Shown here piece after piece: positions 1 through 64,000 of a stretch of 64,000 nucleotides of DNA. Location: NCBI RefSeq assembly GCF_000022145.1, contig NC_011891.1, positions 2,864,001-2,928,000 on the forward strand. The letters are read 5' to 3'. How positions within the stretch are numbered: the first letter of the stretch is position 1; each line of letters starts with the position of its first letter. A program made the position numbers and the translations under genes. Origin of the DNA: Anaeromyxobacter dehalogenans 2CP-1. Its GTDB lineage: Bacteria; Myxococcota; Myxococcia; Myxococcales; Anaeromyxobacteraceae. The notes under the pieces are model-generated. The model made no database searches and was not told the origin of the DNA. It worked only from the letters and a program-made list of their open reading frames with translations.

Positions 1-621
1 CAGCCGCTCCAGCAGGCTCCGGAGCGCTGCGGTCGCCTCGAACGTCACGTCGAAGGCCTCGCCGGCCAGCGCCGCGCGGCCGCTGCGCACGTGGTCGAGC
101 AGCGTCTCGGCCGTGTGCGCGAGCGAGACGATCTCGCCGAGCTCCAGGAACCCGGCCACGCCCTTGATGGTGTGGAAGACGCGGAACAGCGCGTTGGTGC
201 GGTCCGGGTGCGGCCCGTCTCGCTCCACCGCGAGGAGCGTCTCGTCCGCGCGGGCCAGGCCGTCGAGCCCCTCCTCCAGGAAGTCGCCGATGAGCTCGAG
301 CGTGTCCGCGTCGCGGCTGGCCCGCGCCGCCGGCGGCAGCGCCTCCGCCGCGGCGGGCCGCTCCAGCTCGCCGCCGCCGAGCAGCGCCGAGAGGCGGGCC
401 AGCGCCGCCGCGGCCCCGCCGGCGTCGTCGCCGTCGCTCCCGTCCAGCGCGCGGCCCAGCGCGCCGGCCTCCGCGGCGAGCGCGCCGTCGAGCGCACCCG
501 CGGCGGTGGCCGCGGCCAGCGCCCGCGAGACCTCGCAGAGCGACGCCGGGTCGGCCGCATCCGCCGCCACCACCGCGGCCGCCAGCGCCTCGCGCGCGTC
601 GTCCCCTGGTCCTCCGGACAT
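1..621 (-). CDS. cheA: CheA-type chemotaxis histidine kinase, N-terminal part (runs off the window)
   Basis: The 207 visible residues end in a histidine phosphotransfer domain with the motif FHTIKGVAGFLEL. The phosphorylatable His is about residue 150, and the following helix matches the CheA P1 domain. In classical CheA this His lies near residue 48, so about 100 Ala-rich residues precede P1, which is unusual. The ATG at 621 follows a good ribosome site (GGAGGACGGG). The gene diverges from a CheX-like gene and lies next to the flagellar cluster, so it probably feeds motor control. The kinase, dimerisation and CheW-like domains would lie beyond position 1 and are not visible. A hybrid HPt-bearing kinase other than CheA is possible. 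Confidence 0.85.
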   Translation of the reverse strand, partial: MSGGPGDDAREALAAAVVAADAADPASLCEVSRALAAATAAGALDGALAAEAGALGRALDGSDGDDAGGAAAALARLSALLGGGELERPAAAEALPPAARASRDADTLELIGDFLEEGLDGLARADETLLAVERDGPHPDRTNALFRVFHTIKGVAGFLELGEIVSLAHTAETLLDHVRSGRAALAGEAFDVTFEATAALRSLLERL

Positions 622-681
622 CCCGTCCTCCGATCGCTCCCGGCGCCGCGTCCTGGCCGTGCCGGTCGACCCGCACGCCGT

Positions 682-697
682 TGCAGCGCGCGTGCCC
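682..697 (-). promoter_or_regulatory. Candidate sigma-54 promoter for cheA
   Basis: On the minus strand GGGCACG-CGCG-CTGCA matches the -24/-12 consensus TGGCACG-N4-TTGCW, with GG and GC exactly 10 bases apart. Predicted transcription starts near 671, giving a leader of about 50 bases before the ATG at 621. No experimental support is visible in the sequence. Confidence 0.5.
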
Positions 698-984
698 GGA
701 TCCCGGGACGCCGCGCCCGGGCGGCCGTGGCGCGTCGGGCGTGCGCAGTCCGGCGTCTCCCGCCACGGGTCGCCGCCGCGGCGTCCCCGGGGCCGGGGCG
801 GACCCGAGTCCGCCGCGACACGCCGCCGGCGCGCGTCATGCGGCTGGCGTCAGGATCGGCCGCCCGCCGCGTCGATCCGCGAAGCCGCTGGGGCGCAGCG
901 CGAACGTGCGCGAGGCCCGGCGCCGGGCCCCCGGCGCGCTGCGCGCGAGGCGAGCCCTGCGTCCCGGCGGCGGCCGCCGCGTCG

Positions 985-1000
985 AGGCAAGGCGCTTGCA
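985..1000 (+). promoter_or_regulatory. Candidate sigma-54 promoter for the cheX-like operon
   Basis: AGGCAAG-GCGC-TTGCA fits the sigma-54 consensus with the correct GG-N10-GC spacing; only the first T and part of the -24 flank differ. Predicted transcription starts near 1011, about 60 bases before the ATG at 1071. Confidence 0.5.
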
Positions 1001-1070
1001 GAGTGCCGCCGCGGGGTCCGCGCCCGAGCGCGGCGCCGGGACGCTCCCGGCACAGCCCCGGTGCCCGCTC

Positions 1071-1523
1071 ATGACGACCTTGCCGCCCCCAGAACAGATG
1101 GCCTCCGTGGTGTCGGGGGTGACCCAGACGATGCTGGGACTCACCTTCGTCCCCGACGCCGCCCGGACGCCGTGGCGCGATCTGGTGTGGCGCGGCGCCG
1201 TGCTCGCCATCGATGGCGCTCGCCCGCTCACGGTGGGCCTGTCCTCGGATCGCGAGGGCTGCACGGCGCTGACCGCGGCGCTGTTCCAGATCGGCGCCGA
1301 CGAGGTCTCGGACGAGATGCTGTCCGACTCGCTCTGCGAGCTGGTCAACATGACCGCCGGGCTGCTCAAGGCGCACCTGCGCCTGGAGCAGGCGCTGGGG
1401 CTGCCGAGGGTGGTCCCCGCCGGACAGCCGCCGGTGCCCCCGCCGCCGGACAGCGCGAACAGCGTGGTCCTCCGCGCGGAGCACCTCGGCCTGGTGCTGT
1501 GGGTGTTCGAGGGGCTGGCCTGA
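1071..1523 (+). CDS. CheX/CheC-family-like protein (putative CheY-P phosphatase)
   Basis: A 150-residue protein resembling the CheC/CheX/FliY phosphatase fold. Its best signature is the helix SDEMLSDSLCELVNMTAGLLK, whose spaced Glu and Asn residues (E..xxN) are the catalytic pattern of CheX, which dephosphorylates CheY-P. Loose CheX-like text covers the rest. It heads a plus-strand run with the double-receiver and HDOD genes, opposite cheA. No strong ribosome site precedes 1071; an in-frame ATG at 1098 is an alternative. Function is inferred from family and context. Confidence 0.6.
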   Translation: MTTLPPPEQMASVVSGVTQTMLGLTFVPDAARTPWRDLVWRGAVLAIDGARPLTVGLSSDREGCTALTAALFQIGADEVSDEMLSDSLCELVNMTAGLLKAHLRLEQALGLPRVVPAGQPPVPPPPDSANSVVLRAEHLGLVLWVFEGLA

Positions 1524-1589
1524 CCCATTGACGATTTCGCGCCGGCGCGCAGCCCGTGACGGGCCGGGCGCCGGGGCCGGAGGCAAGAG

Positions 1590-2747
1590 ATGCCCGCCAT
1601 CCTGACCGTGGACGACAGCCGCGCGGTGCGCACCATCGTCGGCAAGCAGGTGAAGGAGCTGGGGTTCGACGTGCTGGAGGCCGAGGACGGCATCCAGGGG
1701 CTCGAGCAGCTCGCGCAGACCCAGGTGGACCTGGTGCTGCTCGACGTGACGATGCCGAACATGGACGGCCCCGCCATGCTGCAGAGCATGCGCGACGGCG
1801 GCAACCAGACGCCGGTCATCATGCTCACCTCGGAGTCCAAGCGGAGCATCGTGGCCGGCGCCATGAAGCTCGGCATCTCCGACTACATCCTGAAGCCCTT
1901 CAAGCCCGAGGAGCTGCGCTCCAAGGTGCTCTCGGTCCTCCAGGGCGAGGGCGGCGTGGGCGGCCTCGGCGCCGAGCCGGCGGTGGAGGCCGCGCCGGCC
2001 GAGGCAGCCGCGGCGGCCCCGGCGCCGGCCGGCGGCCGGTTCGTGGACGTGCTGGTGGTGGACGACATGGAGAACGTCCAGAAGAAGCTGCGCTCGATGG
2101 TGCCGCAGCACGTCAGCCTGAACGGCTACACCAGCGCCGCCTCGGCGCTCGCCGCCTGCCGCGAGCGCGTCTACCGCGTGGTGCTGGTGGACACCGAGAT
2201 CCCCGACGTGAACAGCGCCGTGCTGGCGCAGCAGATCCGGGTGCTGCAGCCGCACGCCGCCCTGGTGGCGCTGGCCCTGCGCACCGCCAACGACGTCACC
2301 AAGGAGGTCAAGGAGCAGGGCTTCGACGACGTGCTGTTCAAGCCCTTCCGTCCCGAGACCATCGACGACTTCCTGCTCCAGTACTTCGACAACCAGGACT
2401 TCCTGCAGGTCGAGGACAACGTCCTGCGCCTGGCGCCGTTCGCGGGCCGGGCCGACAAGGTGGACCGCTTCTACAACCGCGTCCACGCCGTGTTCGCCGA
2501 CGCGCTCGAGAAGGTCGCCGCCGCCTGCTACGACGAGGTGGTGCTCGACGTGGGGACGCCGCCGCTCGAGGGCGACCGGCTGCCGAAGCTGGTGAACGCG
2601 GTGGCGGAGAAGGCGCGGGACTTCGGCATGTCGCTCGCGCTGGTCGGCGCGCCCGACGTCCGCAAGGCGCTGGGCGGCTACACCGAGACCAAGGACCTCC
2701 GGCTGTTCGCGACGGTGCAGGAGGCGCGCGCGGGCGGCGCCGCCTAG
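1590..2747 (+). CDS. Two-receiver response regulator with C-terminal STAS-like domain
   Basis: 385 residues in three parts. Receiver 1 (about 1-120) has the acidic pair D8-D9, phospho-acceptor D52 (LLDVTMPNMDG) and the KPF lysine. An Ala/Pro-rich linker spans about 125-150. Receiver 2 (about 151-265) has the acidic pair, a likely acceptor D201 (VLVDTEIPD) and FKPF. The C-terminal 100 residues look like a STAS fold, as in anti-sigma-antagonists. It lies between the CheX-like and HDOD genes and 11 bases before the HDOD start, so these are probably co-transcribed. It is a likely phosphate acceptor from the adjacent CheA. The STAS-like assignment is by pattern only. Confidence 0.75.
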   Translation: MPAILTVDDSRAVRTIVGKQVKELGFDVLEAEDGIQGLEQLAQTQVDLVLLDVTMPNMDGPAMLQSMRDGGNQTPVIMLTSESKRSIVAGAMKLGISDYILKPFKPEELRSKVLSVLQGEGGVGGLGAEPAVEAAPAEAAAAAPAPAGGRFVDVLVVDDMENVQKKLRSMVPQHVSLNGYTSAASALAACRERVYRVVLVDTEIPDVNSAVLAQQIRVLQPHAALVALALRTANDVTKEVKEQGFDDVLFKPFRPETIDDFLLQYFDNQDFLQVEDNVLRLAPFAGRADKVDRFYNRVHAVFADALEKVAAACYDEVVLDVGTPPLEGDRLPKLVNAVAEKARDFGMSLALVGAPDVRKALGGYTETKDLRLFATVQEARAGGAA

Positions 2748-2757
2748 CGCGACGCGC

Positions 2758-3624
2758 ATGAGCGTCGACAAGCTCTCGGCCGAGCTGGAGGCGATCCTCG
2801 TCAAGCGGATCGAGACCGACCAGCTCTTCCTTCCGACGCTCCCGGCCGTGGCCGCGCGGGTGCTGGACGTGCTGCGCGATCCCGACGCGGGCATGAAGGA
2901 GGCGGCGCAGATCCTGGAGAAGGACCCGGTGCTGGCGGCCCGCGCGCTGCGCATGGCCACCAGCGCCGCCTTCGCCGGCGGCACCCGCAAGATCACGCTG
3001 CAGGAGGCCCTGGCGCGGCTCGGCACCCGCGCGCTGAAGGGGCTGCTGGTCGAGGCGTCGGCGCAGAAGCTCTTCGTCTCGCGCGACGCGCAGATCAACG
3101 CGGCGCTGAAGGCGCTGTGGGAGCACTCGGTGGCGGTGGGCATCCTCGCCCGCGACGTGCTGGCGCTCACCGGCACGGGCGACTCGGAGTCCGCCTACCT
3201 GGCCGGCCTGCTCCACGACGTGGGCAAGCCGGTGGTGGCGAGCGTCCTGCTCGAGGTGGAGCGGCAGCTCACCGAGGTGTACCAGCGCGGCTGGATCGAC
3301 TCCGGCGAGTGGCTGGCGGTGGTGGGCCGGGTGCACCGGCGGGTGGGCGTGGCGCTGGCGGAGAAGTGGCAGCTCCCCGCGCCCCTGGTGGCGTGCATCC
3401 GCGAGGCGACGGAGTTCGAGAAGGGCGACCGCGCCTCGCTCGCGAACGCGGTGTGCTTCGCGAACGCGCTCGCCAAGAAGTCCGGCATCTTCGCGGGCGC
3501 CATCGACGCCGAGGACGTGGACGCGCTCGTGATGATCGGGCGCTCCGTCATCGGCATCTCCGACGACGTGCTGCGCACGCTGACGCGCGGCCTGCGCGAG
3601 CGCGTGCGCGGCATCTACGACTGA
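2758..3624 (+). CDS. HDOD domain protein
   Basis: A 288-residue protein made almost entirely of an HDOD domain. The N-terminal text LPTLPAVAARVLDVL followed by spaced DP and KDPVLAARALR is characteristic, and GLLHDVGKPV forms the degenerate HD site. HDOD proteins usually act as signalling adaptors rather than hydrolases and are common beside two-component and motility genes. The ATG start lies 10 bases after the REC-REC-STAS gene. The output is unknown; a role in passing receiver state to motility or c-di-GMP signalling is inference. Confidence 0.8.
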   Translation: MSVDKLSAELEAILVKRIETDQLFLPTLPAVAARVLDVLRDPDAGMKEAAQILEKDPVLAARALRMATSAAFAGGTRKITLQEALARLGTRALKGLLVEASAQKLFVSRDAQINAALKALWEHSVAVGILARDVLALTGTGDSESAYLAGLLHDVGKPVVASVLLEVERQLTEVYQRGWIDSGEWLAVVGRVHRRVGVALAEKWQLPAPLVACIREATEFEKGDRASLANAVCFANALAKKSGIFAGAIDAEDVDALVMIGRSVIGISDDVLRTLTRGLRERVRGIYD

Positions 3625-3924
3625 CAGCGCCGCCCATTCGCGTGCAGCCCTGCTGCGGCGCACGCTGGCTGCCTGCGCCGGGCAGACTCGTTCCTGCGCT
3701 GCTCGACGTGCCGACGGGCACGCCTGCGCTGCTCGGTCCTCGTGTGCCCGGCTCGGCGACGCCATCGTGTGCCTCGCGACGGGCCCCACGCAAACGGGAG
3801 GCGCTATGAGGCCCGGCACGTCACCGCGGTGACGGCGCCAGGCGCCTGACGTCTCCCAACCCCACGGGATCGCGCCGTTCCGGTGTGGCGCGCGGCTTGC
3901 TCCCGGGGTCTCGCGGGAGACGAC
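3625..3924. other. Intergenic region upstream of the fliL operon
   Basis: 300 bases with no convincing gene. A short direct repeat CTGCGCTGCTCG occurs twice near 3694 and 3725. The right end carries the sigma-54 site listed separately. Activator-binding sites for the operon would be expected here but I see no clear palindrome. Confidence 0.4.
3886..3901 (+). promoter_or_regulatory. Sigma-54 promoter of the fliL operon
   Basis: TGGCGCG-CGGC-TTGCT is a near-perfect sigma-54 site. The -12 element ends about 24 bases before the fliL ATG, so transcription should start near 3912 and leave a leader of about 13 bases containing the GGGAGA ribosome site. The same compact layout occurs before flgF. 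Confidence 0.75.
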
Positions 3925-4428
3925 ATGGCAGACGCGATCGACAGCCCCACCCCGCCCCCCGCCCCTGCGCCCGGCGGCTCGAAGCTCGTGCCGGCGCTGC
4001 TCGCGCTCAACCTCCTCGTGGTGGCCGCGCTGCTGGCGGTGTTCCTGCTGCGCGGCGGCGCGACCGGGGCCCCCGTCGCCGCCGCGGCCGGCGCGGCGCA
4101 CGGCAGGGAGGGCGCGGCCGCGCCCCCCGGGCCCACCATCAAGCTCGCCGACTTCATCGTCCACCTGCGCGACACCGACGCCGATCGCTACGCGCGCGTC
4201 ACGTTCGACGTCGAGGTCGCGACCGAGGAGGACCGGACGCGCCTCACCCCGCTCGTCCCGCGGGTCCGCGACGCGTTCATCGCCTACCTCTCCGACCGGA
4301 CGGTGGAGGAGCTGCGCGGCAGCGACGCCATCGCGCGCACCAAGGCGGCGCTCTCCGAGCGGCTGGGCGCGCTGGCCGCCGGCGTCGAGATCCGCGCGCT
4401 CTACATCACCGACCTCGTCATCCAGTGA
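3925..4428 (+). CDS. fliL: Flagellar basal body protein FliL
   Basis: 167 residues: a short Pro-rich cytoplasmic N-terminus, one membrane helix (about 20-44, rich in Leu/Val/Ala), an Ala/Gly linker, then the periplasmic FliL domain starting at IKLADFIVHLRDTDADRYARV. FliL surrounds the stator units at the basal body and helps torque generation. The ATG at 3925 has a ribosome site GGGAGA and follows the sigma-54 promoter. It heads the fliLMNOPQR-flhBAFG-fliA run, and its stop overlaps the fliM GTG start. Confidence 0.9.
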   Translation: MADAIDSPTPPPAPAPGGSKLVPALLALNLLVVAALLAVFLLRGGATGAPVAAAAGAAHGREGAAAPPGPTIKLADFIVHLRDTDADRYARVTFDVEVATEEDRTRLTPLVPRVRDAFIAYLSDRTVEELRGSDAIARTKAALSERLGALAAGVEIRALYITDLVIQ

Positions 4429-5441
4429 GCCCGCCCGTGCCCGCCGTCCTCACGTCCGACGAGATCAAGGCGCTCATGGGCGCCATCCAGGACGGCCGCC
4501 TCGCCACCGAGGGCGCGCCGTCCAGCCGGGCGCAGGTCGCGCCCTACGACCTCACCAGCCAGGACCGGATTATCCGCGGCCAGATGCCCACGCTCGACGC
4601 CATCAACGAGCAGGTGGCGTCGATGCTGGGGATCGGGCTGGCCGGCCGGACCCGGCAGGCGCTGCGGATCACCTCCGCGCCGGCCACGCTGCTGAAGTTC
4701 GCCGACCTCGCGCCGCTGCTCGCGCCGCCCGCGTCGGTGTGCATCCTGGGCCTGGGCGCGTCCTACGGGTTCGCGCTGGCGGTGCTGGAGGCGGGCCTGG
4801 CCGAGGCGCTGCTCGCCGCGGCGCTCGGCGACCGGCGCGTCCGCCAGCCCGAGGAGGGAGGCGACACGCGCCGCGAGCTCACCTCGGTGGAGCAGCTCGT
4901 GCTGCGCCGCCTCCTGCGCCTCCTCGCCGAGGCGATGACGCAGGCCTGGGCGCCGGTGCTGCCGTTCGAGCCGGAGGTGCTGCGCCTCGAGCCCGACCCG
5001 CGCATGGCCAGCATCGCCTCGCCCACCGACGTCGGCATCGTCTCCGGGTTCGAGCTGAAGGGCGGCATCGAGGGGCGCCTGCACCTCGTCATCCCCTACG
5101 CCGCGGTGGAGTCCGCCAAGCAGAAGCTCTCCTCGCCCCGTCGCCTGTCGCAGCGCGCCGACGAGCGGTTCGCCGACGCGCTGGCGCGCGAGGTGGAGCA
5201 GGTGCCGGTGGAGATCCGCGGCCTCTACGGCCGCGCGCGCATCCCGTTCGCGCGCCTGCTGGAGCTCGCCGAGGGCGAGGTCCTGCTGCTCGACACCGAC
5301 GAGGGCAGGCCGGTGCCGGTCGTCGTGCAGGGGCGGGAGAAGCTCCTCGGGACGCCCACCGTGTCCGGCGGGAGCCTGGCGCTGGTGGTGGACCAGCCGC
5401 TCCGCCCGCCCGCCCTGACGCCGGCCACCCTGCTGCGCTGA
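4425..5441 (+). CDS. fliM: Flagellar motor switch protein FliM
   Basis: 338 residues, usual length for FliM. The N-terminal segment (VLTSDEIKALMGAI) resembles the conserved FliM N-terminus. The middle domain is the CheC-like FliM core, and the last 80 residues form the SpoA/surface-presentation domain shared with FliN (ending LRPPALTPATLLR). FliM forms the C-ring and binds CheY-P to switch rotation. The GTG start at 4425 overlaps the fliL stop (GTGA), implying translational coupling; a second GTG at 4437 is possible. The classical CheY-binding EIDAL-type peptide is not obvious at the N-terminus. Confidence 0.88.
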   Translation: MSPPVPAVLTSDEIKALMGAIQDGRLATEGAPSSRAQVAPYDLTSQDRIIRGQMPTLDAINEQVASMLGIGLAGRTRQALRITSAPATLLKFADLAPLLAPPASVCILGLGASYGFALAVLEAGLAEALLAAALGDRRVRQPEEGGDTRRELTSVEQLVLRRLLRLLAEAMTQAWAPVLPFEPEVLRLEPDPRMASIASPTDVGIVSGFELKGGIEGRLHLVIPYAAVESAKQKLSSPRRLSQRADERFADALAREVEQVPVEIRGLYGRARIPFARLLELAEGEVLLLDTDEGRPVPVVVQGREKLLGTPTVSGGSLALVVDQPLRPPALTPATLLR

Positions 5442-5448
5442 GGATCCC

Positions 5449-5742
5449 ATGGAAGCCCAGACCCCGCGGAACGGCGACTCGACCCGGCGCCTCGACATGC
5501 TGCTCGACGTGCCGCTCGAGGTGAACGTCGAGCTCGGCCGCACCCGCATGACCATCCAGGACCTGCTCCAGCTCGCGCCCGGCTCGGTGATCGAGCTGGA
5601 CAAGGTCGCCGGCGAGCCGCTCGACATCCTGGTGAACGGGCGGCTGGTGGCGCGCGGCGAGGCGGTGGTGGTGAACGACAAGTTCGGCGTGCGCATCACG
5701 GACATCGTCTCTCCCCAGGAGCGCATCCAGCGCCTCCGCTAG
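5449..5742 (+). CDS. fliN: Flagellar motor switch protein FliN
   Basis: 97 residues, essentially one SpoA domain: LDVPLEVNVELGRTRMTI, then ELDKVAGEPLDILVNGRLVARGEAVVVNDKFGVRITDI. These are the hallmarks of FliN, which forms the lower C-ring with FliM and helps dock export components. The ATG is 8 bases after the fliM stop. It is the short FliN form without the CheC-like extension of FliY. No anomaly. Confidence 0.96.
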   Translation: MEAQTPRNGDSTRRLDMLLDVPLEVNVELGRTRMTIQDLLQLAPGSVIELDKVAGEPLDILVNGRLVARGEAVVVNDKFGVRITDIVSPQERIQRLR

Positions 5743-5752
5743 GAGCCGAGCC

Positions 5753-6436
5753 ATGCCCACCCCGCTCCTCGCCGCGCTCCTGCTCTCCGCCGCGCCCCTG
5801 CCCGCCGCCCTTCCCGCCGCCGCGCCGGACCCCGCCGCGCCCCCCGGCCCGGAGCTCGCCGCTGCCGCCGCGCCCGGCCCGTCGGACGTGCCCGCGCCGC
5901 TTCGCGCCGCCGAGCCGGTGGCGCCCGCCGCCCCCCGCGCCGCCCCCGCGCCCGGCGCGCCGCCGGCGCGCTCGCTCGACCTCGCCGGCGCCCCCGCGCT
6001 CGGGCGCTCGCTCGCGGCGCCGGGGCTGCTCCTCGCGGCGCTGGCCGCGGCGGCGCTGCTGCTCGCCCGCCGGCGCCGCGCCACGGGGCGCCACGTCGAG
6101 GTGCTCGAGACCACCAGCCTCGGCCCGCGGCGCGCGCTGGTGCTCGCCCGGGTCGGGGACGAGGTGCTGCTGCTCGGCTCGAGCGAGGCCGGGCTCGCGC
6201 TCCTGCGCGCCCTCCCCGCGGCCGCGACCGCCGCGGCCGCCGCGCCCCTACCCCCGCCCTCCGCCGCGCCCCCGCCGCTCCCCGCCCGGACCGACCTGCT
6301 CGCCCGGCTCCGCGGCCTGGGATGCTCGGGCGAACCGGCGCCGGCGCCCGGCTTCGAGGCGCTGCTGGCGGAGAGCGCCGAGGACCAGGAGCTGCGCCGC
6401 AAGCTGGCCCGCGGCCAGTCGGGGAGCGTCCGGTGA
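5753..6436 (+). CDS. fliO: Flagellar biosynthesis protein FliO
   Basis: 227 residues, poorly conserved as is normal for FliO. It starts with a hydrophobic signal-like segment and a long Ala/Pro-rich stretch. A membrane helix follows at about 85-105, just before LARRRRATGRHVEVLETTSLGPRRALVLARVGDEVLLLG, the FliO cytoplasmic core. FliO assists assembly of the FliP ring of the type III export gate. The call rests on this core plus position between fliN and fliP. A good ribosome site (AGGAG) precedes the ATG. Confidence 0.82.
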   Translation: MPTPLLAALLLSAAPLPAALPAAAPDPAAPPGPELAAAAAPGPSDVPAPLRAAEPVAPAAPRAAPAPGAPPARSLDLAGAPALGRSLAAPGLLLAALAAAALLLARRRRATGRHVEVLETTSLGPRRALVLARVGDEVLLLGSSEAGLALLRALPAAATAAAAAPLPPPSAAPPPLPARTDLLARLRGLGCSGEPAPAPGFEALLAESAEDQELRRKLARGQSGSVR

Positions 6437-7143
6437 GCGCGCTCGGCCTGCCGCTCGCGGCGCTGTCGGTGGCGAGCCCCGCCGCCGAGGGCGCGCTGCA
6501 GATCTCGGTGAACGGCGGCGGCTCCGCGCCGGTGAAGCTGTTCCTGGTGCTGACGGCGCTGAGCTTCGCGACCGCGCTGCTCGTGTCGGTCACGTCCTTC
6601 ACGCGGATCGTGATCGTGCTCTCGTTCCTGCGCCAGGCGCTCGGGACGCCGCAGGTCCCGCCGAACCAGGTGCTGATCGGGCTGGCGCTGGTGCTCTCGT
6701 GCTTCGTCATGTCGCCGACGGCCACCCGCGTGTACGGCGACGCGCTGGGGCCGTACCTCGACGACCGCATCGGCCAGGCGGAGGCGCTCGAGCGCGCCAG
6801 CGGGCCGGTGCGCGAGTTCATGCTGCGCCAGACGCGCGACCAGGACCTGGCGCTCTTCTACGAGATCTCCGCCACGCCCCGGCCCGCCAGCGGCGACGCC
6901 ATCCCGATGTCCATCGCCGTCCCCGCGTTCATGATCTCCGAGCTGACCACCGCCTTCCGCATGGGCCTGTTCCTGTACGTGCCGCTGCTGCTGGTCGACC
7001 TGCTCGTCTCGGCGATCCTCATGTCGATGGGCATGATGATGGTGCCGCCCACGCTCATCGCGCTGCCGGTGAAGATCGGCCTGTTCGTGATGGCCGACGG
7101 GTGGCGGCTGGTGGTCGGCGCGCTGGCGCGGAGCTTCGCGTGA
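6433..7143 (+). CDS. fliP: Flagellar type III export gate protein FliP
   Basis: 236 residues with the FliP family signatures: SVTSFTRIVIVLSFLRQALGTPQ in the first half, and PAFMISELTTAFRMGLFLYVP and MMMVPPTLIALPVKIGLF in the second. FliP forms the core pentamer of the export gate in the inner membrane. The GTG at 6433 overlaps the fliO stop (GTGA). The first 20 residues probably form a cleavable signal sequence, as in other FliP proteins. Confidence 0.97.
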   Translation: MSALGLPLAALSVASPAAEGALQISVNGGGSAPVKLFLVLTALSFATALLVSVTSFTRIVIVLSFLRQALGTPQVPPNQVLIGLALVLSCFVMSPTATRVYGDALGPYLDDRIGQAEALERASGPVREFMLRQTRDQDLALFYEISATPRPASGDAIPMSIAVPAFMISELTTAFRMGLFLYVPLLLVDLLVSAILMSMGMMMVPPTLIALPVKIGLFVMADGWRLVVGALARSFA

Positions 7144-7403
7144 CCCCCGGGATGCCCGGCGCGCTGCTGCGCGAGGCGCTCCTGCTGCTCGCCGCGGTGG
7201 GCGGGCCGGTGCTGGGCGCGCTCCTCCTGGTCGGCCTGGTCGTCGGCGTGCTGCAGGCGGCCACGCAGGTGAACGACGCCGCGGTGGGCTTCCTCCCGCG
7301 GGCGGCCGCCGCGGGCGTGGTGATCTGGCTGCTGGGCGGCTGGATGATGGACCGGCTCTCCGGGTTCCTGGCGCAGTGCATCGTCAGGATGGCGGGACGC
7401 TGA
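7140..7403 (+). CDS. fliQ: Flagellar type III export gate protein FliQ
   Basis: 87 residues with two membrane helices and the FliQ motif LQAATQVND..VGFLPR. The GTG at 7140 overlaps the fliP stop and gives an N-terminus MTPG, close to the enterobacterial MTPE; the ATG at 7152 would give a slightly shorter form. FliQ wraps around the FliP/FliR core of the export gate. Confidence 0.95.
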   Translation: MTPGMPGALLREALLLLAAVGGPVLGALLLVGLVVGVLQAATQVNDAAVGFLPRAAAAGVVIWLLGGWMMDRLSGFLAQCIVRMAGR

Positions 7404-8156
7404 GTGGACCTGCCGCTCGCCGCCGCCTGGGGCTTCGGCCTGCTGCTGCTCCGCACGGCCGGGCTGTGCGCGGTCGCGCCGGTGCTGGGCGCGCGGGTGG
7501 TGCCGGCCCGCGTCCGGCTCGGGCTGGCCCTCGCGCTCACCTGGGCGGTGCACGCAGGCGCCGGCTCCCCCGCGGTGCCGCCGCCTCCCGGCCTGGCCGC
7601 CCTGGCCGGCGCCGCGCTCGCGGAGACCGCCACCGGCCTCCTGGCCGGCCTCGCGGCGCGCTGGACGCTCGACGCCGCGCTCGCCGCCGGCCACCTCGTC
7701 GGCCTCTCCGCGGGCCTGGGCTACTCCGCGCTCGTCGATCCCATCACCGGCGCCGAGTCGAGCGCGGTGTCGCAGACCGTGTTCGTGGTGGCGCAGGCGG
7801 TGGCGGTGGCGCTCGGGGTGCACCGCGAGGCGGTGGCGTGGCTCGTCCGCGCGGCCCTGGTGTGGCCTCCGGGCGCGGCGCCGGACCTGGCGGAGCTCGC
7901 CTCGCGCGCGGTCGGGCAGGCGGCCCTGTCGGTGGCGCTGGCGGTCCGGCTCGCGTTCCCGGTCATGGCGGCGGCGCTGCTCGGCCACCTCCTGCTGGCG
8001 GCGATGGGCCGGATGGCCCCGCAGCTCTCGCTCTCGAACGTGGGGTTCTCGGCCTCCACGCTCGCCGCCGGCCTGGCGCTGTACCTGACCGCGCCCGCCG
8101 CCGCCGAGCTGGCGGCGCGCGCCGCGGTGGCGGCGCTGGCCGGGCCGGGAGGGTGA
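7404..8156 (+). CDS. fliR: Flagellar type III export gate protein FliR
   Basis: 250 residues, strongly hydrophobic with about six membrane segments. FliR features include RTAGLCAVAPVLGARVVPARVRLGLALALT, GLSAGLGYSALVDPITG and LLAAMGRMAPQLSLSNVGF. FliR completes the FliP5FliQ4FliR1 gate. The GTG start directly abuts the fliQ stop at 7403. Length and gene order are normal. Confidence 0.95.
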   Translation: MDLPLAAAWGFGLLLLRTAGLCAVAPVLGARVVPARVRLGLALALTWAVHAGAGSPAVPPPPGLAALAGAALAETATGLLAGLAARWTLDAALAAGHLVGLSAGLGYSALVDPITGAESSAVSQTVFVVAQAVAVALGVHREAVAWLVRAALVWPPGAAPDLAELASRAVGQAALSVALAVRLAFPVMAAALLGHLLLAAMGRMAPQLSLSNVGFSASTLAAGLALYLTAPAAAELAARAAVAALAGPGG

Positions 8157-8160
8157 CGCG

Positions 8161-9228
8161 GTGGCCGACGCCGAGGACCAGGAGAACCGCACCGAGCCGG
8201 CCAGCGCGCAGCGCCTGGCCCGCGCCCGCGACGAGGGCCAGGTGCCGCTCGGCCACGACGCCGCGCTGGCGGCCGGGCTGGCCGGCGCGGCGCTGGCGCT
8301 CGGGGCGCAGGCGCGCGCGCTGGGCGGCGGGCTCTCCGAGCTGATGCGCCAGGCCGCCGCCTCGGTGGACCGCACGCCGTTCTCGAGCCTGCCCGCGCTG
8401 GCGCTCCGCCCGGCGAGCGCGGCGCTGGCCGTGTGCGCGGCCGCGGCGCTGGCGGGCGCGGCCGCCACGCTGGCGCAGACGCGCGGCGGGTTCTGGCCGC
8501 GGCTGGCGGCCCCGGATCCCTCGCGCCTGCTGCAGCCCGGCCGGCTGCTGCGCCCGCTCTCCCGCGACTTCCTCCTCGACCTGGCCCTGGCGCTCGCGAA
8601 GGTCGCGGCGCTCGGCGCGGCCGCCTGGACCGCCGCGCGCGACGGGCTGGCCCGGCTCCCGGCGCTGCTGGGCGCCGCGCCGGGCGAGCAGCTCGCCATG
8701 GTCTTCGCGCTGGTGGCGCGCGTGGCGCTCCCGGTGCTCCTCGCCGCCGCCGCGCTCGCCGCCGCCGAGCTGGGGCTGGCCCGCTGGCGCTTCGCGCGCA
8801 AGCACCGGATGACGAAGGACGAGGCGAAGCGCGAGGTGAAGGAGGACGAAGGCGATCCGCTCGTCCGCGGGCAGCGGCGGCGCCGCCACCGCGAGCTGCT
8901 GCGCAACCAGGCGCGCCTGGAGGTGCCGCGCGCGGACGCGCTGGTGGTGAACCCGACCCACGTGGCGGTCGCGCTCCGCTACCGGCGCGACGAGGGACGC
9001 GCGCCGCGCGTCACCGCCAAGGGCAAGGGCGAGCTGGCCCGCCAGATGCGGGCGCTGGCGCGCGAGCACGGGGTCCCGGTGGTGCAGGACGTGCCGCTGG
9101 CCCGGCTGCTGTACCGCAAGGTGAAGGTGGGCCGGGAGATCCCCGCCCAGACCTACAAGGCCGTGGCCGCCGTGCTCGCGTTCGTGTACCGCGCGGCCGG
9201 CCGCCGCGACGGAGGGGCGCGCGCGTGA
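8161..9228 (+). CDS. flhB: Flagellar type III export switch protein FlhB
   Basis: 355 residues. The start, ENRTEPASAQRLARARDEGQVP, resembles the FlhB N-terminus. Four membrane helices follow, then the basic linker (MTKDEAKREVKEDEGDP) and the cytoplasmic domain with the autocleavage motif NPTH in LVVNPTHVAVALRY. FlhB self-cleaves between N and P and switches export from rod/hook to filament substrates. A GTG start follows fliR by 4 bases; the stop overlaps flhA. The C-terminus is rather Arg/Ala-rich. Confidence 0.96.
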   Translation: MADAEDQENRTEPASAQRLARARDEGQVPLGHDAALAAGLAGAALALGAQARALGGGLSELMRQAAASVDRTPFSSLPALALRPASAALAVCAAAALAGAAATLAQTRGGFWPRLAAPDPSRLLQPGRLLRPLSRDFLLDLALALAKVAALGAAAWTAARDGLARLPALLGAAPGEQLAMVFALVARVALPVLLAAAALAAAELGLARWRFARKHRMTKDEAKREVKEDEGDPLVRGQRRRRHRELLRNQARLEVPRADALVVNPTHVAVALRYRRDEGRAPRVTAKGKGELARQMRALAREHGVPVVQDVPLARLLYRKVKVGREIPAQTYKAVAAVLAFVYRAAGRRDGGARA

Positions 9229-11303
9229 GCTCGACCTCGAACCCCGGCCCGCCCGCGGGCGGCCGGGCGGAGCTGGCGGTGGCGATCGGGGTGCTCGGCA
9301 TCCTCGCCATCCTGATCGTCCCGCTCCCGCCGGCGGCGCTCGACGTGTTCCTCGCGCTGTCGATCGGGCTCTCGGTGCTGATGCTGCTCGTCGCGCTGGG
9401 CCTCACCCGCGCGGTCGAGTTCTCGGTGTTCCCGTCGCTCCTGCTGCTCGTCACGCTGTTCCGGCTGGCGCTCAACGTCGCGACCACCCGGCTCATCCTC
9501 ACCGACGGCGGCAAGGGCGCCGGCGCGGCCGGCCACCTCATCGAGACGTTCGGCCGCTTCGCGGTGGGGGGCAGCCTGGTGGTCGGCCTGGTGGTGTTCC
9601 TCATCCTGCTCATCGTGAACTTCACGGTGATCACCAAGGGCTCGAACCGCGTGTCCGAGGTGGCGGCGCGCTTCACCCTGGACGCCCTCCCCGGCAAGCA
9701 GATGGCCATCGACGCCGACCTCGCCGCCGGCCTGGTGGACGATCGCGAGGCGCGCGGGCGCCGGCAGGCGCTGGAGCGCGAGACCGAGTTCTTCGGCGCC
9801 ATGGACGGCGCCTCCAAGTTCGTGCGCGGCGACGCGGTGGCCGGCCTCGCCATCACCGGGGTGAACATCGTGGGCGGGCTGCTCGCCGGCCTCCTGCGCG
9901 ACCACCTGTCCCTGTCCACCGCGGCCGAGACCTACACGCTGCTCACGGTCGGCGACGGGCTCGTGTCGCAGATGCCGGCCCTGCTCGTCTCGACCGCGGC
10001 CGGCCTGGTGGTGACCCGCGCCGCCGGCAGCGACCTCGGCACGCAGGTCGCGAGCCAGATGCTGGGCCGGCCGGTCGTGCTCCGCACCACCGCGGGCGTG
10101 CTGGTGGCGCTGGGCCTGCTCCCGGGCATGCCGCTCGTCGCGTTCGGCGGGGTGGCCGGGGCGCTGCTGCTCGCCGCGCGCCGGGCCGCGGGCAGGCAGG
10201 AGGCGGCCGCCCGCGCGCCGCGCCCCGCCGCCGAGGAGAAGGGCCCGGAGCGGATCCAGGACCTGCTCGCGCTCGACGCGCTCGAGCTGGGCGTGGGCTA
10301 CGGCCTGGTGCCGCTCATCGACCTCGACAAGGGCGGCGAGCTGCCCGGGCGCGTCACCGCGCTGCGCCGCCAGCTCGCCACCGACCTCGGCATCGTGCTC
10401 CCCCCGGTGCACCTGCGCGACGACCTCCGCCTCGACCCCGGCCAGTACCGCGTCCTGCTCCGCGGCGTGGAGCTCGGCCGCGGCCTCGCCCACCCCGAGC
10501 GGCTCATGGCGCTCGACCCGAACGGCGGCGACCCGGCGGTGGAGGGCGTGCCGGGCGTGGATCCGGCGTTCGGCCTGCGCGCGGTGTGGATCACCCCGGC
10601 CGATCGCCCGCGCGCCGAGGCGCTCGGGCTCACGCTGGTGGACGCCGCCTCGGTGATCACCACGCACCTCTCCGAGCTGCTGCGCCGCAACGCGCACGAG
10701 ATCGTGGGCCGCCAGGAGGTCCAGGAGCTGCTCGGCGTCCTGGGCCGCGACGCGCCCAAGCTCGTGGAGGACGTGGTCCCGGGCGCGATCTCGCTGGGCG
10801 AGCTGGTCCGGGTGGTCCGCGGGCTGCTGCGCGAGGGCGTGTCGGTGCGCGACCTGCGCACGGTGCTGGAGGCCGTCGCCGACGCGGCGCCGCGCTCGAA
10901 GGAGCCGGCCTGGCTGGTCGAGGCCGCCCGCCGCCGGCTCTCGCGCCAGCTCACCGCCCGCGCCGCCGGCGCGGACGGCGTGGTGCGCGCGCTCACGCTC
11001 GACCGCAGCACCGAGGAGACGCTCCGGGCCACGCTGGGCGCGTCCGACGGCGAGGCGGCGCTCGCGCCGGACGTCGAGACCGCGCGGCGCCTGGTCGCGT
11101 CGCTCGAGTCCGGCGCCACGCGCCTGACCGGCGCAGGGCAGCCCGTCGTGCTCCTGGCGCCACCCGACCTTCGCCGGCCGCTGTTCGACTTCGCCAGCCG
11201 CTTCGTGCCCGACGTCCAGGTGCTGGCCGCGCGCGAGCTGGCGCCGGGCACCACCGTGGAGCCGGCCGGCACGGTGCAGGCGCAGCCGCAGCTCGCGGCC
11301 TGA
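9225..11303 (+). CDS. flhA: Flagellar type III export protein FlhA
   Basis: 692 residues, normal for FlhA. The N-terminal half holds about eight membrane helices and the FHIPEP-family signature RFTLDALPGKQMAIDADL. The C-terminal half is the soluble domain that forms a nonameric ring and docks chaperone-substrate complexes (for example LGVGYGLVPLIDLDKGG and ITTHLSELLRRNAHEIVGRQEVQELL). The GTG at 9225 overlaps the flhB stop (GTGA). Confidence 0.97.
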   Translation: MSSTSNPGPPAGGRAELAVAIGVLGILAILIVPLPPAALDVFLALSIGLSVLMLLVALGLTRAVEFSVFPSLLLLVTLFRLALNVATTRLILTDGGKGAGAAGHLIETFGRFAVGGSLVVGLVVFLILLIVNFTVITKGSNRVSEVAARFTLDALPGKQMAIDADLAAGLVDDREARGRRQALERETEFFGAMDGASKFVRGDAVAGLAITGVNIVGGLLAGLLRDHLSLSTAAETYTLLTVGDGLVSQMPALLVSTAAGLVVTRAAGSDLGTQVASQMLGRPVVLRTTAGVLVALGLLPGMPLVAFGGVAGALLLAARRAAGRQEAAARAPRPAAEEKGPERIQDLLALDALELGVGYGLVPLIDLDKGGELPGRVTALRRQLATDLGIVLPPVHLRDDLRLDPGQYRVLLRGVELGRGLAHPERLMALDPNGGDPAVEGVPGVDPAFGLRAVWITPADRPRAEALGLTLVDAASVITTHLSELLRRNAHEIVGRQEVQELLGVLGRDAPKLVEDVVPGAISLGELVRVVRGLLREGVSVRDLRTVLEAVADAAPRSKEPAWLVEAARRRLSRQLTARAAGADGVVRALTLDRSTEETLRATLGASDGEAALAPDVETARRLVASLESGATRLTGAGQPVVLLAPPDLRRPLFDFASRFVPDVQVLAARELAPGTTVEPAGTVQAQPQLAA

Positions 11304-11336
11304 CGGTTGCAGAACCCCGGGCCAGGAGCCACGCCG

Positions 11337-12479
11337 ATGACGCCCACCGTCCGAACCTTCCGCGCCCCCGATCCCACCTCCGCGCTCGCCGCGGTGAAGG
11401 CCGCGCTCGGCCCGGAGGCGGTCATCCTCGCCACCCGCACCGTGGACGGCGGCCTGTTCCGGCGCGCCGAGGTGGAGATCACCGCCGCCCTGGAGCCCGC
11501 CGGCGCCGCCCCCGCGGCGCGCGCCCGCCGCCCCGCCGCGGCGCCGCCGCGCCCGCCGCCGCTGCCCGCCGCGCCCGCGGCGCCCGCGCGGCCCCCCGAC
11601 GACCCGCTGCAGGACGAGCTGCGCCGGCTGCGCCGGTCGGTGGAGGAGACCCGCCGCGCGCTCGCCGCCGTGACGCTGGAGGCGCGCGCCGGGCGCGAGC
11701 TGCAGCTCCCGCCGGCCGGCGCCGACGCCTACGCGCGGCTGGTGGGCCGCGGGATGGAGCCGGCGCTGGCGGAGGGGCTGGTCCGCTCGGCGCTGGAGCT
11801 GGGCGGCGCCGACCCGGGCCGCGCCTGGCGCGCGGTGAAGGACCTGCTGGGCGAGCGGCTGGTGCCGTGCCGTGCCCCGTGGCTCCACGACGGCCGCCGC
11901 GTGATCGCCGCGGTGGGCCCCACCGGCGTGGGCAAGACCACCACGCTCGCCAAGGTGGCGGCGCGCGCGCTGCTGGAGACGCGCAAGCGCGTCGCCTTCG
12001 TGACGGTGGACACCTACCGGCTCGGCGGCGCCGAGCAGCTCGCGCGCTACGCCGGGATCATGGAGGTCCCGGTGCTGGTGGCGCGCGACCGCGGCGAGCT
12101 CGGGCGCGCGCTGGAGCGGCTCTCCGACGTGGACCTCGTGCTGCTGGACACCGCCGGCCACGCGTCGGTGGAGGACGTCGAGCGCCAGGCGGCGCTGGTC
12201 CGCTCCGTCCCGCGCGTCCAGCTGCACCTGACCGTCTCCGCGGCGGCCGGCGCGCTGGAGCTCGCGGCGGTCGCCGATCGCTACCGCGCGCTCGCGCCCG
12301 ATCGCCTGGTGCTGACCAAGCTCGACGAGGCGGCCGGGCCGGGGAGCGTGCTCTCCGCCGCGGTCCGGGTGTGCCGCCCCATCGCCTGCGTGACCAACGG
12401 CCAGCGCGTGCCCGAGGACGTGCACGCGCTCGGCGGCGGGGAGCTGGTGGACCTCGTCGCCGGAGAGGATGCCCCGTGA
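11337..12479 (+). CDS. flhF: Flagellar placement GTPase FlhF
   Basis: 380 residues: a short N-terminal domain (VRTFRAPDPTSALAAVKAALGPEAVIL), a Pro-rich stretch, then the SRP-type NG GTPase. G motifs visible are GPTGVGKTTT (P-loop), VTVDTYRLGGAEQL, LLDTAGH and LTKLDEA. FlhF marks the polar site of flagellar assembly. In many FlhF proteins the G3 is DTAGR or DTAGN; here it is DTAGH. The ATG at 11337 has CCAGGAG upstream; a TTG at 11307 is less likely. The stop overlaps the flhG start. Confidence 0.94.
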   Translation: MTPTVRTFRAPDPTSALAAVKAALGPEAVILATRTVDGGLFRRAEVEITAALEPAGAAPAARARRPAAAPPRPPPLPAAPAAPARPPDDPLQDELRRLRRSVEETRRALAAVTLEARAGRELQLPPAGADAYARLVGRGMEPALAEGLVRSALELGGADPGRAWRAVKDLLGERLVPCRAPWLHDGRRVIAAVGPTGVGKTTTLAKVAARALLETRKRVAFVTVDTYRLGGAEQLARYAGIMEVPVLVARDRGELGRALERLSDVDLVLLDTAGHASVEDVERQAALVRSVPRVQLHLTVSAAAGALELAAVADRYRALAPDRLVLTKLDEAAGPGSVLSAAVRVCRPIACVTNGQRVPEDVHALGGGELVDLVAGEDAP

Positions 12480-13366
12480 ACGATCCCCGTGAGCGCGCCG
12501 TCGCCGACCAGGCCCAGGGCCTGCGCGACCGCGTCCCCCCGCGCGACCCCGCCCCGCCGCTGCGCGTGATCGCCGTGACGAGCGGCAAGGGCGGCGTGGG
12601 CAAGACCCACATCTCCGCCAACCTGGCGGTGCTCGCCGCGCGCGCCGGGCGCCGCGTGCTGCTGGTGGACGCGGACCTGGGCCTCGCCAACGCCGACATC
12701 GTGCTGGGGATCTGCCCAACCCACCACCTCGGCCACCTGCTCGACGGCGCGGCCACCGCCGAGGACGTGCTCACGCAGGGCCCGCGCGGCGTGCGCGTCC
12801 TGGGCGCGTCGAGCGGCATCCAGTCGCTCACGCGGCTCTCCGACGCGCAGAAGCTCGCCCTCGTCTCCGCCTTCGAGGCGCTCGACCGGCGCTTCGACCT
12901 CGTGCTCGTGGACTGCGGCGCGGGCATCGGGGACAACGTGCTGTTCTTCGCCGGCGCGGCGCAGGAGGCCCTGCTGGTGGTCTCGCCCGAGCCCACCTCG
13001 CTCTCGGACGCCTACGCCACCGTGAAGGTCCTGTCGCAGCAGGCCGGCGTGACGCGGTTCGGGGTGGTCGCGAACCAGGCCGCCGACTTCCAGGGGCGGG
13101 ACGTGTTCCGCCGGCTGACGCAGGTCACCGGCAAGTTCCTCGACGCGCGCCTCGCCTACCTCGGCTCCATCCCGCGCGACGAGGACCTGCCCCGCGCCGG
13201 GCGCGTGCAGCAGCCGCTCGTCGAGCTCTACCCGCGGTCCCCCGCCAGCCGCGCGCTCGAGGGGCTCTGCGACGCGATCCTCTCGTCGCCGCCACCGGCC
13301 ACCCTGCCCGGCGGCGTGAAGCTGTTCTGGCAGCAGCTCCTCCGCGAGCGGCAGCCCGCCGCCTAG
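12476..13366 (+). CDS. flhG: Flagellar number regulator FlhG/FleN (MinD-like ATPase)
   Basis: 296 residues of the MinD/ParA family. The deviant Walker A is TSGKGGVGKTHISANLAVLA. DADLGLANADIVLG and the segment around GAGIGDNVLFF follow, typical of FlhG. FlhG antagonises FlhF and limits flagellar number. The N-terminus lacks an obvious FleQ-binding extension, and the DQAQGLR text resembles the FlhG motif that stimulates FlhF GTPase. The GTG at 12476 overlaps the flhF stop. Confidence 0.95.
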   Translation: MNDPRERAVADQAQGLRDRVPPRDPAPPLRVIAVTSGKGGVGKTHISANLAVLAARAGRRVLLVDADLGLANADIVLGICPTHHLGHLLDGAATAEDVLTQGPRGVRVLGASSGIQSLTRLSDAQKLALVSAFEALDRRFDLVLVDCGAGIGDNVLFFAGAAQEALLVVSPEPTSLSDAYATVKVLSQQAGVTRFGVVANQAADFQGRDVFRRLTQVTGKFLDARLAYLGSIPRDEDLPRAGRVQQPLVELYPRSPASRALEGLCDAILSSPPPATLPGGVKLFWQQLLRERQPAA

Positions 13367-13374
13367 GTCCGCCG

Positions 13375-14073
13375 ATGCACGCCGCCCTCGCCGCCCTCGC
13401 CCGCTACGGTCCGCCCGCCCCCGAGCCGGACGACGCCCTGCTCCGGCGCCACGCGCCGCTGCTCGATCGCTGCGCCCGCCGCCTCGCCGCCCGCACCGGC
13501 CATGCGGTGGAGCCCGGCGATCTCTGGTCCGCCGGCGCCATGGGCTTGCTCGAGGCGGCGCGCCGCTACGACCCGGCGCACGACGTCCGCTTCGAGACCT
13601 TCGCCGAGCACCGGGTGCGCGGCGCGATGCTGGACGAGCTGCGGCGGATGGACCACCTGCCGCGGCGCCTCCGCGCGGACGCCGACCGCGTGCTCGCGGC
13701 CCGGGCCCGCCTGGAGCAGTCCCTCGGCCGCGAGCCCGACCCGGTGGAGGTGGCCGAGGCGGCGGAGCTCCCCGCCGAGCAGGTGGGGGAGCTGCTCCTG
13801 CTCGCGTCGCCGCCCGTGCCGGTCGAGGACGACCTCGCGCCCACCCCCGCCCTGCCCGCGGACGAGGCCCTCGGGGCGGCCGAGCGGCGCCGGGCCCTGG
13901 CGCGCATGGTGGCGGCGCTGCCGGAGCGGCTCCAGGTGCTGCTGGCGCTCTACTACGACGAGGCGCTCACCTACCGGGAGATCGCGAAGGTGCTGGGCGT
14001 GTCCGAGCCGCGCGTCTGCCAGCTCCACGCGGAGGCCGTGAAGAGGCTCCGCGCGCTCATGTCGGATACGTGA
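13375..14073 (+). CDS. fliA: Flagellar sigma factor FliA (sigma-28)
   Basis: 232 residues, normal for FliA. Region 2 includes DLWSAGAMGLLEAARRYD and FETFAEHRVRGAMLDELR; region 3 has LGREPDPVEVAEA; region 4 has LYYDEALTYREIAKVLGVSEPRVCQLHAEAVKRLR, the -35-binding helix-turn-helix. FliA transcribes late genes and is held by FlgM (gene at 20268). It closes the fliL operon 9 bases after flhG. Three matching promoter sites occur later in the window. Confidence 0.96.
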   Translation: MHAALAALARYGPPAPEPDDALLRRHAPLLDRCARRLAARTGHAVEPGDLWSAGAMGLLEAARRYDPAHDVRFETFAEHRVRGAMLDELRRMDHLPRRLRADADRVLAARARLEQSLGREPDPVEVAEAAELPAEQVGELLLLASPPVPVEDDLAPTPALPADEALGAAERRRALARMVAALPERLQVLLALYYDEALTYREIAKVLGVSEPRVCQLHAEAVKRLRALMSDT

Positions 14074-14136
14074 CGACATCCGACCACGTTTTCGGGTAGT
14101 ACGCGGGCCTACATCGGTCCCAAGACATGCGGAACC

Positions 14137-14161
14137 CCGCGAAACGGGCGGCCGTTCGCGG
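14137..14161 (+). terminator. GC-rich hairpin after fliA (possible terminator)
   Basis: Arms CCGCGAA and TTCGCGG with an inner CGG/CCG pair, one bulged A and a GCGG loop, 64 bases after the fliA stop. There is no T-run, so it is either a Rho-assisted end or only an mRNA 3' structure. Confidence 0.45.
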
Positions 14162-14289
14162 AAAGCTTTACCGGCTCCGGGCCCGGTGCTGTCGTCTGGG
14201 CGATCGCGCCGCCGTTCCGGGATGTCCCCGCAGGCGAGGATGCGCGGTCGAGGCGAGCGCCGGATGCGCCGCCAGGAGCACGCTGAGCC

Positions 14290-15060
14290 ATGCCGTCGTA
14301 CGACGACCCAGACGAACGATGCGCCCGTCCCACGGGGCGGGCGACCTTCCGTTTCACCTCCCTCGAGCCCGACGACCCCGATCTCGCCCAGGAGCTGCGG
14401 GGCTGGATCCTGACCGCCCAGGCCTTCCTGGCCCGCGGGGTCACCCCGCCGACGCGGGCCCGCCTGGAGGACTCGCTGCGCATCGTCGGCGAGCTCTCCC
14501 GCGTGCTGGCCGGCGAGGAGGAGGGCGAGGGCGTCACCGAGCAGCGCACCGTCCACGCCGCCGTCCACCGCGGCCGCATCCAGGCCGTCACGTCGCTGTT
14601 CGTGTGCCCCGGGGCCGCGTTCGTGGAGCTGCTCGCCACCGCCCCTTGGAACCTGCTCGGCCCGGCCGACCCGCCCGATGCGCGCACCGTGCGCGGCGCG
14701 GGCAGCGCGCTGGTCGAGCGGGCGGTGACGCTGTCACGCGGCGCCGGCGCCGGCGGGCGGGTCACGCTGCAGGCCGAGAACCCGCGCGCCTTCGCCGTGT
14801 ACCAGAAGCTCGGCTTCGAGCGCATGCGCCCGTCCGACGCGCCGCTCGCGCTGGTGCCCCGCGGCAAGGACGGGTTCTCGAAGTCCGTGGTGCGGCTGGC
14901 CCGTGGCGCCGCCGGGCCGGAGGAGGCGCGCGCGCCCTGGATGCTGCTCGACCCGGGCCGCGCGGCCGTGCGCGCCCGCGGGGCCGCGCCGCGCGCGCTG
15001 CTGTCGCACCTGCCGATCGCCGCCTCGGCGCGCCCGCCCGCGCTCAGGCGCGCCGGTTGA
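14290..15060 (+). CDS. GNAT-family N-acetyltransferase
   Basis: 256 residues. The GNAT core shows the acetyl-CoA loop RTVRGAGSALVERAV and, further on, ENPRAFAVYQKLGFERM. The first 90 residues and last 50 are not recognisable. The substrate is unknown. It sits alone between the fliA operon and fliJ, converging on fliJ with 17 bases of overlap at their 3' ends. Modification of a flagellar protein is possible from location but nothing in the protein proves it. The ATG at 14290 lacks a well-spaced ribosome site. Confidence 0.7.
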   Translation: MPSYDDPDERCARPTGRATFRFTSLEPDDPDLAQELRGWILTAQAFLARGVTPPTRARLEDSLRIVGELSRVLAGEEEGEGVTEQRTVHAAVHRGRIQAVTSLFVCPGAAFVELLATAPWNLLGPADPPDARTVRGAGSALVERAVTLSRGAGAGGRVTLQAENPRAFAVYQKLGFERMRPSDAPLALVPRGKDGFSKSVVRLARGAAGPEEARAPWMLLDPGRAAVRARGAAPRALLSHLPIAASARPPALRRAG

Positions 15061-15460
15061 ACGCGAGCGTCGCGAGCTCGTCCAGCGCGCGACGCTCCTT
15101 CCGCTCCTGCTCCGCCCGCTGCTCCTCGAGCTTCCGCTCGCGGGCGCGGCGGGCGGCCTCCGCCTCGTTCCGCGCGCTCGCCAGCCCGGCCTGGGCGACG
15201 CGCTCGCGGCGGAGCGCCTGCGCCACCTCGGCCTCCGCCGCCTCCACCGAGCGCAGCGCCCGCGCGTGCGCGATCTCCTCCACCGCCCACAGCCCGGCCG
15301 CCCCCGCCCCGCGCCCGTCGATCCGGGCGCCCGCGCGCGTCGCCTCCAGCCGCTCCGCCGCGCGCGCCACGCCTCCGCGGGCCCGCGCCAGGTCCTCCTG
15401 CGCGCGCGCCTCGGAGCGCTCGCGCACCTTCACCAGCCGATCCAGCCGCGTCCGCGCCAC
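15044..15460 (-). CDS. fliJ: FliJ-like flagellar export chaperone
   Basis: 138 residues forming one long charged coiled coil. The N-terminus RLDRLVKVRERSEARAQEDLARA matches FliJ, whose usual length is about 145. FliJ links the export ATPase FliI to FlhA. Here it is separated from fliI, alone on the minus strand and facing away from flgF, which is unusual. Its end overlaps the GNAT gene. Sequence identity in such coiled coils is low, so the call leans on length, pattern and position. Confidence 0.65.
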   Translation of the reverse strand: MARTRLDRLVKVRERSEARAQEDLARARGGVARAAERLEATRAGARIDGRGAGAAGLWAVEEIAHARALRSVEAAEAEVAQALRRERVAQAGLASARNEAEAARRARERKLEEQRAEQERKERRALDELATLAFNRRA

Positions 15461-15492
15461 GCCGCCCCTCCTCGCCCCCGCTCGCCCCGCCC

Positions 15493-15508
15493 TGCACGCC
15501 GCGGGCCT
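15493..15508 (-). promoter_or_regulatory. Weak sigma-54-like site upstream of fliJ
   Basis: On the minus strand AGGCCCG-CGGC-GTGCA keeps the GG-N10-GC core, but the -12 TT is replaced by GT and the -24 flank is poor. It would start transcription near 15482, about 22 bases before the fliJ ATG. Confidence 0.3.
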
Positions 15509-15541
15509 TGCCGGCCGCGCCGGTCCCCTGGCGCGCCCGGC

Positions 15542-15557
15542 TGGCGCGCCCCTTGCG
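15542..15557 (+). promoter_or_regulatory. Sigma-54 promoter of the flgF operon
   Basis: TGGCGCG-CCCC-TTGCG matches the sigma-54 consensus with exact spacing. Transcription should start near 15569, leaving about 14 bases including GGGAGA before the ATG at 15583. This is almost the same arrangement as the fliL promoter. Confidence 0.72.
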
Positions 15558-15582
15558 AAGGTGCCGGGCGGGAGACGCGGAC

Positions 15583-16290
15583 ATGGCGGACGGCATCTAC
15601 GTGAGCATGTGCGGCGCGGTGGCCCGGGCGGAGCAGCTCGACGCCGTGGCCGACAACCTCGCCAACGCGCAGACGCCCGGGTTCAAGGCGGCGCGCCCGG
15701 CGTTCGAGAGCTTCCTCGCGCCCGGAGCGGCGCAGGACAAGCGCTACGCGGCGGCGGTCGCCACCGGGATCGACCTGCGCCCCGGCCCGACCCAGCGGAC
15801 CGGCAACGCGCTCGACGTGGTCCCGGAGGCCGGGATGTTCCTGACGGTGCGCACCGCCGGCGGCGGCACCGCCTACACGCGCGACGGCCGGCTGACGCTC
15901 GACCCGGATCGGCGTCTCGTCTCTGACGGCCGGCCGCTGCTCTCGCCCCGCGGCGAGCCGATCGTCCTCCCGCCCGACCTCGAGGCGCGGGTGGACGCGG
16001 CCGGGCGCGTGTGGGCCGGTGACGTGGAGGTCGCGGCGCTGGGCCTGGCCCGGCTCGACGGCCCGGTGGACCGCGTCGGCCCGTCGCTCCTCGCGCCGGG
16101 CGCCGGCGGACGGGCGCTGCCGGCGGAGGGCGCGGTGCGCAGCGGCGAGCTCGAGCTCGGCAACGCCGGCGCCCTCGAGGCGTCGATCCAGCTCGTCTCC
16201 GCCCAGCGCGCCTACGAGGCCTCGCTCCAGGCCATCCAGACGTACCGGCAGCTCGACCAGCGCGCCGTCGAGGTGGCGCGCGTGAAGTGA
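15583..16290 (+). CDS. flgF: Flagellar proximal rod protein FlgF
   Basis: 235 residues of the FlgF/FlgG rod family. The N-terminal signature is VAARAEQLDAVADNLANAQTPGFKA-like (actual text starts VSMCGAVARAEQLD), and the C-terminal signature is ASIQLVSAQRAYEASLQAIQT. It is slightly shorter than usual FlgF. It builds the proximal rod and precedes flgG as normal. The ATG at 15583 has GGGAGA upstream and follows a sigma-54 site. FlgF rather than another rod protein is judged from order and the MADGIYV start. Confidence 0.88.
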   Translation: MADGIYVSMCGAVARAEQLDAVADNLANAQTPGFKAARPAFESFLAPGAAQDKRYAAAVATGIDLRPGPTQRTGNALDVVPEAGMFLTVRTAGGGTAYTRDGRLTLDPDRRLVSDGRPLLSPRGEPIVLPPDLEARVDAAGRVWAGDVEVAALGLARLDGPVDRVGPSLLAPGAGGRALPAEGAVRSGELELGNAGALEASIQLVSAQRAYEASLQAIQTYRQLDQRAVEVARVK

Positions 16291-16301
16291 AAGGGATCCC
16301 C

Positions 16302-17087
16302 GTGCTCCGCTCGCTCTACACCGCCGCCACCGGAATGGAAGCCCAGCAGCTCCGGATGGACGTCATCGCCAACAACCTCGCCAACACCGGCACCACCGGG
16401 TTCAAGCGCCAGCGGGCCGAGTTCGAGGACCTGCTCTCCGAGACGATCCACGGCGCCGAGGCGCCCGACCCGCGGGGCGGCACCGCGCCGGCGGCGCTGC
16501 AGGTCGGGCTGGGCGTGCGCACCGGCTCGACGGTCCGCAACTTCGGCCAGGGCGAGCTGCTCACCACCGGCAACGCGCTCGACCTCGCCATCGAGGGCGA
16601 CGGCTTCTTCCGCGTGCAGCGCCCGGACGGCTCGCTCGCGTACACGCGCGCCGGCAACTTCCGGGTGGACGCGGCCGGCCGGCTGGTCACCGCCCGCGGC
16701 GAGGTGGTGGACCCGGAGATCACCTTCCCGCCCGAGACCACCCGCGTGACGGTGGACGCCGACGGCACGGTGCGCGCGCAGGTCGCGGGGCGCGAGGCGC
16801 CGCAGGAGCTGGGCCGGCTCGAGCTCTGCACGTTCCCGAACCCGGGCGGCCTGGAGGCGGCGGGCGGGAACCTGCTCCTGCAGACGGCCGCGAGCGGCGA
16901 GGCGGTGGACGCCCGCCCCGGCGAGCAGGGCGCGGGCACGCTCGCGCAGGGCTTCCTCGAGGGCGCCAACGTGAAGGCCGTCGAGGAGATGATCGACATG
17001 ATCGCCACCCAGCGCGCCTACGAGCTCAACTCGCGCGTGGTCCAGACCGCGGACCAGATGCTGCAGCGCCTCACCTCGCTGCGCTGA
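16302..17087 (+). CDS. flgG: Flagellar distal rod protein FlgG
   Basis: 261 residues, the usual FlgG length. The start LRSLYTAATGMEAQQLRMDVIANNLANTGTTGFKRQRAEFEDLL is diagnostic, as is the end NVKAVEEMIDMIATQRAYELNSRVVQTADQMLQ. I chose the GTG at 16302 because the protein then begins like known FlgG and AAGGGA lies 6 bases upstream. A GTG at 16287 overlapping the flgF stop would add five residues. FlgG forms the distal rod. Confidence 0.96.
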   Translation: MLRSLYTAATGMEAQQLRMDVIANNLANTGTTGFKRQRAEFEDLLSETIHGAEAPDPRGGTAPAALQVGLGVRTGSTVRNFGQGELLTTGNALDLAIEGDGFFRVQRPDGSLAYTRAGNFRVDAAGRLVTARGEVVDPEITFPPETTRVTVDADGTVRAQVAGREAPQELGRLELCTFPNPGGLEAAGGNLLLQTAASGEAVDARPGEQGAGTLAQGFLEGANVKAVEEMIDMIATQRAYELNSRVVQTADQMLQRLTSLR

Positions 17088-17094
17088 GCCCCGC

Positions 17095-17727
17095 ATGCCC
17101 GCCGCCCTCCACCTCGCCGCCGCGCTGCTCGCCGCCTCCGGCGGTCCGCCCGCGGCCGCCTCCGCCGAGGCGGCCGTGGCCGCGGCGCTCGCGCCCGACG
17201 GCGCGCGCGCGCGCGTCGAGGCGCTCCGCGGCGGCGCCTCCGGCTGCGCGCCCGCCGCCTTCCGGGCGCTGCGGCCGGTGCTGGCCTCGGGGGAGACCCC
17301 GCTGCAGGTGGACGGCCGCGACGGCGCCGGGCGGCCGTGCCGGTCCTTCGCCTGGGCCGCGGTGCGGGTCACCGGCCCGGCCCTGCGGACCACGCGCGCC
17401 GTCGCGGGCGGCGAGCCGCTCGCCGGCGCGGTCGAGCCGGCCGAGGCGGAGCGCCTGCCGGGGCGCTCCCCGCTCGCCGGGCTTCCGTCCGGCGCGCGCG
17501 CCGCGCGCGCCCTCGCGTCCGGCACGCTGCTCGCCGGGGCCGACGTCCGCGCGGGCCCCGCGCCCGGGGCGCCGGTGCAGGTGGTGGTTCGCGCGGCCGG
17601 CCTGGAGATCACCCGCGAGGCCCGCGCCGTTCCCTGCGTGCGCGGCCGCGCCTGCGCGCTCCTCCCCGGCGGCCGCCGCGTGGAGGGCCGGCTGCAGGAC
17701 GGCCGGATCCTGGTGGAGGTCCCGTGA
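17095..17727 (+). CDS. flgA: Flagellar P-ring assembly chaperone FlgA
   Basis: 210 residues with an Ala-rich signal peptide. The C-terminal SAF/ChapFlgA domain includes LASGTLLAGADVRAGPAPGAPVQVVVRAAGLEITREARAV and ends VEGRLQDGRILVEVP. FlgA is the periplasmic chaperone for P-ring assembly from FlgI, encoded two genes later. The N-terminal half is divergent. The ATG is 7 bases after flgG. Confidence 0.9.
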   Translation: MPAALHLAAALLAASGGPPAAASAEAAVAAALAPDGARARVEALRGGASGCAPAAFRALRPVLASGETPLQVDGRDGAGRPCRSFAWAAVRVTGPALRTTRAVAGGEPLAGAVEPAEAERLPGRSPLAGLPSGARAARALASGTLLAGADVRAGPAPGAPVQVVVRAAGLEITREARAVPCVRGRACALLPGGRRVEGRLQDGRILVEVP

Positions 17728-18413
17728 ACCCGCTCACCCGCGTCGCCCTCGCCGTGGCGGCCTTCGCCGCGCTGGTCCTCGCGCTCTCCGCCTGCGGGCC
17801 GGCCCACGTGGCCGGCCACGTCCCGAAGCGCCGCGACTACGCCGTGCCGGACGCCGCCGGGCAGGAGGCGCAGGTCGCATCCGCCGGCTCCACCTGGCGC
17901 GAGGGGCGCGCCGCGTCCATGCTCTACACCGACGCCCGCGCGCTCCGCGAGAACGACCTGGTGGTCGTGCGCATCGAGGAGATCGCGGACGCGAAGCGCT
18001 CCGCCGACACCGACCTCACCCGGCGCAGCGAGCTGAACGCGTCCATCGAGGCGTTCCTCACCTCGCTCGACACGCCCTACGCGCTGAAGGGCGGCGCGAC
18101 CACCGGGTTCAAGGGCCTCGGCTCCACCGCGCGCACGGAGCGGCTCACCGCCACGGTGCCGGCGGTCGTCCGCAAGGTGCTGCCCAACGGCAACCTGTTC
18201 ATCGAGGGGCACCGGGTGGTGCTGGTGAACGCGGAGGAGCAGCACTTCTACATCTCCGGCGTGGTCCGGCCGATCGACATCGACCAGGAGAACGGCGTGA
18301 AGTCCTCCATGGTCGCCGACGCCGAGATCGAGTTCACCGGCCGCGGCGTGCTCTCCGACAACCAGCGCCAGGGCTGGCTCTCCCGCCTCCTCGGCTGGTT
18401 CTGGCCGTTCTGA
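17724..18413 (+). CDS. flgH: Flagellar L-ring lipoprotein FlgH
   Basis: 229 residues. A signal sequence ends in the lipobox LSAC (Cys about residue 24), so the protein is lipidated. The mature part contains SMLYTDARALRENDLVVVRIEE and LPNGNLFIEGHRVVLVNAEEQHFYISGVVRP, both standard FlgH. It forms the outer-membrane L-ring, confirming a Gram-negative envelope. The GTG at 17724 overlaps the flgA stop. Confidence 0.96.
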   Translation: MNPLTRVALAVAAFAALVLALSACGPAHVAGHVPKRRDYAVPDAAGQEAQVASAGSTWREGRAASMLYTDARALRENDLVVVRIEEIADAKRSADTDLTRRSELNASIEAFLTSLDTPYALKGGATTGFKGLGSTARTERLTATVPAVVRKVLPNGNLFIEGHRVVLVNAEEQHFYISGVVRPIDIDQENGVKSSMVADAEIEFTGRGVLSDNQRQGWLSRLLGWFWPF

Positions 18414-18422
18414 GCCCCCGCC

Positions 18423-19541
18423 ATGCCCGCACGACCGATCCCCGTCCCCGCCTTCGCCCTCGCCCTCGCCCTCGCGGCCGCGCTCGCGGTGCCCGCCCCC
18501 GCCGCCGCCGCGCGGGTGAAGGAGCTCGCCGACGTGGTCGGGGTCCGCGAGAACGCGCTCTACGGCTACGGCCTGGTGGTGGGCCTGGCCGGCACCGGCG
18601 ACTCGGAGCGGGTGCTGTTCACGCAGCAGTCGGTGGCGGGCATGCTCGGGCGCCTCGGCATCCGCATCGACCCGAAGGACGTCCGCGCGCGCAACGTGGC
18701 CGCGGTGATGGTCACCGCGCGGCTGCCCCCGTTCGCGCGCCCCGGGACCCGCATCGACGTGGCGGTCGCCTCCATGGGGAACGCGCGCTCGCTCGCGGGC
18801 GGGCTGCTGCTCGTGACGCCGCTCGCCGGCGGCGACGGGAAGGTCTACGCGGTCGGCCAGGGCCCGGTGCAGGTGGCCGGGTACGACGCGGGCGCCGGCG
18901 GCGCCGAGCTGCGCAAGAACACGCCGACGTCCGGCCGGGTGGCGGGCGGCGCCGCGGTGGAGCGCGCGGTGGACTTCGCGCTGGGCCAGGCGCCGCTCGT
19001 GCTCGCGCTGCGCCGGCCCGATCTCACCACCGCGAGCCGGCTCGCCGCCGCGGTGAACGCGAAGCTCGGCGCGGGCACCGCGCGCGCCGTCGACCCCGCC
19101 GCGGTGGAGCTCTCGCCCCCGCCGGCGCGCAAGGACGACGTGGTGGGGTTCCTCGCCGAGATCGAGCTGCTGGAGGTCGAGGCCGATCAGCGCGCCCGGG
19201 TGGTCGTGTCGGAGCGCACCGGGACGGTGGTGGCCGGGGAAGGGGTGCGCCTGCGCCCGGTGGCGGTGGCGCACGGCGGCCTCCAGGTGCGCGTGCAGCG
19301 CGATCCGGCGGTGTCGCAGCCGGCGCCGTTCGGCGCCGGGCGCACCGTGGAGGCGACCCGCGACCGCGCCGCCGCCACGGAGGCCGGGGGCGGCGTGGTG
19401 GCCCTGCCCGCCACCGCCTCGGTGCAGGATCTCGCCCGCGCGCTCGACCTGCTCGGCGCGAGCCCCCGCGACCTCGTGGCCGTGCTGGAGGCGATCCGCG
19501 CCGCGGGCGCGCTCGACGCCGAGCTCGAGGTGCTCGAGTGA
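18423..19541 (+). CDS. flgI: Flagellar P-ring protein FlgI
   Basis: 372 residues, normal for FlgI. A cleavable signal peptide (Ala/Leu/Val-rich, ending near residue 30) is followed by VKELADVVGVRENALYGYGLVVGLAGTGD. The end is ASVQDLARALDLLGASPRDLVAVLEAIRAAGALDAELEVL. FlgI forms the periplasmic P-ring around the rod. It is 9 bases after flgH and overlaps flgJ by 4 bases. Confidence 0.97.
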   Translation: MPARPIPVPAFALALALAAALAVPAPAAAARVKELADVVGVRENALYGYGLVVGLAGTGDSERVLFTQQSVAGMLGRLGIRIDPKDVRARNVAAVMVTARLPPFARPGTRIDVAVASMGNARSLAGGLLLVTPLAGGDGKVYAVGQGPVQVAGYDAGAGGAELRKNTPTSGRVAGGAAVERAVDFALGQAPLVLALRRPDLTTASRLAAAVNAKLGAGTARAVDPAAVELSPPPARKDDVVGFLAEIELLEVEADQRARVVVSERTGTVVAGEGVRLRPVAVAHGGLQVRVQRDPAVSQPAPFGAGRTVEATRDRAAATEAGGGVVALPATASVQDLARALDLLGASPRDLVAVLEAIRAAGALDAELEVLE

Positions 19542-20254
19542 TCGCGCCCGCCGCCGCGCCCGCCGCGGATCCGCGGCTGCGGGAGGCCGCGCAGGCGCTC
19601 GAGGCCATGCTGCTCCGCGAGATCGTGAAGACGAGCGGCGCGTTCCGCGGCGGCGAGGGCGCCGGCGCCGGGGTCCGCGCCGACCTGTTCGCCGACGCGC
19701 TCTCCGACGCGGTGGCGCGCTCGGGCGGCATCGGGCTCGCCGGCGAGATCACCCGATCGCTCGGAGGCGCCGGAGATCCCGCGCCGGCCCCGCCGGCCGG
19801 CCCGTCCCTGCCGCGGGGCGTCGCGCCCGGCGCGCTCGCGGCGCCGCTGCTGGGCCGGCTCACCAGCGCGTTCGGCCCGCGCGCCGATCCGCTCACCGGC
19901 GCCGCCACCCGCCACGACGGCGTGGACGTCGCCGCGCCGGAGGGCACGCCGGTGCGCGCCCCCGCGGCCGGGGTGGTCGTCCGCGCCGGACCGCGCGGCG
20001 GCTACGGCAACGCGGTGGAGGTGGACCACGGCGGCGGCCTGCTGACGCTGTACGGGCACGCCGCCGAGGTGCGCGTCCGCCCGGGCCAGGTGGTGGCCGC
20101 GGGGGACGAGCTGGCGCTGGTGGGGAGCACCGGCCGCTCCACCGGGCCGCACCTCCACTTCGAGGTCCGGATGAGGGGCCGGGCGATCGATCCGGCGCGA
20201 GCCCTCAAGATCTACGCACAGCGTGCCGATGAGCGCGGCAGGAGCGGACCGTGA
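19538..20254 (+). CDS. flgJ: FlgJ rod-binding domain fused to an M23/LytM peptidase
   Basis: 238 residues in two parts. Residues about 1-75 form the FlgJ N-terminal rod-assembly domain (AAQALEAMLLREIVKTSGAF and VARSGGIGLAGEITR). After a Pro/Ala linker, residues about 105-225 form an M23 metallopeptidase with HxxxD (RHDGVDVAAPEGTPV) and HxH (GPHLHFEVR). Enterobacterial FlgJ instead carries a glucosaminidase. The M23 part probably cuts peptidoglycan cross-links so the rod can pass. There is no obvious signal peptide; FlgJ is normally exported by the flagellar system. GTG start overlaps flgI. Confidence 0.9.
   Translation: MIAPAAAPAADPRLREAAQALEAMLLREIVKTSGAFRGGEGAGAGVRADLFADALSDAVARSGGIGLAGEITRSLGGAGDPAPAPPAGPSLPRGVAPGALAAPLLGRLTSAFGPRADPLTGAATRHDGVDVAAPEGTPVRAPAAGVVVRAGPRGGYGNAVEVDHGGGLLTLYGHAAEVRVRPGQVVAAGDELALVGSTGRSTGPHLHFEVRMRGRAIDPARALKIYAQRADERGRSGP
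20204..20232 (+). promoter_or_regulatory. Candidate sigma-28 promoter for flgM
   Basis: CTCAAG (20204-20209), 15 bases, then GCCGATGA (20225-20232), against the consensus TAAA-N15-GCCGATAA. It lies inside the 3' end of flgJ, 35 bases before the flgM ATG. The same CTYAWS-N15-GCCGA layout precedes both flagellin genes. Confidence 0.6.
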
Positions 20255-20267
20255 GCAGGAGGTCTCC

Positions 20268-20570
20268 ATGAAGATCAACGATGCCGCAGAGATCCGTCGC
20301 GTCCAGGCGGGACGTACCGCGGGGTCGCCGCGCACCCGGGAGGCGGGTGCGCCGGCTGCCGACCGGGTCTCGACCGAGTCGCTGGCGCGGCTCGAGGCCG
20401 CCGCCGCCACCGCCCGGACCGGGGCGGCGCAGGACCGCGCCGTGCGGCTCGAGGCCATCGAGGCGGCGGTGAAGCAGGGCACCTTCCGGCCGGATCCGCA
20501 GCGCATCGCGCAGCGGATCCTCGAGGACGCCGAGCTGACCGCGCAGCTGCGCGCGATGCTCGAGCGGTGA
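20268..20570 (+). CDS. flgM: Anti-sigma-28 factor FlgM
   Basis: 100 residues, mostly polar and probably unfolded at its N-terminus. The C-terminal sigma-binding region reads RLEAIEAAVKQGTFRPDPQRIAQRILED, close to the FlgM consensus (I..I..G.Y..D...IA..I). FlgM holds FliA until export through the completed hook. The ATG at 20268 has AGGAGG eight bases upstream. It has its own sigma-28-type promoter within flgJ, giving feedback. Confidence 0.93.
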   Translation: MKINDAAEIRRVQAGRTAGSPRTREAGAPAADRVSTESLARLEAAAATARTGAAQDRAVRLEAIEAAVKQGTFRPDPQRIAQRILEDAELTAQLRAMLER

Positions 20571-20578
20571 GGCCGCCG

Positions 20579-21019
20579 ATGGAGGACGTCCTCGCCGCCG
20601 CCGCCGCGCTGCGCGACGCGCTCCGCGCCGAGTCGGCCCGCGCCGGCGCGGTGCCCGAGGCGCTGCGCGCGCTCGACGCAGCCCGCATCTTCGAGGGCGC
20701 GAGCGCGCGCGCGGGCTTCAACGCGCAGGTGGCGGCCCTGCAGGAGCGGCTCGCCGCAGCGCTGGCCCGCGCCGCCCCCGGCGGCCAGGCGACCCTGCCC
20801 CGGCTGCGGGCGCGGGCGCCCGGCGCGGCGGACGCGCTCGGGGTGCTGCTCGCCGACGTCCGCGCGCTCGCCGCCCGGATCGCGGAGCGGGACCGGATCA
20901 ACCTCGCGCTGGCGGCCGGGGCGCGCGCCTGCGTCGAGGGCTACCTCGCCGCGCTCAGCCCCCGCCCCGCCGCCTACGACCGGCGCGGCGCGCCCGCGGC
21001 CGCCGCCCGCCGCGCCTGA
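20579..21019 (+). CDS. flgN: Flagellar export chaperone FlgN
   Basis: 146 residues, mainly alpha-helical and Ala/Arg/Leu-rich. The pattern LRDALRAESARAGAVPEALRALDAARIFE, with helical repeats and a C-terminal DRINLALAAGARACVEGYLAAL, fits FlgN, the chaperone of FlgK and FlgL, encoded directly after it. I chose the ATG at 20579 (GAGG six bases upstream); a GTG at 20567 overlapping flgM is also possible. Sequence similarity in this family is weak, so position carries much of the call. Confidence 0.8.
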   Translation: MEDVLAAAAALRDALRAESARAGAVPEALRALDAARIFEGASARAGFNAQVAALQERLAAALARAAPGGQATLPRLRARAPGAADALGVLLADVRALAARIAERDRINLALAAGARACVEGYLAALSPRPAAYDRRGAPAAAARRA

Positions 21020-21030
21020 GGAGCGTTTCC

Positions 21031-22440
21031 GTGGCCGACCTGCTGAGCATCCTCTCCTCCAGCGCCGCCAGCCTCGCGGCGCAGCGCGCCGCCGCCGCGA
21101 CCGCGTCGCACAACCTGCAGAACGCGAACACCCCCGGCTACGCGCGCCAGCGCGCGGTGCTCGCCACCACCCTCCCCGCCCAGCAGGCCGGCGGGGCCTG
21201 GATCGGCCGCGGCGCCACGCTGGCGCAGGTGACGCAGGCGCGCGACCGGTTCCTGGAGGCACAGCTCCCCGCGGCGCAGGGCCGGGCTGCCCGCTCCGCC
21301 GCGGCGTCCTCGCTGCTCGGGGCGGTCCAGGTGCTGGACCCGGAGGCGGAGGGCGGGCCCGGCGAGGCGCTCGGCGGCCTCTACGCCTCGCTCACCGAGC
21401 TGTCGCAGGCGCCCTCGGATCCCGGCCTCCGCCAGGCGGCGGTCGCGGCCGCCCGCACGCTCGCGCTCTCGCTGAACCGCGCGCGCCAGGGGCTGGAGGA
21501 CGCGCGCGCCGGCGCCGACGCGCGCATCGCCGCCGGCCTGTCGGACGCGAACGCCCTCGCCGCCGAGGTGGCCGCGCTGAACCGCGACATCCGGGCGGCG
21601 CGCGCCGTCGGCGCCGGCGAGCCGAACGACCTGCTCGACGCCCGCCAGCGCTCCGTGGACCGCCTCGCCGAGCTCACCGGCGCGACGCCGGCCGCGACGA
21701 GCGAGGGCGACGTCTCGCTGCTCCTGCCCGGCGGCTCCGCGCTGGTCGCCGGCCTGAGCGCTTCCACGCTGCTCCCGCAGCCCGGCCCGGACGGCCACCT
21801 CTCGGTGCAGCTCGCCACCGGCGGCGTCTGCGCGGACGTCGCGCCCGGGGGCGAGCTGGGCGGGCTCGTCGACGCGTCGTCCGGCCCTTTGAAGGACGCG
21901 ATCACCGCGCTCGACCAGCTCGCCTGGGCGGTCGGCAACCAGCTCAACTCCGTGCACCGCGCCGGCTGGGGGCTCGACGGCGGCACCGGGCGGGACCTGC
22001 TCGACGTGGGCGCCACCGCCGCCGGCGCGGCCCGGCGCATCGCGGTGTCCGCCGCGGTGGCCGCCGATCCCTCGCGCCTCGCCACCGCCAGCGCCGCCGG
22101 TCAGCCCGGCGACGCCGGCAACGTCCTCGCGCTGCTCGCCACCTCGACCACGCGGATCGCGACCGGCCAGGGCTCCGACCTGCTGGCCGGCCTGGACGCC
22201 ACCGGGGCGCTCTCGCGGATCACCGGCACGTTCGGCGCCGCCGCGCGCGGGCTGGCCGCGTCCGCCGCCCAGGACGCGGGGCTCGCCGGCCACCTCGCCA
22301 CGATGCGCGAGTCGGCCAGCGGCGTCTCGGTGGACGAGGAGCTGCTGGAGATGGAGAAGGCGCAGCGCGCCTACGACGCCATCTCGAAGGTGATCCAGGC
22401 CTCCTCCGAGATGTTCGACACCCTGCTGAAGCTGGAGTAG
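21031..22440 (+). CDS. flgK: Flagellar hook-associated protein 1, FlgK
   Basis: 469 residues. N-terminal signature SAASLAAQRAAAATASHNLQNANTPGYARQ; C-terminal signature VSVDEELLEMEKAQRAYDAISKVIQASSEMFDTLLKL. These D0/D1 helices are diagnostic of FlgK, which joins hook and filament. A GTG start has GAGGAG seven bases upstream. Length is a little below enterobacterial FlgK, so the central domains are reduced. FlgL follows after 3 bases. Confidence 0.95.
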   Translation: MADLLSILSSSAASLAAQRAAAATASHNLQNANTPGYARQRAVLATTLPAQQAGGAWIGRGATLAQVTQARDRFLEAQLPAAQGRAARSAAASSLLGAVQVLDPEAEGGPGEALGGLYASLTELSQAPSDPGLRQAAVAAARTLALSLNRARQGLEDARAGADARIAAGLSDANALAAEVAALNRDIRAARAVGAGEPNDLLDARQRSVDRLAELTGATPAATSEGDVSLLLPGGSALVAGLSASTLLPQPGPDGHLSVQLATGGVCADVAPGGELGGLVDASSGPLKDAITALDQLAWAVGNQLNSVHRAGWGLDGGTGRDLLDVGATAAGAARRIAVSAAVAADPSRLATASAAGQPGDAGNVLALLATSTTRIATGQGSDLLAGLDATGALSRITGTFGAAARGLAASAAQDAGLAGHLATMRESASGVSVDEELLEMEKAQRAYDAISKVIQASSEMFDTLLKLE

Positions 22441-22443
22441 CCA

Positions 22444-23328
22444 ATGCGCGTCACCGACCGGATGACCTTCGACCGCGCCGCCCTCGAGGGCGGCCAGGCC
22501 CGCGCGCGGCTCGACCGCGCCGTGGCGCAGGCCGCGAGCGGCGTGCGCGTGGTCCACCCCGGCGACGACCCCGGGGCCGCCGCGCGCATCGCGGCCGAGC
22601 GGGTGAAGGTGCAGCGCATGGACGCGATCGCCACGGCCACGGCGCGCGCCTCGGACGAGCTCGCCGCGGTGGACGCGGCGCTCGGCGAGGTGGCGAACGG
22701 CCTCGCGCGCGCGCAGGAGCTCGCGACGATGTTCGCGAGCGCCCCCTACGACGCGGCGCAGCGGGCGGCGGGCGCGCGGGAGGTGCGCGGGATCTTGGCC
22801 TCGGCGGTGGCCAGCCTCGGCGTGAAGGTGGGCAACCGCTACCTGCTGGGCGGGTTCCGGGATGGCGCGCCCCCGTTCGACGCGGGCGGCGCGTACCAGG
22901 GGGACGGGGGGGTGCGCGAGGTGGAGATCGCCCCGGGCGTGCGGCAGCCGGCCGGCGTCCGCGCCGACGTGGCCATCGCCGGGGCGGGCGGCGGGGTCGA
23001 CGTGCTCGCCACGCTCGGCGCGCTGGCCGCGGCGCTCGAGGCGAACGACCCGGAGGCCGTCCGCGCCACCCTCTCGCCGCTCGCGCGCGGCACCGATCAG
23101 CTCGCCTCCGGCCGCGGCGCGGCCGGCGCGGCCATGGCCACCCTCGACGCCGCGACGCGCGCCGGCGAGGCCGCCCGCGACGCCGCGCGGATCGCGATCG
23201 GGAAGCTGGCCGACGCCGACCCCATCGCCGCCGCGAGCGAGCTGGCCCTGGCGCAGCGCGCGCTGGACGCGGCGCTCACCGCCACCGCGAAGGGGTTCCA
23301 GCTCACCCTGCTCGACCGGCTGCGGTGA
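22444..23328 (+). CDS. flgL: Flagellar hook-associated protein 3, FlgL
   Basis: 294 residues of the flagellin superfamily. The N-terminus RVTDRMTFDRAALEGGQARARLDRAVAQAASGVRVVHPGDDPGAAA matches FlgL, with the conserved G..V..P.DDP. The middle has VGNRYLLGGFRDGAPPFD. FlgL forms the second junction layer between hook and filament. It ends the operon that starts at flgF or, from its internal promoter, flgM. Confidence 0.94.
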   Translation: MRVTDRMTFDRAALEGGQARARLDRAVAQAASGVRVVHPGDDPGAAARIAAERVKVQRMDAIATATARASDELAAVDAALGEVANGLARAQELATMFASAPYDAAQRAAGAREVRGILASAVASLGVKVGNRYLLGGFRDGAPPFDAGGAYQGDGGVREVEIAPGVRQPAGVRADVAIAGAGGGVDVLATLGALAAALEANDPEAVRATLSPLARGTDQLASGRGAAGAAMATLDAATRAGEAARDAARIAIGKLADADPIAAASELALAQRALDAALTATAKGFQLTLLDRLR

Positions 23329-23344
23329 CCGACGGCGCCGCCGG

Positions 23345-23373
23345 CTTATCGCCGGGCGCCGACGCGCCGATGC
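23345..23373 (+). promoter_or_regulatory. Candidate sigma-28 promoter of the first flagellin gene
   Basis: CTTATC (23345-23350), 15 bases, GCCGATGC (23366-23373). It ends 55 bases before the flagellin ATG. The second flagellin gene has the same element at nearly the same distance (52 bases), with a similar GC-rich spacer. Confidence 0.62.
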
Positions 23374-23428
23374 GGAGGGTGAGGGCGACCAGACGGTCGC
23401 CCCGCCACACCACCAAGGAGAAGCACGG

Positions 23429-24265
23429 ATGTCCCTCTCGATCCGGACGAACATCGCCTCGCTCAACGCGCAGCGAAACATGTCCAACACGCAGAACGCG
23501 CTCGACTCGTCGATGTCGCGCCTGTCCTCGGGCTACCGCATCACCAAGGCCGGCGACGACGCCGCCGGCCTTGGCATCAGCACCAAGCTCGAGGCGCAGA
23601 TCCGCAGCTACAACCAGGCCGTGCGCAACGCGAACGACGGCCTGTCGGTGATCCAGACGTCCGAGGCCGCGCTCAACGAGACCTCGAACATCCTCACCCG
23701 GCTCCGCGAGCTCGCCATGCAGGCGGCCTCGGACGGCATCGGCGACAAGGAGCGCGCCTACGTCCAGGCCGAGGCCGACCAGCTCACCGACGAGATCGAC
23801 CGCATCGCCAACGTGACCAAGTACAACGGCACCGCGCTGCTGAGCGGCACGTCCACCTCGCTGAACTTCCAGGTGGGCGTGGAGAAGGACGCGTCGAGCA
23901 ACGACCAGATCTCCTTCTCGACGCTGGACGCGACCGCGTCCAGCCTGGGCCTGGACGCGTCCACGCTGGACTTCACCAGCGGGACCGCCGCCCGCGACGC
24001 GCTCTCCTCCATCGACGCCGCCATCGAGACCGTCTCGAAGAACCGCGCCGACCTGGGCGCGGTGGGCAACCGGTTCCAGAGCGCCATCAACAACATCCAG
24101 TCGTTCTCGGAGGCGCTGTCCGCCGCGAACAGCCGCATCCGCGACGTGGACGTGGCGGAGGAGACCTCGCGCCTCGCCCGCGCGAACATCCTCCAGCAGG
24201 CCGGCGTCTCGGTGCTCGCCCAGGCGAACCAGATGCCGCAGCTCGCGCTGAAGCTGCTCGGGTGA
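23429..24265 (+). CDS. fliC: Flagellin (copy 1)
   Basis: 278 residues, a minimal flagellin. D0/D1 N-terminal text SIRTNIASLNAQRN and RLSSGYRITKAGDDAAGLGISTKL and C-terminal ANSRIRDVDVAEETSRLARANILQQAGVSVLAQANQ are canonical. The central part is short (about 140-190), so the exposed D2/D3 domains are absent. Closely related to copy 2 at 26423. The ATG has AAGGAG upstream. The C-terminal LLG is the normal flagellin end. Possibly glycosylated by the nearby glycosyltransferase (inference). Confidence 0.97.
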   Translation: MSLSIRTNIASLNAQRNMSNTQNALDSSMSRLSSGYRITKAGDDAAGLGISTKLEAQIRSYNQAVRNANDGLSVIQTSEAALNETSNILTRLRELAMQAASDGIGDKERAYVQAEADQLTDEIDRIANVTKYNGTALLSGTSTSLNFQVGVEKDASSNDQISFSTLDATASSLGLDASTLDFTSGTAARDALSSIDAAIETVSKNRADLGAVGNRFQSAINNIQSFSEALSAANSRIRDVDVAEETSRLARANILQQAGVSVLAQANQMPQLALKLLG

Positions 24266-24285
24266 TCTCGCGGTGAACTTCGCGC

Positions 24286-24316
24286 GCCGCTCCCCGGCCA
24301 CGCGCCGGGGAGCGGC
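24286..24316 (+). terminator. Perfect 13-bp hairpin between flagellin 1 and fliD
   Basis: Arms 24286-24298 and 24304-24316 pair perfectly (GCCGCTCCCCGGC and its complement) around a 5-base loop CACGC, 20 bases after the flagellin stop and just before the fliD ribosome site. No T-run follows. It could end or stabilise the flagellin mRNA and lower read-through into fliD. Confidence 0.6.
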
Positions 24317-24327
24317 CGGAGGCCTAC

Positions 24328-25683
24328 ATGGACGCATCGTTCCGCGCGGGCGGTCTCGCCTCGGGGATGGACACCAACGCAATCGTCGAAAAGCTCGTCG
24401 AGCTGGAGTCGCGGCCGCTCGGCCTCCTCCGGCAGCGGCAGGCCGCGTTCCGCACGCAGATCTCCGCGCTGGGCGACGTCATCTCCGGGCTGTCCACCCT
24501 CTCCGCCGCCGCCGCCGACCTGGGCGCTCACGGCGTCCTCTCCACCCAGGCGCGCTCCAGCCCGAAGTCCTTCTCGGCCGCCCCGGGGACGGACGCGGTC
24601 GCCGGCAGCTACCGGGTGGCGGTGAAGGCGCTGGCGCGCCCGGCCAAGTGGCGCTCGGACGCGTTCGCCGACGGCGTCGGCGTGGCCGGCGGGACGCTCC
24701 GCCTGACCGTCCAGGGCACGGCCTTCCCCCCCATCGCCGTCGCGGACGGCACCAGCCTCGCCGACGTGGCCTACGCCATCCGTCAGAGCGGGGCGCCGGT
24801 GTCCGCGGTGGTGCTCGACGACGGCACGTCGTCCTGGCTCTCCGTGACCGCCCGCGACACCGGCCACCCGCCGGGCGGCGCGCCCGCGGACGCGCTGTCC
24901 ATCGCCTTCACCCCGGACGCCGGCGCCACCGGCCAGGCGCCGGGCCTCGCGGAGATCGAGGCCGCGCGCAACGCGCAGGTGGAGGTCGACGGCCTGACGT
25001 TCACCCGGACGGGCAACGTGATCGCCGACGCGCTGCCGGGGGTGACGCTCACGCTCACGAGCGAGGGCGGCCCGGCGGAGGACCTGGTGCTCGGGACCGA
25101 TCCGGACGGCACCCAGGCGCGGCTGCAGAAGCTGGTGGACGCCTACAACGGCGTGATGCGGCTCGTGCAGCGCCACCTCGCGGTCGCGAAGGACGCCGAC
25201 CGCGCCACCACCCTGGCCGGCGACTCCACCCTGCGCTCGCTGCAGGCCCGGCTCCAGCGCGTGCTGGTGACCGAGGTGCCCGGGCTCGCGACCGTGCGCA
25301 CGCTCGCGGACCTGGGCGTCAAGACCGCCCGCGACGGCAGCCTCTCCATCGACGCGACCACGCTCGCCTCGGCGATCTCGCGCGATCCCGCCGCCGTGAA
25401 CGCGCTGTTCTCGAACTCGGGGACGGGCCTGGCCGCGGTCGTGAAGTCGCTCGTGACCGACCACACCCGCGCCGGCGGCGGCACGCTGGTGCTCCGGCAG
25501 GAGGGGCTGGGCCGCACGGTGAAGGACCTCGACGGCCAGGCCGCCGCGCTGCAGCTCCGCATCGACGCCTTCCAGCAGAACCTGATCCGCCAGTTCACCG
25601 CGATGGAGAACACCGTCAGCGGGCTCAAGTCGATCGGGAGCTTCCTCGCCGGCCAGACCACGCAGCAGCAGAAGGGGAGCTGA
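24328..25683 (+). CDS. fliD: Flagellar filament cap protein FliD
   Basis: 451 residues. The N-terminus FRAGGLASGMDTNAIVEKLVELESRPL is the FliD signature (GLxSGxD, LxxLExxPL). The C-terminal domain ends RIDAFQQNLIRQFTAMENTVSGLKSIGSFLAGQ, also standard. FliD caps the filament and folds flagellin at the tip. GGAGG lies five bases before the ATG. FliS-like and FliT-like genes follow directly. Length is within the normal FliD range. Confidence 0.95.
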   Translation: MDASFRAGGLASGMDTNAIVEKLVELESRPLGLLRQRQAAFRTQISALGDVISGLSTLSAAAADLGAHGVLSTQARSSPKSFSAAPGTDAVAGSYRVAVKALARPAKWRSDAFADGVGVAGGTLRLTVQGTAFPPIAVADGTSLADVAYAIRQSGAPVSAVVLDDGTSSWLSVTARDTGHPPGGAPADALSIAFTPDAGATGQAPGLAEIEAARNAQVEVDGLTFTRTGNVIADALPGVTLTLTSEGGPAEDLVLGTDPDGTQARLQKLVDAYNGVMRLVQRHLAVAKDADRATTLAGDSTLRSLQARLQRVLVTEVPGLATVRTLADLGVKTARDGSLSIDATTLASAISRDPAAVNALFSNSGTGLAAVVKSLVTDHTRAGGGTLVLRQEGLGRTVKDLDGQAAALQLRIDAFQQNLIRQFTAMENTVSGLKSIGSFLAGQTTQQQKGS

Positions 25684-25685
25684 TC

Positions 25686-26039
25686 GTGACCGCCTGCCTC
25701 GCCGCGCCGTGCCCCCGACCCGCCTCGTGCGATCCCGGCGGCCACCTCCGCCGCGCCATCGCGCTGATGCGCACCGGCGCCGCGGCCCTCGAGGCGCGGC
25801 GGTCCGCGGAGGCCGTCCGCGCCCTGGGCGCAGCGGTGGACCACCTGGTCTCGGTCCGCCTCGCGCTGGAGCCGGAGCACGCGCCCGAGGGCCAGGGCAC
25901 GCTCGCGGCGGCCTGCGTGCGGGCGGCGCGCCGGCTCACCGACGCGGCGCTGCTCGGCGACGCCGCGCTGGCCCGCGAGGCGGAGCGCGCCGTCGCGCCG
26001 CTGCTCGGGCCGGGGGCGCGCCCCGGGACGGCGCGATGA
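25686..26039 (+). CDS. Divergent FliS-like flagellin chaperone
   Basis: 117 residues. The helical core RRAIALMRTGAAALEARRSAEAVRALGAAVDHLVSVRLAL aligns in pattern with the FliS encoded at 27352, but the usual N-terminal Y..A....(P..L..LLYDG) segment is replaced by a Cys/Pro-rich stretch. FliS binds unfolded flagellin. A GTG start two bases after fliD has GGGGAG upstream. It may be a partner for one flagellin copy, or a degenerate duplicate. Assignment relies on helix pattern and order fliD-fliS-fliT. Confidence 0.6.
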   Translation: MTACLAAPCPRPASCDPGGHLRRAIALMRTGAAALEARRSAEAVRALGAAVDHLVSVRLALEPEHAPEGQGTLAAACVRAARRLTDAALLGDAALAREAERAVAPLLGPGARPGTAR

Positions 26040-26311
26040 GCACCCTGCTCGAGGACGCGCTCGCCGAGGTCGAGGCCGCGCTCGCCCGCGACGACGTGGC
26101 CGCCGCGGCGAGGGCGGTGCGCCGGGCCGCGGCCGCCTGCGAGGCGCTCGCCGCCGCCCGCGCCCGCCTGGACCCGCGCGCCCTGGCCCGCGCCGCCGAC
26201 GCCCAGCGCCGCGCGCTCGCCCGCGCCGAGGCCGGCCGCGCCCACCTGGCCGACGCGCTCGACCGGACCGCACGCTCGCGGCGCGCCGCGGCCGCGTACC
26301 GGCGCGGCTGA
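26036..26311 (+). CDS. Small helical protein in the FliT position
   Basis: 91 residues, nearly all alpha-helical and rich in Ala and Arg. It overlaps the FliS-like gene by 4 bases (ATGA). In many bacteria fliT, a small helical chaperone of FliD, follows fliD and fliS, so this is the natural candidate. Sequence alone does not show FliT motifs, so the call is positional. Confidence 0.5.
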   Translation: MSTLLEDALAEVEAALARDDVAAAARAVRRAAAACEALAAARARLDPRALARAADAQRRALARAEAGRAHLADALDRTARSRRAAAAYRRG

Positions 26312-26341
26312 GGCGGGCGGCGCGCGGATCGCGCCGCCGCC

Positions 26342-26370
26342 CTTAAGCCCGGGCCGGAGCGCGCCGAATC
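26342..26370 (+). promoter_or_regulatory. Candidate sigma-28 promoter of the second flagellin gene
   Basis: CTTAAG (26342-26347), 15 bases, GCCGAATC (26363-26370), ending 52 bases before the ATG. It has the best -35 (TAAG) of the three sigma-28-like sites in the window. Confidence 0.62.
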
Positions 26371-26422
26371 CCGGGGTGAAGCGCCCCTCGCGTCCAGCCG
26401 GGCGCGCCCCGGAGACCCGACC

Positions 26423-27262
26423 ATGTCCCTGTCCATCCGCACCAACATCGCCTCGCTGAACGCGCAGCGGAACCTGTCCACCACGCAGACCGCGCTCGAG
26501 TCCTCCATGTCGCGCCTGTCCTCCGGCTACCGCATCACCCGGGCCGGCGACGACGCCGCGGGGCTCGCCATCAGCACCAAGCTCGAGGCGCAGATCCGCA
26601 GCTACAACCAGGCGGCGCGCAACGCCAACGACGGCCTCTCGGTGATCCAGACCACCGAGGCGGCGCTGAACGAGACCTCCAACGTGCTGAGCCGGCTCCG
26701 CGAGCTGGCCATGCAGGCCGCCTCCGACGGCATCGGCGACACCGAGCGCGGCTACGTGCAGGCCGAGGCCGACCAGCTCCGCGCCGAGATCGACCGGATC
26801 GCGGCGGTCACGAAGTACGACGGGACGCCGCTGCTGGACGGCACCGGGACCGCGCTCGGGTTCCAGGTGGGCGTGGAGAGCGACGCGTCCGGCGACGACC
26901 GCATCGGCTTCTCCACCCTGGACGCGACCGCCAGCGCGCTCGGGCTGGACGCCTCCACGCTCGACTTCACCACCGCCACCGGGGCGCGCGACGCGCTCTC
27001 CACCCTCGACGCCGCCATGGAGACCATCTCCCGCAGCCGCGCCGACCTGGGCGCCGTGGGCAACCGCTTCCAGAGCACCATCGCGAACATCCAGTCGTTC
27101 GCCGAGGCGCTGTCCGCCGCGAACAGCCGCATCCGCGACGCCGACGTGGCCGAGGAGACCTCGCGGCTCGCGCGCGCGAACATCCTGCAGCAGGCCGGCG
27201 TGGCGGTGCTCGCCCAGGCGAACCAGACGCCGCAGCTCGCGCTCAAGCTGCTGGGCGGGTAG
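26423..27262 (+). CDS. fliC: Flagellin (copy 2)
   Basis: 279 residues, almost collinear with copy 1. Differences are mainly conservative and concentrate in the central region (for example TKYDGTPLLDGTGTAL against TKYNGTALLSGTSTSL). The same D0/D1 signatures are present and D2/D3 are absent. It has its own sigma-28-like promoter and GGAGA before the ATG. Two similar flagellins may form a mixed or segmented filament, or be used under different conditions; the sequence does not decide this. Confidence 0.97.
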   Translation: MSLSIRTNIASLNAQRNLSTTQTALESSMSRLSSGYRITRAGDDAAGLAISTKLEAQIRSYNQAARNANDGLSVIQTTEAALNETSNVLSRLRELAMQAASDGIGDTERGYVQAEADQLRAEIDRIAAVTKYDGTPLLDGTGTALGFQVGVESDASGDDRIGFSTLDATASALGLDASTLDFTTATGARDALSTLDAAMETISRSRADLGAVGNRFQSTIANIQSFAEALSAANSRIRDADVAEETSRLARANILQQAGVAVLAQANQTPQLALKLLGG

Positions 27263-27281
27263 CGCCGCACCGCACCGTCCT

Positions 27282-27298
27282 CCCGGGATGATCCCGGG
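27282..27298 (+). terminator. Small hairpin after flagellin 2
   Basis: Arms CCCGGGA and TCCCGGG around a TGA loop, 20 bases after the flagellin stop. Short, with no T-run, so termination is uncertain. Confidence 0.35.
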
Positions 27299-27351
27299 CC
27301 ACGAGCCCCGCGCCGCCTCCCCACCCTCCCTCCCGATCCCGAGGTACGCCC

Positions 27352-27735
27352 GTGAACCCAGCCGCCCGCCGCTACGCCCAGGCCGAGCGCCAGACCGCCT
27401 CCCCCGAGCGCCTCATGGTGCTCCTGTTCCAGGCGGCGCTGCGAAACGTCCGCGCCGGCGCCGAGGCGCTCGAGCGCGGCACCGCCGCCGAGGCGGCGCG
27501 CCCCCTCACCCTCGCGTCGGACATCGTGGTGGAGCTGCACGCCACCCTGGACCGTCCGCGCGCGCCGGAGCTCTGCGACCAGCTCGCGGCGATCTACCGC
27601 TTCGTGTGCGATCGGCTCGGGGCCGCCGCGCTGGCCCGCGACGCGCGCGCGGCGCGCGAGGCGGAGCGGGCCCTCGCCCCCATCGCCGAGGCGTTCGAGG
27701 CCGCCGCCGCGCGGCTCGCGGCCGGCGGGCGCTGA
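27352..27735 (+). CDS. fliS: Flagellin chaperone FliS
   Basis: 127 residues, typical FliS length. The N-terminus RRYAQAERQTASPERLMVLLFQAALRNVRAGAEALE matches FliS (Y....v.ta.P..Ll.lLyd.al). FliS binds the disordered C-terminus of flagellin in the cytosol. A GTG start has GAGG seven bases upstream. It lies after flagellin 2 and meets the minus-strand glycosyltransferase end to end (stops at 27735 and 27736). It keeps the canonical N-terminus that the FliS-like gene at 25686 lacks. Confidence 0.88.
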   Translation: MNPAARRYAQAERQTASPERLMVLLFQAALRNVRAGAEALERGTAAEAARPLTLASDIVVELHATLDRPRAPELCDQLAAIYRFVCDRLGAAALARDARAAREAERALAPIAEAFEAAAARLAAGGR

Positions 27736-29070
27736 TCAGCCCGCGGCCGCCGCCCGCGCGCGCGCCAGGAACAGCCGCGCGTCCTCGAGCGCGCCGAGCG
27801 CGTGCGCGGCCCGGGCCGCGGCGGCCCAGGCGCGCGGTGGGCCGCCCGCGGCCAGCACCGGCTCGAGCGCGGCGAGCGCCTCCCCGGCCCGGCCCAGCGC
27901 CACCAGCGCCTCGGCCTCCCCGGCCGCCGCCTCGATCCCCTCGGCCGGCGCGAGCGCGTCCGCCGGATGCGCCGGGGTGCGCGCCGCGCGGTACGCCGCG
28001 CGCGCCGCCTCCGCCCGGCCGGCCCGCAGCTCGACCGCGCCGAGGCGCGCCAGCGCCCGCGCCCGCCGCGCGTAGATCACCTGGTCGAACACCCCGCCCT
28101 CCAGCAGCGCGAGCGCGCGGCGCAGCTCGGCAGCGGCCCGCGCCAGCCGCTCCTCGCGCCCGGGCGCGCCCGGGGCGCCGGCGGAGATCTCCAGGGCGCA
28201 GGCCCGGAAGAACGGCAGGTCCGGGTTCGCGCCGCCGGCGGCCTCCGCCCGGTCGACCGCCTCGAGGGCGACCGCGGCGTCGCCGCGGCGGACCGCGAGC
28301 GCCGCCCGGACCACCGCGAGGCGCCGGATCGAGCGGTGGCGGGGCTGGCGGTCCAGCGCGGCCCAGGCACGCTCCGCGATCTCCCCGGCCTCCTCGGCCT
28401 CCCCGAGCGCGAGCAGCTCCGCCGCGAGGTAGCCGAGCGCGATGACGCTGTCGGGCTCGTCCTCGGCGCGCCGGCGCAGCAGCGCCAGGTTGCGCGCGCG
28501 CTTGCCCCGCCCGTCCCAGATCTCCTTCGAGTAGCCGAGGTGCACGAGGTCCACCTCCAGCGCGGCGATGCGCCCGCCCCGCGCCGCGGCCCACTCCAGC
28601 ACGCTCTCGTGGATCCGCCCGGTCCAGCGCAGCCCGGGCGCGCGCCGCACCACCCGCGGCAGCAGGGCCGGCGGCCCGGCGCGCCGCACGCCGGAGAGGA
28701 CCTCGCCCGCCGGCGCGTCGGGCGCGTCCGCGTTGTGACACCGGACCAGGCCCACGTCGAACGTGGCGCGCCGCAGCGCGCGCCGCAGGGCCACCCCCGC
28801 GCCCGGCGCGAGCCGCTCGTCCGCGTCGAGCGGGAGGATCCAGTCGCCGGTGGCGTGCGCCGCGGCGAGGTTTCGCGGCGCCGCGAAGTCGTCGTCCCAC
28901 GGGCGCTCCAGCACCCTGGCGCCGGCCGCGCGCGCCAGCTCGCGGGTCCGGTCGGTGGAGCCGGTGTCGACCAGCACGATCTCGTCGACGACCCCCCGGA
29001 CCGACTCCAGGCACCCGGGGAGCATCCGCTCCTCGTCCTTCGCGATGAGGCAGAGCGACACATGGGCCAT
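27736..29070 (-). CDS. Family 2 glycosyltransferase with C-terminal TPR-like region
   Basis: 444 residues. The N-terminal GT-A domain has VSLCLIAKDEERMLPGCLESV, EIVLVDTGSTDRTRELA and the nucleotide-sugar motif ILPLDADERL. The acceptor-side segment has GRIHESVLEW. From about residue 230 the protein is Ala/Leu-rich helical repeats resembling TPRs. Such GT2-TPR proteins occur near flagellin genes and can glycosylate proteins. It faces the fliS gene and may decorate flagellin; the sugar and target are not shown. GAGGG abuts the ATG, an odd spacing. Confidence 0.85.
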   Translation of the reverse strand: MAHVSLCLIAKDEERMLPGCLESVRGVVDEIVLVDTGSTDRTRELARAAGARVLERPWDDDFAAPRNLAAAHATGDWILPLDADERLAPGAGVALRRALRRATFDVGLVRCHNADAPDAPAGEVLSGVRRAGPPALLPRVVRRAPGLRWTGRIHESVLEWAAARGGRIAALEVDLVHLGYSKEIWDGRGKRARNLALLRRRAEDEPDSVIALGYLAAELLALGEAEEAGEIAERAWAALDRQPRHRSIRRLAVVRAALAVRRGDAAVALEAVDRAEAAGGANPDLPFFRACALEISAGAPGAPGREERLARAAAELRRALALLEGGVFDQVIYARRARALARLGAVELRAGRAEAARAAYRAARTPAHPADALAPAEGIEAAAGEAEALVALGRAGEALAALEPVLAAGGPPRAWAAAARAAHALGALEDARLFLARARAAAAG

Positions 29071-29082
29071 CCCTCGCAGCAG

Positions 29083-29098
29083 AGCAAGGGCGGTGCCG
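29083..29098 (-). promoter_or_regulatory. Sigma-54-like site just upstream of the glycosyltransferase
   Basis: On the minus strand CGGCACC-GCCC-TTGCT keeps the GG-N10-GC spacing and a perfect -12 TTGCT. Predicted transcription starts about two bases before the ATG at 29070, so the mRNA would be almost leaderless. That closeness makes the site less certain. Confidence 0.4.
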
Positions 29099-29137
29099 CC
29101 GCCGCCGCGCCCGTCGCGGCGCGGGGTTGCGCCCGCG

Positions 29138-29914
29138 TCACGCCGCTGGCGCGCCCGGCGCGTCGGCGCGCTGACACGGACCGCCCGCACCGAGCAGCGC
29201 CGCGGCCAGCTCGCCGAACCGGCGCAGGTCCACCGGCTTGGCCAGCACCACGGCGTGCGCGTCCTCGGCGTCGCTGGTGCCGCCGGCGGCGAGCAGGATC
29301 ACCGGCAGCCGCGCGCAGCCGGGATGCCCGCGGAGCGCCGCGAGCAGCGGCGCCGCGGCGGCCCCGACGGCGTCGCAGTCCAGCACCGCCAGGCCGTGGG
29401 GCGTGGCCGCGAGCGCCCGGAGCAGGGCCGCGGGATCGGGCAGCGCCGCCACCTCGACGGCGCGCCCGCCGGCCCGGCCCAGCGCCTCGAGCGCCGCGGC
29501 CAGCCCGGCGCGGAGCAGCGGATCCGGGGCGAACAGGGCGGCGGTGAGCGGCCCCGCTGCGCGAGCGTCCCCGGGCGCCGGCGGCTCGGGGGCCGCGCCC
29601 GCCGTCCGCCGCTGGAACAGCAGGTCGAGCTGGACGCGATCGCGGTGCGAGGCCGGCCGGAGCTCCACCGCCGCGATCGCGCCGCTCGCGAGCGGCGTGG
29701 CCCAGCGCACCTCGCCGGCGAGGTGCAGCTCGACGCGCTCCTGCGCGAGCACGAGCCGGACGCGCAGCCAGTCTCCCGGGGTGACCGGCGCGCGGGTCCG
29801 GACCAGCAGGCCGTGCTCGAGCTGCGGGACCGCGTCGCGACGCGCCGCGGTGGCGGAGCCGTACGCGAGCCCGATCTCCTCGCCCTCCATCCCTTCGGCG
29901 CTGCGGTCGCGCAT
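29138..29914 (-). CDS. PilZ-like domain joined to a degenerate receiver-like domain
   Basis: 258 residues. The first 100 resemble the myxococcal type of PilZ domain (GLLVRTRAPVTPGDWLRVRLVL, then LAGEVRWATP), which often lacks the RxxxR c-di-GMP motif; I see no clean copy here. Residues about 130-250 resemble a receiver (LTAALFAPDPLLRAGL, LAVLDCDAVG, VVLAKPVDL), but the usual acidic pair is reduced. The ATG at 29914 has a G-rich ribosome site; a GTG at 29956 is possible. It lies beside the glycosyltransferase and flagellar genes, so motility control is plausible. Confidence 0.6.
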   Translation of the reverse strand: MRDRSAEGMEGEEIGLAYGSATAARRDAVPQLEHGLLVRTRAPVTPGDWLRVRLVLAQERVELHLAGEVRWATPLASGAIAAVELRPASHRDRVQLDLLFQRRTAGAAPEPPAPGDARAAGPLTAALFAPDPLLRAGLAAALEALGRAGGRAVEVAALPDPAALLRALAATPHGLAVLDCDAVGAAAAPLLAALRGHPGCARLPVILLAAGGTSDAEDAHAVVLAKPVDLRRFGELAAALLGAGGPCQRADAPGAPAA

Positions 29915-30091
29915 CCGCCCCCCGCCCGATGCCGGGCCAGGATTCCCTACCGCCACGCGGACGGAGCGTCAGTCCCGTGACCGTGGGTGTAAGCGGCGGG
30001 CGCATTCACCGACCGTCCGCGCCCGAGCCAGGGCGGCCGGCGACCCTCCCCCGCCGGGGCCGGGGTCTCGCGCGCCGGCGGAATCCCCGGA

Positions 30092-32299
30092 TCAGGGCGC
30101 GGGCGCGAGGGCGGGGCCGGGTCGCACCGCGCCCAGCGTCCGGCGGAAGAATCCTGCGGTCCACTCCCAGCGCCGCTCCGCCGCGAGCGGCTCCGGCACC
30201 GCGTGCGTCGCGCCGGCGATCGGGACGAGCTCGAACGGGCGCCCGGCGCGGAACAGCGCGTCGGCCAGCGCGAGCGAGTGCGACAGGAACACGTTGTCGT
30301 CGGCCGTCCCGTGCAGCAGGAGCAGCGGCCGCTGCAGGCGCGGCGCCCAGGCCAGCAGCCCGCTCCGGGCGTACGCCTCGGCGCGATCGCCGGGCAGGCC
30401 CAGGTAGCGCTCGGTGTAGTACGTGTCGTACTGCTCCCAGTCCGCGACCGGCGCGCCCGCGACCGCCGCCTGGAAGCGATCCGGCCGGCGCATCACCGCG
30501 AGCGCCGCGAGGTAGCCGCCGAACGACCAGCCGGTGATCCCGGCGCGCGCCACGTCGGCCTCCGGGACCTCGCGCCCGAGCGCCTCGAGGGCCGCCACCT
30601 GGTCCTCGAGCGGCACCGTGCCGAGGTCGCCCGCGATGGCGCGCTCCCAGGCGCGGCCGCGGCGCGGCGTGCCCCGCCCCTCGAAGACGGCCACCAGGAA
30701 GCCCTGGTCGGCCAGCCACTGCTCGATCAGCATGGGCCGGTGCGCGACCTGCGGCACGTAGTACGCAGGCACCGGGCCGCCGTACACGTCCACCACCACC
30801 GGCAGCCGCGCCCCGGCGCCGAGCGCGCGCGGCCGCAGCACCGCCGCCCGGATCCCGTCCGCCCCGCCGAGCTGCCGCAGCTCGGTGGTGGGCACGAACG
30901 CCGGCTCCTCCGCGACGCTCGGCAGCACCGCCAGCCGCGCGCCGTCCGCGGCGAACACGGCGGTGACCGGCAACCGGCGCAGCGTGCTCCAGGTGACCGC
31001 CACGTTGCCGCCGCACGGCGCCAGCACCGCCTTGCGCGTCGCCGGCCCCGGCTCGCCGAGCGCGAGCCGTTCGGGCGCCGAGCCGGGCCGCACCCGGTAC
31101 AGCTCCTCGCGCGTGGGATCCGGCGCGCCCGCGAACACCAGCGCGTCGCCGTCCACCCCCGCGAACGCCGCGTACCCGAGCTCGCGCGGGACCGCCAGCC
31201 CGAGCCGCGCGCCGTCGGGGGCGCGCAGCTCCACCTCCGGCGCGCCGCCGCGCTCGGTCACCCACCAGAAGCGGCCGTCGGGGAGGAACGCCGGCATGCC
31301 CGGCCACAGGTTCAGCCAGGCGTCGTCGCGCTCGGCGAGCAGCGCGCGGGTCGCGCCGGTGGCGGGATCGGCCGCGAGCAGCCGCTCCTCGCGCTGGAGC
31401 CGGTCCTGCACCAGCAGCGCGAGCGGCCCGCCCTTCGACCAGCGCACCGCGGCCAGGTACGGGTAGCGCCCCGCGTCCCAGCGCATCTCCACGGCCGGAC
31501 CGCCCGCGGCGGGCACCACCTTCAGGCGCACGGCGGCGTTGGGCGTGCCGGCCCGCGGGTAGGCACGCGCCTCGCACGGCCGCGCCGGGCGCGCCGGGTC
31601 GCAGAGCATGCGCCGCTCCACCGCCGACTCGTCCACCTCCGCGTAGGCGATCCGCCGCGCGTCGGGCGACCACCAGAAGCCCTCGTCGCGGTCCATCTCC
31701 TCCTGCGCCACGAACTCGGCGAGGCCGTTCGTCACCTGCGGCCCGCGGGCGCGCGTGAGCCGCCGCTCGGGTCCGCGCGGCACCGCGCGCACGTACAGGT
31801 CCCCGCGCTTCACGTACGCGAGCGCGCGGCCGTCCGGCGAGAAGCGCGGGTCGAGCGCGCCCTCGGAGCCCGGCAGCGGGGCCGCGCGGCCGGCGGAGCG
31901 GTCGAGCAGCCACAGGCGCCCGCCCAGCCCGTACACCACCCGCGCCCCGTCCGGCGAGAGCACGAAGTGCGTGATGCCGCGCGCGGTGATGCGCTGCCGC
32001 TCCAGGCGCGCCGCCTCCTCGGGCGAGAGCGCCCCGGCCCCGTCCGCCTCGACGACGGTGCGCGTCACCCCGGTGGCGAGGTCGGTCTCGAGGAGCGCCT
32101 GCGCGCGCGACCGCGGCCCGGAGCGCAGGAACAGGGCCGTGCGCCCGTCCGGCGAGAGCTGGACGCCGGTGGGCCGCCCGGCGCGGAAGCCGCGCGTCTC
32201 GGCGTACTGGCGCAGGAACGGATCCGAGGGCGGCGGCGTGGGCGCGGCGTCGGCGGCCACGGCCGCGGCCAGGAGGAACGGGCACAGGAGCGCGGGCAT
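30092..32299 (-). CDS. Secreted dipeptidyl-peptidase IV-type serine peptidase (S9)
   Basis: 735 residues. A signal peptide (ALLCPFLLAAAVAADAA) is followed by a beta-propeller with WD-like repeats (LSPDG, FSPDG). FVAQEEMDRDEGFWWSPD matches the substrate-binding double Glu of DPP-IV. The C-terminal alpha/beta hydrolase carries the triad Ser (GWSFGGY, about 592), Asp (GTADDNV, about 667) and His (GATHAVP, about 699). It should remove X-Pro dipeptides from peptides in the periplasm or outside. Not part of an obvious operon. Start chosen at 32299 because it gives a clean signal peptide. Confidence 0.9.
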   Translation of the reverse strand: MPALLCPFLLAAAVAADAAPTPPPSDPFLRQYAETRGFRAGRPTGVQLSPDGRTALFLRSGPRSRAQALLETDLATGVTRTVVEADGAGALSPEEAARLERQRITARGITHFVLSPDGARVVYGLGGRLWLLDRSAGRAAPLPGSEGALDPRFSPDGRALAYVKRGDLYVRAVPRGPERRLTRARGPQVTNGLAEFVAQEEMDRDEGFWWSPDARRIAYAEVDESAVERRMLCDPARPARPCEARAYPRAGTPNAAVRLKVVPAAGGPAVEMRWDAGRYPYLAAVRWSKGGPLALLVQDRLQREERLLAADPATGATRALLAERDDAWLNLWPGMPAFLPDGRFWWVTERGGAPEVELRAPDGARLGLAVPRELGYAAFAGVDGDALVFAGAPDPTREELYRVRPGSAPERLALGEPGPATRKAVLAPCGGNVAVTWSTLRRLPVTAVFAADGARLAVLPSVAEEPAFVPTTELRQLGGADGIRAAVLRPRALGAGARLPVVVDVYGGPVPAYYVPQVAHRPMLIEQWLADQGFLVAVFEGRGTPRRGRAWERAIAGDLGTVPLEDQVAALEALGREVPEADVARAGITGWSFGGYLAALAVMRRPDRFQAAVAGAPVADWEQYDTYYTERYLGLPGDRAEAYARSGLLAWAPRLQRPLLLLHGTADDNVFLSHSLALADALFRAGRPFELVPIAGATHAVPEPLAAERRWEWTAGFFRRTLGAVRPGPALAPAP

Positions 32300-32313
32300 C
32301 GGCCCCGTTTGTA

Positions 32314-32865
32314 TCACCCGCGCCGGCGCGGCGCCGCGGACCGTCCGCCCGCCCTGCGCCGCGGGGCGGGCCCGAGCCGATGGCGGGTGCAGAGGAGGTC
32401 CGCGAGCCCGGAGGCGTCGTCGGCCTCGAACGCCGGGAGCGGGCGCGGTGGCGGCGCGTCGGTCACCACCGCGAACACCCGCCGGTCGCGCGCGCACAGG
32501 AACTCCGGCGACACGCCGCGCCGGTACACCTCGATCCGCGGCAGCGGCTCGCGCTTCCAGCCCTCGGCGAGCACCAGGTCCACCGCCGGCAACATGCGGG
32601 CGAGCGCGCGGGCGCCGCCGGCGGGTGGGCCGAAGTACGCCATGCCGGAGGGGCCCTCGATGGCGGCGGCCACTGCGCCGGCGCGCCGCAGCACCTCGGT
32701 GTCCTTGCCGCGCCGGTCGAACGGGTGCTCGTGGCCGGTGTGCTTCAGGATCCCGACGCGCAGGCCGCGCCGGGCCAGCTCCGCCACGAGCCGGCGCAGC
32801 AGCCGGGTCTTCCCGACGCCGCTCGGCCCGCTCACCGCCACGATGGGCGGCGCCCGCCGCGTCAC
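32314..32865 (-). CDS. mobB: Molybdopterin-guanine dinucleotide biosynthesis protein MobB
   Basis: 183 residues. The P-loop GPSGVGKTRLLRRLV begins near residue 12, and GILKHTGHEHPFDRRGKDTEVLRRAGA and LVLAEGWKREPLPRIEVYR are MobB signatures. MobB is a GTP-binding helper that delivers nucleotide to the molybdenum cofactor. The GTG at 32865 overlaps the moeA stop (GTGA), so the two are coupled. The C-terminus carries a short Arg-rich tail. MobA is not adjacent. Confidence 0.93.
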   Translation of the reverse strand: MTRRAPPIVAVSGPSGVGKTRLLRRLVAELARRGLRVGILKHTGHEHPFDRRGKDTEVLRRAGAVAAAIEGPSGMAYFGPPAGGARALARMLPAVDLVLAEGWKREPLPRIEVYRRGVSPEFLCARDRRVFAVVTDAPPPRPLPAFEADDASGLADLLCTRHRLGPAPRRRAGGRSAAPRRRG

Positions 32866-34046
32866 CCTGCGCAGTCCTCGAGCAGCCACGCCGCCACCTC
32901 CGCGCCCTCCGGCAGGTCGCCGGCGTCGGCGGGCACGAACAGCAGCGCGTCGGCGAGCGCCGGCCCGCGCACCTGCGCCGAGTCGCGGCCCAGCGGCCGC
33001 GCGCGCCCGCCGGGCTCCACGGCGGCCCACAGCAGCCGCGCCCGGCCCGGCCGCCCCTCCGCCGGCGCGGCCAGCCGCAGCGGGACCACGCGCCGCTCGG
33101 TCCGGGCCGCGCCGCACAGCGCCAGCAGCGCCGGGCGCGCGAACACCTCGAACGCGACCAGGCACGCCGACGGGCTGCCCGGCAGCCCCAGCACCGGCGC
33201 GCCGCCGGCGAGCGCGAACAGGAACGGCTTCCCCGGCTTCATGGGCACGCCGTGCACGCGCACGTCGGCCTGCAGGTGCGCGAGCGCCTCCGGGACGAGG
33301 TCGCGCGCGCCGATCGACACCCCGCCGATGGTCACCGCCGCGTCGGCGCTCGCGAGCGCGTCGCGGATCGCGGCGACCACCGCCTCGAGCCGGTCCGGCA
33401 CCGGCCGCCGCTCGACCTCCGCGCCCAGCGCGCGGACCAGCCCCGCCACCGCCTCGCCGTTCGAGTCCGGCGTGCGGCCGGACACGACCTCATCGCCGGT
33501 GGAGAGCACCGCCACCCGCGGCCGACGGCGCACCGACACGACCGGCCCGCCCACCGCCCGGAGCAGCGCCGCCTGCCGCGGGCCGACGCGAACGCCGGCC
33601 GCGAGCGCCAGCCCGCCGGCGGGCACGTCCTCGCCGGCCTGGCGCACGTGCTCGCCGCGGCGCGCCGCCTCGAGGAAGCGGACCCCGCCGCCCTCCTCGC
33701 GCGTCGCCTCCTCGCGCACCACCGCGTCCGCGCCCTGGGGCACCGTCGCGCCGGTGAAGATGCGCGCCGCCTCGCCGGGGGCGAGCGCCGCGGCGGGCAC
33801 GTCGCCGGCGTAGATCGTCTGCCGGACCGGGAGCACGGCCGGCCCGGTCACGTCGCCCGCGCGCACCGCGTAGCCGTCCATGGCGGCGCACGTGTGCGGC
33901 GGGGCCGGAACGCTCGCCAGCGCGGGGGACGCGAGCCAGCGGCCGAGCGCCTCCTCGGAGGGAACGTCCTCGGCGCCGACCGGGAGCAGCGCGGCGAGGA
34001 TGCCGTCGCGGATGCGGAGGAGCCTGTCCATCGTGGACCGCATCAT
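32862..34046 (-). CDS. moeA: Molybdopterin molybdenumtransferase MoeA
   Basis: 394 residues, normal length. Signatures are MDGYAVRAGDV, RIFTGATVPQGADAVV, VAVLSTGDEVV, HGVPMKPGKPFLFAL and GLPGSPSACLVAFEVF. MoeA inserts molybdate into adenylylated molybdopterin, completing Moco for enzymes such as nitrate reductase. Starts at 34046, 34043 and 34031 are in frame and no ribosome site decides. It is divergent from an FNR-like regulator, with an FNR-like box between them. Confidence 0.93.
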   Translation of the reverse strand: MMRSTMDRLLRIRDGILAALLPVGAEDVPSEEALGRWLASPALASVPAPPHTCAAMDGYAVRAGDVTGPAVLPVRQTIYAGDVPAAALAPGEAARIFTGATVPQGADAVVREEATREEGGGVRFLEAARRGEHVRQAGEDVPAGGLALAAGVRVGPRQAALLRAVGGPVVSVRRRPRVAVLSTGDEVVSGRTPDSNGEAVAGLVRALGAEVERRPVPDRLEAVVAAIRDALASADAAVTIGGVSIGARDLVPEALAHLQADVRVHGVPMKPGKPFLFALAGGAPVLGLPGSPSACLVAFEVFARPALLALCGAARTERRVVPLRLAAPAEGRPGRARLLWAAVEPGGRARPLGRDSAQVRGPALADALLFVPADAGDLPEGAEVAAWLLEDCAG

Positions 34047-34099
34047 GCCACGTACCGGGGCCGCGGCGGCCCGATCGCAAAAGGTGCGCAGAGCGAGTA

Positions 34100-34113
34100 T
34101 TGATCCGGGCCAA
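34100..34113 (+). promoter_or_regulatory. FNR-like box between moeA and the FNR-family gene
   Basis: TTGAT-CCGG-GCCAA against the consensus TTGAT-N4-ATCAA: the left half-site is perfect and the right half keeps CAA. It lies 54 bases upstream of moeA and 107 bases upstream of the regulator gene. Control of Moco synthesis or autoregulation is inference. Confidence 0.4.
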
Positions 34114-34220
34114 AACGCAACGTCTGCGGCGGCAGGCGGGCAAAACCCCGCTCTCTCGCGGGCCTAGCTCGTGCAAACAGACGCCGATCAAGACGCCGTT
34201 CGCCACCGGAGGATCCAGCC

Positions 34221-34877
34221 GTGCTCTCCAACACTCCCGTCTCGGACTGCGGCTCCTGCTCGCTCGGGGTCGCGTCCCAGGGCCGCTGCCGGCTGACGCC
34301 GACCACCCGCGAATCGGGTGCGACCATCTGTGCCCAGGGCGAGCGCCCGCGCACGGTCTACTTCGTCAAGGAGGGCTTCGTGGCCCTCTCCGCGGTCTCG
34401 CCCCGCGGCTCCGAGCTGCTGCTCTCGCTCCGCGGCCCCAGCTCGCTGCTCTGCACCGAGGCGATGCAGGCCGAGCCCTCGCCGTTCGAGGTGCGCGCGC
34501 TCTCCCGCGTGAAGATCTGCGGCATCGGCGGCGACGCGCTCTCGCAGTGGGTGGGCCCGGACAAGAGCGCCGCGCGCGTGGTGCTCGACCTGCTGCTCAC
34601 CGAGTCGCGGCAGCAGCGCGACGAGGTCAACTGGCGCCAGGGCGACTGCCTCTCGCGCGTGGCCCGCTTCGCGCTCGCCCATGCGAGGTTCCTCGCCGAC
34701 CGGCCCAACGCGGTGCGGAAGCAGGTGGTCGCGCGCCTCCTCGGGATGCGCCCCGAGACGCTCTCGCGCTGCCTCACCAAGCTCGAGAAGGACGGCGTGG
34801 TGGACGCGTCGCGCGGGGTGAGGGTCCTGGATCAGCGCCGCCTCGCCGCGCTCGCGATGGAAGACAACGCGGCCTGA
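34221..34877 (+). CDS. CRP/FNR-family regulator with candidate iron-sulfur cysteines
   Basis: 218 residues. The cyclic-nucleotide-binding fold is followed by a winged helix whose recognition region is VARLLGMRPETLSRCLTKLEKDGVV. N-terminal Cys10, Cys13 and Cys23, with further Cys37, Cys78 and Cys100, resemble the FNR layout of three clustered Cys plus one central Cys that bind a [4Fe-4S] oxygen sensor. Spacing differs from E. coli FNR. A GTG start has GGAGG upstream. Likely an oxygen or redox-responsive regulator; its neighbours moeA/mobB and tatA fit anaerobic respiration. Confidence 0.8.
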   Translation: MLSNTPVSDCGSCSLGVASQGRCRLTPTTRESGATICAQGERPRTVYFVKEGFVALSAVSPRGSELLLSLRGPSSLLCTEAMQAEPSPFEVRALSRVKICGIGGDALSQWVGPDKSAARVVLDLLLTESRQQRDEVNWRQGDCLSRVARFALAHARFLADRPNAVRKQVVARLLGMRPETLSRCLTKLEKDGVVDASRGVRVLDQRRLAALAMEDNAA

Positions 34878-34923
34878 TCCCTGTTAGAAGAGGAGCGCGT
34901 CAGGCGACGAAAGGAACACCCCC

Positions 34924-35139
34924 ATGTTCGGTCTCAGAATGCCGGAGCTGCTGCTCATCCTCGCGATCGTCGTGATCCTGTTCGGCGCGAGCAGGCTGCC
35001 GGCGCTCGGCGCGGGCCTCGGCCAGGGCATCCGCAGCTTCAAGAAGGCGTTCGGCGGCGAGGACGAGAAGCCGACCGCGTCCGGCAACGGCAGCACCCCG
35101 ACGCAGTCGTCGTCGGACCAGGGCTCGAAGCAGGCTTGA
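34924..35139 (+). CDS. tatA: Twin-arginine translocase subunit TatA
   Basis: 71 residues. One N-terminal membrane helix ([15 protein letters not shown]) is followed by the FGASRLP hinge, then the amphipathic helix [19 protein letters not shown] and a short polar tail. This is the TatA/E layout. TatA forms the pore for folded, cofactor-loaded proteins such as molybdoenzymes. No tatB or tatC lies nearby. The ATG is 46 bases after the FNR-like gene and has AAAGGAAC upstream. Confidence 0.93.
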
Positions 35140-35749
35140 TCGAGGGGCGGCCTCCGCCGCCCTCGCCTCCCCGCCAGCCTCGCTCCACGGCCGCCGGTGT
35201 CCCTCGGGCACCGGCGGTGCCGCATCGCGGGTGCGCGCTCTCGCACACGCCGCTCGCGCCGGCGCGCGCGGACCGTGCGTCTCCGCCGGCGTGGGGCCGC
35301 GGCACGCGCACGCCTCCCCCGGCCCACGCGCGCCGCGGCTGCGCGCTCGCGCCGCGAGCCCCCGAGCGCCCGCGCGGTCCGCCGGCGGATTTCCCGGCGC
35401 CGTCCCCTCGCCCGCGGTCGGACACCTCCCCGCCTTACCCGGCGCCGCACCCATCGCGGCTGGCCTCTCCGTTGCTCTCCGTCGTCCCAGGGACGCGTCT
35501 CGCGCATCCCGGGCAGACTCGCTGGAGCCACCCGCACAGGCGGGGGAGCCCAGGCGCCCGCGCGGCACCCGCGATTCGCCCGGCGAGCGTTCCGGGCGAG
35601 CCTGGAGATCGCGGCGGCCGATCGGACGCTGGAACGGGCGAGGCTCGCTGACCGGCCCGGCGCGCCAGCGCGTCCCGCCTCCTCTCGCGGCCCGCGCCGG
35701 CATCCCCCTTGAAGGGGAAAGGCGGTGCCTGCACCGGAGGGGAGCGGCC
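35140..35749. other. 610-base gene-poor region between tatA and a universal stress gene
   Basis: Open frames here are Arg/Pro-rich and look non-coding. A hairpin after tatA is listed separately. Near the right end CGGCATC-CCCC-TTGAA (35698-35713) resembles a sigma-54 site except that the -12 GC is GA; a dyad CCCCTT-G-AAGGGG (35705-35717) overlaps it. The remaining sequence is repetitive in composition only. Confidence 0.4.
35191..35217 (+). terminator. Hairpin downstream of tatA
   Basis: Perfect 9-bp arms CCGCCGGTG and CACCGGCGG around a 9-base loop, 52 bases after the tatA stop. No T-run follows. Confidence 0.45.
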
Positions 35750-36172
35750 ATGAAGCGGATCCTGGTGGCGGTGGACGGCTCGGACACCTCGCTGAAGGCG
35801 GCGCGGATGGCGTCGGACGTGGCGCTGCGCTTCGGGGCGAAGCTGACCCTGGTGCACGTCGTCCCGAAGCTGCTCCTGCCGCCCGACGTCTACGGCCTCA
35901 CCATCGCCGAGGTCGAGAAGGAGCACCGCGCCTACGCGGACGCGCTGCTGGAGAAGGCCGTGAAGGCGCTGGAGGAGCCGGGGCTGGACGTCTCCACCAC
36001 CGTCCTCTACGGCTCCCCGGCCGAGGCCATCGCCGAGGAGGCCGCGGCCATCGACGTGGGCATGGTGGTGGTCGGCAGCCGCGGCTACGGCGCGGTCGCC
36101 CGGATGTTCCTGGGCAGCGTCTCCGACCGCCTGGTGCACATCAGCTCGAAGCCGGTGCTCGTCGTCCGCTGA
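35750..36172 (+). CDS. Universal stress protein (UspA family)
   Basis: 140 residues, a single Usp domain. The start is KRILVAVDGSDTSLKAARMA. The ATP-binding pattern G-x2-G-x9-G-(S/T) is visible in VVVGSRGYGAVARMFLGSVSDRLVHISSKPVLVV, with the Ser of GSVS. Usp proteins respond to energy and redox stress. The ATG has GGAGGGGA upstream. It lies just before a CBS-domain gene and a globin oxygen-sensor kinase. A second Usp at 43687 belongs to the minus-strand half of the same island. Confidence 0.92.
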   Translation: MKRILVAVDGSDTSLKAARMASDVALRFGAKLTLVHVVPKLLLPPDVYGLTIAEVEKEHRAYADALLEKAVKALEEPGLDVSTTVLYGSPAEAIAEEAAAIDVGMVVVGSRGYGAVARMFLGSVSDRLVHISSKPVLVVR

Positions 36173-36246
36173 GGTCCGCGAGGCGGGATGCCGCGCGCCC
36201 GGTCCCGGGTTACACTCGCCGCGCGCGGGGCGCGCGCGGAGGCCTC

Positions 36247-36687
36247 ATGATCTCGGTGGCGGACTTCATGACCAGGGACCTCGTCACCGTGCGCGAGAGC
36301 GACGACCTCGCGCTGGCCGAGTCGCTGCTCAAGCTGGGCGGGATCCGGCACCTGCCGGTCGTCCGCGAGCGCAAGCTGGTGGGCCTGCTCACCCAGCGCG
36401 ACCTGCTCCGCTCCGGACAGGCGGGCGCGCCCGCGGCCCGCGACCGCGCGGTCTCCGAGGTGATGACGCGCGAGCCCGTGGCGGTCCGCCCCGGGACCGG
36501 GCTGGCCCACGCCGCGCGCCTCATGCTCGAGCGGAAGTTCGGCTGCCTGCCGGTGTGCGAGGACGACGGGCTGCTGGTCGGCATCGTCACCGAGGCCGAC
36601 TTCGTGCGCTTCGCCGCGGACGTGGTCCGGGACCTCGATCTGGTCTCGGAGGCGGTCAAGGCGCGGGAGCGGGCCGGCCAGGCCTAG
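36247..36687 (+). CDS. Two-CBS-domain protein
   Basis: 146 residues containing two CBS motifs and nothing else: SVADFMTRDLVTVRESDDLALAESLLKLGGIRHLPVV and AVSEVMTREPVAVRPGTGLAHAARLMLERKFGCLPV. CBS pairs bind adenine nucleotides and sense energy state. The ATG has GGAGG upstream, and a strong hairpin (36219-36239) abuts that ribosome site, which could reduce translation. Partner unknown. It lies between Usp and the globin kinase. Confidence 0.9.
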   Translation: MISVADFMTRDLVTVRESDDLALAESLLKLGGIRHLPVVRERKLVGLLTQRDLLRSGQAGAPAARDRAVSEVMTREPVAVRPGTGLAHAARLMLERKFGCLPVCEDDGLLVGIVTEADFVRFAADVVRDLDLVSEAVKARERAGQA

Positions 36688-36736
36688 ATCGCCCCTCATG
36701 TCCGGCCGCCCGCCGGCTCGCCCGGGGCAACGCGCG

Positions 36737-36766
36737 TTGACCGGCCGCCCGGGCCCCCCTTACATA
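36737..36766 (+). promoter_or_regulatory. Candidate sigma-70 promoter giving a leaderless kinase mRNA
   Basis: TTGACC, 18 bases, TACATA (36761-36766). The predicted start is about two bases before the ATG at 36775, so the mRNA would be leaderless, in line with the absence of a ribosome site. A dyad CCCCT-TACAT-AGGGG (36756-36770) covers the -10 and could be an operator. Confidence 0.5.
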
Positions 36767-36774
36767 GGGGTCGA

Positions 36775-37914
36775 ATGCCCGAGACCGTGCTCGAGGAGCT
36801 GAAGCGCTACGTCCGCTTCGATGCCGGGGACGAGCGGGCGCTCCGCGCCCTCCACGGCGCGGCCGCGCCGCAGCTCGACCGGATCGCCCAGGTCTTCTAC
36901 GACCGCATCCTCTCGCACGAGGGGGCGCGCACCGCGCTGGTGGGGGGCGAGAGCCGGGTGGGTCACCTCAAGGTGACCCTGATCGGCTGGATGGACACGC
37001 TGCTCAGCGGTCCGTGGGACGAGGGGTACTGGGAGCACCGGACCCGGATCGGCCGCGTCCACGTCCGCATCGGCCTGCCGCAGCACTACATGTTCGGCGC
37101 GATGAACGTGATCCGCACCGAGCTGATGCGCGTCTCCTGGGAGCGCTTCAACGCGGACCCGCCCGAGCTGGAGCGGGTGCGCAACGCGCTCGCGAAGATC
37201 CTCGATCTCGAGCTCGCCATCATGCTGCACACCTACCGCGACGACCTGCTCGCGCAGCAGGCGCGGGTGGAGCGGCTCTCGACGTTCGGCCAGCTCGTCG
37301 GCTCCATCGGCCACGACCTGCGCAACCCGCTCGGCGTCATCGAGACCTCGCTCTACATCCTGCGCGGGCGGGTGGGCGACGACGAGCGCGCCCGCAAGCA
37401 CGTGGACCGCATCGGCGAGCAGCTCGGCGTCGCGAACGGGATCATCACGAACCTGCTCGACATGATCCGCAACCGGCCGCTGGCGCGCGAGCCGGTGGAC
37501 GTCGGCCAGGTGGTCGCCGCCGCCGCGGCCGCGGTGAAGCACGCGCCGGGCGTGTCGGTCGCGGTGGAGGGCTTCGAGGGGCTGCCGCCGGTGGACGGCG
37601 ACCCGGGCCAGCTCCGCCAGGTGTTCGTGAACCTGCTCGAGAACGCGGCGTTCGCGGCGGCGCCGCAGGGCGCGGTGACGGTCCGCGCGCGCCGCGACGA
37701 CGGCGCGCTCGAGGTGGCGGTCGAGGACACCGGCCCCGGCGTGGACCCCGCCACGCGCCGCCGCCTGTTCGAGCCGCTCATCACCACCAAGGACAAGGGC
37801 ATCGGCCTGGGCCTGGCGCTCGTGAAGCGCATCGCCGAGCGCCACGGCGGCTCGGTCGAGTACTCGGACCGGCCCGGGGGCGGCGCGCGGTTCACCGTTC
37901 GCCTCCCCGCCTGA
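36775..37914 (+). CDS. Globin-coupled histidine kinase (oxygen sensor, AfGcHK-type)
   Basis: 379 residues: protoglobin heme domain (about 1-158), then HisKA with His180 in [11 protein letters not shown], then an ATPase domain ([27 protein letters not shown]). Tyr42 and His96 sit three positions before the distal Tyr45 and proximal heme His99 known for AfGcHK of Anaeromyxobacter sp. Fw109-5; His180 likewise matches its phospho-acceptor His183. Heme oxygen binding stimulates that enzyme's autophosphorylation. The two-receiver partner follows 14 bases later. No transmembrane helix, so it is cytosolic. Confidence 0.95.
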
Positions 37915-37928
37915 GCGGAGGATCCCGC

Positions 37929-38651
37929 ATGCGCCGCTACCTCATCGTGGACGACAACCGCGACTTCGCGGAGAACCTGGCCGAGATCCTGCGCGACGCC
38001 GGCCACGAGGTCGCGCTCGCCGGCGACGGCGCCGAGGCGCTGGCGCTCGCGCGCGGGACCCGCTTCGACGCCATCCTCACCGACATGCGCATGCCGCTCA
38101 TGGGCGGCGCCGAGCTCGTCCACGAGCTGCGCCGCGTGGACCCCGGCGCGCCGGCCATGGTCATCACCGCCTACGTGGGCGACAACGACCTCGAGGCCGC
38201 GCGGCGCGAGGGGCTGGTGGCGGTGCTGCAGAAGCCGGTGAACGCCGCCTACCTGGTGGAGCTGCTCGAGGTGGCCCGGCGCGACGGCCTGGCGGTGGTG
38301 GTGGAGGACGACCCCCGGCTCGCCGACAACCTCTGCGAGGCGCTGCGCTCGCGCGGCTTCGCCGCGGTGACCGCCGCGTCGGTGCTGGAGACCGAGCGGC
38401 TCGGGCCGGTGCAGCCGTTCTGCGCGCTGGTGGACCTGCGCGTGCCCGGCGGTCCCGACGGCGCCGCCATGCAGCGCCTCGCCGCCAAGTACCCCGCCCT
38501 GCCCATGATCGTCGTCACCGCCCACCACGACGCCTGGCCGGCGCTCCCGCACCAGGGCTTCTTCCACAAGCCGTTCGACACCGCCTCGCTGCTCGCCGCG
38601 GTGGAGCGGCTCCACGGCGCCCGCGCCCCCTCGCCGGTGCCCGCCCCGTGA
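37929..38651 (+). CDS. Two-receiver response regulator, partner of the globin kinase
   Basis: 240 residues, two receiver domains and no output domain. Phospho-acceptors D52 (LTDMRMP) and D169 (LVDLRVPGG) fall at exactly the residue numbers reported for the AfGcHK partner regulator. The acidic pairs D8-D9 and E126-D127-D128 and the KP lysines are visible. With no DNA-binding part it must pass phosphate or signal on, perhaps to the receiver-kinase encoded next, whose GTG overlaps its stop. Confidence 0.92.
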   Translation: MRRYLIVDDNRDFAENLAEILRDAGHEVALAGDGAEALALARGTRFDAILTDMRMPLMGGAELVHELRRVDPGAPAMVITAYVGDNDLEAARREGLVAVLQKPVNAAYLVELLEVARRDGLAVVVEDDPRLADNLCEALRSRGFAAVTAASVLETERLGPVQPFCALVDLRVPGGPDGAAMQRLAAKYPALPMIVVTAHHDAWPALPHQGFFHKPFDTASLLAAVERLHGARAPSPVPAP

Positions 38652-39775
38652 AGCACGGCGGCGGGCCGCGGCGGCCGCGCGTGCTGGTGGTGGACGACAA
38701 CGCCAGCCTGGTGGACAACCTCTCCGAGATCCTGGAGGGCGCCGGCTACGCGGTGGCCGGGGCCGGGAGCTGCGCCGCCGCGCTCGCGCTCGCCGAGCAG
38801 GGCTTCGACGTGGCGCTGGTGGACCTGAAGCTCCCCGACGGCGACGGCACCGCGCTCGCGCCGCGGCTGAAGGAGCTCTCGCCGAACGGCGAGGTGGTGC
38901 TGCTCACCGGGTTCGCCACGCTGGAGTCCGCGGTGGCCGCGGTGCGCGCCGGCGCCTGCGCCTACCTGGTGAAGCCGTGCGCCACGCAGGAGCTGCTGCT
39001 GACGGTGGAGCAGGCCATGCGCCAGGTGCGCCTGCACCAGGAGAAGCGCGACCTCGCCAGCCGCGCGCAGATGGCCGAGAAGCTGGCCGCGGTCGGCACC
39101 ATGACCGCCGGGCTCTCGCACGAGATCCGCAACCCGCTCAACGCCGCGGCGCTCCAGCTCTCGGTGCTGGAGCGGCGCATCCAGAAGCTCGAGGCGGAGC
39201 GGCAGGGGCCGCTGCTCGAGCCGCTCACGCTGGTGAAGGACGAGATCCGCCGCCTCGACCACATCCTGGAGGACTTCCTCCAGTTCGCCCGCCCCCGCGA
39301 GTTCGTCCGCAAGGCCATCGAGGTCGCGCCGGTGATCACGAAGGTGGTGGACCTGCTCGGCGGCGAGGCCGAGCGCCGCGGCGTGCGCCTGGAGCGCGAG
39401 CTCGAGCCGGTGCCGCCGGTGGCGGGGGACGAGGAGCGGCTCCGGCAGGTGCTGGTGAACCTGTGCCTGAACGCGCTCGAGGCGGTGGACGCGCGCGGGC
39501 TGGTCCGCGTCTCGTGCCGGCCCGCACCCGCCGACGTCGATCACCCCGAGGCGCCGGCGATGGTCGACCTCCTCATCGACGACGACGGCCCGGGCGTCGT
39601 GCCCGACCAGCGCGACCGCATCTTCGAGCCGTTCTTCACCACCAAGGCGCGCGGCTCCGGCCTGGGGCTCTCCATCGTGCACGCGATCGTGACGCAGCAC
39701 GGGGGCACCATCCGGATCGAGGACAGCCCGGAGGGCGGCGCGCGCTTCGTGCTGCGGCTCCCGCGCGCGCAGTGA
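38648..39775 (+). CDS. Receiver-histidine kinase hybrid
   Basis: 375 residues: receiver (about 10-125) with acceptor D59 (ALVDLKLPDGDG), then HisKA with His158 in GLSHEIRNPLNA, then HATPase (LVNLCLNALEAVD, DDGPGV, GSGLGLSIVH). No membrane helix. The receiver-first order suggests that its kinase activity is set by phosphorylation, probably from the globin system (GTG overlaps the preceding gene). It points toward an NtrC-type regulator encoded tail to tail with it. Confidence 0.9.
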   Translation: MKHGGGPRRPRVLVVDDNASLVDNLSEILEGAGYAVAGAGSCAAALALAEQGFDVALVDLKLPDGDGTALAPRLKELSPNGEVVLLTGFATLESAVAAVRAGACAYLVKPCATQELLLTVEQAMRQVRLHQEKRDLASRAQMAEKLAAVGTMTAGLSHEIRNPLNAAALQLSVLERRIQKLEAERQGPLLEPLTLVKDEIRRLDHILEDFLQFARPREFVRKAIEVAPVITKVVDLLGGEAERRGVRLERELEPVPPVAGDEERLRQVLVNLCLNALEAVDARGLVRVSCRPAPADVDHPEAPAMVDLLIDDDGPGVVPDQRDRIFEPFFTTKARGSGLGLSIVHAIVTQHGGTIRIEDSPEGGARFVLRLPRAQ

Positions 39776-39794
39776 GCGCGCGCGGCGCCGCGCC

Positions 39795-41252
39795 CTACTC
39801 CATCCCGCCGGCCTTCTCGGGCTCGTGCTCGCCGTCGTGGGAGTGGTCGTGCCCGGCCCCGCCCTCCCGGCCGCCCGCGGCGTACTCCTTCAGCCGGTAC
39901 TGGATCTTGCGGACGCTGATCCCGAGGATCTCGGCCGCGCGCGAGGTGGAGCCGCCGACCATCTCGAGCGTGCGCAGGATGGCCTCGCGCTCGATCTCGT
40001 AGAGCGTCGCGCCCGGGATGAGCGCGCCCGGCGCGCGCTCGCGCGGGCGCGGGCCGCGCAGCGTGGGCGGCAGGTCGTCGGCGGTGAGCTCCGAGCCCTT
40101 GCAGAGCACCACCGCGCGCTCCACCACGTTCTCCAGCTCGCGCACGTTGCCGGGCCAGTCGTGGCTCAGCACCGCGTTGAGCGTGCCGGGCGCGAGGCCG
40201 CGGATGTCCTTGCCGTACGCCTTCGAGTACTTGTCGATGAAGTGGCTCACCAGCGCCGGGATGTCGCCCTTGCGCTGGCGCAGCGGCGGCAGCGTCACCG
40301 CCACCACGTTCAGCCGGTAGTAGAGGTCCTCGCGGAACCGCCCGTTCTTCACCTCGGCGGCGAGGTCGCGGTTGGTGGCGGCGACCAGGCGCACGTCCAC
40401 CTTGAGCGTCTGCGTCCCGCCGACGCGCTCGAACTCCCGCTGCTGGAGCACGCGGAGCAGCTTGATCTGGAGCGCCGGCGAGATGTCGCCGATCTCGTCC
40501 AGGAACAGCGTGCCGCCGTCGGCGAGCTCGAACCGCCCCTCCTTGCGGCCGATGGCCCCGGTGAACGCGCCCTTCTCGTGGCCGAACAGCTCGGACTCGA
40601 GCAGCGTCTCGGAGAGCGCCGCGCAGTTCACCTTGATGAAGGCCTTGTCGGCCCGCGGCGACTCCTCGTGCAGCGCCTGCGCGAAGAGCTCCTTGCCGGT
40701 GCCCGACTCGCCCAGGATCAGGACGGTGGCGCGGGTGGGCGCGGCGCGCTTCACCACCTCGTAGACCGCGTGCAGCTCGGGCGCGTCGCCGACGATGTTG
40801 TGGAACCGGTACCGCTCGCGCACGCGCTCGCGCAGGTTCGCGGTGTCGCGCTGGAGGCGCAGCTTCTCGAGCGCCTTCTCCAGCACCACCAGGACCGCGT
40901 TCACGTCGAGCGGCTTGACGAGGTAGTTCTCGGCGCCGGCGCGCATCGCCTCGACGGCGGCCTCGACGCTCGCGAACGCGGTCATCATCACGAACACCGC
41001 GTCGGAGCCCTGCTCGCGCGCGCGGCGCAGCAGGTTGATGCCGTCCATGCGGGGCATCCGCACGTCGGCGAGCACCGCCGCCGGCGCGAACCCGGGGAGC
41101 AGCGCCAGGGCCTCCTCGCCGTCCGCGGCCTCGGCGATCTCGTACCCCTCCTCGCTCAGGATGGTCCGAAGCGCGACGCGAGCGTTCTGCTCGTCGTCCA
41201 CCACCAGGATCCGTTCCTTGCCCGGCCGGGCGCCCACATTCGGCATGCTCAT
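39795..41252 (-). CDS. NtrC-family sigma-54-dependent response regulator
   Basis: 485 residues: receiver with acceptor D63 ([12 protein letters not shown]), AAA+ domain with [12 protein letters not shown], the sigma-54-contacting loop GAFTGA, the Walker B segment [11 protein letters not shown] and the R-finger region, and a C-terminal Fis-type helix-turn-helix ([21 protein letters not shown]). It activates sigma-54 promoters. The ATG at 41252 follows AGGAGCAGC. An unusual His/Asp-rich tail ([10 protein letters not shown]) ends the protein. It converges with the globin-kinase operon, the natural upstream signal. Confidence 0.94.
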
Positions 41253-41391
41253 GCTGCTCCTGACCTGCGCAAAGCCTGCGTCGGTCCGCAGGTTATGCAC
41301 CATTCTCGCCTCGAGGTCCAGTGACTACCCGAGGCCAAGTGCTGAGGCCGACACCTGAAAAACCCCGTTACTCCCCCGGACCTTCCGGCCT

Positions 41392-42066
41392 TCAGCCCAC
41401 CCGGGCCGACCCCGCCGAGGATGGGATGCGACCCACCCGGTCGTACGGGCGCCAACGGAACCGCGCGCCGAGCGATTCCGCGACCGCCCTGCAGGCCGCC
41501 TCGGAGACGCCCGGCATCGCCACCGCGCTCGCGGCGACGTCGGGGATGACGCCGACGGCGGCGCGGAGGAACGCCTTCACCGCGTCGTACGCCGCCTCGC
41601 CGTAGCGGCTCGGGCAGATGCGCGCGTAGGCCGCCGCGTCCGGCGCGTTCAGCGACACCGATACGGCGCCCACGCCGGCGGCCGCGAGCTCGGCGACCAC
41701 GTCGCGCCCCTCGCGCAGGTTCGCGAGCCCGTCCGTGTCGAGCCGGATCCGGCGCGCGCCCGCCGCGCGGAGGCGCCGCGCGATCTCGAGCACCACCTCG
41801 AGCCGGCGGGTCGGCTCGCCGAAGCCGGTGAAGCAGACCTCCGAGCGGCCCTCCAGGCCCACCGCCTGGATCGCGCGCCAGACCTCGTCCGCGTCCGGGT
41901 TGCGCGCCAGCCGCAGGTCGAATCCACCCACCGTGAAGTCGTCGTCGCGGATCTTGGGGCAGAACGTGCAGGCGAGCGTGCAGCCACTCGTGACGTTCAG
42001 GTAGAGCGCGTCGCCCAGCGGATAGGCGAGCACCGGCACGTTCCTGGGGGAGGTTTCCGTGGTCAC
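41392..42066 (-). CDS. Radical SAM protein
   Basis: 224 residues, a short radical SAM TIM-barrel enzyme. The cluster motif is CTLACTFCPK (C-x3-C-x2-C), followed by the glycine-rich SAM region FTGFGEPTRRLEV. RIRLDTDGLANL and SVSLNAPDAAAYARICPS fit small activating-type radical SAM enzymes; it resembles the TatD-associated subfamily, although the tatD of this window is 8 kb away. Start GTG at 42066 without a strong ribosome site. Substrate unknown. No SPASM domain is visible. Confidence 0.82.
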   Translation of the reverse strand: MTTETSPRNVPVLAYPLGDALYLNVTSGCTLACTFCPKIRDDDFTVGGFDLRLARNPDADEVWRAIQAVGLEGRSEVCFTGFGEPTRRLEVVLEIARRLRAAGARRIRLDTDGLANLREGRDVVAELAAAGVGAVSVSLNAPDAAAYARICPSRYGEAAYDAVKAFLRAAVGVIPDVAASAVAMPGVSEAACRAVAESLGARFRWRPYDRVGRIPSSAGSARVG

Positions 42067-42175
42067 GAGCGCCCGGGTGAATAGCAGGACCCAGGCGGGA
42101 GCGCCACCCGGATGCGGCCTGCTGCGTCACCGTTTCAACCGGCGGCGCGGACGGGCATTTCCCGGGGACCGGGCG

Positions 42176-42487
42176 CTACTCGGCGTGGGGGTGGTGACCG
42201 CTGCAGGCGATGCAGTAGCGCGCCTCGGGGATCGCCCGGAGGCGCTGCAGGCCCATGGGGCCACCGCAGGCGAGGCAGGTGCCGTAGCGGCCCTGCTGGA
42301 TGCGGTCGAGCGCCGCGTCGATGTCGGCGAGCTCGCGGCGCACGCCCTCGGGCACGGGCCCGGGGATGGACTCGTAGTCTGCCCAGCGCGCGGCGGGATC
42401 GGATGGGCGGGGCGGCGCGGCCCCCTGGCTGAGCGAGCGACGACGCCGCAGCAGCACCTCGCGGGCGTCCGCTTCGAACCGGCTCAT
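42176..42487 (-). CDS. DksA/TraR-type zinc-finger protein
   Basis: 103 residues. The C-terminal finger is C-x2-C-x17-C-x2-C (TCLACGGPMG ... ARYCIACSG), typical of the DksA/TraR family, preceded by a coiled segment (RRELADIDAALDRIQQGRYG). DksA binds RNA polymerase with ppGpp; this protein is shorter and lacks a clear DxxDxA acidic tip, so it may be a TraR-like relative. ATG at 42487 or GTG at 42505. It lies in a minus-strand group with CBS and Usp genes. Confidence 0.8.
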   Translation of the reverse strand: MSRFEADAREVLLRRRRSLSQGAAPPRPSDPAARWADYESIPGPVPEGVRRELADIDAALDRIQQGRYGTCLACGGPMGLQRLRAIPEARYCIACSGHHPHAE

Positions 42488-42613
42488 GCCGGACACGCTC
42501 TTCACGAGCCGTGCCCGGGCGCACGGCGGCGATTTTCGAGCCGTTTCCGGGGATTCGGCCGCGAGAGTTGCGTGGCCCCCTTGGATTGGCGCACGGCTTG
42601 CGCAAGCGCGCGT

Positions 42614-43075
42614 TCAGCGATCGGGCCGGCGTGACACGCCGGCGGGAGGCGCTCGGGGCGGGGTCCGCGCCGGCCTCGTCCCGCGCCGCCGGACCAGCGT
42701 CCCCAGCGCGCGGAGCGCGTCCACCGTGGTGAACAGGCCGATGACCACGCCGCGATCCACCACCACCGCGGACCCGAGCCGGTGCTCGGCCATGTGGTCG
42801 GCGACCTGGTCCAGCGGCGCGTCGGGGGGCACCGCGAACGGCTCGGTGGCCATGGCCTCGCGCACCCGCTCCTGCTCAGCGTCCACGCCCCGCAGCGTCT
42901 CCAGCAGGTAGAGGTCGCGCTGCGAGACCACCCCGACCAGCGCGCCGGCGTCCACCACCGGGAGGTGGCGGATGCCGCGCTCGCGCATCAGCCGGTGCGC
43001 GTCGGCGAGCGTTCGCTCCGGCGCGATCACCACCGGGCCGATCGTCATGAACGCCTGGACGGTCTGCTTGCGCAT
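42614..43075 (-). CDS. Two-CBS-domain protein with sigma-54 promoter
   Basis: 153 residues with two CBS motifs (TVQAFMTIGPVVIAPERTLADAHRLMRERGIRHLPVV and VREAMATEPFAVPPDAPLDQVADHMAEHRLGSAVVV), then an Arg/Pro-rich basic tail of about 25 residues. The ATG at 43075 has GGGGGAGG upstream. A clear sigma-54 site (43099-43114) places transcription start about 13 bases before the ATG. It is a candidate target of the nearby NtrC-type regulator. Confidence 0.9.
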   Translation of the reverse strand: MRKQTVQAFMTIGPVVIAPERTLADAHRLMRERGIRHLPVVDAGALVGVVSQRDLYLLETLRGVDAEQERVREAMATEPFAVPPDAPLDQVADHMAEHRLGSAVVVDRGVVIGLFTTVDALRALGTLVRRRGTRPARTPPRAPPAGVSRRPDR

Positions 43076-43098
43076 GCGCCTCCCCCGCCCGCTCCGGT

Positions 43099-43114
43099 AG
43101 CAAGGGGGAGGCCA
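43099..43114 (-). promoter_or_regulatory. Sigma-54 promoter of the CBS gene at 43075
   Basis: On the minus strand TGGCCTC-CCCC-TTGCT has the exact -24/-12 spacing and both core elements. The resulting leader of about 13 bases includes the ribosome site, the same compact design as the fliL and flgF promoters. Confidence 0.65.
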
Positions 43115-43148
43115 CGCGGGCGTGCGCGCCGGCGCGCGCGCGTGACCA

Positions 43149-43580
43149 TCAGTGATGGTGTGCCAGGTGTGGGCCTGGCGGCTCCAGCCCGTGCGCGCGC
43201 GGGTGGCAGCGCCGGTGCGGCAGCCGGCCCTGGATCCCGGCGGCGGCGAGCTCCTCCTCGCCGATGGTGCCGAGCACCAGGCCGCCCACGGCGACGGGCA
43301 GGCACCCCACCCCGCAGTCACCCAGCGTGACGGCCGCGTCCTCCAGCGTCGCGTCCGGGCGGATGGTGATCACCGGCACGCTCATGCGCTCCGAGACCTG
43401 CTCGTCCGGTCCGGCCGCGCGCAGGTCGCACGCGCAGAGGATGCCGATCAGGTCGTCGTGATCCATCACCAGCAGGTGCGCGGCGCCGGTGGTCTCCACC
43501 ACGGCGAGCGCCCGCGCCGCGGTCACGTCCGCCTCCACCGACATCGGTGCCCGGTTCATCGCCTCGCAGACGAGCGTCAT
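43149..43580 (-). CDS. Two-CBS-domain protein with His-rich C-terminus
   Basis: 143 residues. CBS motif 1 is VCEAMNRAPMSVEADVTAARALAVVETTGAAHLLV, and motif 2 is VSERMSVPVITIRPDATLEDAAVTLGDCGVGCLPV. The last 23 residues are rich in His, Arg and Pro and end in LAHHH. That tail could bind metal. GAGGAGG precedes the ATG. The two CBS genes are only 73 bases apart but the downstream one has its own promoter. Confidence 0.88.
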   Translation of the reverse strand: MTLVCEAMNRAPMSVEADVTAARALAVVETTGAAHLLVMDHDDLIGILCACDLRAAGPDEQVSERMSVPVITIRPDATLEDAAVTLGDCGVGCLPVAVGGLVLGTIGEEELAAAGIQGRLPHRRCHPRAHGLEPPGPHLAHHH

Positions 43581-43686
43581 GGGACGACCTCCTCCTCGGG
43601 GCCGGCCCCTGCCGCGGCCCCGCGGAGCCGCCGCCGGCGCCCGTCCCTGGTCCCCCCCGCTCACGGGCGGACGCGTCCGCCCGTCG

Positions 43687-44169
43687 CTACAGCGGCACCG
43701 ACTCCCGCGGCGCGCGCGAGGCGACCCGCAGCGTCAGCACCGGGCAGGTGGAGCGGCGCAGCACCGCCTCCGCCACGCTGCCGATGAGGAGGCGCGACAG
43801 GCCGGTCCGCCCGTGCGTCCCCATCACGATCAGATCCGCGCCGCCGTCCCGGGCGATCCCCAGGATCGCGTCGGACGGCTCGCCCGCCTCGACGCGCACC
43901 GAGACCGACCGCGGGCGCGCCGCCGCCTTCGCGAGGAAGTGATCCACCTCGCGCTGCACCTCGTTGCGCGTCTGCTCCCAGCCCGGCTGGCCGCTGCCCA
44001 CCGGGAGCAGCGCGAGCGTGTCGGGGCCGACGTAGCCGGGCGGCTCCCAGACGTGCAGCACGTCGAGATCGGCGCCGTGCTTGCCGGCCACGAAGATGGC
44101 GTACTCCAGGGCCGCCCGCGACGACGGCGAGAAGTCGATGGGAACCAGCACTCGGGTGACGGCGGGCAA
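43687..44169 (-). CDS. Universal stress protein (UspA family), TTG start
   Basis: 160 residues, one Usp domain: TRVLVPIDFSPSSRAALEYAIF, DVLHVWEPPG and the ATP loop LIVMGTHGRTGLSRLLIGSVAEAVLRRSTCPVLTL. I chose the TTG at 44169 because GAGGAGG lies five bases upstream; an ATG at 44199 has no ribosome site. The preceding minus-strand genes are a small membrane protein and an alcohol dehydrogenase, possibly one operon. Confidence 0.9.
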   Translation of the reverse strand: MPAVTRVLVPIDFSPSSRAALEYAIFVAGKHGADLDVLHVWEPPGYVGPDTLALLPVGSGQPGWEQTRNEVQREVDHFLAKAAARPRSVSVRVEAGEPSDAILGIARDGGADLIVMGTHGRTGLSRLLIGSVAEAVLRRSTCPVLTLRVASRAPRESVPL

Positions 44170-44294
44170 GCACACCTCCTCGACGGGCGCCGCCGCCATT
44201 CTAGCAGCAGAACGCGCCGCCGAGTCCCCCTCGCGCCGCCCGCGCGCGGATCCTCCGCGACGCCCGGCGGGGCGCAGGGCCGGCGCCGGCGCCC

Positions 44295-44717
44295 TCACCG
44301 GCGGCGCAGGGCGCGGGAGGCGACCAGGTACCCCGCGGCGAGCGCCGCCAGGGCGGGAAGCGCCCACCCGGCCCGCCGGAGCCGGTGCTCCAGCACGTCC
44401 ACCCGGTCCGCGGCCAGCAGCAGGGCCCACCGCCCGGCGCGGTGCTCGGGGATCCGGTAGGCGGCGCGCCGCAGCGCGCCGGAGGCACCCCGCACCGGCT
44501 GCGCCGTGCCGAACACCGGCGTCCGCACGCGGAGCCCGGTCCGGCCCAGCGCGTCCGCACCGGGCTGGCGCGCCGGCTCCTCGCGATCCACGTCCGGGAG
44601 CGCGGTCTCCCGCCGCTCGCGCGGCACCCCGGGCCGCATCGGGCGGGCGCCGTCCACGCCCGCGCCCGGCGGCGGCCCGTCCCCCCGGTGCATCGCGCCT
44701 GGCCCCATCCCCTGCAT
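44295..44717 (-). CDS. Hypothetical protein with C-terminal membrane helix
   Basis: 140 residues, unknown family. The first 110 are polar and Arg/Pro-rich; the last 25 (ALPALAALAAGYLVASRALRRR) form one membrane helix ending in positive charges, so it is probably tail-anchored with the N-terminus in the cytosol. The ATG at 44717 has AAGGGGGGG upstream, which supports real translation. It lies 27 bases after the alcohol dehydrogenase and probably shares its mRNA. Confidence 0.55.
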   Translation of the reverse strand: MQGMGPGAMHRGDGPPPGAGVDGARPMRPGVPRERRETALPDVDREEPARQPGADALGRTGLRVRTPVFGTAQPVRGASGALRRAAYRIPEHRAGRWALLLAADRVDVLEHRLRRAGWALPALAALAAGYLVASRALRRR

Positions 44718-44744
44718 CCGTCCCCCCCTTCGCCGCCGCGCCGG

Positions 44745-45899
44745 TCAGGCCTGGGCGCCCGGGACCAGCACGCACTTCACGCAGCCGTCGGCCCGGTCGC
44801 CGAACAGCGCGTACGCGTGCGCGGCGCGCTCCAGCGGGAACCGGTGCGTGATGAGCCCCTTCCCGTCGAGGCGCCCCGCGCGCACGTGCTCCAGCAGGTG
44901 CGGCATGTAGCGCTTCACGTTCGCCTGCGCGGTCCGGAGCGTGAGCCCCTTGTTCATCGCGGCGCCGATCGGCACCAGGTTCGCGGGCGGCCCGTACACG
45001 CCCACGATCGACACGGTCCCGCCCTTCCTGACCGCGTGGATGGCCCAGGAGAGCGCCACGGCCGACCCGGCCTGCAGCTTCAGGCCGCGGCCGAGCAGCG
45101 TCTGCCACGGCGAGCCGGACGCCTCCAGCCCGACCGCGTCCACGCACACGTCCGGCCCGCGTCCGCCGGTCTGCTCCTTCAGCACCGGCACCGGATCCCA
45201 CCCGGCCGCCTCCAGGTCGAGCGTCTCGGCGCCGGCCCAGCGCTCCGCGAAGCGAAGCCGCGCCGGCACGCGGTCGATGGCGATCACCCGCCTCGCCCCG
45301 AGCAGCCAGGCCGAGCGCGCGGCCACCAGGCCCACCGGGCCGCAGCCGAACACCGCCACCACGTCGCCCTCGCGGACGCCGCCCATCTCGGCCGCCTGGT
45401 AGCCGGTCGGGAGCACGTCGGAGAGCAGCAGGACGTCCTCGTCCTCGAGGTCGTCCGGGATCTTCATGGGCCCGACGTCCGCGAACGGGACGCGCACGTA
45501 CTCCGCCTGCCCGCCGTCGTAGCCGCCGGTGGTGTGCGAGTAGCCGTACACGCCCGAGGCCAGGTCGGACATGGGGTTCGAGGACTCGCAGTCGCCGTAG
45601 AGGCCGCGCGCGCAGTAGAAGCAGCGCCCGCACGAGATGTTGAACGGGACCACCACCCGGTCGCCGCGCCGCAGCGTCCGCACCGCGGGCCCGGTCTCCT
45701 CGACCACGCCGGTGAACTCGTGGCCGAACGTGCTCCCCACCCGCGTGTCCGGGACGAACCCGTGGAGCAGGTGCAGGTCCGAGCCGCAGATGGCGGCCCG
45801 CGTCACCCGGAGCACCACGTCCTCCCCGTGCTCGATCCGGGGCGCGGGCTTGTCCCTCACCTTGACCCGGTACGGCCCCTCGTAGACGAGCGCGCGCAT
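44745..45899 (-). CDS. Zinc-dependent alcohol dehydrogenase
   Basis: 384 residues of the medium-chain dehydrogenase family. Catalytic zinc ligands lie in CGSDLH and FGHEFTG; structural zinc Cys residues in ISCGRCFYCARGLYGDC. The nucleotide motif is VAVFGCGPVGLVAARSAW, with Asp in AIDR favouring NAD. The N-terminus and ISCGRC region resemble the glutathione-independent formaldehyde dehydrogenase branch, so short aldehydes or alcohols are likely substrates. It is divergent from the SRAP gene and upstream of a membrane protein and a Usp. Confidence 0.9.
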   Translation of the reverse strand: MRALVYEGPYRVKVRDKPAPRIEHGEDVVLRVTRAAICGSDLHLLHGFVPDTRVGSTFGHEFTGVVEETGPAVRTLRRGDRVVVPFNISCGRCFYCARGLYGDCESSNPMSDLASGVYGYSHTTGGYDGGQAEYVRVPFADVGPMKIPDDLEDEDVLLLSDVLPTGYQAAEMGGVREGDVVAVFGCGPVGLVAARSAWLLGARRVIAIDRVPARLRFAERWAGAETLDLEAAGWDPVPVLKEQTGGRGPDVCVDAVGLEASGSPWQTLLGRGLKLQAGSAVALSWAIHAVRKGGTVSIVGVYGPPANLVPIGAAMNKGLTLRTAQANVKRYMPHLLEHVRAGRLDGKGLITHRFPLERAAHAYALFGDRADGCVKCVLVPGAQA

Positions 45900-46005
45900 C
45901 CCACCCCCGGGGTCAAGGTTCTCCCGGCCCGTGCGCGCCGCAAACGCCGGGCGCCACCCGGGCCGGCGGCGGCGGGAGCGCCCGCCGGCTGCTATGGTCG
46001 GGCGC

Positions 46006-46659
46006 ATGTGCGGACGCTTCACGCTCACGGTGGCCGACCTCGCCGCGCTCGCCCGCGAGTGGGCGGCGGAGGTGGACGCGGCGCTCGCGGCGCGCTGGCG
46101 CCCGCGCTTCAACGTGGCGCCCGGCGATCCGCACCCGGTGCTGCGCGGGCGCGGCGGCGCGCGCCGGCTCGAGGCGGCCGCGTTCGGGCTGGCGGGCCCG
46201 GGCGGCAAGCTCCTGCTCAACGCGCGCGTGGAGGGCGCCGCGGGGCGGCCGGCGTTCCGCGAGGCGTGGGCGGCGCGGCGCGCCGCGGTGCCGGCCGACG
46301 GCTTCTACGAGTGGGAGGGCCCGGCCGCGGACCGTCGGCCGAGCTGGCTCCACCCGCGCGCCGGGGGCACGCTGCTGCTCGCGGCGCTGTGCGGGGACGC
46401 GCCCGGTGGCGGCCCCGCCTTCGCCATCCTCACCACCGCCGCGAACGCCGAGGTGGGCCGGCTCCACGACCGCATGCCGCTGCTCGTGCCCCCCGCGCTG
46501 CTCGACGCGTGGCTCGACGGCCCCCCGCCCGCCCTGCCCGCGCCCGCCGACGGCGTGCTCGCGGTCCGCCCCGTGTCACCGCGCGTCAACTCGCCCGCGA
46601 ACGACGACGCCGCCTGCCTCGCGCCGCCGCCCGAGCCGCTCCAGCGCGCGCTGTTCTGA
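46006..46659 (+). CDS. SRAP-family abasic-site DNA-protein crosslink protein (YedK/HMCES type)
   Basis: 217 residues beginning MCGRFTL; Cys2 is the invariant nucleophile that bonds to abasic sites in single-stranded DNA. FNVAPGDPHPVL, LLNARVEGA, RRAAVPADGFYEWE (active-site Glu) and HDRMPLLVP are the other SRAP motifs. It shields abasic sites at stalled forks. The ATG at 46006 leaves Cys2 as the N-terminal residue after Met removal, which fixes the start. Confidence 0.95.
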   Translation: MCGRFTLTVADLAALAREWAAEVDAALAARWRPRFNVAPGDPHPVLRGRGGARRLEAAAFGLAGPGGKLLLNARVEGAAGRPAFREAWAARRAAVPADGFYEWEGPAADRRPSWLHPRAGGTLLLAALCGDAPGGGPAFAILTTAANAEVGRLHDRMPLLVPPALLDAWLDGPPPALPAPADGVLAVRPVSPRVNSPANDDAACLAPPPEPLQRALF

Positions 46660-46667
46660 GCACCGCC

Positions 46668-47309
46668 TCAGCGGATCAGGTCCTGGCTGACCGCCAGCCG
46701 CGCGCCCGCGGCCGCGAGCTCCCGGTCCACCTCGTCGCGCCGCTCGGGGAACACCGCGCGCGTCAGGTCGTCGAGCACCACCACCTCGAAGCCCTCTACA
46801 GCCGCGTCGACGGCGGACACCCGCACGCAGAAGTCGCGCGCCAGCCCGCCGAGGAACAGGCGGCGCACGCCGCGGGCGGAGAGCCAGGCGCCCAGCCCGG
46901 TGGACGGGCGCCGGCCGTCCGGGCCGACGTTCTCGCGGAAGGCGCTGTAGGAGTCCACCTCGCGCCGCGTGCCCTTGCGCAGCACCAGCGTGACCGCCGC
47001 GTCGGGGAGCGCCGGGTGCAGGGCGGCGCCGCGCGTGCCGCGGACGCAGTGGTCCGGCCAGAGCTCCTGCGGCCCCTGCGAGAGCGCGATGGACGCGTAG
47101 GGCTCGCGCCCCGGGTGCGTGGAGGCGAAGGACACGTGGCCGGGCGGATGCCAGTCCTGCGTCGCCACCACGGTCGAGAACGCGGGCGCCAGGCGCGCCA
47201 GCGGCTCCACGATCCGGTCGCCCTCGGCGACGCCGAGCGCGCCGCCCGGCAGGAAGTCGTGCTGGAGGTCCACCACCAGGAGCGCATCCGACCCGGGATC
47301 GATCCGCAT
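46668..47309 (-). CDS. pncA: Nicotinamidase PncA
   Basis: 213 residues of the isochorismatase-like hydrolase family. Asp in LLVVDLQHDFLPGGALGV, metal-binding residues in TQDWHPPGHVSFASTHPG and the nucleophilic Cys in LGGLARDFCVRVSAVDA are in place. PncA turns nicotinamide into nicotinate for NAD salvage. It ends 8 bases from the SRAP stop, converging with it. The ATG at 47309 has GGGGTG upstream. Confidence 0.93.
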   Translation of the reverse strand: MRIDPGSDALLVVDLQHDFLPGGALGVAEGDRIVEPLARLAPAFSTVVATQDWHPPGHVSFASTHPGREPYASIALSQGPQELWPDHCVRGTRGAALHPALPDAAVTLVLRKGTRREVDSYSAFRENVGPDGRRPSTGLGAWLSARGVRRLFLGGLARDFCVRVSAVDAAVEGFEVVVLDDLTRAVFPERRDEVDRELAAAGARLAVSQDLIR

Positions 47310-47454
47310 GGGCACCCCATAACACCGGCGTGGCGGATCGTCCGCGGAGGTGCCGCGCCGCGTCCCCCGGCGGGGCCGCCGCGAGCGCCGTCGCACACGC
47401 CGGAGCGGCGTCGCGCGGAGGCCGCGGATCGCCCGATTCCGGGCCCAATCCGTG

Positions 47455-47483
47455 TTGTGTCCGCGCGCGGCCTGAGCTAGCTT
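47455..47483 (+). promoter_or_regulatory. Candidate sigma-70 promoter of the YhaM-like gene
   Basis: TTGTGT, 17 bases, TAGCTT (47478-47483), with the ATG only 9 bases after the -10. No ribosome site is visible, so the mRNA may be leaderless. Confidence 0.4.
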
Positions 47484-47492
47484 GCGCGCACC

Positions 47493-49079
47493 ATGGACAA
47501 GATCTGGGCCAAGGACGTCAAGGAGGGAGAGCGCGCCAAGAGCGTGTTCCTCGTCGCCCGCAAGGCGATCCCCACCGCGAAGAGCGGCAAGACGTACCTC
47601 TCCGTCACCTTCCAGGACAAGACCGGCGAGCTCGAGGCGCGCGCCTTCGAGAAGGTCGAGGAGCTGGCGGCGGCCTTCGAGGAGAAGGATCTCGTCGAGG
47701 TGGAGGGCGCCATCGGCGCGTTCCAGGGCAAGCCGCAGCTGCGCATCGAGGCGCTCGCCAAGGTCGACCCGACCACGCTGGACGCGGCCGAGTTCGTGTG
47801 GGCGCCGCCGCCCGAGCCGAAGAAGCCGGAGAAGTCCGGGCCGGCCGAGGCGGAGTCGGGGCACTGGAACGAGCTGCTCGCGCTGGTGGACTGCGTCGTC
47901 GACCCGCACGTGAAGGACCTCATCAAGGCGTTCGTCGAGGACGACGACGTGGCGGCCCGGCTGCGCCGCGCCCCCGCCGCGAAGACCGTCCACCACGCCT
48001 ACCCGGGCGGCCTGCTCGAGCACACCGTCTCCTGCCTCAAGCTGGCGCACCGGCTCGCCGACCACTTCCCGCAGGTCGATCGCGACCTGCTCGTCGCCGG
48101 CGCGTTCTTCCACGACCTCGGCAAGATCCGCGAGCTGAGCGGCGACCGGAGCACCGAGTACACGGACGAGGGCCGGCTGATCGGGCACCTGGTCATGACC
48201 GCCCAGTGGATCCACGACAAGGCGCGCCGCGTGGGCGCCTCGCGCGACCTCGAGCACCACGTCGTGCACATGGTCCTCTCCCACCACGGGCGCCTCGAGT
48301 ACGGCTCGCCCAAGGTGCCGATGACGCTCGAGGCGATGCTCACGCACGCCATCGACGAGATCGACAGCCGGGTGAACTCCTGGCTCAACCTGATGGGCAA
48401 GGACGGCGGCAACCGCCGCTGGACCGACGCGAACAACGTCTACGAGCAGCCGATCTGGCGCGGCAGCCTGCCGACCGTGCAGGCGGAGAAGAAGGGACCG
48501 GCGCCGGAGCTCCTCACCCCGGTCATCTACGTGCCGCGCAACGGCGCGAGCGCCGGCGGCGGTGCCCAGCCGCGCCCACCGAAGAAGCCCAGGGATCGCA
48601 AGCGCGAGCCGCGCCCGCAGGGCGGCGCCGCGGAGGCGAAGCCGGCCGAGGGCGCCGGCGAGGCGAAGGCCGAGGGCGCCCCGGCGGCGGCGCAGGCGCC
48701 GCGCCCCGAGGGCCGGCCCGAGCGCCCGGATCGCGGCCAGCGCGAGCACCGCGGCTTCGGCGGCGGCGGCGGCGGCTTCGGCGACAAGAAGCGCGGCTAC
48801 ACCGGCCCGCGGCTGCCCGGCGACAAGGGACCGCACCGGCCGCCGGAGAAGAAGAACCTGACGCACAACCCGTTCGCCGCGCTCGCGCAGAAGCTCGAGG
48901 ACGCCGGGAAGCCGGCCGAGGAGAAGCCGGCCTCGCCCGCCGAGGCGGAGCAGCAGCAGGCGCCCGCCCCCACGCCCCCCGAGCCGCAGGACCAGGCGGT
49001 GGCGGCCCGCGAGCCCGACGTCGCCCCGGAGCCCGCTCCGGCCGGGACGCCCGCTCCCGAGGACAAGCCGGCGGGGTAG
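47493..49079 (+). CDS. YhaM-like 3'-5' exonuclease (OB-fold plus HD) with long basic tail
   Basis: 528 residues. An OB-fold covers about 1-95 (KTYLSVTFQDKTGELEARAF). An HD phosphohydrolase domain covers about 125-310, with VHHAYPGGLLEHTVSC, AGAFFHDLGKIREL and VLSHHGRLEYGSPKVP. This is the YhaM/CBF1 layout of about 315 residues, a nuclease acting on short RNA or DNA. Here a further 190 residues of Pro/Ala/Lys/Arg-rich disordered sequence, including a Gly-rich FGGGGGGFG patch, are added. The tail could bind nucleic acid or partners. Confidence 0.85.
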   Translation: MDKIWAKDVKEGERAKSVFLVARKAIPTAKSGKTYLSVTFQDKTGELEARAFEKVEELAAAFEEKDLVEVEGAIGAFQGKPQLRIEALAKVDPTTLDAAEFVWAPPPEPKKPEKSGPAEAESGHWNELLALVDCVVDPHVKDLIKAFVEDDDVAARLRRAPAAKTVHHAYPGGLLEHTVSCLKLAHRLADHFPQVDRDLLVAGAFFHDLGKIRELSGDRSTEYTDEGRLIGHLVMTAQWIHDKARRVGASRDLEHHVVHMVLSHHGRLEYGSPKVPMTLEAMLTHAIDEIDSRVNSWLNLMGKDGGNRRWTDANNVYEQPIWRGSLPTVQAEKKGPAPELLTPVIYVPRNGASAGGGAQPRPPKKPRDRKREPRPQGGAAEAKPAEGAGEAKAEGAPAAAQAPRPEGRPERPDRGQREHRGFGGGGGGFGDKKRGYTGPRLPGDKGPHRPPEKKNLTHNPFAALAQKLEDAGKPAEEKPASPAEAEQQQAPAPTPPEPQDQAVAAREPDVAPEPAPAGTPAPEDKPAG

Positions 49080-49100
49080 TTGTCGTAGAATCGCCTCCTC

Positions 49101-49136
49101 GCGCCCGGCGCGGCCGCGCGGCCGCCCGCCGGGCGC
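49101..49136 (+). terminator. Long GC hairpin between the YhaM-like and HAD genes
   Basis: Outer arms GCGCCCGGCG and CGCCGGGCGC enclose an inner palindrome CGGCCG-CG-CGGCCG. It lies 21 bases after the first stop and 21 before the next ATG. Very stable, no T-run. Confidence 0.5.
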
Positions 49137-49157
49137 GCGGGGGAGGCGCACCGGTCC

Positions 49158-49883
49158 ATGGTCCCGTTCGGCCGCACGGCCGCCATCTTCGACGTCGACG
49201 ACTCGCTCCTCGACGGCAACGCCGGGACCATCTTCACCTGGTACCTGTACAGCGAGCGCGTGATGCGGCCCGAGGTCCGGTCCCGCATCCCGCGCGTCAT
49301 CTACGAGTACGCCCGCAGCCGCCTCACCGAGCAGGACATGGTGGAGGTGGGCTCGCGCTGCCAGCAGGGCCTCTACGCCGACCAGGTGAAGGCGCACGCC
49401 CACGTCTGCTTCGAGCGCCACCTGCGCAAGCGCATCACCTCCGGCGCCATCCGGCAGATCCGCAAGCACCTGCTGTCGGGGCACTTCGTGGTGATCGCCT
49501 CCGGCTCCTCGCAGTACATCATCGACGAGGTGGGCCGGCACCTCCGCGTGCACGCCGCGGTGGGCACGCGCACGCGCATCGTCGACGGCCGCATCACCGA
49601 CCAGATCCTGCCGCCGGTGGTGTTCAAGGACGGCAAGCGCGCGGCGGTGGAGGCGATCGCCGAGCGGTTCGACCTCGACCTGACCCGCAGCTTCCTCTAC
49701 TCCGACTCGAGCGCGGACGTGCCGCTGTTCGAGGCGGTCGGCACGCCGGTGGTGGTGAACCCCAAGGCGCCGTTCCGCGCCGCCGCCGAGAAGCGCGGGT
49801 GGGAGATCGTCACCTGGAAGGAGCGCAACCGGCCCGGCGCCGAGCCCGACCTCGCCGACGAGTGGGGGAGCTGGGAGGGCTGA
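49158..49883 (+). CDS. HAD-superfamily IB hydrolase (SerB-like)
   Basis: 241 residues. HAD motif I is IFDVDDSLLDGNAG (DxDxS), motif II the Ser of VIASGSSQYI, motif III the Lys of VFKDGKRAA, motif IV YSDSSADVPLFEAVG. This is the phosphoserine-phosphatase-like IB subfamily, which also includes CicA and lipid-phosphate phosphatases. Substrate cannot be deduced. The helical cap between motifs I and II includes RVMRPEVRSRIPRVIYEYARSRL, which is basic and may touch membranes. ATG at 49158 without a clear ribosome site. Confidence 0.85.
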   Translation: MVPFGRTAAIFDVDDSLLDGNAGTIFTWYLYSERVMRPEVRSRIPRVIYEYARSRLTEQDMVEVGSRCQQGLYADQVKAHAHVCFERHLRKRITSGAIRQIRKHLLSGHFVVIASGSSQYIIDEVGRHLRVHAAVGTRTRIVDGRITDQILPPVVFKDGKRAAVEAIAERFDLDLTRSFLYSDSSADVPLFEAVGTPVVVNPKAPFRAAAEKRGWEIVTWKERNRPGAEPDLADEWGSWEG

Positions 49884-49911
49884 CGGTGGGGCGGGGCCGG
49901 CCCGCCGCAGC

Positions 49912-50688
49912 TCAGGCGAGCCGGAACAGCCGCCGGGTGTTCTCGGCGGTTCGCGCGGCCACCTCCTCGAGCGGCGCGCCCCACAGCTCGGCCACCTTGC
50001 GCGCGGTCTCGACCACGTGCGCGGGCTCGTTCCGCTTGCCGCGGAACGGGACCGGGGCGAGGAACGGGCTGTCGGTCTCGACCAGCAGCCGGTCGCGCGG
50101 GACGATGCGCACCGCCTCGCGGATGGGCTCGGCGGTCTTGAAGGTCACGATGCCCGCCACCGAGACGTACAGGCCGAGGTCGAGATAGGCGCGCGCCGCC
50201 GGGGCGTCGCCGGTGAAGCAGTGGATCACCCCGCCCGCCTCGGGGACGCCCTCCTCGCGCAGCACGCGCAGGCAGGCGGCGTCCGCCTCGCGCACGTGGA
50301 TCACCACCGGCTTCCCGGCGGCGCGCGCGGTCCGCAGCGACCGGCGGAACGCGGACTCCTGCACGTCGCGCGGCGAGTGGTCGTAGTGGAAGTCGAGGCC
50401 GGTCTCGCCCACCGCGGCGACGCGCGGGTCGCGCGCCAGCGCCTCGTGACGGGCCCAGTCCTCCTCCGGCACGCGCGCGGCCTCGTGCGGGTGGATCCCG
50501 ATGGTCGCGGCGAAGTACCGGGGGTCCCGGTCGGCGAGCGCCAGCGCGTTGCCGAAGTCGCCGGGCCCCCGCCAGAGGCCGACGCAGACCACCCGCGCCA
50601 GGCCGGCCTCGCGGGCGCGGGCGATGACCGCGTCGAGGTCGCCCCGGTAGTCGTCGAGATCGAGGTGGGCGTGCGAGTCGATCAGCAT
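49912..50688 (-). CDS. tatD: TatD-family metal-dependent deoxyribonuclease
   Basis: 258 residues, normal for TatD. Metal ligands are visible in order: DSHAHLDL, VGETGLDFHYDHS, VIHVREAD, GVIHCFTGD and LVETDSPFLAPVPFRGKRNEP. TatD hydrolases degrade DNA 3'-5' and also act in D-aminoacyl-tRNA quality control in some lineages. It follows metG on the same strand by 60 bases, a common pairing, and is part of the holB-holA-metG-tatD row. Confidence 0.95.
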   Translation of the reverse strand: MLIDSHAHLDLDDYRGDLDAVIARAREAGLARVVCVGLWRGPGDFGNALALADRDPRYFAATIGIHPHEAARVPEEDWARHEALARDPRVAAVGETGLDFHYDHSPRDVQESAFRRSLRTARAAGKPVVIHVREADAACLRVLREEGVPEAGGVIHCFTGDAPAARAYLDLGLYVSVAGIVTFKTAEPIREAVRIVPRDRLLVETDSPFLAPVPFRGKRNEPAHVVETARKVAELWGAPLEEVAARTAENTRRLFRLA

Positions 50689-50748
50689 CGGGCGGATCTA
50701 ACCCGGTCCGCCCCGCCCGCAAGGCGGGCGGGCGGACCGTGCGAGGCG

Positions 50749-52833
50749 CTACTTGACCCGTGTCCCGGGCGCGATGCCCTCGCCCACGGTCACCACCTGG
50801 AGGTTCGGCGGCTCGCCGGCGGCGAGCAGCATCCCGTGGGAGGTGATCCCGCGCAGCGGACGGGGCGCGAGGTTCGCGACCACCACGATGCGCCGGCCCA
50901 CCAGCGCCTGCGGCTCCGGGTAGGCCTGCGCGATGCCGGCCACGATCGTGCGCGGCTCCGGCTCGCCCACGTCCACCGAGAGCTTCAGCAGCTTGTCGGC
51001 CTTCTCCACCTTCTCGGCGGCCTTCACCAGCCCGACCCGCAGCTCCACCTTCGCGAAGTCGTCGTACTGGATGACCCCGGGGACCGGCGGGGGCGCCGGC
51101 TTGGCGCTGGCGCGGGTGGCCGTCTCGGCGGGGCTCTGGGCGCGCGCGACCTTCGCCGGCGCCGCCTCGGCGGCCGGCACGATCAGCCTCTGCACCTGCT
51201 TCGCGTCCACCCGCGCGATCTGCGGCGGCTTCTCGACCACCTGCACCGGCGCGCCGTCGAACGGCTCGAGGTCCGGCGTCCAGGCCGGCAGCTCGGGCCG
51301 CCCGTAGGCCGCGGCGAGCGCCGCCGAGAAGCGCGGCAGGATGGGCGCGAGCACGCGGGCGAGGCCGAGGAGCGCCTTGCCGGTGGTGTAGAGCACGCTC
51401 CGCTCCGCGTCGCCGGCCGGGTTCTCCCAGGGCTTCGTCTCCTGCACGCGGCGGTTGCAGACGCTGGCGGCCTGGCTCACCAGGCGGACCACGTCGCGGG
51501 TCTCGAGCACCTGGTACGCGGCGCGGGCGCCCTTCACCGCCTCGCGCGTCGCGGCGGCGATCTCGGGGTCGAGCGGCGCGGTGACGCCGCCGGGCAGCCG
51601 CTGCAGCAGCGCGGCCACGCGCGAGGCCAGGTTCGCGACGTTGTTCGCGAGGTCGGCGTTGATGCGGTTGCGGAACTCGTCCAGCGACAGGTCGAGGTCG
51701 GAGACGCCGCTGCCCAGGTTCGCCGCGTAGAAGTAGCGCAGCAGCTCCGGGTCGAGCCCGGACTCGAGGTAGGTCCGGCCGGTGACGAAGGTGCCGCGGG
51801 ACTTCGACATCTTCTCGCCGTTGACGGTGAGGTGCCCGTGGACCGGCATCCGGTCCGGGCGCTTCAGGCCGGTGGCCCAGAGCATCGCCGGCCAGAACAC
51901 CGCGTGGAAGCGCAGGATGTCCTTGCCGATGAAGTGCTCGAGCCGGGCCGGCGCGCCCACCGCGAGGTAGCGCCGCTCGAACTCGGCCGGCGCCAGCCGC
52001 TCGCCGTCCGGCGCCTCGGCCGCGAAGTAGTGCTCGGCGGAGGACAGGTAGCCGATGGGCGCGTCCACCCACACGTAGAGGAACTTGCCCGGGAACTCGG
52101 GGTCGGTCACCGGGAAGCCGAAGTACGGCGCGTCGCGGGTGATGCACCAGTCCTGCAGGTCGGCGAGCCAGCCCTTCACCTGCTCGCGCACCGCCGGCTC
52201 GAGGTGCCCCTCCGCGTTCACCCACTCGTGGATGACCGCGTTCACGTCGGGCTTGCGGAGGTTGACGTACGCGTGGTCGCTGGCGCGCACCACCGGCGAC
52301 GAGCGGCAGATGGCGCAGTACGGGTCCTTCAGCTCGCGGGGATCGTAGGTGGTCCCGCAGTGCTCGCAGACGTCGCCGTACTGGTCGGGCGTCCCGCACT
52401 TCGGGCAGGTGCCCTTCACGAACCGGTCGGGCAGGAAGCGCCGATCGACCTCGCAGTAGAGCTGCTCGACCGACTTCTTGTAGATGAGCCCCTTCGCCTT
52501 GAGCGCGTCGTACACGCGGTAGGCCCAGCGGCGGTTCTCGTCGGAGTCGGTGGTGTAGTAGGTCGAGAACTCCACCCCGAACGCGTGGAAGTCGGCGTGC
52601 TGCTCGGCGCGGTACTTCTCCACGAACGCCTTCGGCGTCATCCCGACCTTGGCGGCGTTCACCTCGATGGGCGTGCCGTGGGAGTCGGCGGCGCACACGT
52701 AGGCGACGTCGTCTCCGCAGGCGCGCCGGAAGCGCACGTAGACGTCGGTCTGGACGTACTCGACCAGGTGGCCGAGGTGGATGGGGCCGTTCGCGTACGG
52801 CAGCGCGCTCGTGACGAGGAGACGCTGGCTCAA
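50749..52833 (-). CDS. metG: Methionyl-tRNA synthetase
   Basis: 694 residues. The Rossmann signature is PIHLGHLVEY (HIGH form HLGH). Four zinc Cys lie in CPKCG..., CEHCG and CAIC; KMSKS lies in NGEKMSKSRGTF. After an Ala/Pro linker the C-terminus is a fused tRNA-binding OB domain (FAKVELRVGLVKAAEKVEKADKLL), which dimerises the enzyme. The start is TTG at 52833 with AAAGGAG upstream, overlapping the holA stop (TTGA). The length agrees with the long MetG form. Confidence 0.97.
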   Translation of the reverse strand: MSQRLLVTSALPYANGPIHLGHLVEYVQTDVYVRFRRACGDDVAYVCAADSHGTPIEVNAAKVGMTPKAFVEKYRAEQHADFHAFGVEFSTYYTTDSDENRRWAYRVYDALKAKGLIYKKSVEQLYCEVDRRFLPDRFVKGTCPKCGTPDQYGDVCEHCGTTYDPRELKDPYCAICRSSPVVRASDHAYVNLRKPDVNAVIHEWVNAEGHLEPAVREQVKGWLADLQDWCITRDAPYFGFPVTDPEFPGKFLYVWVDAPIGYLSSAEHYFAAEAPDGERLAPAEFERRYLAVGAPARLEHFIGKDILRFHAVFWPAMLWATGLKRPDRMPVHGHLTVNGEKMSKSRGTFVTGRTYLESGLDPELLRYFYAANLGSGVSDLDLSLDEFRNRINADLANNVANLASRVAALLQRLPGGVTAPLDPEIAAATREAVKGARAAYQVLETRDVVRLVSQAASVCNRRVQETKPWENPAGDAERSVLYTTGKALLGLARVLAPILPRFSAALAAAYGRPELPAWTPDLEPFDGAPVQVVEKPPQIARVDAKQVQRLIVPAAEAAPAKVARAQSPAETATRASAKPAPPPVPGVIQYDDFAKVELRVGLVKAAEKVEKADKLLKLSVDVGEPEPRTIVAGIAQAYPEPQALVGRRIVVVANLAPRPLRGITSHGMLLAAGEPPNLQVVTVGEGIAPGTRVK

Positions 52834-54227
52834 GGGGTGCTCCTTTCCCGGTTGTCGCGGGCGAGCAGGCCGATCAGCACCCGCTCCAGGCGCACGCGCC
52901 CGTCCTGCCCGCTCTTCATGGCGACGTCGGCCTCGGCGAGGCCGGCCAGCGCGTCGAGCAGCTCCGCGCGCGAGAAGCGCGCCGACGCCTGGTACTTCAT
53001 CCAGAACCCGTAGGGCTTCTTGCCGTCCAGCTCGTCCTCGTCGATGGACGGGAGGACCTCGGCCTGCCACTCGTTGAACGAGCCGATGCGCCGCTCACCC
53101 ACCGCGGCGCGGGCGCGCTCCCGCTCCACCACCAGCCGGCGCACCGTGGCGGCGAGCGAGCCGAGCAGCATGAACGGGCTCGCGCCGTCGGCCACGGAGC
53201 GGTCGAGCACGCCCATCGCGAGCGGCAGGTCCCGCGCCTCGACCGCGTTGCCGAGCGCGAAGAACGGATCCGACGCGACCCGCGTCACCACCGCGTCCAC
53301 GTCGGCCGCGCCGATCACCTTGCGGTCGCCCACGTAGGCGGCGAGCTTCGCCACCTCCGACGCGAGCGTGCGCGCGTCCTCGCCCACCAGCTCGGCGAGC
53401 CGCGCCTCGCCGCCGCGGTCCACCCGCTTGCCGGTGCCGGCGAGCAGCGCCTCCAGCACCGGCCCGAGCACCAGCCGCTGCGCGTCCCAGGTGCCCTCCT
53501 TCTCGAGCTGGGTGGTCACCCGGCGCCCCGCCGCGGCGAGCTTCTTCACCACCGGCAGCCGGCCGTCGATCTTCCCCGCCGCGATCACCAGCACGTGGCC
53601 GGGCGGCAGGCCGGCGGCGAGCGCGGCGTCGAGCGCGCCCGCGTCCTCGCCCTTGCCCACCTTCAGCTCGCGCTCCTGCGCGTACCGCGCGGCCGCGTCC
53701 ACGAACGCCGCGGCGGCGCCGTCCATCGGCACGCCCAGCTCCTCCGCCAGCGCGGAGCGGGCGCCCTCCGGCACCCGGCCGTCCTCGCCCGGCGCGAGCG
53801 CCCGCGCGCCGATGCCGGCCTTGCCCGCGAGCGCGAGCAGGCGCCGCGCACCGTCGCGCTGCCGGCCGTCGGCCCAGCTCTTCATGGCGGCGCGGAACGC
53901 GTCCGCGGCGTCCTCCTTCGCGGTCAGGAACGCCGGCTCCTGCACCAGCACCAGCTTGCCGCCGCCGAACAGGCCGCCCGTGGCCAGCTCGGCCGCCACC
54001 TCGGCCGGCGAGGCGGCGGCGTCCAGCTCGACCAGGTTGAGCGCGCGCTGCGCCTCCGGCACGAGCGCCCCGGCCAGCTCGCGCGCGGCGCGGAGCGACA
54101 GGAACGCGTCGCCGTCGAACAGGTAGACCGGCTGCGCGCGCCCGGCGCGTGCCTCCTCCAGGCAGGTCTCCAGGGTGGCCCCGGCGACGGCGCGCGCGCG
54201 CCCTCCCCCGGCCCTAGGCCCGGCCAT
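52830..54227 (-). CDS. holA: DNA polymerase III delta subunit
   Basis: 465 residues, longer than the usual 340. The HolA N-terminus is QPVYLFDGDAFLSLRAARELAGAL. The conserved ELATGGLFGGGKLVLVQ is also present, and the middle has VADGASPFMLLGSLAATVRRL. The excess lies between about 140 and 210, an Ala/Gly-rich insertion. HolA loads the beta clamp together with HolB, whose gene overlaps its start by 14 bases. Ends in a four-base overlap with metG. Confidence 0.9.
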   Translation of the reverse strand: MAGPRAGGGRARAVAGATLETCLEEARAGRAQPVYLFDGDAFLSLRAARELAGALVPEAQRALNLVELDAAASPAEVAAELATGGLFGGGKLVLVQEPAFLTAKEDAADAFRAAMKSWADGRQRDGARRLLALAGKAGIGARALAPGEDGRVPEGARSALAEELGVPMDGAAAAFVDAAARYAQERELKVGKGEDAGALDAALAAGLPPGHVLVIAAGKIDGRLPVVKKLAAAGRRVTTQLEKEGTWDAQRLVLGPVLEALLAGTGKRVDRGGEARLAELVGEDARTLASEVAKLAAYVGDRKVIGAADVDAVVTRVASDPFFALGNAVEARDLPLAMGVLDRSVADGASPFMLLGSLAATVRRLVVERERARAAVGERRIGSFNEWQAEVLPSIDEDELDGKKPYGFWMKYQASARFSRAELLDALAGLAEADVAMKSGQDGRVRLERVLIGLLARDNRERSTP

Positions 54228-55305
54228 GGAACCACCCGATCATCAGCCGCTCGAGGGCGAGCTGCGAGGTCGCGTTCTGCCGCAGCGCCCGCATCGTCCG
54301 GAGCACCTCGCCGCGCCGGCGCACCACCTCGCCGGGCGGGAGCGCCGCGGCGGCCCGGCGCGTGGCGGGCTCCAGGTCGGCGACCGCGAGCCGGTCCGCG
54401 CCGGCCTGCACCGCCAGCACGTCGCGCAGCCACACCAGCATGAGCTCGCAGATCTCCGGCGCGAGCTCCTTCACCTCGGCCTTGCGGTCGCGGTCCTTCG
54501 CGCGCGCCTGGGCCGGGTCGGCGCCCGGGTCCGCCGCCCAGGCCAGCCACGCGCCCGCGTCGTCCGGCCGGAGCGCCGCCGCCTGGGCCACGGCCCGCAG
54601 CGGCCGCCGGGCCGCGTCGCCCGCGTGCGCGCGCGCCCGGCCCAGCGAGCCGCCGGAGAGCGCCGCGGCCACGCGCGCCTCCTCCGCCGGGATCCCCTCC
54701 TCCTGCAGCCGCGCCGCGATCGCCGCGGCCGGCAGCGGCCGGAAGCTCACCCGCAGGCAGCGCGAGCGGATGGTGGGGAGCAGCGCGTCGGGGCTCGAGG
54801 CGACCAGCACGAGCGTGGTGTCCTCGGGCGGCTCCTCCAGCGTCTTCAGGAGCGCGTTCTGCGCCTGCGGGTTCATGGCGTCGGCCGGGTCGATCACCAC
54901 GAAGCGCCGCCGCCCCTCGAAGCGCTTCATGGCCAGGCGGTGGTCCACCAGGTCGCGCACCTGGTCCACCACGATGTCCTTCGACGGCGCGCGGCCGCCC
55001 TTCGGCTCCCATCGCCCGGCCTTCGCCATGGTCCGCTCCGCGGCGAGCACCACGACGTCCGGGTGGAGGCCCCGCTCGATCTTCCGGCAGGGGCCGCACG
55101 CGCCGCAGGGATCCTCGCGGAGGCCGCCCGGCCCGGCCTGCCCGCCCTCGCAGTTCGCGGCCTGCGCCAGGAGCACGGCCGCCCGCGCCTTGCCGGCGCC
55201 CTCCGGGCCGCCGAAGAGGTAGGCGTGGTGCAGCGAGCCGCGACGGAGCGCGGACCGGAGCGAGCCGACGGCGCGTTCCTGCGCGATGAGCTCGGAGAAC
55301 GGCAT
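54214..55305 (-). CDS. holB: DNA polymerase III delta prime subunit
   Basis: 363 residues. Clamp-loader AAA+ fold: the P-loop GGPEGAGKARAAVLLAQAA, four zinc Cys in CEGG...CGACGPCRKIERGLHPD, and the sensor segment ALLKTLEEPPEDTTLVLVASSPDALLPTIRSRC, where SRC is the conserved delta-prime/gamma motif. The Walker A Lys is retained. Start taken at 55305 (MPFSELIAQERAVGSL); an ATG at 55326 adds seven residues. The gene tmk, often adjacent, is not here. Confidence 0.95.
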   Translation of the reverse strand: MPFSELIAQERAVGSLRSALRRGSLHHAYLFGGPEGAGKARAAVLLAQAANCEGGQAGPGGLREDPCGACGPCRKIERGLHPDVVVLAAERTMAKAGRWEPKGGRAPSKDIVVDQVRDLVDHRLAMKRFEGRRRFVVIDPADAMNPQAQNALLKTLEEPPEDTTLVLVASSPDALLPTIRSRCLRVSFRPLPAAAIAARLQEEGIPAEEARVAAALSGGSLGRARAHAGDAARRPLRAVAQAAALRPDDAGAWLAWAADPGADPAQARAKDRDRKAEVKELAPEICELMLVWLRDVLAVQAGADRLAVADLEPATRRAAAALPPGEVVRRRGEVLRTMRALRQNATSQLALERLMIGWFHGRA

Positions 55306-55435
55306 GGGCGGCGCGGAACATAGCATAAGCGCCGGAACCCACGGCCGCTTCCCGGGTCGCGGCCCTCGCCCCGGCGGCCGGGGGGCGAGGTGGACACCCG
55401 GCCGCGGGCCGCTATCATGACCGGCGGAGCGACCC

Positions 55436-55939
55436 ATGAACATCACCCCCCTCGACATCACGCAGAAGCAGTTCCGCAAGACCTTCCGCGGCCTGGACGC
55501 CGAGGAGGTCGAGGCGTTCCTGGCGCTCGTCGCCGCCGAGTTCGAGGGGCTGGTGAAGGAGAACCTGGCGCTCCGCGAGGACAACCAGCGCAAGGCGGAC
55601 GAGATCGCCGATCACCGGGGGCGCGAGCGCGCGCTCCAGGAGACGCTCGTCACCGCCCAGAGGGCGTCCGAGGAGATCCGCGACTCCGCCCGCAAGGAGG
55701 CGGAGATCACCATCTCCGACGCCGAGCTCCAGGCCGAGAAGATCGTCCAGGGCGCCCACTCGCGCTTCCTGCGCATCGTGGACGACATCAACGAGCTGAA
55801 GCGGCAGCGCGTGCAGTTCGAGGCGAACGTCCGCACGCTGGTGGAGAGCCACCTCAAGCTCATCGAGGCGTTCCGCGAGCCCGCGCGCGAGGAGGCCGTG
55901 CAGCTCATCCCCGGCCGCCGCCGGGCCGCCGACGAGTAG
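55436..55939 (+). CDS. DivIVA-domain protein
   Basis: 167 residues. The N-terminal membrane-curvature segment is ITPLDITQKQFRKTFRGLDAEEVEAFLALV, close to DivIVA, followed by a long coiled coil and a short basic end. DivIVA proteins mark cell poles or division sites. With FlhF/FlhG also in the window, polar organisation is a plausible theme, but no direct link is shown. It is divergent from holB and converges with polA. Confidence 0.9.
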   Translation: MNITPLDITQKQFRKTFRGLDAEEVEAFLALVAAEFEGLVKENLALREDNQRKADEIADHRGRERALQETLVTAQRASEEIRDSARKEAEITISDAELQAEKIVQGAHSRFLRIVDDINELKRQRVQFEANVRTLVESHLKLIEAFREPAREEAVQLIPGRRRAADE

Positions 55940-55961
55940 CGCCCGCCGTCCGCCGCGCCGT

Positions 55962-58655
55962 TCAGTGCCCCTCGGCCCAGGTCTGGCCGTGGCCGACCTG
56001 GACCTCGAGCGGGACCTTCAGCCGGGCCGCGCCCTCCATCTCGCGGCGCACCAGCGCCTCGACCGGCGCCAGCTCCCGCTCCGGCACCTCCAGCACCAGC
56101 TCGTCGTGCACCTGCAGCAGCAGCCGCGCCGCGCGGCGCTCCTGCGCCAGCGCGTCGTGCACGCGGATCATGGCGATCTTCACGATGTCCGCGGCCGTGC
56201 CCTGGATGGGCGTGTTGATGGCGGTGCGCTCGGCCGCGTTGCGGAGCGCCGGGTTGCGCGCGCCGATCTCCGGCATGGTGCGCGCGCGCCCGAACAGCGT
56301 GCGCGACTCGCCCTTGGCGCGCGCCTCCTCCACCGCCCACTCGATGTAGCGGCGGACGCCGGCGTAGCGCGTGAAGTAGCGGTCGATGATCCCCTGCGCC
56401 TCCGACGGTGGCAGGTCGAGGCGCTGCGACAGCCCGAACGCGGAGAGGCCGTAGGCGATGCCGAAGTTGAGCACCTTGGCGATGCGCCGCTGGTCCGGGG
56501 TCACCTGCTCGGGCGGGACGCCGAACGTCTCCGCCGCGGTGCGGGTGTGCACGTCCTCGCGGTCGCGGAACGCCTGCAGCAGGCCCGGGTCGTCGGAGTA
56601 GTGCGCCAGGATCCGCAGCTCGATCTGCGAGTAGTCGGCCGAGAGCAGGCGCGCGCCCGCCGGCGCCACGAACGCCTGGCGGATGCGCCGCGACAGCTCG
56701 GTGCGGACCGGGATGTTCTGGAGGTTCGGATCCGAGGAGGAGAGCCGGCCGGTGGCCGCGCCCGCCTGGTGGAACGTGGTGTGGATGCGCCCGTCGGCCG
56801 GGTCCACCAGCTGCGGGAGCGCGTCGACGTAGGTGCCCTTCAGCTTGGAGAGCGAGCGGTGCTCCAGCACCAGCCGCGGCAGCGCGTGCTGCTCGGCCAG
56901 CTTCTCGAGCACGTCCTGGTCGGTGGACGGGCCGGTCTTGAGCCGCTTCACCACCGGCAGCTCCAGCTCCACGAACAGCACCTGCGCCAGCTCGCGCGTC
57001 GAGGCGACGTTGAACGGGTGCCCGGCGGCCGCGTGGATGCGCGCCTCCAGGTCCTGCATCGACCTGCCGAACTCGGCGCTCATCCCCTCCATCGCGCCGC
57101 GGTCCACCAGGATGCCGGTCCGCTCCATCTCGACCAGCACCGGCACCAGCGGCCGCTCCACCTCGCGGTAGAGCGGTGACAGGCGCTCCGCCTCCAGGCC
57201 CTCGGCGAGCTTCGCGGCCAGGTCCGGCAGCGACGCCGCGCAGGCGCCGGCCCAGGCCGCCACCCGCTCCACCTCGAGGCCCTCCAGCCCCGGCGCCCCG
57301 CGCTTCGCCCCGTCGGCCGGGTTGCGCGGCAGCTCGCAGCTGGTCCGCTCCCGCGCCACGTCCACCAGCGCGTGCTCGCGCCGGGTGGGCAGCAGGAGCC
57401 GGCTCATCAGCTCGGTGTCCTCGCCCGGGCCCGACCGCGCCAGCCCGAGCCTCGCCAGCGCGTGGGCCGCCGCCTTGAGCTCGTGGGCGTGCAGCGGGAG
57501 CGCCGCCTCGACCAGCGGCCGGAGCCCCTCGCGCACGTCCGCCGGCGCGAGCGGCGCGGGCGCGCCCAGGTAGCGGTGCCCGAGCGGCAGGTAGAACGCG
57601 CGCCCCGCGCCCGCGAACGCCAGCCCGACGAGCGGCGCGGTGCGCGGCGGCCCCTCGCCCAGCACCGGCAGGAGCCCGACCGGACCGCCGGCCTGGACCA
57701 GCGCCGCCACCGCGGCGTCCAGCGCGGCCCGGCCGTCGATCGTCTCCGGCGTCTCGGCGCGCGCGGTGGGCGGCGGCGGCGGGAGCTCCTTCACCAGCCG
57801 CGAGAACTCCAGCTCGGAGAACAGCGCGCGGGCCCGCTCCTGATCGGGCGGCCGGCGGCCGAACGCCTCGGGCGCGAAGGGCAGGTCGAGGTCTCGCCGC
57901 AGCGCGACCAGCCGGCGGTTGGTGCGGATGCGCTCGGCGTTCGCGACGACCTTGTCGCGCAGCTTCTCCCCGCCGCGCGACACGGCCGCCGGGATCTCCC
58001 CGGGCCGCGCCAGCATCGCCTCGGTGGTGCCGAAGTGGCGGATGAGCGCCGCCGCCGTCACCTCCCCCACCCCCGCGATCCCGGGCACGTTGTCGATCTT
58101 GTCGCCCAGGATGGACTGGTACTCGACCACCTGCTCCGGGCGGACCCCCATCTTCTTCTCGACCTCGGCCGGGCCGGTCCACCCGCCGCGCCCGCTCGCC
58201 TCGGCCATGGGGTCGTAGAGCGACAGGCCGCCGTCCACGAGCTGCGCGAAGTCCTTGTCGCCGGTGACGACCACCACCTCCCAGCCCGCCGCGCGCGCGC
58301 GGCCGGCCAGCGTGGCGATGATGTCGTCGGCCTCGAACCCGGGCTCCTCGATCACCGGCACGTTGAGCGCGCGGGCCACGTCGCGCACCAGCGGGAACTG
58401 CGACGCGAGGTCGTCGGGCGCCTCGGGGCGGTTCGCCTTGTACTCGGGATCGATGTCGTGCCGGAAGCTGCGGCGCCCCGCGTCGAACACCAGCGCCACG
58501 TGCGTGGGCGCGTGCTCGCGCAGCGCCTTCAGCAGCATGTTGGTGAACCCGTAGACGGCGTTGGTCGGGATCCCCTTCGTGGTGGAGAGGTGCGGGATCG
58601 CGTGGTAGGCGCGGAAGATGAAGCCCGAGCCGTCGATGAGCGTCAGGGTGGGCAT
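55962..58655 (-). CDS. polA: DNA polymerase I with apparently inactive proofreading domain
   Basis: 897 residues. The 5'-nuclease domain (1 to about 290) has LIDGSGFIFRAYHA, FEADDIIATLA and ITGDKD-type text (VTGDKDFAQLV). The polymerase shows motif A SADYSQIELR, motif B KVLNFGIAYGLSAFG and motif C LQVHDELVLEVP. In the 3'-5' exonuclease region the E. coli DxE (DTETD) position reads VGLLPVL, and the other Asp sites are not kept, so proofreading is probably lost, as in Thermus Pol I. Confidence 0.95.
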   Translation of the reverse strand: MPTLTLIDGSGFIFRAYHAIPHLSTTKGIPTNAVYGFTNMLLKALREHAPTHVALVFDAGRRSFRHDIDPEYKANRPEAPDDLASQFPLVRDVARALNVPVIEEPGFEADDIIATLAGRARAAGWEVVVVTGDKDFAQLVDGGLSLYDPMAEASGRGGWTGPAEVEKKMGVRPEQVVEYQSILGDKIDNVPGIAGVGEVTAAALIRHFGTTEAMLARPGEIPAAVSRGGEKLRDKVVANAERIRTNRRLVALRRDLDLPFAPEAFGRRPPDQERARALFSELEFSRLVKELPPPPPTARAETPETIDGRAALDAAVAALVQAGGPVGLLPVLGEGPPRTAPLVGLAFAGAGRAFYLPLGHRYLGAPAPLAPADVREGLRPLVEAALPLHAHELKAAAHALARLGLARSGPGEDTELMSRLLLPTRREHALVDVARERTSCELPRNPADGAKRGAPGLEGLEVERVAAWAGACAASLPDLAAKLAEGLEAERLSPLYREVERPLVPVLVEMERTGILVDRGAMEGMSAEFGRSMQDLEARIHAAAGHPFNVASTRELAQVLFVELELPVVKRLKTGPSTDQDVLEKLAEQHALPRLVLEHRSLSKLKGTYVDALPQLVDPADGRIHTTFHQAGAATGRLSSSDPNLQNIPVRTELSRRIRQAFVAPAGARLLSADYSQIELRILAHYSDDPGLLQAFRDREDVHTRTAAETFGVPPEQVTPDQRRIAKVLNFGIAYGLSAFGLSQRLDLPPSEAQGIIDRYFTRYAGVRRYIEWAVEEARAKGESRTLFGRARTMPEIGARNPALRNAAERTAINTPIQGTAADIVKIAMIRVHDALAQERRAARLLLQVHDELVLEVPERELAPVEALVRREMEGAARLKVPLEVQVGHGQTWAEGH

Positions 58656-58733
58656 GTCGCGGTGAAGGGTAGCCGCGCGGGCGCGCGCCGGCGCGGGAAA
58701 AGCGCGGCGGGGCCGGATCCCGCCGCCGCGAGG

Positions 58734-59354
58734 CTACCGCAGCCCGCAGCGGAGCCGCTCGGCGCAGACGAAGTACTCGTCCCCGTCCTCGATGCGGCGG
58801 CGCTGGATCCGCTCCTGGTCGTGCCAGGTGCCGTTCGCGGAGCCCAGGTCCTCGATGAACCAGGCGTCGCCGTCGCGCACGATGGCCGCGTGCTCGCGCG
58901 ACACCTTGGCGCTGTCGATCACCAGGTCGCAGTGGCGCCCGCGCCCGATGAGGAACCGGTCGCGGGCCACCTCCCACTCCGAGCCGTCGTCGCGGCGCAG
59001 CGACAGCGACGGCGCGGTGCCCGCCGGCTCGCCCAGCGGCGGCGGGCCCGCGCCCGGCGTGCGCTCGTGGATCGCGCGCTCGAGGCGGGCGGCGGTCTGG
59101 AGCACGCGCTCGGCGACCGCCAGCCGCTCGGAGTTCCCGCGCGGCGGGCTCGCCGGGCGGGGGCCGCGCGGCGCGCCCGGCGGCTCGGTCCGCGGCTCGA
59201 ACGCCCCACCGGTCAACACGTAGCCGTGCAGGCGGGCGTAGACGTGGATCGCCTGGTTGAGCAGGCCCTCGCGATCGACGCCCATCTCGTCGGCCATGCG
59301 CCCGAGCGCCTCCCAGAGGTGGTCGGCGATCGCGACCTGCCGGACGGATTTCAT
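58734..59354 (-). CDS. FHA-domain protein with ribbon-helix-helix-like N-terminus
   Basis: 206 residues. Residues 1-50 (VRQVAIADHLWEALGRMADEMGVDREGLLNQAIHVYARLHGY) look like a ribbon-helix-helix fold. A Pro-rich linker follows, then an FHA domain (about 115-205) with the phosphothreonine-binding pattern FLIGRGRHCDLVID, KVSREHAAI and IEDLGSANGTW. FHA domains read Thr phosphorylation, abundant in myxobacteria through Ser/Thr kinases. A possible DNA-binding or dimerising N-terminus combined with FHA is uncommon. No kinase is adjacent. Confidence 0.8.
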   Translation of the reverse strand: MKSVRQVAIADHLWEALGRMADEMGVDREGLLNQAIHVYARLHGYVLTGGAFEPRTEPPGAPRGPRPASPPRGNSERLAVAERVLQTAARLERAIHERTPGAGPPPLGEPAGTAPSLSLRRDDGSEWEVARDRFLIGRGRHCDLVIDSAKVSREHAAIVRDGDAWFIEDLGSANGTWHDQERIQRRRIEDGDEYFVCAERLRCGLR

Positions 59355-59434
59355 GGGCGCCCTCCGCGTACCCCGCTCCCGTCCACCGTAGCAGACGGGG
59401 GGCGCCCGTCAAACGAGGGCGTCCCGGGCGGGGA

Positions 59435-62161
59435 TCAGCGGATCACCTTGGACGTGCTGTAGGCAGTCGCGGGGGACATGTCGAGGAGGAAGTTCTCCGA
59501 GTAGGTCACGAAGAACCGGTAGCCGTCCGCCTGCTTCCCCGGGAACGGGCTGCGGTCGAACGGGACCGCGGCCACCGGGAAGCTCGAGGCCGCGTTGGAG
59601 CCGGTGGTCGGGCCGCGGTACGCGTACGCGATCCCGCTCTGCGTGATGAACGTGAGCGACATGTCGCGCTCGAGCTCGGTCGTGCAGACGTCCTCGACGA
59701 CCGTCTTGGTCCGCGGGTCGATGACCACGTCACCGTTCGCGTCCACCTGCGCCTGGCCGCAGCCGAGGTGGAAGGACACGATCGGGCCGCTCGCGTCCGG
59801 GAGCGTGTCCGCGATGGCCGCCCAGTCCACCCAGCAGCCCTTCGTCGCCGAGGCCTTGGGGCCGTCCACGATGTCGAGGCACCGGTCGGACAGATAGTAG
59901 AGGCGCCGCGCCTTCCGCGCGAGCACGAGCCGCTCGCACTCGGAACGGCACGCCTCGTCCACGCAGGCCGTGAACGCCGCCGGTGCGTTCGGACCGTAGG
60001 CCTCCGCCGGCCAGGGCAGGATCGGGCAGCTGATCGCGTCCTCGCCGAGCGGCGGCGGCGCCAGCGCCGAGTAGGTCAGGTGGAACGGATCGGCAGCGGT
60101 CGGATCGCTCTCGAGCTGCGGCCGCCCCACGTAGCCCATCGAGGCGCCGCCGGCGATCAGGCCCGCGGCGCGGATGGTGACGAGCATGTTGCCCGCGGGG
60201 GCGACCTGCTTCAGCGCGGCGATGCACTCCGGGGTCGCGGGCAGCCGCTCGGCGGCGACCGGGTTCCGCAGGTCGATGAGCTGCGTCTCGTCGAGCGTCA
60301 CCGCGCCGCCCGGGTACGCGGCGGAGGGCGGCAGGATCGCGGTGATGCGCGTCTCGTAGGAGGTGGTGCTGGGCGTCTCGGTGTCAGGGTCGGTGGTCAG
60401 GCAGGCGGTCACCGTGCTGGCGGGCGCGAGCTGCGCGATGTCGCCGACGTGGACCGCCAGCGAGGGATCGAACAGGCGCGCCACGTCCACCAGCTGCGTG
60501 GAGCCGTCTGAGCGCGGGAGCGGCGTCTGGACCGCGAGCCAGAGGCGGCCGTCCGCGGTCGCGCCGGTCTGGCCTGCCCGCGCCGAGAGCCCGGGGAGCG
60601 GTCCCTGGTACAGGACGGTCCAGGTGTCCGTCGCGGTGTAGCCCGGGGTGACGCGCACCGTGCGCGGCATGTTGGCCGAGGTGGAGGCGAGCGCCGCGGT
60701 CGGTCGCGTCACCGTCGGCCACGCGGTGAGGTCCCAGAGGCCCAGCCGCAGCCGCGAGGGCTTCACCAGGTACTTGCCGGGGTTCTCGGGGTCCGGCACC
60801 ACCAGCGACGGCGAGAACACCGTGCCGCCGGTGACGCTGGTCCGGGTGCTGGTGCGGAGGATGGAGGCGTTGAGCGGGATGTGCCAGCGCGCCAGGTCCA
60901 CCATGTAGACGCGCCCGTCGCCGGAAGCGAGGACCGCGACGCCGGTGGTCTTCACCTGGCCCGATCCCGGGGCGAGCAGCATGTAGCCGTTCGCGGCCGA
61001 CAGCTGCACGTCGCTGGGCTCGTTGGTGGGCGGCAGCGCCGGCGGCCCCGAGATCGCGATCGCGATCGGGATGCTCGGGACCGCCATCGGCGCGAGGTAC
61101 GGCATCTCGCCGGTCGGATCGGCCATGAGGCCGCCGCGCGCCGGGTCGATCACCGCGAGCCCGCACGGCATCCGCGCGGTGCGCCCGCAAGCGGCCGGAT
61201 CGAGGAACGCGTACACGCGGAGATCCTGGTTCGGCGCCTTGCAGAAGGGATCGCCGGGCTGGCGCACGCAGAACGTGTCGCCGTCCTGCACCCCCACGAA
61301 GCGTTCGGTCACCTTCGCGGCGGCCACGAGCGTGGTGCCGACGCGCGCGTCGAGCGCGCGGACGGTCCAGGAGCCCACCGCGCCGGTGGTGTCGATCTCG
61401 CCGACGCCGAAGACGCCCGACCCCGGGATCACCTCGTCCACGGTGGCCGCGAACAGGCGGTCGTGGTCGGGCGACTCGGCCAGCGAGAGCGCCTCGAAGC
61501 CGAGGTCCTGCAGCGCCGGCGTGCCGCTCGGCGCGATGCTCCCGTCCGCCTGCCGCGCGAAGTCCACCACCGCGAGGCGGCCGCCCGCGATGCTCGCCAG
61601 GACGCGCGCCTTGCCGCGGGCCACCTGCCAGGTGCCGGCGGTCGCGCCGGGCTCGAGCACCGGGACGGCGATCATGTCGAGCACCTGCGCGCCGGGCGCG
61701 AGCGCGCCCAGGTCGAGCGGGTCCGCCCCGGCCGGCTGCACCACGTGCGTGGCCAGGTCCCAGGTCGCCACGAGCTGCAGCCGCGACGAGCCCGGCGACA
61801 CCACCACCAGGAGGTCGGGCAGGCCGGTGCCGTCGGCGTTCTGGCCGTCGTGCAGCCCGGCCGAGGCGAGCAGCGTCGGGTGCGGCTCGCCGGGGAGCGT
61901 CGGCACCGCCAGCGGGCGGATCACCACCGGCGCGAGCACCGGTTCGTCGTCCAGCGCGTCGATGAAGATGAGCTCGTCGCGGCCGGAGTTCGCGACCGCG
62001 ACGTACGGGTGCGCCGGGTCGAGGGCGTTCTTGGTCGTGAGGCCGCGGAACACGGCCACGCCGCCCGGGCTCACCAGCCCGAGGTCCGGCTTCGCCGCGG
62101 AGCTTCCGCAGCCGGCGCTCGCGGCGAGCGCCAGCAGGAGGAGGGCGTTGCGTGCGGTCAC
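59435..62161 (-). CDS. Large putative outer-membrane lipoprotein
   Basis: 908 residues, unknown family. The GTG at 62161 gives a signal sequence (ALLLLALAASAGCGSS) with a lipobox-like SAGC. The body is beta-rich and repetitive (HPYVAVANSGRDELIFID, ASGDGRVYMVDLARW), suggesting propeller-type repeats. The last third contains many Cys residues (for example ACVDEACRSEC), probably disulfide-bonded outside the cytoplasm. It overlaps the preceding lipoprotein gene by 4 bases, so the two products likely work together. Role unknown. Confidence 0.75.
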   Translation of the reverse strand: MTARNALLLLALAASAGCGSSAAKPDLGLVSPGGVAVFRGLTTKNALDPAHPYVAVANSGRDELIFIDALDDEPVLAPVVIRPLAVPTLPGEPHPTLLASAGLHDGQNADGTGLPDLLVVVSPGSSRLQLVATWDLATHVVQPAGADPLDLGALAPGAQVLDMIAVPVLEPGATAGTWQVARGKARVLASIAGGRLAVVDFARQADGSIAPSGTPALQDLGFEALSLAESPDHDRLFAATVDEVIPGSGVFGVGEIDTTGAVGSWTVRALDARVGTTLVAAAKVTERFVGVQDGDTFCVRQPGDPFCKAPNQDLRVYAFLDPAACGRTARMPCGLAVIDPARGGLMADPTGEMPYLAPMAVPSIPIAIAISGPPALPPTNEPSDVQLSAANGYMLLAPGSGQVKTTGVAVLASGDGRVYMVDLARWHIPLNASILRTSTRTSVTGGTVFSPSLVVPDPENPGKYLVKPSRLRLGLWDLTAWPTVTRPTAALASTSANMPRTVRVTPGYTATDTWTVLYQGPLPGLSARAGQTGATADGRLWLAVQTPLPRSDGSTQLVDVARLFDPSLAVHVGDIAQLAPASTVTACLTTDPDTETPSTTSYETRITAILPPSAAYPGGAVTLDETQLIDLRNPVAAERLPATPECIAALKQVAPAGNMLVTIRAAGLIAGGASMGYVGRPQLESDPTAADPFHLTYSALAPPPLGEDAISCPILPWPAEAYGPNAPAAFTACVDEACRSECERLVLARKARRLYYLSDRCLDIVDGPKASATKGCWVDWAAIADTLPDASGPIVSFHLGCGQAQVDANGDVVIDPRTKTVVEDVCTTELERDMSLTFITQSGIAYAYRGPTTGSNAASSFPVAAVPFDRSPFPGKQADGYRFFVTYSENFLLDMSPATAYSTSKVIR

Positions 62162-63540
62162 GGGCGCTCCTGGCCCAGGCGCCGCGGCACCTGGCGCGTC
62201 GGATCGTTGGGGTCGGCCACCTCGACGATGGCCGCCTCGCCCGGGTTGTCGAGCGGCACGTCCACCGGGGTGACGAAGCTGGAGTCGAACGCGGACACGT
62301 AGAGCCGCGCGCTGGCGCCGCGATCCTGCACGGCGATGCCGTACGGCACGCGGCCGAGCAGCGGCGCGCCGGTGACGTCGTCGCGCCCGAACACGCGCGC
62401 CATCGCGCCGACGTCGTCGTCGTAGATCCAGAGCAGGCCCTCGTCCGACACCGTGATCGCGACCACGTCGCGCTTGCCGGGCCGCCGCGGCAGCACGCGC
62501 ACCTCGGCCGGCCCGAAGCCGACCGGGATTGCGCCGATGAAGCGGAACGCGGGCACGCCGAACTGCGCCTCGTCCACCTCCAGCACGATGAGCACGCCGC
62601 CGGTGTCGAAGCCGGGGCGCCAGCCCAGGGAGGCCGCCAGGTCCGCGTCGAACAGCCGGGCCCCGATGTAGAGCCGGCGCGGCATCGGCTTGCCGTCCGC
62701 GCCCACGTTCGGGTTGGAGATCGCGATCCCGCCGAGGTCGGCCCCGCGCACGAACTCGCCGACGTTGACGACGTCCGCGTGGCACTCCGCCAGGTACAGC
62801 GGCGGGTCGCACCAGCGGGTCACGTCCACGTAGCGCAGGGCGGCGCTGCCGTAGTCGGCGCTGCTGGTGAAGTAGATGCGGTCGAGCGCGGCGTCGTACA
62901 CGACCGAGTGCGTGGTCCCGTAGCCGAAGTCGGCCGTCCGCTGCTCGCCGGTGGAGAGGTCGATCTCCACCAGGCGGGAGACGGCGCGGTTGGTGCGCCG
63001 CGCGGTCACGAAGGCGCGCGGGCGTCGCGCGTCGCGGCAGGCGACGGTCACGCCGAACGGATCCAGGAAGTCCTCGGGCAGCAGCTGCGGGCAGTCGGCG
63101 CCGCAGGTGAGCGCGCCGTCCGCCCCGAGCGCCACCTTGTAGACCTGCCGGGTGGCGCGGGACGCGACCAGCGCCACCGACTGCGGCAGGTCGCAGGCAT
63201 CGGCGGACGTGTCGAGCCCCGCCGGCGCGGCCGCCTCGGCCACGGCCAGCTCGCCGCCGAAGCTGCCCATGCGCAGCGTGTCGTCGATGGCGAGCCCGCC
63301 CTGCGGGCTCGCCTCCGGCCCGACCGAGAACAGCACCCCGCCCTCGTCGCGGTCGTAGGCGAGGTCGTAGTTGGAGGAGACGACGAGGAGCTGTTCCTGG
63401 CCGGCGGGGCCGCGGACCGCCACGCCCACCGGGTAGTGGAAGCGATCGAGCGGCGAGGGCGGCGCGGTTCCGGAGCTTCCGCACGCGGCCGCGAGACACA
63501 TCAGGAGGATCGGGGCGCTGCGTCGAGCGACGTGGTGCAC
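62158..63540 (-). CDS. Putative lipoprotein with propeller-like repeats
   Basis: 460 residues, unknown family. The signal sequence ends in the lipobox LAAAC followed by Gly-Ser-Ser, so outer-membrane sorting is likely. Repeats such as FHYPVGVAVRG, LLVVSSNYDLAYD, DPFGVTVACRD and VPYGIAVQD fit YVTN/NHL-like beta-propeller blades. I chose the GTG at 63540 for a compact signal peptide; a GTG at 63588 next to the glyS stop is possible. First gene of a two-gene unit with the 908-residue lipoprotein. Confidence 0.75.
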   Translation of the reverse strand: MHHVARRSAPILLMCLAAACGSSGTAPPSPLDRFHYPVGVAVRGPAGQEQLLVVSSNYDLAYDRDEGGVLFSVGPEASPQGGLAIDDTLRMGSFGGELAVAEAAAPAGLDTSADACDLPQSVALVASRATRQVYKVALGADGALTCGADCPQLLPEDFLDPFGVTVACRDARRPRAFVTARRTNRAVSRLVEIDLSTGEQRTADFGYGTTHSVVYDAALDRIYFTSSADYGSAALRYVDVTRWCDPPLYLAECHADVVNVGEFVRGADLGGIAISNPNVGADGKPMPRRLYIGARLFDADLAASLGWRPGFDTGGVLIVLEVDEAQFGVPAFRFIGAIPVGFGPAEVRVLPRRPGKRDVVAITVSDEGLLWIYDDDVGAMARVFGRDDVTGAPLLGRVPYGIAVQDRGASARLYVSAFDSSFVTPVDVPLDNPGEAAIVEVADPNDPTRQVPRRLGQERP

Positions 63541-63588
63541 GGGGTGCGAACCGTAATCCGGCGTCCGAGAGAGGGTCAAGCGCTCCAC

Positions 63589-64000
63589 CTACCCGGCCCT
63601 GGCCTGGGCGGGCGCCTCGGCCTGGATCTTGCGGAAGTCGGCGAGGTCGGAGAACAGCGCCGCCACCCGCCGCATCAGGCCGAGCCGGTTGGCGCGGAGC
63701 GCGGGGTCCTCGGCCATCACCAGCACGCCGTCGAAGAAGCGCGCCACCGCCGGCTCCAGCGTCGCCACCGTGCGGAGCACGGCCGGGTAGTCGCGGGCCG
63801 CGCGGCGCGCCACCACCTCCTGCTCCACCTTCTCGAGCGCCGCCAGCAGGTCCTTCTCCGCCGCGTCGCGCAGCAGCGCCGGATCCACCGCGGCCGCGCC
63901 GGAGCCGCCCGCCTTCTCCTGGATGTTCGCGACGCGCTTGAACGCGACGGCGAGCGAGCCGAAGTCGGGTCGCGCCTTGGCGTCGGCGAGCGCCTCCAGG
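63589..64000 (-). CDS. glyS: Glycyl-tRNA synthetase beta subunit, C-terminal part (runs off the window)
   Basis: 137 codons are visible with no start inside the window. VAFKRVANIQEKAG and, near the end, PAVARFFDGVLVMAEDPALRANRLGLMRRVAALFSDLADFRKIQ are the C-terminal GlyS anticodon-binding-type domain. GlyS pairs with GlyQ in bacterial alpha2-beta2 glycyl-tRNA synthetase. glyQ should lie beyond 64000. Confidence 0.93.
   Translation of the reverse strand, partial: LEALADAKARPDFGSLAVAFKRVANIQEKAGGSGAAAVDPALLRDAAEKDLLAALEKVEQEVVARRAARDYPAVLRTVATLEPAVARFFDGVLVMAEDPALRANRLGLMRRVAALFSDLADFRKIQAEAPAQARAG

Follow-up and report, generated by a model that had tools for sequence, protein, structure and literature searches.

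The flagellar protein FlgJ is known as the rod cap; enteric bacteria have a wall-cutting activity located on FlgJ itself (PMC4183434, PMC7277832). Single-domain FlgJ proteins are bound by a separate, Sec-exported lytic transglycosylase, as described for SltF and BB0259 (PMC7277832, PMC8517470). Later papers that cite Nambu 2006 state that FlgJ of Deltaproteobacteria has a single domain or else corresponds to two separate proteins. The genome paper of Anaeromyxobacter dehalogenans 2CP-C reports a flagellar cluster that lacks flgJ, flgA and flgN, among others, while swimming is reported for Anaeromyxobacter strain K (PMC2330069). The stretch of DNA analyzed here, 64,000 nucleotides of A. dehalogenans 2CP-1 (in the following: the window), contains a FlgJ as well as candidates for FlgA and FlgN, all three of which are absent according to that paper, and it therewith points to the flgJ that was reported missing in the first Anaeromyxobacter genome paper (PMC2330069).

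The gene is a single open frame without internal stop, and the stop of flgI and the start of flgJ-M23 share the four bases GTGA (19538-19541). The genes around it are arranged in the order flgF-G-A-H-I-J-M-N-K-L (Table 1). The order flgI-flgJ-flgM-flgN is kept in relatives, in which flgJ-M23 is conserved between the same flagellar genes. The linkage to flgI and to the rod/hook operon that is typical for FlgJ is therefore given by the GTGA overlap, the downstream flgM and the order kept in relatives. The flgM gene starts with an ATG behind an AGGAGG-like site, and its longer frame begins at 20223. That the frame 19538-20254 is the flgJ of this genome, which consists of a single contig of 5,029,329 bases, is part of the explanation that we regard as probable as a whole. 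Three long frames on the forward strand within or beside the flagellar cluster, 14127-15926, 27288-28445 and 28763-29980, have no Pfam match. They could be chance frames of a high-GC sequence or unrecognized flagellar proteins such as FliK.

Table 1. Features of the flagellar run in the window, listed by position.
Feature	Position	Strand	Evidence and remarks
flgF	15508-16290		
flgG	16287-17087		
flgA candidate	17095-17727	+	TIGR03170 E 0.0011, below its cut-off
flgH	stop at 18413		
flgI, P-ring protein	18423-19541	+	PF02119 E 5.5e-127; directly upstream of flgJ-M23, GTGA overlap
flgJ-M23 fusion gene	19538-20254	+	238 aa, GTG start, stop included; single open frame; orthologs at equivalent operon position in relatives
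FlgJ rod-binding (rod cap) domain	19565-19771	+	residues ~10-78; three predicted helices; 68-domain profile, NCBIfam FlgJ, AlphaFold2
Proline/alanine-rich linker	19772-19849	+	residues ~79-104; pLDDT ~50; in most pairs drifts faster than both domains
M23 (LytM-type) zinc peptidase domain	19850-20206	+	residues ~105-223; PF01551; Foldseek matches NMB0315, StM23, ShyA, Pgp3
HxxxD zinc motif, H126 and D130 (HDGVD)	19913-19927	+	sequence; invariant in 29 fusions
Second active-site histidine H174 (YGH)	20057-20059	+	sequence; invariant in 29 fusions
HxH motif, H205 and H207 (HLH)	20150-20158	+	sequence; invariant in 29 fusions
flgM, anti-sigma-28 factor	20268-20570	+	PF04316 E 3.1e-6, TIGR03824 E 2.7e-9; directly downstream of flgJ-M23
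flgN candidate	20567-21019	+	PF05130 E 8e-5, below its cut-off
flgK	21031-22440		
flgL	22444-23328		
fliD	24328-25683		
fliC	26423-27262		

The N-terminus matches the Pfam rod-binding family PF10135 with an E-value of 0.016 and 16.2 bits, below the cut-off of 25.1 bits, and a search with this family alone misses the domain in this genome. The NCBIfam FlgJ model PRK12790 matches with an E-value of 1.3e-4. Since the scores of the curated models are weak, a custom profile was built. For this purpose, FlgJ N-domains were collected from 80 named loci, in which they are encoded by the gene that follows flgI, and 68 of them remained after removal of recognized Myxococcota and M23-fused sequences. This profile, whose 68 domains were gathered using a first profile that contained myxobacterial sequences and may include Myxococcota among a few unclassified "Deltaproteobacteria" records, detects the fusion frame with an E-value of 4.6e-10 as its sole find in the window, the next frame having an E-value of 1.4. 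Moreover, the fusion frame reaches 37.6 bits compared to 9.0 bits for the best of 2000 shuffles. A rod-binding N-domain is thus recognized by the 68-domain profile, clear of the shuffles, although it scores under the Pfam cut-off. Searches of the PDB with this domain, by sequence and by fold, gave no convincing relative and are uninformative, because no solved rod-binding domain turned up. No hydrophobic leader of the Sec type is present within the first 60 residues, where the best 15-residue mean hydropathy is 0.8. Therefore, the protein is presumably exported via the flagellar type III channel, with which the absent leader is consistent, though it is not proof.

The C-terminal part matches PF01551 over residues 125-219 with an E-value of 4.6e-36 and 123 bits. 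An earlier note, made from the DNA letters, had described a rod-binding domain and an M23 domain in one 238-residue frame, and both halves are borne out by the family and profile matches. The intact HxxxD and HxH zinc motifs that it had read are likewise in place, together with the second active-site histidine that is expected of an M23 peptidase, and all five residues are unchanged across 29 diverse FlgJ-M23 fusions with 28-91% identity to the window protein. The active-site loss of degenerate LytM factors of the EnvC/NlpD type is not seen. According to sequence and Foldseek searches, the nearest solved structures are NMB0315 and its gonococcal homolog, StM23, ShyA and Pgp3, the top ones having 34-44% identity over the domain, and the AlphaFold2 model has a pLDDT above 90 over nearly the full length of the domain. 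The M23 domain is therefore predicted to cut peptide cross-links of the cell wall. The contrast to the GH73-type FlgJ drawn by the earlier note also held, since the C-terminus is M23 and a search for GH73 (PF01832) across the genome gave no match. A plasmid search returned only matches to the M23 domain, covering about half of the query.

Both domains are, judging from dN/dS, under purifying selection within the genus, with the linker drifting: the values are 0.09-0.16 for the N-domain, 0.12-0.39 for M23 and 0.3 to 1.3 for the linker. At family distance the N-domain has a dN/dS of 0.5-0.75, which is a rough estimate there. The FlgJ orthologs of the two nearest genomes of the same genus are 89-91% identical to that of the window. 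Furthermore, the fusion goes along with the flagellum. Among 41 genomes, comprising the window's own and 40 relatives, flgI is present in 11, and ten of these contain FlgJ-M23, the eleventh having a single-domain FlgJ, whereas FlgJ-M23 was found in none of the 30 genomes without flgI.

It is probable that FlgJ-M23 is a rod cap which is exported via the rod channel and opens the wall by cutting peptide cross-links. The N-terminal three-helix domain would cap the growing rod, and the flexible linker would hold the catalytically intact zinc peptidase out in front of the rod, where it meets the peptidoglycan. The M23 domain would then hydrolyze peptide cross-links and thereby open a local gap for the rod. 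Its activity would most likely be that of a D,D-endopeptidase, as in ShyA or MepM. The peptidase would be tethered to the rod, because FlgJ is the rod cap according to the literature. We infer the export route, the rod-cap function, the bond specificity and the necessity from what is known of the families. This model is supported by the two-domain architecture, the operon, the co-occurrence with flgI, the invariant active site, the selection on both domains and the interchange of M23 with SLT, GH73 or no enzyme in homologs. The main cautions are single-domain relatives and a Desulfovibrio homolog with a dead active site. The genome also has, at other places, six further matches to M23 and six to SLT, which could act as well and count against the model. 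In its favor, neither an SLT gene nor a second M23 gene was found in the 64-kb window.

The M23 domain could be active while the wall is opened by a hydrolase of general function, for example an SLT; the FlgJ-borne peptidase would then only trim the gap, make it wider or assist in seating the P-ring. Close relatives get by with a single-domain FlgJ, several SLT and M23 genes lie outside the window in this genome, and for other species with single-domain FlgJ it is documented that a separate SLT cuts the glycan (PMC8517470, PMC7277832). However, none of the other SLT or M23 genes of the genome was seen within the flagellar cluster, the nearest SLT lies about 8 kb past the end of the window beyond non-flagellar genes, and the active site of FlgJ-M23 is strictly conserved in the 29 fusions, which makes this division of labor unlikely. 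It is more improbable still that the domain has no catalytic activity of its own and, in the manner of the LytM factors EnvC and NlpD, recruits or activates a different wall hydrolase. Degenerate M23 domains do work in this way (PMC9662197), and the Desulfovibrio homolog is degenerate, but the zinc and catalytic residues are all present here and in every other complete fusion examined, unlike in EnvC-type domains. An ordinary M23 enzyme that lies in a flagellar operon by chance, with an N-terminal part that is not FlgJ, would fit the PF10135 score below the cut-off and the missing family call for the genome. We disfavor this reading as very improbable, since the independent profile with its shuffle control, the fixed position after flgI and the lack of a secretion leader all speak against it, and two more distant fusions (L114 and L189) have both domains well above the Pfam cut-offs.

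The fusion is not confined to this genome, as the earlier note could be taken to suggest, but recurs in Myxococcota, Desulfobacterota and Nitrospirae. Among the flagellated Myxococcota sampled FlgJ-M23 is the usual form, and most complete Myxococcota FlgJ frames that were recovered carry M23, in the window's own family, in other families of the same order and in eight further families. Since the sequences are best-scoring matches and not a random draw, no frequencies are given. The survey of C-termini in this phylum that the earlier note had proposed thus found the M23 fusion to be common; it is not fixed, as single-domain FlgJ proteins occur in one family and in some loci from metagenome-assembled genomes (MAGs). 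Three loci, which belong to the window's order or are near to it, have a single-domain FlgJ, in which the fused enzyme is lost or absent. In one of them, no M23, SLT or GH73 match was found in 19 kb around flgI-flgJ. One Myxococcota genome encodes both a GH73-type and an M23-type FlgJ. Because of the single-domain proteins in close relatives and this GH73-type protein, the M23 domain cannot be assumed to be indispensable; it is replaceable on FlgJ, and a fused enzyme is not universally needed. A FlgJ-like frame of a further Myxococcota genome (L050:1234-2631) has a weak C39-peptidase-like tail (PF13529 E 5.6e-4, below the cut-off).

Outside Myxococcota, FlgJ-M23 is present in Desulfovibrionales, in other Desulfobacterota and in one Nitrospirae genome. 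In 11 of the Desulfovibrionales loci examined, linkers of about 120-350 residues lead to an intact M23 domain, and one locus has an M23 domain without the active-site residues. The latter, in Desulfovibrio sp. OttesenSCG-928-A18 (L106:2525-4057), lacks both HxxxD and HxH and is a natural catalytically dead version. Seven other Desulfovibrionales loci encode FlgJ tails of 280-400 residues that are rich in Ala, Gln and Pro and have no Pfam domain. Compact fusions are L114 and L189, which came from the same phylum search as the Desulfovibrionales, and one Nitrospirae locus. Most FlgJ proteins of the named set have a single domain, and elsewhere the C-terminal slot of FlgJ holds GH73, as in Nitrosospira and Rhizobacter, SLT or no enzyme. 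Four loci, from Desulfurella, Ignavibacterium and a Bacteroidetes MAG, combine FlgJ with an SLT lytic transglycosylase domain.

In a tree of M23 domains with 119 columns, FlgJ-M23 of the window's order forms one clade (100/99) and that of Desulfovibrionales another (100/95), while the remaining FlgJ-M23 domains scatter into several groups, the alignment being short. Of the groups in this tree, only these two clades are firm. A single origin is not rejected by the AU test, neither for all FlgJ-M23 domains (p 0.30) nor for those of Myxococcota (p 0.40). As FlgJ-M23 is found repeatedly, in both myxobacteria and sulfate reducers, it appears that one rod cap has been equipped with different wall cutters in bacteria.

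The FlgJ-M23 architecture is probably contained in protein databases through automatic listing. A search of the open-access literature for a published FlgJ-M23 fusion found none, which is not proof that none exists, and a 2022 review of M23 enzymes contains no occurrence of "flagell". In FlgJ-M23, a cap and an enzyme family that are both known come together in a recurrent pairing for which no description was found in that literature. The fusion conflicts with the generalization, as given in the papers mentioned above, of a single-domain FlgJ plus a separate hydrolase in Deltaproteobacteria. More tentatively, and with somewhat less than even confidence, the rod might cross the wall by peptide cutting alone in Myxococcota and parts of Desulfobacterota, using a cap-borne endopeptidase exported through the channel of the rod and without glycan cleavage, and the wall-opening chemistry might be modular, with M23, SLT or GH73 on the same cap depending on the lineage. 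With FlgJ-M23 it can be tested cleanly if peptide cutting alone is enough for a flagellar rod to pass through peptidoglycan. Since nature provides a set of FlgJ proteins with intact M23, dead M23, SLT, GH73 or no enzyme, domain swaps are possible.

Among the closest described systems is the dual-domain FlgJ of beta- and gammaproteobacteria, the Salmonella type with a GH73 glucosaminidase. Both this protein and FlgJ-M23 have the rod-binding domain at the N-terminus and a peptidoglycan hydrolase at the C-terminus of one polypeptide, and in three GH73-type loci the gene also directly follows flgI. However, the enzyme is here an M23 zinc peptidase and thus a predicted peptide cutter. The same rod-binding domain is found in the single-domain FlgJ proteins whose lytic transglycosylase is encoded separately, as SltF in Rhodobacter sphaeroides and BB0259 in Borrelia; there, too, the opening of the wall is assigned to a dedicated hydrolase, which FlgJ localizes (PMC7277832, PMC8517470). 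In contrast to these, the hydrolase of FlgJ-M23 is a covalent part of FlgJ, is a peptidase and has no visible Sec leader. The FlgJ-SLT fusions share the cap, the fused hydrolase and the position after flgI, but carry a lytic transglycosylase domain instead of a peptidase. The M23 D,D-endopeptidases ShyA, MepM and NMB0315 as well as Pgp3 share the catalytic fold and motifs and have other N-terminal regions, whereas the same fold is joined here to a FlgJ domain and encoded in a flagellar operon.
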